This document shows positions 1-15,149 of a stretch of 15,149 nt of DNA, in pieces; the stretch's first letter is position 1, and each line of letters begins with the position of its first letter. The stretch is from Magnetospirillum sp. Lineage in GTDB: Bacteria; Pseudomonadota; Alphaproteobacteria; Rhodospirillales; Magnetospirillaceae. The translations under genes were made by a program, and so were the position numbers. The notes under the pieces are model-generated. The model ran no database searches, was not told where the DNA came from, and saw only the letters and a program-made list of their open reading frames with translations. The stretch spans positions 1 through 15,149 of the forward strand of contig JACPDP010000049.1 in assembly GCA_016183945.1 (NCBI GenBank). Direction: 5' to 3'.

Positions 1-229
1 GCAGGCCCCCTTCGACCGCATCATCGTCACCGCCGCCGCCCAGGTGATCCCGCCGGATCTCGCCGACCAGCTCAAGGTGGGCGGCATCATGGTGGTCCCG
101 GTGGGCGACGTCGCCGGACTCGACCAGGCGTTGCTGAAGATCACCCGCCTGGAAACCGGCCTCCAGGTCAAACGGTTCCTGCCGGTCAGGTTCGTGCCGC
201 TGGTCCAGGGTATCCCTCCGGAAGGGTGA
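1..229 (+). CDS. pcm: Protein-L-isoaspartate O-methyltransferase, C-terminal part
   Basis: This is the last 75 codons of a gene that begins outside the window; the open frame starts at base 2 and ends with TGA at 227-229. The segment [17 protein letters not shown], followed by a glycine-rich turn ([13 protein letters not shown]), matches the late Rossmann-fold strands of Pcm. The family methylates isoaspartyl residues of damaged proteins using S-adenosylmethionine, starting their repair in the cytoplasm. The SAM-binding motif I lies upstream and cannot be seen. In many proteobacteria pcm follows surE and precedes nlpD; here an MltA-type gene lies between pcm and nlpD. The call rests on the C-terminal signature and this context. 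Confidence 0.85.
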
Positions 230-236
230 TCCGACC

Positions 237-252
237 CTCTCCGCCGGGAGAG
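237..252 (+). terminator. Weak candidate terminator hairpin after pcm
   Basis: Eight bases after the pcm stop, CTCTCC and GGAGAG can pair around a GCCG loop. There is no immediate T-run; the nearest one (TTTTT) is about 22 bases further on. It could be a weak or Rho-assisted terminator, or chance in GC-rich DNA. Confidence 0.25.
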
Positions 253-354
253 CGATCGTTAACCCATCGGCAAGTTTTTCAGCCCTAGAATTTATGGTTT
301 ATTAAGGGTGGTCTGAGCGCGCGGTCGCGCCGCGCCGACGTGTCGGGAGGGCGA

Positions 355-1755
355 ATGTTTGCCCGGGCAATGAAGAAAGGCCGATGGACCCTCGCCATGG
401 TCCTGGCGTCCGGTTTGGCGGCATGCGCGTCGCCGCCCACGTTTTCGCCTCCCCAGCCATCCGCGCCCCCGCCGCCCGGCATGACGCTGCGCGGCCAACT
501 GGTCCAAGTGAGCTTCGCGGACCTGCCGGGCTGGCGCAACGACACTTTCGAGGCCGCCCTGACGGCATTTGGCCGGTCATGCGAGTATTTCCAGAAGCGC
601 CCGGACAGGTGGGACGGCACGGCCCTGGGCGTCCGCCTCGACGAGATGGATGACGTGTGCAAGCGCCGTCATTCGTTTCCCGACCACGCGGCGCGGGAGT
701 ATTTCGAGGCCTATTTCGTGCCCTATCGTGTCGGAGCCGCTGCACCGGTGCGCAATACCCTGACGGCCTATGCGTCACCACGGTTCGCCGGTCACATGCC
801 ACCCTGCGCCCCCGGAAGCGCACCGCTGTACCGCAAACCTCCCCGTGGCGAGTTCAGCCGCGAAGAGATCAGCCGTGGCGCGCTCAAGGGCCGCGAAATC
901 GCCTGCGTCGACGATCCGGTCGATGCGTTCGACCTCCAGATTCAGGGGGCCGGCTCCTTGCAACTGGCAAACGGGGGCGAACTCTACCTCGCCACCGAGG
1001 GTACCAACGGAATGCCGCCGAAGATGCCCAACGAGCTGGGTGTGACCATGGCTCAGTTGCGCAGCCTGTCGGCGACCAACCGCAGCGCCGCGATCAAGAT
1101 CATGAACGGCAACCCGCGCTATACTTACTACGTCATTTCCGGCGATTCGGTGGTGCGGGGAGCCATGGGAAAGCCGCTGACGCCGAAGCGCAGCTTGGCG
1201 GTGGATGCGGCGATCGTTCCCTATGGCCTTCCCATCTGGCTCGACGCGCAAGCGACCGGTCAGGCTGCCGTGCAGCGGCTGATGTTCGCGCATGACACCG
1301 GCTCGAAAATCATCGGCGTGGCACGGGGCGACTACTATATGGGGGCCGGCGCGGCGGCGATGGACGAGGCGCGCCGCTTCAAGATGCAGACGGCGACCTA
1401 CATTCTGTTGCCGCACCGTCCGCTGCTGGTTCAGTCCCCGGCGGAGTCGCGGCGGCCGGCCTCACCCGGGCTGTTTGGCGCCATGGCGGCCGAACCGCCT
1501 GTGGCGGCGGGCAGAGCCTTCGTCCAATTGGGCATATTCTCGGCGGCGCAATCGGCCCAGCGACACCTCGATCAGGTGGTTCCGCTGCCGCTCGGCCCGC
1601 ATTTGTCGAAGCAGGTCGAACCGGTGGCCGCCCAGGGGGGGGCCGTCGCGCGCTATCGCGCCACGATTTCCGGCTTTGCCGGCGAGAGCGCGGCGATGTC
1701 CTACTGCTCGGAATTGCGGGCTCAAGGCATCGAGTGCCTCGCCAAGCTCCGCTGA
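355..1755 (+). CDS. mltA: MltA-family membrane-bound lytic transglycosylase with C-terminal SPOR-like domain
   Basis: A 466-residue predicted outer-membrane lipoprotein that would cleave the glycan strands of peptidoglycan to 1,6-anhydromuropeptides. I chose ATG 355 because GGGAGGG lies 4-5 bases upstream; an in-frame GTG at 340 has no such site. The signal peptide ends in a lipobox (LAAC, Cys24). Typical MltA features follow: LPGWRNDTFEAAL near residue 50, then the 3D-like barrel with HDTGS (Asp314) and GDYYMGAG (Asp326), both parts of the conserved active-site region. After a Pro/Ala-rich linker, residues about 387-466 (FVQLGIFS, then AMSYCSELRAQGIECLAKL) resemble a SPOR domain, which binds denuded glycan at division sites. 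The protein is longer than E. coli MltA because of this tail. The MltA call is firm; the SPOR call is likely. Confidence 0.88.
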   Translation: MFARAMKKGRWTLAMVLASGLAACASPPTFSPPQPSAPPPPGMTLRGQLVQVSFADLPGWRNDTFEAALTAFGRSCEYFQKRPDRWDGTALGVRLDEMDDVCKRRHSFPDHAAREYFEAYFVPYRVGAAAPVRNTLTAYASPRFAGHMPPCAPGSAPLYRKPPRGEFSREEISRGALKGREIACVDDPVDAFDLQIQGAGSLQLANGGELYLATEGTNGMPPKMPNELGVTMAQLRSLSATNRSAAIKIMNGNPRYTYYVISGDSVVRGAMGKPLTPKRSLAVDAAIVPYGLPIWLDAQATGQAAVQRLMFAHDTGSKIIGVARGDYYMGAGAAAMDEARRFKMQTATYILLPHRPLLVQSPAESRRPASPGLFGAMAAEPPVAAGRAFVQLGIFSAAQSAQRHLDQVVPLPLGPHLSKQVEPVAAQGGAVARYRATISGFAGESAAMSYCSELRAQGIECLAKLR

Positions 1756-1790
1756 TCCGGTGCTCAAGGCGCATAGGACTCCCGCCCCCG

Positions 1791-1819
1791 TTGCCCCAAG
1801 GCCTCCCGGCCGCGTATAG
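1791..1819 (+). promoter_or_regulatory. Predicted sigma-70-type promoter for nlpD
   Basis: TTGCCC (1791-1796) and TATAGT (1814-1819) are separated by 17 bases. A start about 7 bases after the -10 element falls at 1826-1827, almost on the nlpD ATG at 1828. The -35 element is a modest match (4 of 6) and the -10 is good (5 of 6). A near-leaderless mRNA would fit the absence of a Shine-Dalgarno sequence. Confidence 0.45.
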
Positions 1820-1827
1820 TGCGCCGC

Positions 1828-2874
1828 ATGCGCAGGCCCCTACCTCATCTGGTTATCCTTCTGCTGCTGGCGGCCTGCGAGCCGTCGTGGCGGGGCGCGA
1901 CCCCGGTCAGTCGCAACCAGCCGGGGCAGGTGCCGCGGCCCGCCACCGTTACCGTCTATTCCGGCGACACGGTCTACTCGGTGGCGCGGCGCTACAATCT
2001 GACGGTGCGGGAGCTCATCGAGGTCAACGATCTGCGGGCGCCCTACCAGCTTATACCCGGCACCGTGCTGCGCCTGCCCGGCGGCGGCTCCGAGCATGTG
2101 GTGCAGCGGGGCGACACCCTGATCGCCATCGCCCGGCGCTATCGGGTCGATTTCAACAGCCTCGCCGCCACCAATAATAAGCGGACGCCCTACCTGCTGC
2201 AGGTGGGGGAGCGGTTGCGCATCCCCGGTGGCGGCGGCACCCGGGTGGCGAGCACGACGACGGAGGGGCAGGGGGGGGCCATCATCGTCACCTCGCCCAA
2301 CGCCGGCCGCGGCGGCAGCGCGCCACCGCCTCCCGCCGCCGTCACAGGGCGGCCACAGGTGGCTCAGGAGCCGGCCGCTCCGCCGACCGCCGGCCAGACC
2401 GCCTTCGCCCCCACCGAGACCGTGCCGCCGGCCGTGCCGCCGCGAGCCGCCGGCAGCTTCCTGTGGCCGCTCAAGGGCGACCTGCTGGCCGAATACGGTC
2501 CGTTGCTCGGCAAGGGCCAGCACAATGACGGCATCAACATCGCCGCCGCCAAGGGGACGCCGGTCAAGGCGGCGGAAAACGGCGTGGTGGCCTATGTCGG
2601 CAATGAACTCAAGGGCTTCGGCAACCTGCTGCTGGTCAAGCATGCCGATGGCTGGATGACCGCCTATGCCCATGCCGACCAGCTGATGGTGCGCCGGGGC
2701 GACCAGGTCAAGCGGGGCCAGACCATCGCCACCGTCGGCGCGACGGGGAATGTGACGGTGCCGCAGCTGCATTTCGAGATTCGCAACGGCACCCATGCGG
2801 TCAACCCGTTGGACTACCTGCGCGATGCCATCGCCATGGAGTCCCGTTTCCACGGGAATGACAGGCTAATTTAG
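1828..2874 (+). CDS. nlpD: NlpD-like lipoprotein: two LysM domains and a degenerate LytM (M23) domain
   Basis: A 348-residue predicted lipoprotein (lipobox LAAC) that probably activates a cell-wall amidase during cell separation rather than cutting peptidoglycan itself. LysM repeats lie at about 40-86 and 90-134, each built around a GDT motif followed by ARRY. A Pro/Ala-rich linker leads to an M23/LytM fold at about 210-335. Zinc ligands are missing: the HxGxD position reads NDGIN (233-237) and HxH reads QLH (313-315), while His282 (YAHAD) is kept. E. coli NlpD is likewise degenerate. I prefer ATG 1828 to an in-frame GTG at 1819, which lies inside the predicted -10 element. The last residues (MESRFHGNDRLI) appear to be encoded by an intergenic repeat. 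Position after pcm supports the name. Confidence 0.88.
   Translation: MRRPLPHLVILLLLAACEPSWRGATPVSRNQPGQVPRPATVTVYSGDTVYSVARRYNLTVRELIEVNDLRAPYQLIPGTVLRLPGGGSEHVVQRGDTLIAIARRYRVDFNSLAATNNKRTPYLLQVGERLRIPGGGGTRVASTTTEGQGGAIIVTSPNAGRGGSAPPPPAAVTGRPQVAQEPAAPPTAGQTAFAPTETVPPAVPPRAAGSFLWPLKGDLLAEYGPLLGKGQHNDGINIAAAKGTPVKAAENGVVAYVGNELKGFGNLLLVKHADGWMTAYAHADQLMVRRGDQVKRGQTIATVGATGNVTVPQLHFEIRNGTHAVNPLDYLRDAIAMESRFHGNDRLI
2841..2863 (+). repeat. Palindromic repeat copy within the 3' end of nlpD
   Basis: CCCGT-TTCC-ACGGG (2843-2856) is followed by AATGAC and preceded by GT, giving the pattern GTCCCG...CGGGAATGAC. This resembles the widespread intergenic palindrome that reads SRF(H/R)GND when translated. 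The copy at 7160-7201 shares the CCCG(N)CGGG-ATGAC core. It lies in frame inside nlpD and supplies its final codons. Confidence 0.5.
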
Positions 2875-3729
2875 GACCTGGCCCAGTGCCTTGCCCAGGC
2901 GCCCGGCGAGGTCCTGGATGTACTGCCAGGCCACCCGGCCGGAGCGGGAGCCGCGGGTCACCGCCCATTCATTGGCCTCGCGCCGCAACTCATCCACCGC
3001 GATGGACAGGCCGTAGTGGCGGGCATAGCCCTCGACGATGGCGAAATAGGTGTCCTGCGCCACATGGTGGAAGCCCAGCCACAGCCCGAAACGGTCGGAC
3101 AGCGATACCTTCTCCTCCACCGCCTCGCCGGGATTGATGGCGGTCGAGCGCTCGTTGTCGATCATGTCGCGGCTCATCAGGTGACGCCGGTTCGAGGTGG
3201 CATAGAACACCACGTTGGCCGGTCGGCCCTCGATGCCGCCCTCCAGCACCGCCTTCAGGGATTTGTAGGCGTCGTCCTGGGTCTCGAACGACAGGTCGTC
3301 GCAGAACAGCACGCAGCGCCGGCCCGACTCGCGCAGGATGCGCAGGCAGCGCGGCAGCGAGGGGATGTCGTCGCGGGCGATTTCCACCAGGACCAGCGTG
3401 CCGGGTTGCGCGGCATTTATCGTGGCATGCACGGCCTTGACCAGCGAGCTCTTGCCGGTGCCGCGCGCCCCCCACAGCAGGGCGTTGTTGGCGGGCAGTC
3501 CGGCGGCGAAGCGGCGCGTATTGTCCAGCAGCAGGGTGCACTGACGCTCGATGCCTTGCAGCAACGCGATGTCAACCCGGTTGACGTCGTGGATCGGTTC
3601 CAGTCCGTCGGGGTCGGCGTGCCAGACGAAGGCGTCGGCGTCGGCCAGATTGGCGGCGGTGCGCGGCGGCGGGGCCAGGCGGTCCAGCGCATCGGCGATG
3701 CGGGCGAGCAGGGTGGTGGTGGCGTCCAT
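2866..3729 (-). CDS. DUF815-family AAA-type ATPase
   Basis: A 287-residue cytoplasmic ATPase of the DUF815 family; the substrate or partner is unknown. The Walker A motif GARGTGKSS lies at 87-95 (Lys93), with a Walker B-like VLFCDD at 140-145 and a sensor-like YATSNRRHL further on. I chose ATG at 3729; an in-frame start at 3786 would add 19 low-quality residues that cover the yajC promoter. The stop TAG at 2866-2868 lies within the last codons of nlpD, giving a 9-bp tail-to-tail overlap. It is divergent from yajC, with 119 bases between the starts. I recall this ATPase between nlpD and yajC in other alphaproteobacteria, so the arrangement is probably ancestral. Confidence 0.85.
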   Translation of the reverse strand: MDATTTLLARIADALDRLAPPPRTAANLADADAFVWHADPDGLEPIHDVNRVDIALLQGIERQCTLLLDNTRRFAAGLPANNALLWGARGTGKSSLVKAVHATINAAQPGTLVLVEIARDDIPSLPRCLRILRESGRRCVLFCDDLSFETQDDAYKSLKAVLEGGIEGRPANVVFYATSNRRHLMSRDMIDNERSTAINPGEAVEEKVSLSDRFGLWLGFHHVAQDTYFAIVEGYARHYGLSIAVDELRREANEWAVTRGSRSGRVAWQYIQDLAGRLGKALGQVLN

Positions 3730-3780
3730 GGCCGGGGAGCCTAGCACGGCGGTCCGGCCACGCAAGCCCGTTGTTAACGT

Positions 3781-3808
3781 TTGCAAGCCGGCGCAAGACC
3801 GCTATATT
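3781..3808 (+). promoter_or_regulatory. Predicted promoter for yajC-secD-secF
   Basis: TTGCAA (3781-3786) and TATATT (3803-3808) are separated by 16 bases, with the yajC ATG at 3849. This leaves a leader of about 35 bases that holds the ribosome site AGGAGA (3838-3843). A GTTAAC palindrome lies just upstream (3773-3778). It is a good match to the vegetative sigma factor consensus, but not tested. Confidence 0.5.
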
Positions 3809-3848
3809 CCGGCTGCCAATTTTCGAACGTGGACTTCAGGAGACGACG

Positions 3849-4229
3849 ATGTTCGTGTCACCCGCTTACGCTCAGGCCGCCTCCGGTGGCACCCTGGAGA
3901 GCCTCCAGTCCTTCCTGCCGCTGGTTCTCATCTTCGTGGTGTTCTACTTCCTGCTGATCCGTCCGCAGCAGAAGCGCCAGAAGGAGCATCGGGAGATGGT
4001 CAACGCCCTGCGTCGCGGCGACCGGGTGGTGACGGCGGGCGGCATCATCGGCACCGTGGCCAAGGTGGTCAGCGATGCCGAGTTGTCGGTCGAGATCGCC
4101 GAGGGCGTGCGGGTGCGCGTGGTGCGCTCCTCCATCACCGAGGTGCCGTCGAAGACCGAGCCGGTCGGCAAGGACAAGGATGCCGGCAAGGACGAGGCCG
4201 CATCGACCGACAAGCCCGCCGAGAAGTAG
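3849..4229 (+). CDS. yajC: YajC, Sec translocon accessory subunit
   Basis: A 126-residue single-span inner-membrane protein that joins SecD and SecF in the accessory complex of the SecYEG protein channel. The family signature is present: a membrane span at about 22-37 followed by LLIRPQQKRQKEH, then the cytoplasmic GDRVVTAGGIIGTV motif. The C-terminus is rich in Lys and Asp/Glu (KDKDAGKDEAAS). ATG 3849 has AGGAGA five bases upstream; a longer frame from 3771 has no such site and would put charged residues ahead of the protein. It is the first gene of the yajC-secD-secF-Mth938 operon, with 27 bases to secD. Confidence 0.96.
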   Translation: MFVSPAYAQAASGGTLESLQSFLPLVLIFVVFYFLLIRPQQKRQKEHREMVNALRRGDRVVTAGGIIGTVAKVVSDAELSVEIAEGVRVRVVRSSITEVPSKTEPVGKDKDAGKDEAASTDKPAEK

Positions 4230-4256
4230 CAGCAACTGAGGACGGGCGCGGCCGCC

Positions 4257-5822
4257 ATGCTTCATTATCCCAAATGGAAGATCGTGCTGGCCCTGGTGGT
4301 CAGCCTGGCCGGCATGGTCTTCGCCGCGCCCAACCTGCTCGACGAGAAGCAGGCCGACCGCCTGCCCGGCTGGTTGCAGCCGGTCAGCCTGGGGCTCGAC
4401 CTGCAGGGCGGCTCCTACCTGCTGCTGGAGGTCGACACCGCCTACGTGATGCGCGAGCAGATGCAGTCGCTGGTCGAGGGCATCCGCACCACGCTGCGCA
4501 AGGAGCGCATCAAATACTCCGACCTGGGAGTCAAGGGCGACGCCGTCGGCGTCCGCATCATCGAGGCCGCCGACCGCGACAATGCCCGGCAGCAGCTGCG
4601 CAAGCTGGACCCCGATACCACCCTCGACGGCCGTGACGACGGCACCCTGGTGCTGACCTTCAGCGAGCAGTCGCGCATCGAGCGCAAGGCCGCCGCGGTC
4701 AATCAGTCGCTGGAGATCGTGCGCCGCCGTATCGACGAACTGGGCACCCGCGAGCCCTCCATCCAGCGCCAGGGCACCGACCGCATCGTGGTGCAACTGC
4801 CGGGCGTCAAGGACCCCGACCGCATCAAGGCCCTGCTGGGCAAGACCGCCAAGCTGACGCTCCATCTGGTGGATGAGACCACGACGCCGGAAGAGGCGTC
4901 CAAGGGGCGCCTGCCGCCTTCGTCCATGCTGCTGCCCTCCAACGAGCGCGAGCAGGGCTATCCCTCCGCCTATGTGGTGCGCAAGCGGGTCGAGGTGGGC
5001 GGCGACATGCTCACCGACTCCAAGGCCACCTATGCCGATGGCCGGCCGGTGGTGAGCTTCCGCTTCAATGCCCAGGGCGGCAAGAAGTTCGGCGACCTCA
5101 CCAAGGAGAACACCGGCAAGAGCCTGGCCATCGTGCTCGACGAAAAGGTGATCAGCGCGCCGCGCATCAACGAGCCCATCCTGGGCGGATCGGGCATCAT
5201 CAGCGGCCAGTTCTCGGTGCAGCAGGCGCAGGACCTGGCGCTGCTGCTGCGGGCCGGCGCGCTGCCGGCGCCGCTCACCGTGCTGGAGGAACGCACCGTC
5301 GGCCCCGACCTCGGCGCGGATTCCATTCGCGCCGGTGCCATCGCCAGCCTGGTCGGCCTCGCCGCGGTGGTGGTGTTCATGATCGCCATTTACGGCACCC
5401 TGGGCGTGCTGGCCAACATCGCCCTGGTGCTGAACCTGATCCTGCTGCTGGCCTGCCTGTCGATGCTGGGGGCGACGCTCACCTTGCCCGGCATCGCCGG
5501 CATCGTGCTGACCATGGGCATGGCTGTGGACGCCAATGTGCTGATCTACGAGCGCATCCGCGAGGAAAGCCGCAACGGCCGCCCCCTGTTGTCGGCCGTC
5601 AACGCCGGCTTCGAGCGCGCCTTCGGCACCATCCTCGATGCCAACTTGACCACCCTGGCGGCGGCGGCGCTGCTGTTCCAGTTCGGCTCCGGGCCAGTGA
5701 AGGGCTTCGCGGTGACGCTGACGCTGGGCCTGCTCACCTCGATATTCACCGCCATCATGATCACCCGCATGATGGTGGCCTTCTGGATCAAATGGCGCCG
5801 TCCAAAGGCGCTGCCGCTGTAG
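4257..5822 (+). CDS. secD: Protein translocase subunit SecD
   Basis: A 521-residue inner-membrane protein of the RND superfamily. With SecF it uses the proton gradient to pull exported proteins out of the SecYEG channel on the periplasmic side. An N-terminal span (IVLALVVSLAGMVFAAP) leads to the conserved LGLDLQGGSYLLLEVD. The large periplasmic P1 region contains GTREPSIQRQGTDRIVVQLPG, and a C-terminal bundle of membrane spans holds MAVDANVLIYERIREE, where Asp425 is the expected proton-path residue. A GAGGA at 4238-4242 is rather far (14 bases) from ATG 4257, so translation may partly depend on coupling to yajC. Length is normal for SecD kept separate from SecF. Confidence 0.97.
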   Translation: MLHYPKWKIVLALVVSLAGMVFAAPNLLDEKQADRLPGWLQPVSLGLDLQGGSYLLLEVDTAYVMREQMQSLVEGIRTTLRKERIKYSDLGVKGDAVGVRIIEAADRDNARQQLRKLDPDTTLDGRDDGTLVLTFSEQSRIERKAAAVNQSLEIVRRRIDELGTREPSIQRQGTDRIVVQLPGVKDPDRIKALLGKTAKLTLHLVDETTTPEEASKGRLPPSSMLLPSNEREQGYPSAYVVRKRVEVGGDMLTDSKATYADGRPVVSFRFNAQGGKKFGDLTKENTGKSLAIVLDEKVISAPRINEPILGGSGIISGQFSVQQAQDLALLLRAGALPAPLTVLEERTVGPDLGADSIRAGAIASLVGLAAVVVFMIAIYGTLGVLANIALVLNLILLLACLSMLGATLTLPGIAGIVLTMGMAVDANVLIYERIREESRNGRPLLSAVNAGFERAFGTILDANLTTLAAAALLFQFGSGPVKGFAVTLTLGLLTSIFTAIMITRMMVAFWIKWRRPKALPL

Positions 5823-5832
5823 GGGAACCGAA

Positions 5833-6771
5833 ATGAACTTCTATTCCCGCCTCATCGGCAAGACGCCCAGGTTTGACTTCATCCGCGGGCGGTTCATCGC
5901 CTTCGCTGTCACCGGGGTTCTGGTCCTGGGTTCCATCGCGTCCATGACGATCAAGGGCTTCAACTTCGGCATCGACTTTGCCGGCGGTATCCTGGTGGAG
6001 GTGCACACGCAGACTCCAGCCGATCTGCACCACATGCGCGCCACCCTGGACACGCTTGGTCTCGGCGAGGTGTCGCTGCAGGAGTTCGGCACCTCCGGTC
6101 GCGACGTCATGATCCGGGTCCAGCGCCAGCCGGGCGACGAAAAGGCGCAGATGGCGGCGCTGGCCAAGGTCAAGGAGGCGCTGGGGCAGGGCTACGACTA
6201 TCGTCGCGTCGAGATCGTCGGCCCCAAGGTGGGCGAGGAGTTGAAGCGTGACGGCGCCCTGGCGGTAGGGTTGGCGGTGCTGGCCATCGCCGCCTATGTC
6301 TGGTTCCGCTTCGAATGGCAATTCGGCGTCGGCGCCCTGATCGCCACCTTCCACGACGTCATCACCACCTTCGGCCTGTTCTCGCTGCTGGGGCTGGAGT
6401 TCAACCTGACCACGGTGGCGGCCATCCTCACCATCGCCGGCTACTCCATCAACGACACCGTGGTGGAATACGACCGGGTGCGCGAGAATCTGCGCAAATA
6501 CAAGACCATGTCGCTCTATGACGTGCTGAATCTGTCCGTCAACGAGACCCTGGCCCGCACCATTCTGACAGTCGCCACGGTGTTCCTCACCGTCATCGCC
6601 CTGCTCACCCTCGGCGGCGAGGTGCTGCGCGGCTTCTCCATCGCCATGTTGTGGGGATTGGTGATCGGCACCTATTCGTCCATCTATGTGGCCATGCCGG
6701 TGCTGATCTACTTCAACCTGCGCACCGGCAAGAGGGCCGAGGACGAAGAGGCCGAGGCCGCGACGCCGTAA
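5833..6771 (+). CDS. secF: Protein translocase subunit SecF
   Basis: A 312-residue partner of SecD with six expected membrane spans. The conserved first-loop motif NFGIDFAGGILVEV follows the first span (FIAFAVTGVLVLGSIASM), and the fourth-span signature AGYSINDTVVEYDRVREN carries Asp208, the likely proton-path residue. AGGGGA, which overlaps the secD stop codon, lies six bases before ATG 5833, so secD and secF are almost certainly co-translated. The C-terminus is acidic (EDEEAEAA). Length and motifs are normal; nothing looks broken. Confidence 0.97.
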   Translation: MNFYSRLIGKTPRFDFIRGRFIAFAVTGVLVLGSIASMTIKGFNFGIDFAGGILVEVHTQTPADLHHMRATLDTLGLGEVSLQEFGTSGRDVMIRVQRQPGDEKAQMAALAKVKEALGQGYDYRRVEIVGPKVGEELKRDGALAVGLAVLAIAAYVWFRFEWQFGVGALIATFHDVITTFGLFSLLGLEFNLTTVAAILTIAGYSINDTVVEYDRVRENLRKYKTMSLYDVLNLSVNETLARTILTVATVFLTVIALLTLGGEVLRGFSIAMLWGLVIGTYSSIYVAMPVLIYFNLRTGKRAEDEEAEAATP

Positions 6772-6786
6772 TCCGGAGAGGGTGCC

Positions 6787-7155
6787 ATGGACGTCACCCC
6801 GCTCATTCCCGCCGGTCGCCAGCTCATCCAGGGCTACGGCGACGGCGGCTTCCGCATCAGCGGGCAGCGCTGGGCAGGCTCGGTGCTGGTCCGTCCCACC
6901 GCAACCGTCGCCTGGGCGGCGGTGACGGCGGACGACGCCTCCATGGCGACGCTGGCCCCGTTGCTGGGCACAGGAACCGAACTGCTGCTGCTGGGTTCGG
7001 GGACGCAAATGGCGGCGATGCCGCGTCAGCTCAAGGCCGACCTGCGGGCGGCCGGCATCGTGCTCGACGTCATGGACACCGGCGCCGCTTGCCGCACCTA
7101 CAACGTCCTGCTCTCGGAAGACCGCAAGGTGGCCGCCGCGCTGATCGCGGTGTAA
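6787..7155 (+). CDS. Mth938-domain protein (DUF498/DUF598), NDUFAF3-related
   Basis: A small 122-residue soluble protein of the Mth938-like fold. The family signature is at the C-terminus: a Met-Asp-Thr-Gly segment followed by AACRTYNVLLSEDRKVAAAL. Its mitochondrial relative NDUFAF3 helps assemble respiratory complex I; the bacterial function is not established, so I leave the symbol empty. GGAGAG lies six bases before ATG 6787, and only 15 bases separate it from the secF stop, so it is probably the last gene of the yajC-secDF operon. I recall the secDF link in other alphaproteobacteria. A role in assembling membrane complexes is an inference from the mitochondrial homologue and this neighbourhood. 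Confidence 0.85.
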   Translation: MDVTPLIPAGRQLIQGYGDGGFRISGQRWAGSVLVRPTATVAWAAVTADDASMATLAPLLGTGTELLLLGSGTQMAAMPRQLKADLRAAGIVLDVMDTGAACRTYNVLLSEDRKVAAALIAV

Positions 7156-7159
7156 GCTT

Positions 7160-7201
7160 CCTTCACCGTCACGCCCGCGAAAGCGGGGATGACGGTGAAG
7201 G
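7160..7201. terminator. Strong GAAA-capped hairpin between convergent genes (repeat copy or bidirectional terminator)
   Basis: A 12-bp outer stem (CTTCACCGTCA plus one pair) and a 5-bp inner stem (CCCGC/GCGGG) surround a GAAA loop, with a 2x2 internal mismatch (CG opposite GA). It lies 4 bases after the stop of the Mth938 gene and 11 bases from the sodB stop, where a two-way terminator would sit. There is no T-run on either side. The core CCCGCGAAAGCGGGGATGAC matches a widespread intergenic palindrome, so it may be a dispersed repeat serving as terminator or 3' end stabiliser. Confidence 0.6.
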
Positions 7202-7212
7202 TGAAATTGACC

Positions 7213-7809
7213 TCAGCCCAGATTGGCCTCGACGAAATCCCAGTTGATCAGGTTGTCGATGAAGGCCTGGACGAAGTCGGGGCGGCGATTCTGGTAGTCC
7301 AGGTAATAGGCGTGCTCCCACACGTCGACGGTGAGCAGGGCCTTCTTGCCGTGCGCCAGCGGCAGATCGGCGTTGGCGGTCTTCATCAGCTCCAGCTTGC
7401 CGTTGTTCTCGACCAGCCAGGCCCAGCCCGAGCCGAATTGCGTCACCGCGGCATTCTTGAAGTCCTCCCTGAACTTGTCGAAGCCGCCGAGATCCGCCTC
7501 GATGCGGGCCAGCAGCTTGGCGCCCGGCTTGCCGCCGCCGCCCTTGGTCAGGCAGTTCCAGAAGAAGGTATGGTTCCACACCTGGGCGGCGTTGTTGAAG
7601 AGGCCCTGCTTGGCCGGCAGATCGGCGGCGGCGATCCTGATCACCTCTTCCAGCGGCTTGGTCGCCAGATCGCTGTCCTTGGTCAGGGTGTTGAGGTTGG
7701 TGACATAGGCCGCATGGTGCTTGCCGTGGTGGAATTCCAGCGTGCGGGCCGAGATGTGCGGTTCAAGATCGGTGTTGCCGAAGGGCAGCGGGGGAAGCTC
7801 GAAAGCCAT
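7213..7809 (-). CDS. sodB: Superoxide dismutase, iron type
   Basis: A 198-residue cytoplasmic enzyme that converts superoxide to hydrogen peroxide and oxygen. All four metal ligands are visible: His27 in FHHGKHH, His80 in VWNHTFFW, and Asp162 and His166 in DVWEHAYY. Gln76 in NNAAQVW is the second-sphere glutamine typical of iron rather than manganese enzymes. No signal peptide is present. AGAGG lies eight bases before the ATG. The gene points towards the Mth938 gene and is separated from hpnE by a 139-base AT-rich gap that holds its own predicted promoter, so it is probably a single-gene transcript. Closely similar in length and motifs to E. coli SodB. Confidence 0.97.
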   Translation of the reverse strand: MAFELPPLPFGNTDLEPHISARTLEFHHGKHHAAYVTNLNTLTKDSDLATKPLEEVIRIAAADLPAKQGLFNNAAQVWNHTFFWNCLTKGGGGKPGAKLLARIEADLGGFDKFREDFKNAAVTQFGSGWAWLVENNGKLELMKTANADLPLAHGKKALLTVDVWEHAYYLDYQNRRPDFVQAFIDNLINWDFVEANLG

Positions 7810-7874
7810 GGTATATACCTCTTTGAAGTCAAGGGATTGGCTGACTGATTGAATAAACTCTAATCTATAGCCGA

Positions 7875-7903
7875 AAGATAGGCAGTCTTGAGCGGAATGT
7901 GAA
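7875..7903 (-). promoter_or_regulatory. Predicted sodB promoter
   Basis: On the minus strand TTCACA (7903-7898) and TATCTT (7880-7875) are spaced by 17 bases, about 65 bases upstream of the sodB ATG. The -10 region is overlapped by an inverted repeat CTAT-N9-ATAG (7865-7881), which could be an operator. I cannot name a regulator from it. Confidence 0.4.
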
Positions 7904-7925
7904 GGGGGTTATTCGCGCCCGACGC

Positions 7926-7941
7926 CGGGGCACCGGCCCCG
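7926..7941 (-). terminator. Candidate terminator hairpin after hpnE
   Basis: CGGGGC and GCCCCG pair around a 4-base loop, 7 bases beyond the hpnE stop. There is no T-run after it, so it would be a weak or Rho-assisted terminator. It ends just before the predicted sodB promoter. Confidence 0.35.
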
Positions 7942-7948
7942 CCCGGCC

Positions 7949-9129
7949 TCAAAACGTCAGCCCGGGCCGGCCCAAGGCCAAGCGGGCGGCGGCCAGACCG
8001 CTGGAAACGGCGGCCTCGATGGTACAGGGCCACGGCGATGCGATCCAGTCGCCTGCAAGGAATATACGCGGGAAGCGGGTTGCCGGGCCGGGGCGCCGGC
8101 GCAGGACATCGGGGGTATGGGCCAGGGTGGCACGACGCTCCTTCAGCACGCGGAACGGCGGCAAGGCGGCGGGCAGGTCCAGCGCCCGGGCGGCGTCGGC
8201 CCACAGCAGGGCGGCGATCTCGTCGTTGGGCAGCACCGCCAGCCGGTCGGCGGCGGATACGGTCACCGACAGCACGTCGCCGCGCCACGACAGCCATTGC
8301 GCCACGCCGCCGACCACGCCGAGGAAGCGGGCTTGGGCGGGCGGAATCCAGGTGCCGCGGAAATGGGCGTTGACGATGGTGCGGGTAGGCAGCGCCGGCA
8401 CCTCGTCGGGGAACACCTGGGCGGCGGCCCAGGGCGGCAGCGCCAGCACGGCCCGGTCCTCCGGACCCAGCGTTACCGCGTCGCTCTCGAACACCAGCGA
8501 TTCTCCGGAGGCAGCCATCAGGCGGTGTTGCAGGCGCACCATGGCGCCGAACAGGGTCAGGGTGGCCAGCGCCGGGGCGACGAAGGCGGCACTCAGGCCG
8601 GCCGGGAACAGCCAGGGGGTCATGGCCGCCGCGCCCCCCAGCAGCACCCGCCGCAGCACGCGGGCGAACAGCCGTGCCGAGGCCTCCGCCGGTGCGGTGT
8701 CGAGGATGGCCTCGCACAACGGGCGCCATAGCCGGGCGTAGGAGGGCGTGCCGCCGAGGCGGGCGGCGACGGTTTGGGCGTCGCCGGTCCACGGCAGCCC
8801 CAAGGCCCGGCCCAGTTCGAACAGGCGGGCGCCGGGGCTGTTTGGCGTGACCACCCAGCGGTCACCGCCGATGAGGTCGATGAAGGGAAACACGGCCGGC
8901 GCCGCTTCCATGGCCTCGTCGCCGCCGACGGCGCGGGAGAACGCCAGGGCGGCCCGGTTGGCGCCCAGCACCAGATGGGTGCCGTTGTCGATCAGGCGGC
9001 CGAGTGGCAACGTCCGCCGGCATGGCCGGCGGCCTCGTGCAGCACCACCCGGGCGCCGGCGCGGGTGGCGGCCACGGCGCAGGCCAGTCCGGCCATGCCG
9101 GCGCCCACCACGTGCAGGGTGCCCTTCAC
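7949..9129 (-). pseudogene. hpnE: Hydroxysqualene dehydroxylase HpnE, frameshifted near the 5' end
   Basis: HpnE is the FAD-dependent enzyme that reduces hydroxysqualene to squalene, the third step after HpnC and HpnD. Translation from GTG 9129, which overlaps the hpnD stop as GTGA, gives the dinucleotide-binding start (GAGMAGL, glycines 9, 11 and 14) and AAGHAGGRCH, then SAA and a stop at 8994-8992. The rest (LGRLIDNGTHLVLGANRAAL onward) is in another frame starting at 9004 and runs intact to TGA 7949, ending with the expected FAD-site segment FLAGDWIASPWPCTIEAA. Homologues have a few residues between GGRCxS and LGR that are missing here, so a small deletion of about 20 bases (not a multiple of three) is the simplest cause. 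It could be a real mutation or a sequencing or assembly error. Confidence 0.8.
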
Positions 9130-9944
9130 GGCGTCGCCACCCCCAGGCGCAGCGCGATGGAGAAGACCGTGCGCAAGGCGATGGCCAGCTTCTCCAGACG
9201 TCCCACGCGTGGCGGCGGGCCGGGGCGCCAGCCATGCACGCGCAGGCGGTGCAGTTGCGCGCGATAGGTGGCGGCCATCACCATGGCCGGCCACAGGCCG
9301 CGGCGGCCGAGACGGGCGATCTCGCCCTCGGCCTCGCGGAAGCGGGCCTCCGCCATATCGGCCAAGGCGTCGCAGGCCCGCGGCAGGGCGGGGTGCCGGG
9401 CGACCTCGGTCGGTCGGCGGTCGGCGATCCCGGCCTCGGTCAGCAGCTCGGCCGGCAGGTAAAGCCGTCCCAGCCCGGCATCCTCGGCCACGTCGCGCAA
9501 GATGTTGGTGAATTGCAGCGCCTCACCCAGCGACACCGCCAGTGTCTCAGCCTCGGGGCGGCCGAAGATGCGCACCGCCAGCATGCCCACCGCCCCGGCG
9601 ACGCGCCGGCAGTAGAGCCGCAGTTGATGCAGCGACGGGGCCACCACCGGGCCGTCGACGTCCATTTCCATGCCGTCGATCAGCGCCTCCAGTTCGCCCC
9701 GCGGCAGCGCGAAGCGCTCTGCCGCCGTGGCCAGCGCCGCCACTTCGGGCGCCCGCGCCGCGCCGCCGCCATAAAGGGCGGCGAGGTCGCGGCGATAGGC
9801 GGCGAGTCGGGCGCGCTTGACCTCGGCCGGCTGCGGCCCGTCGGCCACGTCGTCCAGCGCCCGGCAATAGCCGTAGAGGACGAACATGGCCTGGCGGCGG
9901 GCCGCCGGCATCAGCCGCATGGCCCAATAGAAGGACGAACTCAT
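9126..9944 (-). CDS. hpnD: Presqualene diphosphate synthase
   Basis: A 272-residue squalene/phytoene synthase-family enzyme that joins two farnesyl diphosphates head to head to give presqualene diphosphate, first step of the HpnCDE squalene route. The first aspartate-rich motif is YCRALDDVAD (Asp31, 32, 35) and the second is NILRDVAEDAGLGRLYLP. The start FYWAMRLMPAARRQAMFVLY is typical of the family and keeps an early SFYWAM box. ATG 9944 overlaps the hpnC stop as ATGA, and its own stop overlaps the hpnE GTG as GTGA, so the three genes are tightly coupled. Nothing suggests loss of activity. Confidence 0.93.
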   Translation of the reverse strand: MSSSFYWAMRLMPAARRQAMFVLYGYCRALDDVADGPQPAEVKRARLAAYRRDLAALYGGGAARAPEVAALATAAERFALPRGELEALIDGMEMDVDGPVVAPSLHQLRLYCRRVAGAVGMLAVRIFGRPEAETLAVSLGEALQFTNILRDVAEDAGLGRLYLPAELLTEAGIADRRPTEVARHPALPRACDALADMAEARFREAEGEIARLGRRGLWPAMVMAATYRAQLHRLRVHGWRPGPPPRVGRLEKLAIALRTVFSIALRLGVATP

Positions 9945-10786
9945 GCCCTGAGGCCCCGCAGCACTCCGGTGGCGAAGGCGCCGAGATAGCCCAGCGGACC
10001 CAACGCCACCCGCATCGCCAGCGGGTCCTTGGTGCGCAGCAGGGCGGACAGCCGCTCGGCCACCGTCAGGATCACCGAGACCTCCAGGCGCAGCCGGCGG
10101 TCGCGCACCAGGGCGGGCAGGGGGGCGGCCAGGTCCAGCAGTCCATCGACACCGTCCAGCACCCGGTCGAGCACGGCGCGTAGCGGCGGGGGGCTGAAGC
10201 CGCCCTCGAACACCCGGTTTGTCAACCCCACCCCGAGCAGCCAGTCGCGCGGCACATAGACCCGCCCCAGGGCCTCGTAGTCATCGCCGCAGTCCTGCAG
10301 GTGGTTGAGCACCTGCAGCGCGGCGCACAGCGCGTCGCCGGGACCGTGGGTGGCGGCGGCCTCGCCATGCAGGTCGAGCAGGAAGCGCCCGACCGGCGCC
10401 GCCGAGAAGCGGCAATAGGCCATCAGGTCGCCCCAGTCGCGGCAGTGGTTGCTGACCGCGTCGCGGCGGAACGCCTGCAACAATTGGCTGGCGTGGTCCA
10501 GGAGCGGCGAGGCGCCACCCAGCGCGGTGCGTAGCGCCAGCGCCACCGCCGCCGAGGCCCCCGCCGCCTGGCCTGACAGCGCGGCGTCGAGAGCGTCGAG
10601 GCGGGCCAGCTTCTCCTCGGGCGCCAGAGTGGGGTTGTCGGCGATGTCGTCGGCAGCGCGGGCGTAGCGGTAGAAGGCGGTGGCCTTGGCGCGGGCGGGG
10701 GCGGCCAGCAGGAACGAGCCGACCGGGAAATTTTCCCCGGCGGCAGTCTTGGGCGGTGCGGTGGGCAAGGCGGCGGCCCGGGACAA
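9941..10786 (-). CDS. hpnC: Hydroxysqualene synthase
   Basis: A 281-residue squalene/phytoene synthase-family enzyme that converts presqualene diphosphate to hydroxysqualene. Both substrate-Mg motifs are present: YARAADDIAD (Asp46, 47, 50) and LNHLQDCGDDYEALGRVYVP. The N-terminal ENFPVGSFLL box is characteristic of HpnC. No ATG fits; I chose TTG at 10786 because GAGGAGA lies 7 bases upstream on the minus strand and the protein then has normal length. A longer frame reaching 11320 runs backwards through the divergent gene and is not real beyond this point. It is the first gene of hpnC-hpnD-hpnE and is divergent from the gene at 10868, with 81 bases between them. Confidence 0.9.
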   Translation of the reverse strand: MSRAAALPTAPPKTAAGENFPVGSFLLAAPARAKATAFYRYARAADDIADNPTLAPEEKLARLDALDAALSGQAAGASAAVALALRTALGGASPLLDHASQLLQAFRRDAVSNHCRDWGDLMAYCRFSAAPVGRFLLDLHGEAAATHGPGDALCAALQVLNHLQDCGDDYEALGRVYVPRDWLLGVGLTNRVFEGGFSPPPLRAVLDRVLDGVDGLLDLAAPLPALVRDRRLRLEVSVILTVAERLSALLRTKDPLAMRVALGPLGYLGAFATGVLRGLRA

Positions 10787-10867
10787 ACGGGGCTCTCCTC
10801 GCAGGGACTTGAACGGCCTATAGTGTGCCACGCCCACCCCGCACCCTCCAGGGGAAACACCGCCCGC

Positions 10868-11701
10868 ATGCCTTCCGTCCAGGGACTGTCCGAAGCCGCC
10901 GATCTGGTCCGCCGCCCCGACCGCGAGCGCTTTGTCACCGCCCTGTTCGCTCCCTTGGAGCGGCGCGAGGCGCTGATGGTGCTCTACGCCTTCAACACCG
11001 AGGTGGCCCGCGTGCGCGAAATGGTCAAGGAGCCCATGGCCGGGCTGGTGCGGCTGCAATGGTGGCGCGAGGTGGTGAGCGGCAGCCGCTCCGCCGACCG
11101 TCACCCGGTGGCGGCGCCGCTGACCGAGCTGATCCGCGCTTACGAGCTGCCCCTGGAGCCGTTCGAGCGTCTGCTGACGGCCCGCGAAAGCGATCTCTAC
11201 GCCGAGCCGCCGGCCGACCTGGCCGCCGCCGAAGCCTATGCCGACGACACCTCGGGCGGACTGACCGCCCTCGCCGTGCGGCTGCTGGGAGGCGGGGAGG
11301 CGGCGGCCGTTGCGGGGCATTCCGTCGGTATCGCCTGGTCGCTGATCGGGCAGCTCCGCGCGCTACCCTTTGCGCTGTCAATGGGACGGTTGACACTACC
11401 GGTTGAGGTCGTGCGGACGGCCGGCACCACGCCCGAGGAGGTCCTGGCCGGCGGCGCCCCGAGGCCGGTGCTGGCCGCCGCCGCCGCCCGGATGGGGGCT
11501 CGTGCCGCCGAGCATCTGGCCATGGCCCGGCGTCACCGGCTGGGGCGGACGACACTGGCGGCGCTGCTGCCGGCCACCATCGCCTCCCGGCATCTGCGAA
11601 TGTTGGCCATCGCCCGTTGGGACGTCTTCGACCCCCGGGTGGCGATTCCGCGGGCGAATCCCCTCCGACTCTGGCTTTCCCACGCCATCGGGCGGTTCTG
11701 A
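10868..11701 (+). CDS. Squalene/phytoene synthase-fold protein without catalytic aspartates, NDUFAF6-like
   Basis: A 277-residue protein of the squalene/phytoene synthase superfamily that has lost the active-site acids. Where active enzymes read YxFxRxxDDxxD, this one reads YAFNTEVARVRE (40-51). Where they read LRDxxEDxxxGRxYLP, it reads LRALPFALSMGRLTLP. The motif VRLQWWREVV is shared with NDUFAF6, a mitochondrial complex I assembly factor of this fold. I therefore expect a non-enzymatic role, possibly in complex I biogenesis, and not prenyl transfer. ATG 10868 has AGGGGA 12 bases upstream; an earlier in-frame GTG at 10823 overlaps a possible -10 element (TATAGT, 10819-10824). It is divergent from hpnC and convergent with bpt. 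Confidence 0.82.
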   Translation: MPSVQGLSEAADLVRRPDRERFVTALFAPLERREALMVLYAFNTEVARVREMVKEPMAGLVRLQWWREVVSGSRSADRHPVAAPLTELIRAYELPLEPFERLLTARESDLYAEPPADLAAAEAYADDTSGGLTALAVRLLGGGEAAAVAGHSVGIAWSLIGQLRALPFALSMGRLTLPVEVVRTAGTTPEEVLAGGAPRPVLAAAAARMGARAAEHLAMARRHRLGRTTLAALLPATIASRHLRMLAIARWDVFDPRVAIPRANPLRLWLSHAIGRF

Positions 11702-11703
11702 AG

Positions 11704-11718
11704 GGCTGTTACGCAGCC
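11704..11718. terminator. Short hairpin between convergent genes
   Basis: GGCTG-TTACG-CAGCC forms a 5-bp stem in the 27 bases between the stop of the NDUFAF6-like gene and the bpt stop. It has no T-run and is weak; it is listed because it is the only structure at this convergent junction. Confidence 0.25.
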
Positions 11719-11728
11719 GTGATGAAAG

Positions 11729-12472
11729 TTATTGCGAGCCCGTAATGTCCTCGGAGCCGAAGCGCCGCCAGCCGTTGGGGCCGAAGGCTTCCAGGGGCTG
11801 GAAGCGGGACTTGTACGACATCTTGCGGCTCTCGCCGATCCAATAGCCAAGATACACGTAGGGCAGGCCCAGGCGGTTGGCCTCGTCGACCAGCCACAGC
11901 ACGACGCCGGTCCCCAGGCTGCGGGCCGGGCTCTCGGGCTCGAAAAAGCTGTAGACCGCCGACAGCCCATCGCTCATGCGGTCGGCGAGGCAGGCGGCGG
12001 TGAGGATGCCGTCGGGGCGGCGGAACTCGACCAGGAAGGTGTCGATGGGGCTGTCCTCGACCATGGAACGATAGTCGTAGAACCCCATCAGCGCCATGTC
12101 GCCGCCGGAATGGCGTGATTCCTGGTAGCGGGCGAACAGGCGGTACTGCTCGGCGGTGGCCCGCGCCGGCACCACGCGGGCCACCAGATCGGCATTGGCC
12201 TTCGCCACCTTGCGCATGGTGCGGTCGGGCGCGAACTCGCCCGCGACGATGCGCACCGGCACGCAGGCGCTGCAACCGGGGCAGGCCGGGGTGTAGGCGA
12301 TGGAATGGCTGCGGCGGAAGCCGGCCCGCGACAGCGCCTCGTGCAGCACCTCGGCATCCGGACCGTTCAGCTCGGTGACGATCTTGCGCTCCAGGCGGCC
12401 GGCGATATAGGGGCAGGGCAGCGGCGCCGTGGTGAAAAAGAAGTGGGGGCGTTTAAGGGGGATGTGATCCAT
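11729..12472 (-). CDS. bpt: Aspartate/glutamate leucyltransferase (Bpt), ATE1-related
   Basis: A 247-residue aminoacyl-tRNA-protein transferase. Bpt enzymes attach leucine to proteins that start with Asp or Glu, marking them for ClpS/ClpAP degradation (N-degron pathway). The N-terminal domain has PCPYIAGRLERK (Cys20) and the CxxCxxC cluster ACPGCSACVPVR (Cys64, 67, 70); these cysteines correspond to the region that binds an iron-sulfur cluster in eukaryotic ATE1. The C-terminal GNAT-like domain includes FYDYRSMVEDSPIDTFLVE and YLGYWIGESRKMSYKSRFQPLE, a strong family signature. The start ATG 12472 is supported by the conserved N-terminus; the ribosome site (GGGA) is weak. It follows the RDD gene on the same strand after 99 bases. 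Confidence 0.92.
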   Translation of the reverse strand: MDHIPLKRPHFFFTTAPLPCPYIAGRLERKIVTELNGPDAEVLHEALSRAGFRRSHSIAYTPACPGCSACVPVRIVAGEFAPDRTMRKVAKANADLVARVVPARATAEQYRLFARYQESRHSGGDMALMGFYDYRSMVEDSPIDTFLVEFRRPDGILTAACLADRMSDGLSAVYSFFEPESPARSLGTGVVLWLVDEANRLGLPYVYLGYWIGESRKMSYKSRFQPLEAFGPNGWRRFGSEDITGSQ

Positions 12473-12538
12473 TCGCGTCCCGTTCGAACTCGGCTTCCAC
12501 GCTCATATGGGGGCGTGGGTTCTGTGCCACCAGCGGCC

Positions 12539-12579
12539 TCCTCCAGTGGAGGAAGCCCTCTCCCGGACGGTCTAGACCG
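12539..12579. repeat. Two perfect palindromes between the RDD gene and bpt
   Basis: TCCTCC-AGT-GGAGGA (12539-12553) is a 6-bp hairpin, and CGGTCTAGACCG (12568-12579) is a perfect 12-base palindrome that contains the RDD stop codon. Either could act as a weak terminator or protein-binding site. No T-run follows on the minus strand. Confidence 0.35.
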
Positions 12580-13093
12580 GCCCCCCCTGCCACAGGCGCC
12601 GGTCGTTGACCACCACGGTCCCGGCCAGGAAGTCGTGCAGGGTCCGCCGCCGGGGATTGAACAACGCCAGCAGCAGGATCAACGACCCCGTGACCGCCAG
12701 CGAACCGTAGAAGGCGACCGTCTGGATCATCGCCTGGAACAGGGTCGGACGTCCACCGTCTGCTTCGGCCCCCGGTGCGATGGACATCACCCGGATGCCG
12801 GCGGCCCGCATTCCCAGCGTCGCCGAGGCCGGCCCGGCGATCAGCAGCGAGTGGTAGAGCAGCGGCACCAGAGCGACGATGAGCGCCTGCAGCGGCCACA
12901 GCAGGCCAAAGGTCAAGAGGGTGAAGATGCCCGAGGTGACCCACACCAGCCCGGCGGTGACCATGACGATCACCGCGTCGATCAGATAGGCGAACACCCG
13001 GCGAAAGGTGATACCCCGGTAGTATAAGGGATGCCGCCAGGGATCGGCCCATTCCGGCTCGGGCGGGATGACGGTGACGGCTGTGTCGGTCAT
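12572..13093 (-). CDS. RDD-family membrane protein
   Basis: A 173-residue inner-membrane protein with the RDD domain, whose transported substrate is generally unknown. The family's conserved Arg/Asp residues are seen in FRRVFAYLIDAVIV near the first span and in LHDFLAGTVVV at the end. At least three hydrophobic segments are visible: about 40-60, a long stretch around 63-92 that may be two spans, and about 125-145. I chose ATG 13093, which has GGAAGA 7-8 bases upstream, over an in-frame TTG at 13108. It lies on the same strand as sulP, the holC remnant and bpt. Co-transcription with bpt is possible, but the 99-base gap with palindromes argues for some separation. Confidence 0.85.
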   Translation of the reverse strand: MTDTAVTVIPPEPEWADPWRHPLYYRGITFRRVFAYLIDAVIVMVTAGLVWVTSGIFTLLTFGLLWPLQALIVALVPLLYHSLLIAGPASATLGMRAAGIRVMSIAPGAEADGGRPTLFQAMIQTVAFYGSLAVTGSLILLLALFNPRRRTLHDFLAGTVVVNDRRLWQGGPV

Positions 13094-13130
13094 GTCGGTG
13101 TCTTCCAAAAATACCTAACGTTTCGAGGAA

Positions 13131-13175
13131 TCATCCTTCGAGGCGACCGCTCTGGGTCTCCTCAGGAGGAGGCCA
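13131..13175. repeat. Alphaproteobacterial-type intergenic palindromic repeat, degenerate
   Basis: The segment reads TCATCCTTCGAGG, then a GC-rich centre, then CTCCTCAGGAGGAGG. It resembles the dispersed element TCATCCTTCGAG...CTCCTCAGGATGAGG that I recall from several alphaproteobacteria. The arms are only partly complementary here. It covers the stop codon and last codons of the holC remnant. Confidence 0.45.
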
Positions 13176-13248
13176 TAAGGTAGGCCTTCTCCAGCAGGCG
13201 AGGCAGGGCCTGTTCGAGCGGCAGGTGGTAAAAGCCGATCTGGGTCAT
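13162..13248 (-). pseudogene. holC: Remnant of DNA polymerase III chi subunit gene (N-terminus only)
   Basis: A 28-codon frame from ATG 13248 to TGA 13162 encodes a start of MTQIGFYHL, followed by LEQALPRLLEKAY, then MASS and a stop. This matches the N-terminus of HolC (MTxIGFYHL...ALPxLLEK), the clamp-loader chi subunit, which is normally about 140-150 residues. I find no continuation in any frame before the RDD gene, so at least 80% of the protein is missing. The break coincides with a palindromic repeat (13131-13175). No clear ribosome site precedes the ATG. A working holC would be expected elsewhere in the genome. The match is short, so coincidence is possible but unlikely. Confidence 0.6.
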
Positions 13249-13284
13249 GGCGATGGTGTAGCACGGAGCATGGCGCCAGGGCGA

Positions 13285-13301
13285 GGGCGAGGCCATCGCC
13301 C
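13285..13301 (-). terminator. Candidate hairpin after the SulP gene
   Basis: GGGCGA and TCGCCC pair around GGCCA, 8 bases after the SulP stop codon on the minus strand. There is no T-run. It may be a weak terminator. Confidence 0.3.
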
Positions 13302-13309
13302 GGGACGGT

Positions 13310-15149
13310 CTACTGCTCCAGCTCGCGCGCCATGTCGGACAGTGAGGACACCAGATCCGCCAGGCCGATGGCGACGTTGGTGAGGATGCGCTGGCCCAGC
13401 TCGGGCTGCGAGCGGCACAGCGAGCGGAACAGCTCGCCGTCCATGTGCCAGCACACGACCCGGGTCTCGGCCACCACGTCGGCGCCGCGGCGGCGGCCGG
13501 TCAGCACGCCCAATTCGCCGAAGCTGATGCCTGCGCTGCACCCGGAAAAACGCAGCACGCGGTCGCCGATGCGCCGCGACACCGTGACCCGCCCCGCGGC
13601 GACCAGATAGAGGGAGTCTCCGTCGTCGCCCTCGGAGACGATGGCCATGCCGGGCGCGAACTCGATCCGCTTCATCATCGCCCCGATCATGGCGGCGTCT
13701 TCGGCACTCATGCCCTTGAGGATATCGAAATCCTCCAGCGAGGTTTCGGCGTCGTCGTCGGTGTTGATGCCCGCCTCGCGCAGCAGCAGGTCCTCGGCGC
13801 AGGTCAGGGCGGCGTCGGTATCGGCATAGGCGCGGCCCTGCTTCAGCAGGCGGGCGAAGCCCATGTCCTCGAACGACGTCCACAGCGCCCCACCTTCTGC
13901 CACATACGACAGAAACAGCAGACATTCCTGCCGCCCCAGCGCCTTGTCCAGACGTTCCAGCGCCACCACGCCGCTGCCGTCGATGTCGCTGACCCGCTTC
14001 ATGTCCAGGATGACGACGCGGCAGCTCTTGGCGTTCTCCTCAAGGTGACGGGTCAGCTGGTCGGCCGAGCCGAAGAAGATCGGCCCCTGCACCTCGACCA
14101 TGGCCATGCGCTCGGCCAACCCCTTGAGCACAGCCTGGATGGAAGCCGGCCGCGAGGTGCGCGAGCGCAGATGGGTGCCCAGAACCGTGCGGCGGATGAT
14201 GTTCTGCGACGCCTGGCGGACGAACACGGCGAAGGCCAGGGTCATGCCCGTCACCAGCGCCGGCAGCACGCCGAAACCGACCACCAGCGCGGTCACCGCC
14301 AGCACCTGTCCCAGATTGCCGATCAGCTCGGTGTTGCGGCCGCCGCGCCCCGGCCGCATCAGCTGGCGGATCAACTGGCGGCTCCAATCGTCCATCTGGT
14401 TGAAGGTCGAGGCCACCACCACGCCCGCCATCACCGCCGTGGGGATCTGCCCGATCACCTCGCCCAGGCCCAGCGCCAGCACCGCCAGGGTCAGCCCGTG
14501 GGCCAGATTGGCGGTACGGCTGCGGCCGCCGTTCTCAAGCACCGTGCGGGTGACCGAGGGCGACCCGCCGGTGGGCATTCCCCCCAGCAGCCCGGCGGCC
14601 ACGTTGCCGGCCCCCTGGAGGATCAACTCGTGGTTGCTGTCATGGCGGGTCCCCAGCACCGCATCCGCCGCCGAGATGCTCAGCAGCGACTGCAACGAGC
14701 CGATCAGCGCCAGCATCACCGAGGTGGCCACCAGTTGCGGCATCAGCTCGGCGAAGACCGGGCTGGTCACCAGCCGCGCCAGTTCGCCGAACTGGGGGGC
14801 CACCGGCAGGGTCGCCGGGATGGCGCCGATGAGTCCGCCCCACCCCATCTCGGGCAGGGTCGACGCCACCACCCAGTGCAGCCCGGTGCCCAGCCCCAGC
14901 CCCCACAGCGCCGGAGCCCCCCGCCGGGTCACCCGGGGAACCAGCACGGTCACCAAACAGGCCAGCAGCCCGAGCATGGCCGCGCCGGGGTGCAGTTCCA
15001 CGCTTCCCCGCGCCGCGCCCACCAGCGCGCCCCAACTGCGCTCGCCCAGCATGGGCGGCATCTGTCCCAGCAGCAGGTGGATGGCAAAGCCGTTGATGAA
15101 GCCGGCGATCACCGGATAGGGAATGAATTTGACGAACTTGCCCAGGCGG
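13310..15149 (-). CDS. SulP-family anion transporter with STAS and cyclic-nucleotide-binding domains (5' end outside window)
   Basis: The frame is open to the window edge, giving 612 residues of a larger protein. The visible start GKFVKFIPYPVIAGFINGFA is the conserved mid-membrane segment of SulP/SLC26 carriers, and further spans follow, including a PTGGSPSVTRTVLENGGRS loop. A STAS domain follows, with IFFGSADQLTRHLEENA and the DMKRVSDIDGSGV signature around the site where anti-sigma antagonists carry the phosphorylated Ser/Thr. The C-terminus is a cyclic-nucleotide-binding fold (MAIVSEGDDGDSLYLVAAGRV, then SFGELGVLTGRRRGADVVAE). The anion could be sulfate, bicarbonate or another. It ends in TAG at 13310 and precedes the holC remnant. 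The domain order suggests gating of transport by a nucleotide signal, which is an inference. Confidence 0.92.
   Translation of the reverse strand, partial: RLGKFVKFIPYPVIAGFINGFAIHLLLGQMPPMLGERSWGALVGAARGSVELHPGAAMLGLLACLVTVLVPRVTRRGAPALWGLGLGTGLHWVVASTLPEMGWGGLIGAIPATLPVAPQFGELARLVTSPVFAELMPQLVATSVMLALIGSLQSLLSISAADAVLGTRHDSNHELILQGAGNVAAGLLGGMPTGGSPSVTRTVLENGGRSRTANLAHGLTLAVLALGLGEVIGQIPTAVMAGVVVASTFNQMDDWSRQLIRQLMRPGRGGRNTELIGNLGQVLAVTALVVGFGVLPALVTGMTLAFAVFVRQASQNIIRRTVLGTHLRSRTSRPASIQAVLKGLAERMAMVEVQGPIFFGSADQLTRHLEENAKSCRVVILDMKRVSDIDGSGVVALERLDKALGRQECLLFLSYVAEGGALWTSFEDMGFARLLKQGRAYADTDAALTCAEDLLLREAGINTDDDAETSLEDFDILKGMSAEDAAMIGAMMKRIEFAPGMAIVSEGDDGDSLYLVAAGRVTVSRRIGDRVLRFSGCSAGISFGELGVLTGRRRGADVVAETRVVCWHMDGELFRSLCRSQPELGQRILTNVAIGLADLVSSLSDMARELEQ

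Follow-up and report, generated by a model that had tools for sequence, protein, structure and literature searches.

In the HpnCDE pathway, as summarized in PMC5462960 from Pan et al. (2015), HpnD forms presqualene diphosphate, HpnC forms hydroxysqualene, and HpnE reduces hydroxysqualene to squalene. In the stretch of DNA analyzed here (15,149 nucleotides, referred to as the window), the genes lie on the minus strand in the order hpnC, hpnD, hpnE, with the hpnE start overlapping the hpnD stop, and are followed by a superoxide dismutase gene; the frame of hpnE is interrupted. The question raised by this locus is whether a working HpnE can still be made from it and how the interruption arose. 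We consider it probable that the locus holds a recent loss-of-function allele of hpnE, the gene for hydroxysqualene dehydroxylase, in a Magnetospirillum-like bacterium of the Rhodospirillaceae.

Two pieces of hpnE in different reading frames

The first-pass annotation had read hpnE as starting at GTG 9129 and stopping after 45 codons at 8994-8992, with a further 351 codons, from LGRLIDNGTHL, intact one frame over and joining at about 9004. Re-reading of the frames returned the same start, length, and stop, and the downstream frame was likewise confirmed, both pieces matching the HpnE model TIGR03467. The frames concerned are as follows.

8992..9129, minus strand: hpnE 5' piece, from GTG 9129, with the GAGMAGL Rossmann motif and GGRC; 45 codons, premature TGA at 8994-8992
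7949..9004, minus strand: hpnE 3' piece, in the other frame; 351 codons from LGRLIDNG, stop at 7951-7949
7949..9235, minus strand: open frame of 428 amino acids from ATG 9235; 231.5 bits against the HpnE model

The 45-amino-acid upstream piece matched positions 2 to 40 of TIGR03467 (42.7 bits, E = 4.5e-11) and the 351-amino-acid downstream piece gave its best stretch at positions 143 to 429 (231.6 bits, E = 2.1e-68), so that the two pieces matched in model order. The locus resembles the gene for the third step of the pathway in this respect and in its place after hpnC and hpnD, but it differs in that a 19-base deletion divides the copy and every product falls under the cut-off. To count as a functional HpnE, a whole protein was required to score more than 283.05 bits, the curated cut-off. 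Both pieces and the 428-amino-acid frame fell short of this value; the intact homologue P0001 scored 290.9 bits, and P0001 to P0003 were all over the cut-off. The Rossmann domain PF13450 was present in P0001 and in the 45-amino-acid piece, whereas a Pfam search found it in neither the 351-amino-acid piece nor the 428-amino-acid frame. The N-terminal FAD-binding Rossmann motif is not continuous with the GGRC..DNG segment, the motif-bearing frame ending at the premature stop.

The 428-amino-acid frame crosses the end of hpnD and the start of hpnE out of frame and then joins the hpnE body. Since it has about the length of the 430-position HpnE model, a check on length alone could call hpnE intact, which is a caution for annotation. 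A terminator-like site within hpnE (8905-8892) was at chance level (1 found; shuffle mean, 0.6).

A 19-base deletion relative to intact alleles

A scan of genome contigs confirmed five loci, the closest of which (L001, from a Rhodospirillaceae MAG) shared 91% identity over the 351 amino acids, while the other four shared 61 to 62%. In L001, hpnE is intact, and the window is 19 bases short at the following position.

Between 9005 and 9004, minus strand: deletion junction, 19 bases fewer than L001, the same number being implied by the length of P0001; 9004 is the first base after the gap

L001 and the window were collinear at 87% DNA identity over one block of about 5.9 kb and another of about 4.5 kb, and their direct alignment (10.5 kb) contained 17 gaps. 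The 19-base gap in hpnE was the only one within a gene body that was not a multiple of three, the other gene-body gaps being of 24, 12, 9, and 3 bases, all divisible by three. A further gap fell at the superoxide dismutase stop codon (45 bases), another preceded the likely yajC start (34 bases), and nine were intergenic. At position 2881 (minus strand), the window exceeds L001 by 17 bases within the final codons of the gene at 2866-3786, and the two proteins end differently. That one gene-body gap among the 17 should be out of triplet register indicated that the hpnE break is more than chance.

A second relative gave the same size. P0001, which is full length and 99% identical over the 351 amino acids, has 48 residues (144 bases) before LGRLIDNG, compared to 125 bases in the window, a difference of 19 bases that was estimated from protein rather than DNA; P0002, also intact, was 91% identical. 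The first-pass annotation had favored a small deletion over a single-base slip and had proposed an alignment with HpnE of related strains; the deletion was borne out by L001 and P0001, and in that alignment the relatives are intact and the window lacks the 19 bases. The broken copy stands at the orthologous position after hpnC and hpnD, and near relatives carry the intact allele, which are the two marks of a frameshifted allele. The allele is ordinary in kind, a frameshifted form of a known gene, and the deletion is real in the sequence.

The 19 missing bases lie immediately past the GGRC of the FAD-binding fold, and their loss shifts the frame and leaves a peptide of 45 amino acids; slippage in a hairpin-prone, GC-rich stretch may have been the cause. 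The same region of L001, treated as single-stranded DNA, folded into a strong hairpin (z = -3.16, matched by 1 of 200 shuffles), a plausible setting for polymerase slippage. By eye, the longest word shared at the junction has 3 to 4 bases at most, too short to prove a mechanism.

The genes around hpnE

The upstream pathway genes and the gene downstream of hpnE are located as follows.

9941..10756, minus strand: hpnC, open, 271 codons aligned to L001 ungapped, start approximate; 243.2 bits against an HpnC cut-off of 250.45
9126..9944, minus strand: hpnD, open, 272 amino acids; 277.4 bits against an HpnD cut-off of 278.6
7213..7809, minus strand: superoxide dismutase gene, downstream of hpnE

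HpnD and HpnC were the best families for their proteins, each slightly under the curated cut-off; the HpnD of L001 (P0122) was under it as well, at 274.2 bits, and P0121, from which the window's hpnD product differs at 6 of 272 residues, was over it, at 280.3 bits. Both genes aligned to L001 with no frame break, and the earlier view that they look intact is upheld in spite of scores just under the cut-offs. Near the C terminus of HpnD, at the 3' end of its gene (9158, minus strand), the window and L001 differ by 24 bases without a change of frame; P0121 is as long as the window's HpnD, so this looks like lineage variation rather than a lesion.

Ahead of the superoxide dismutase gene lies a promoter-like site (7903-7875; 1 found, 0.1 expected), which suggests that this gene may be transcribed independently of hpnE, from the predicted promoter. 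Divergent from hpnC, at 10823-11701 on the plus strand, is a third squalene/phytoene-synthase-like protein, well under the cut-offs for both HpnD (94.3 bits) and HpnC (46.5 bits). At 13310-15112 on the minus strand, a single protein with sulfate-permease, STAS, and cyclic-nucleotide-binding domains is encoded by a gene that runs off the window. No Rfam family exceeded its gathering score within the window, and a near-match search of a plasmid collection with the window returned no match.

Age of the lesion and the possibility of an artefact

If hpnE had been broken for long, signs of decay would be expected outside the junction; none were found. Relative to L001, dN/dS was 0.177 for the downstream piece and 0.217 for 41 codons of the upstream piece, compared to 0.101 to 0.350 for nine other window genes (0.231 for hpnC). 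Relative to P0001, 4 of 351 and 1 of 41 residues differed (5/392), and with P0002 as the outgroup, two of these changes fell on the window side, two on the P0001 side, and one was undecided, all of these being small numbers. Since hpnE evolves like its neighbors and shows no decay, the lesion is either recent or an artefact; the recent origin proposed in the first-pass annotation is thereby supported, and an artefact fits these data equally well.

The deletion might accordingly have arisen during assembly, amplification, or library preparation, or the assembler might have taken up a minority allele; in either case hpnE would be intact in the population. Besides the lack of relaxed selection outside the junction, this would accord with the existence of a near-identical intact protein, P0001, and with the hairpin-prone region of the relative, where polymerases can skip in library preparation as they can in cells. 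Moreover, the broken allele was not sighted independently: a search with the 45-amino-acid peptide returned only two candidates (70% and 63% identical), and no protein 100% identical to the 351-amino-acid piece was present among the best 120 of 4930, in a database clustered at 90%, where P0001's cluster, which has 2 members, could conceal a broken one. On the other hand, gene bodies elsewhere show no other frame break relative to L001, and a clean 19-base gap is atypical of short-read error. P0001 and P0121 are probably encoded on one contig, to judge from their contigs' both being 3735 bases long and of the same source, and with 5 of 392 and 6 of 272 residues different, respectively, they probably represent another strain, so that they are no proof that the window's strain is intact. 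An artefact or minority allele was thus regarded as unlikely, although it has to be taken seriously, and the organism's DNA probably does carry the deletion.

Possible residual function of the broken allele

Among the homologues listed (the best 120 of 4930 hits), 118 shared a constant GGRC-to-D[NT]G spacing, and the other two were without that region. The C and S of GGRCxS were invariant in 115 aligned segments; the flanking GGR and DNG belonged to the search pattern and hence offer little proof of conservation. Sequence comparison matched P0001 to seven solved chains (five L-amino acid oxidases, an amine oxidase, and a phytoene dehydrogenase), and the best stretches of all seven fell in its N-terminal part. 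Because the deletion cuts the fixed-length segment and because neither the 351- nor the 428-amino-acid product has a Rossmann domain, a functional HpnE from this allele, even by way of a frameshift or an internal start, is very unlikely on the basis of sequence. P0081 (324 amino acids, on a contig of 2098 bases) is an HpnE homologue whose start, a methionine of its own, lies beyond the FAD-binding part; it could be a further copy broken at the N terminus or an effect of the contig end or of gene calling.

It might still be argued that a working protein is made through programmed frameshifting, an internal start, or the 428-amino-acid frame, since the 351 downstream codons are open and conserved and the 428-amino-acid frame spans them. 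The recency of the lesion explains that conservation, and the longer frame lacks a Rossmann match and stays under the HpnE cut-off. Programmed frameshifting is unlikely because the gap also takes part of the segment whose length is fixed in all 118 listed homologues that have it, and a frameshifted product would still be without that part. Furthermore, the frame break itself is not conserved (the region is uninterrupted in 118 of the 118 listed homologues that include it), and no slippery heptamer was seen by eye. As for a stimulating RNA structure, the RNA 3' of the junction folded no better than shuffles (z = -0.20). Continued production of a working enzyme therefore appears very improbable, and the recent loss-of-function allele is the preferred explanation.

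The pathway in relatives' genomes

In the genome of L001 (G001), one HpnE was over the cut-off, the next match reaching 39 bits, and a squalene-hopene cyclase was over its cut-off. No TIGR01559 squalene synthase in this genome exceeded the cut-off, and the sole weak TIGR01559 match shares a contig with hpnE and lies immediately upstream of it. By inference from this relative, the window organism would have no obvious back-up for HpnE. From the known HpnCDE pathway, carriers of the deletion would be expected to stop at hydroxysqualene and may make little or no hopanoid.

HpnE was over the cut-off in 44 of the 61 relatives' genomes searched, G001 included; a tally by E value (61 of 61) was uninformative, all 14 controls also matching and none of them being over the cut-off. 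Among the matches listed for the 17 genomes below the cut-off, 11 had two adjacent pieces on the same strand with coordinates in one frame, and one (G060) had a single full-length piece. Two matches started at a contig end (G023 and G014), one genome had pieces on two contigs (G027), and one, of 0.9 Mb, had a weak match alone (G013). In G049, the match looks short, and the contig ends at 4739, just past it. A second HpnE lesion was thus considered and rejected, with no evidence for one in any of the 17 among the matches listed.

According to PMC5462960, four cultivated acidobacteria with shc are without hpnE, and three of them are also without hpnC; those hpnE-less acidobacteria carry a farnesyl transferase gene that is a possible replacement. 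They resemble the present case in that HpnE function is missing and other pathway genes are kept, but there hpnE was undetected and the farnesyl transferase gene was present, whereas the window has a fresh frameshift within an hpnC-hpnD-hpnE cluster. The loss of hpnE might instead be older and adaptive, with another enzyme supplying squalene or with hydroxysqualene used directly. These acidobacteria offer a precedent for such a loss, yet it is highly improbable given that the broken hpnE shows no excess of amino acid changes and that L001's genome pairs its single HpnE with no TIGR01559 squalene synthase over the cut-off. A literature search for hpnE pseudogenes in the context of hopanoids returned no papers.

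Implications of a probable recent loss of hpnE

The recent loss-of-function allele might also signify that a natural Magnetospirillum-like lineage has, through a knock-out of the last squalene step, only recently given up making squalene and hopanoids and still has HpnC, HpnD, and probably squalene-hopene cyclase, with hydroxysqualene accumulating or feeding the cyclase, a broader reading that we put forward as improbable. If it were true, passage of hydroxysqualene through the cyclase may give unusual hydroxylated triterpenoids. If the deletion is real, the organism would be a natural hpnE knock-out beside relatives that keep the gene, and it would be useful for the study of life without hopanoids or with hydroxysqualene.
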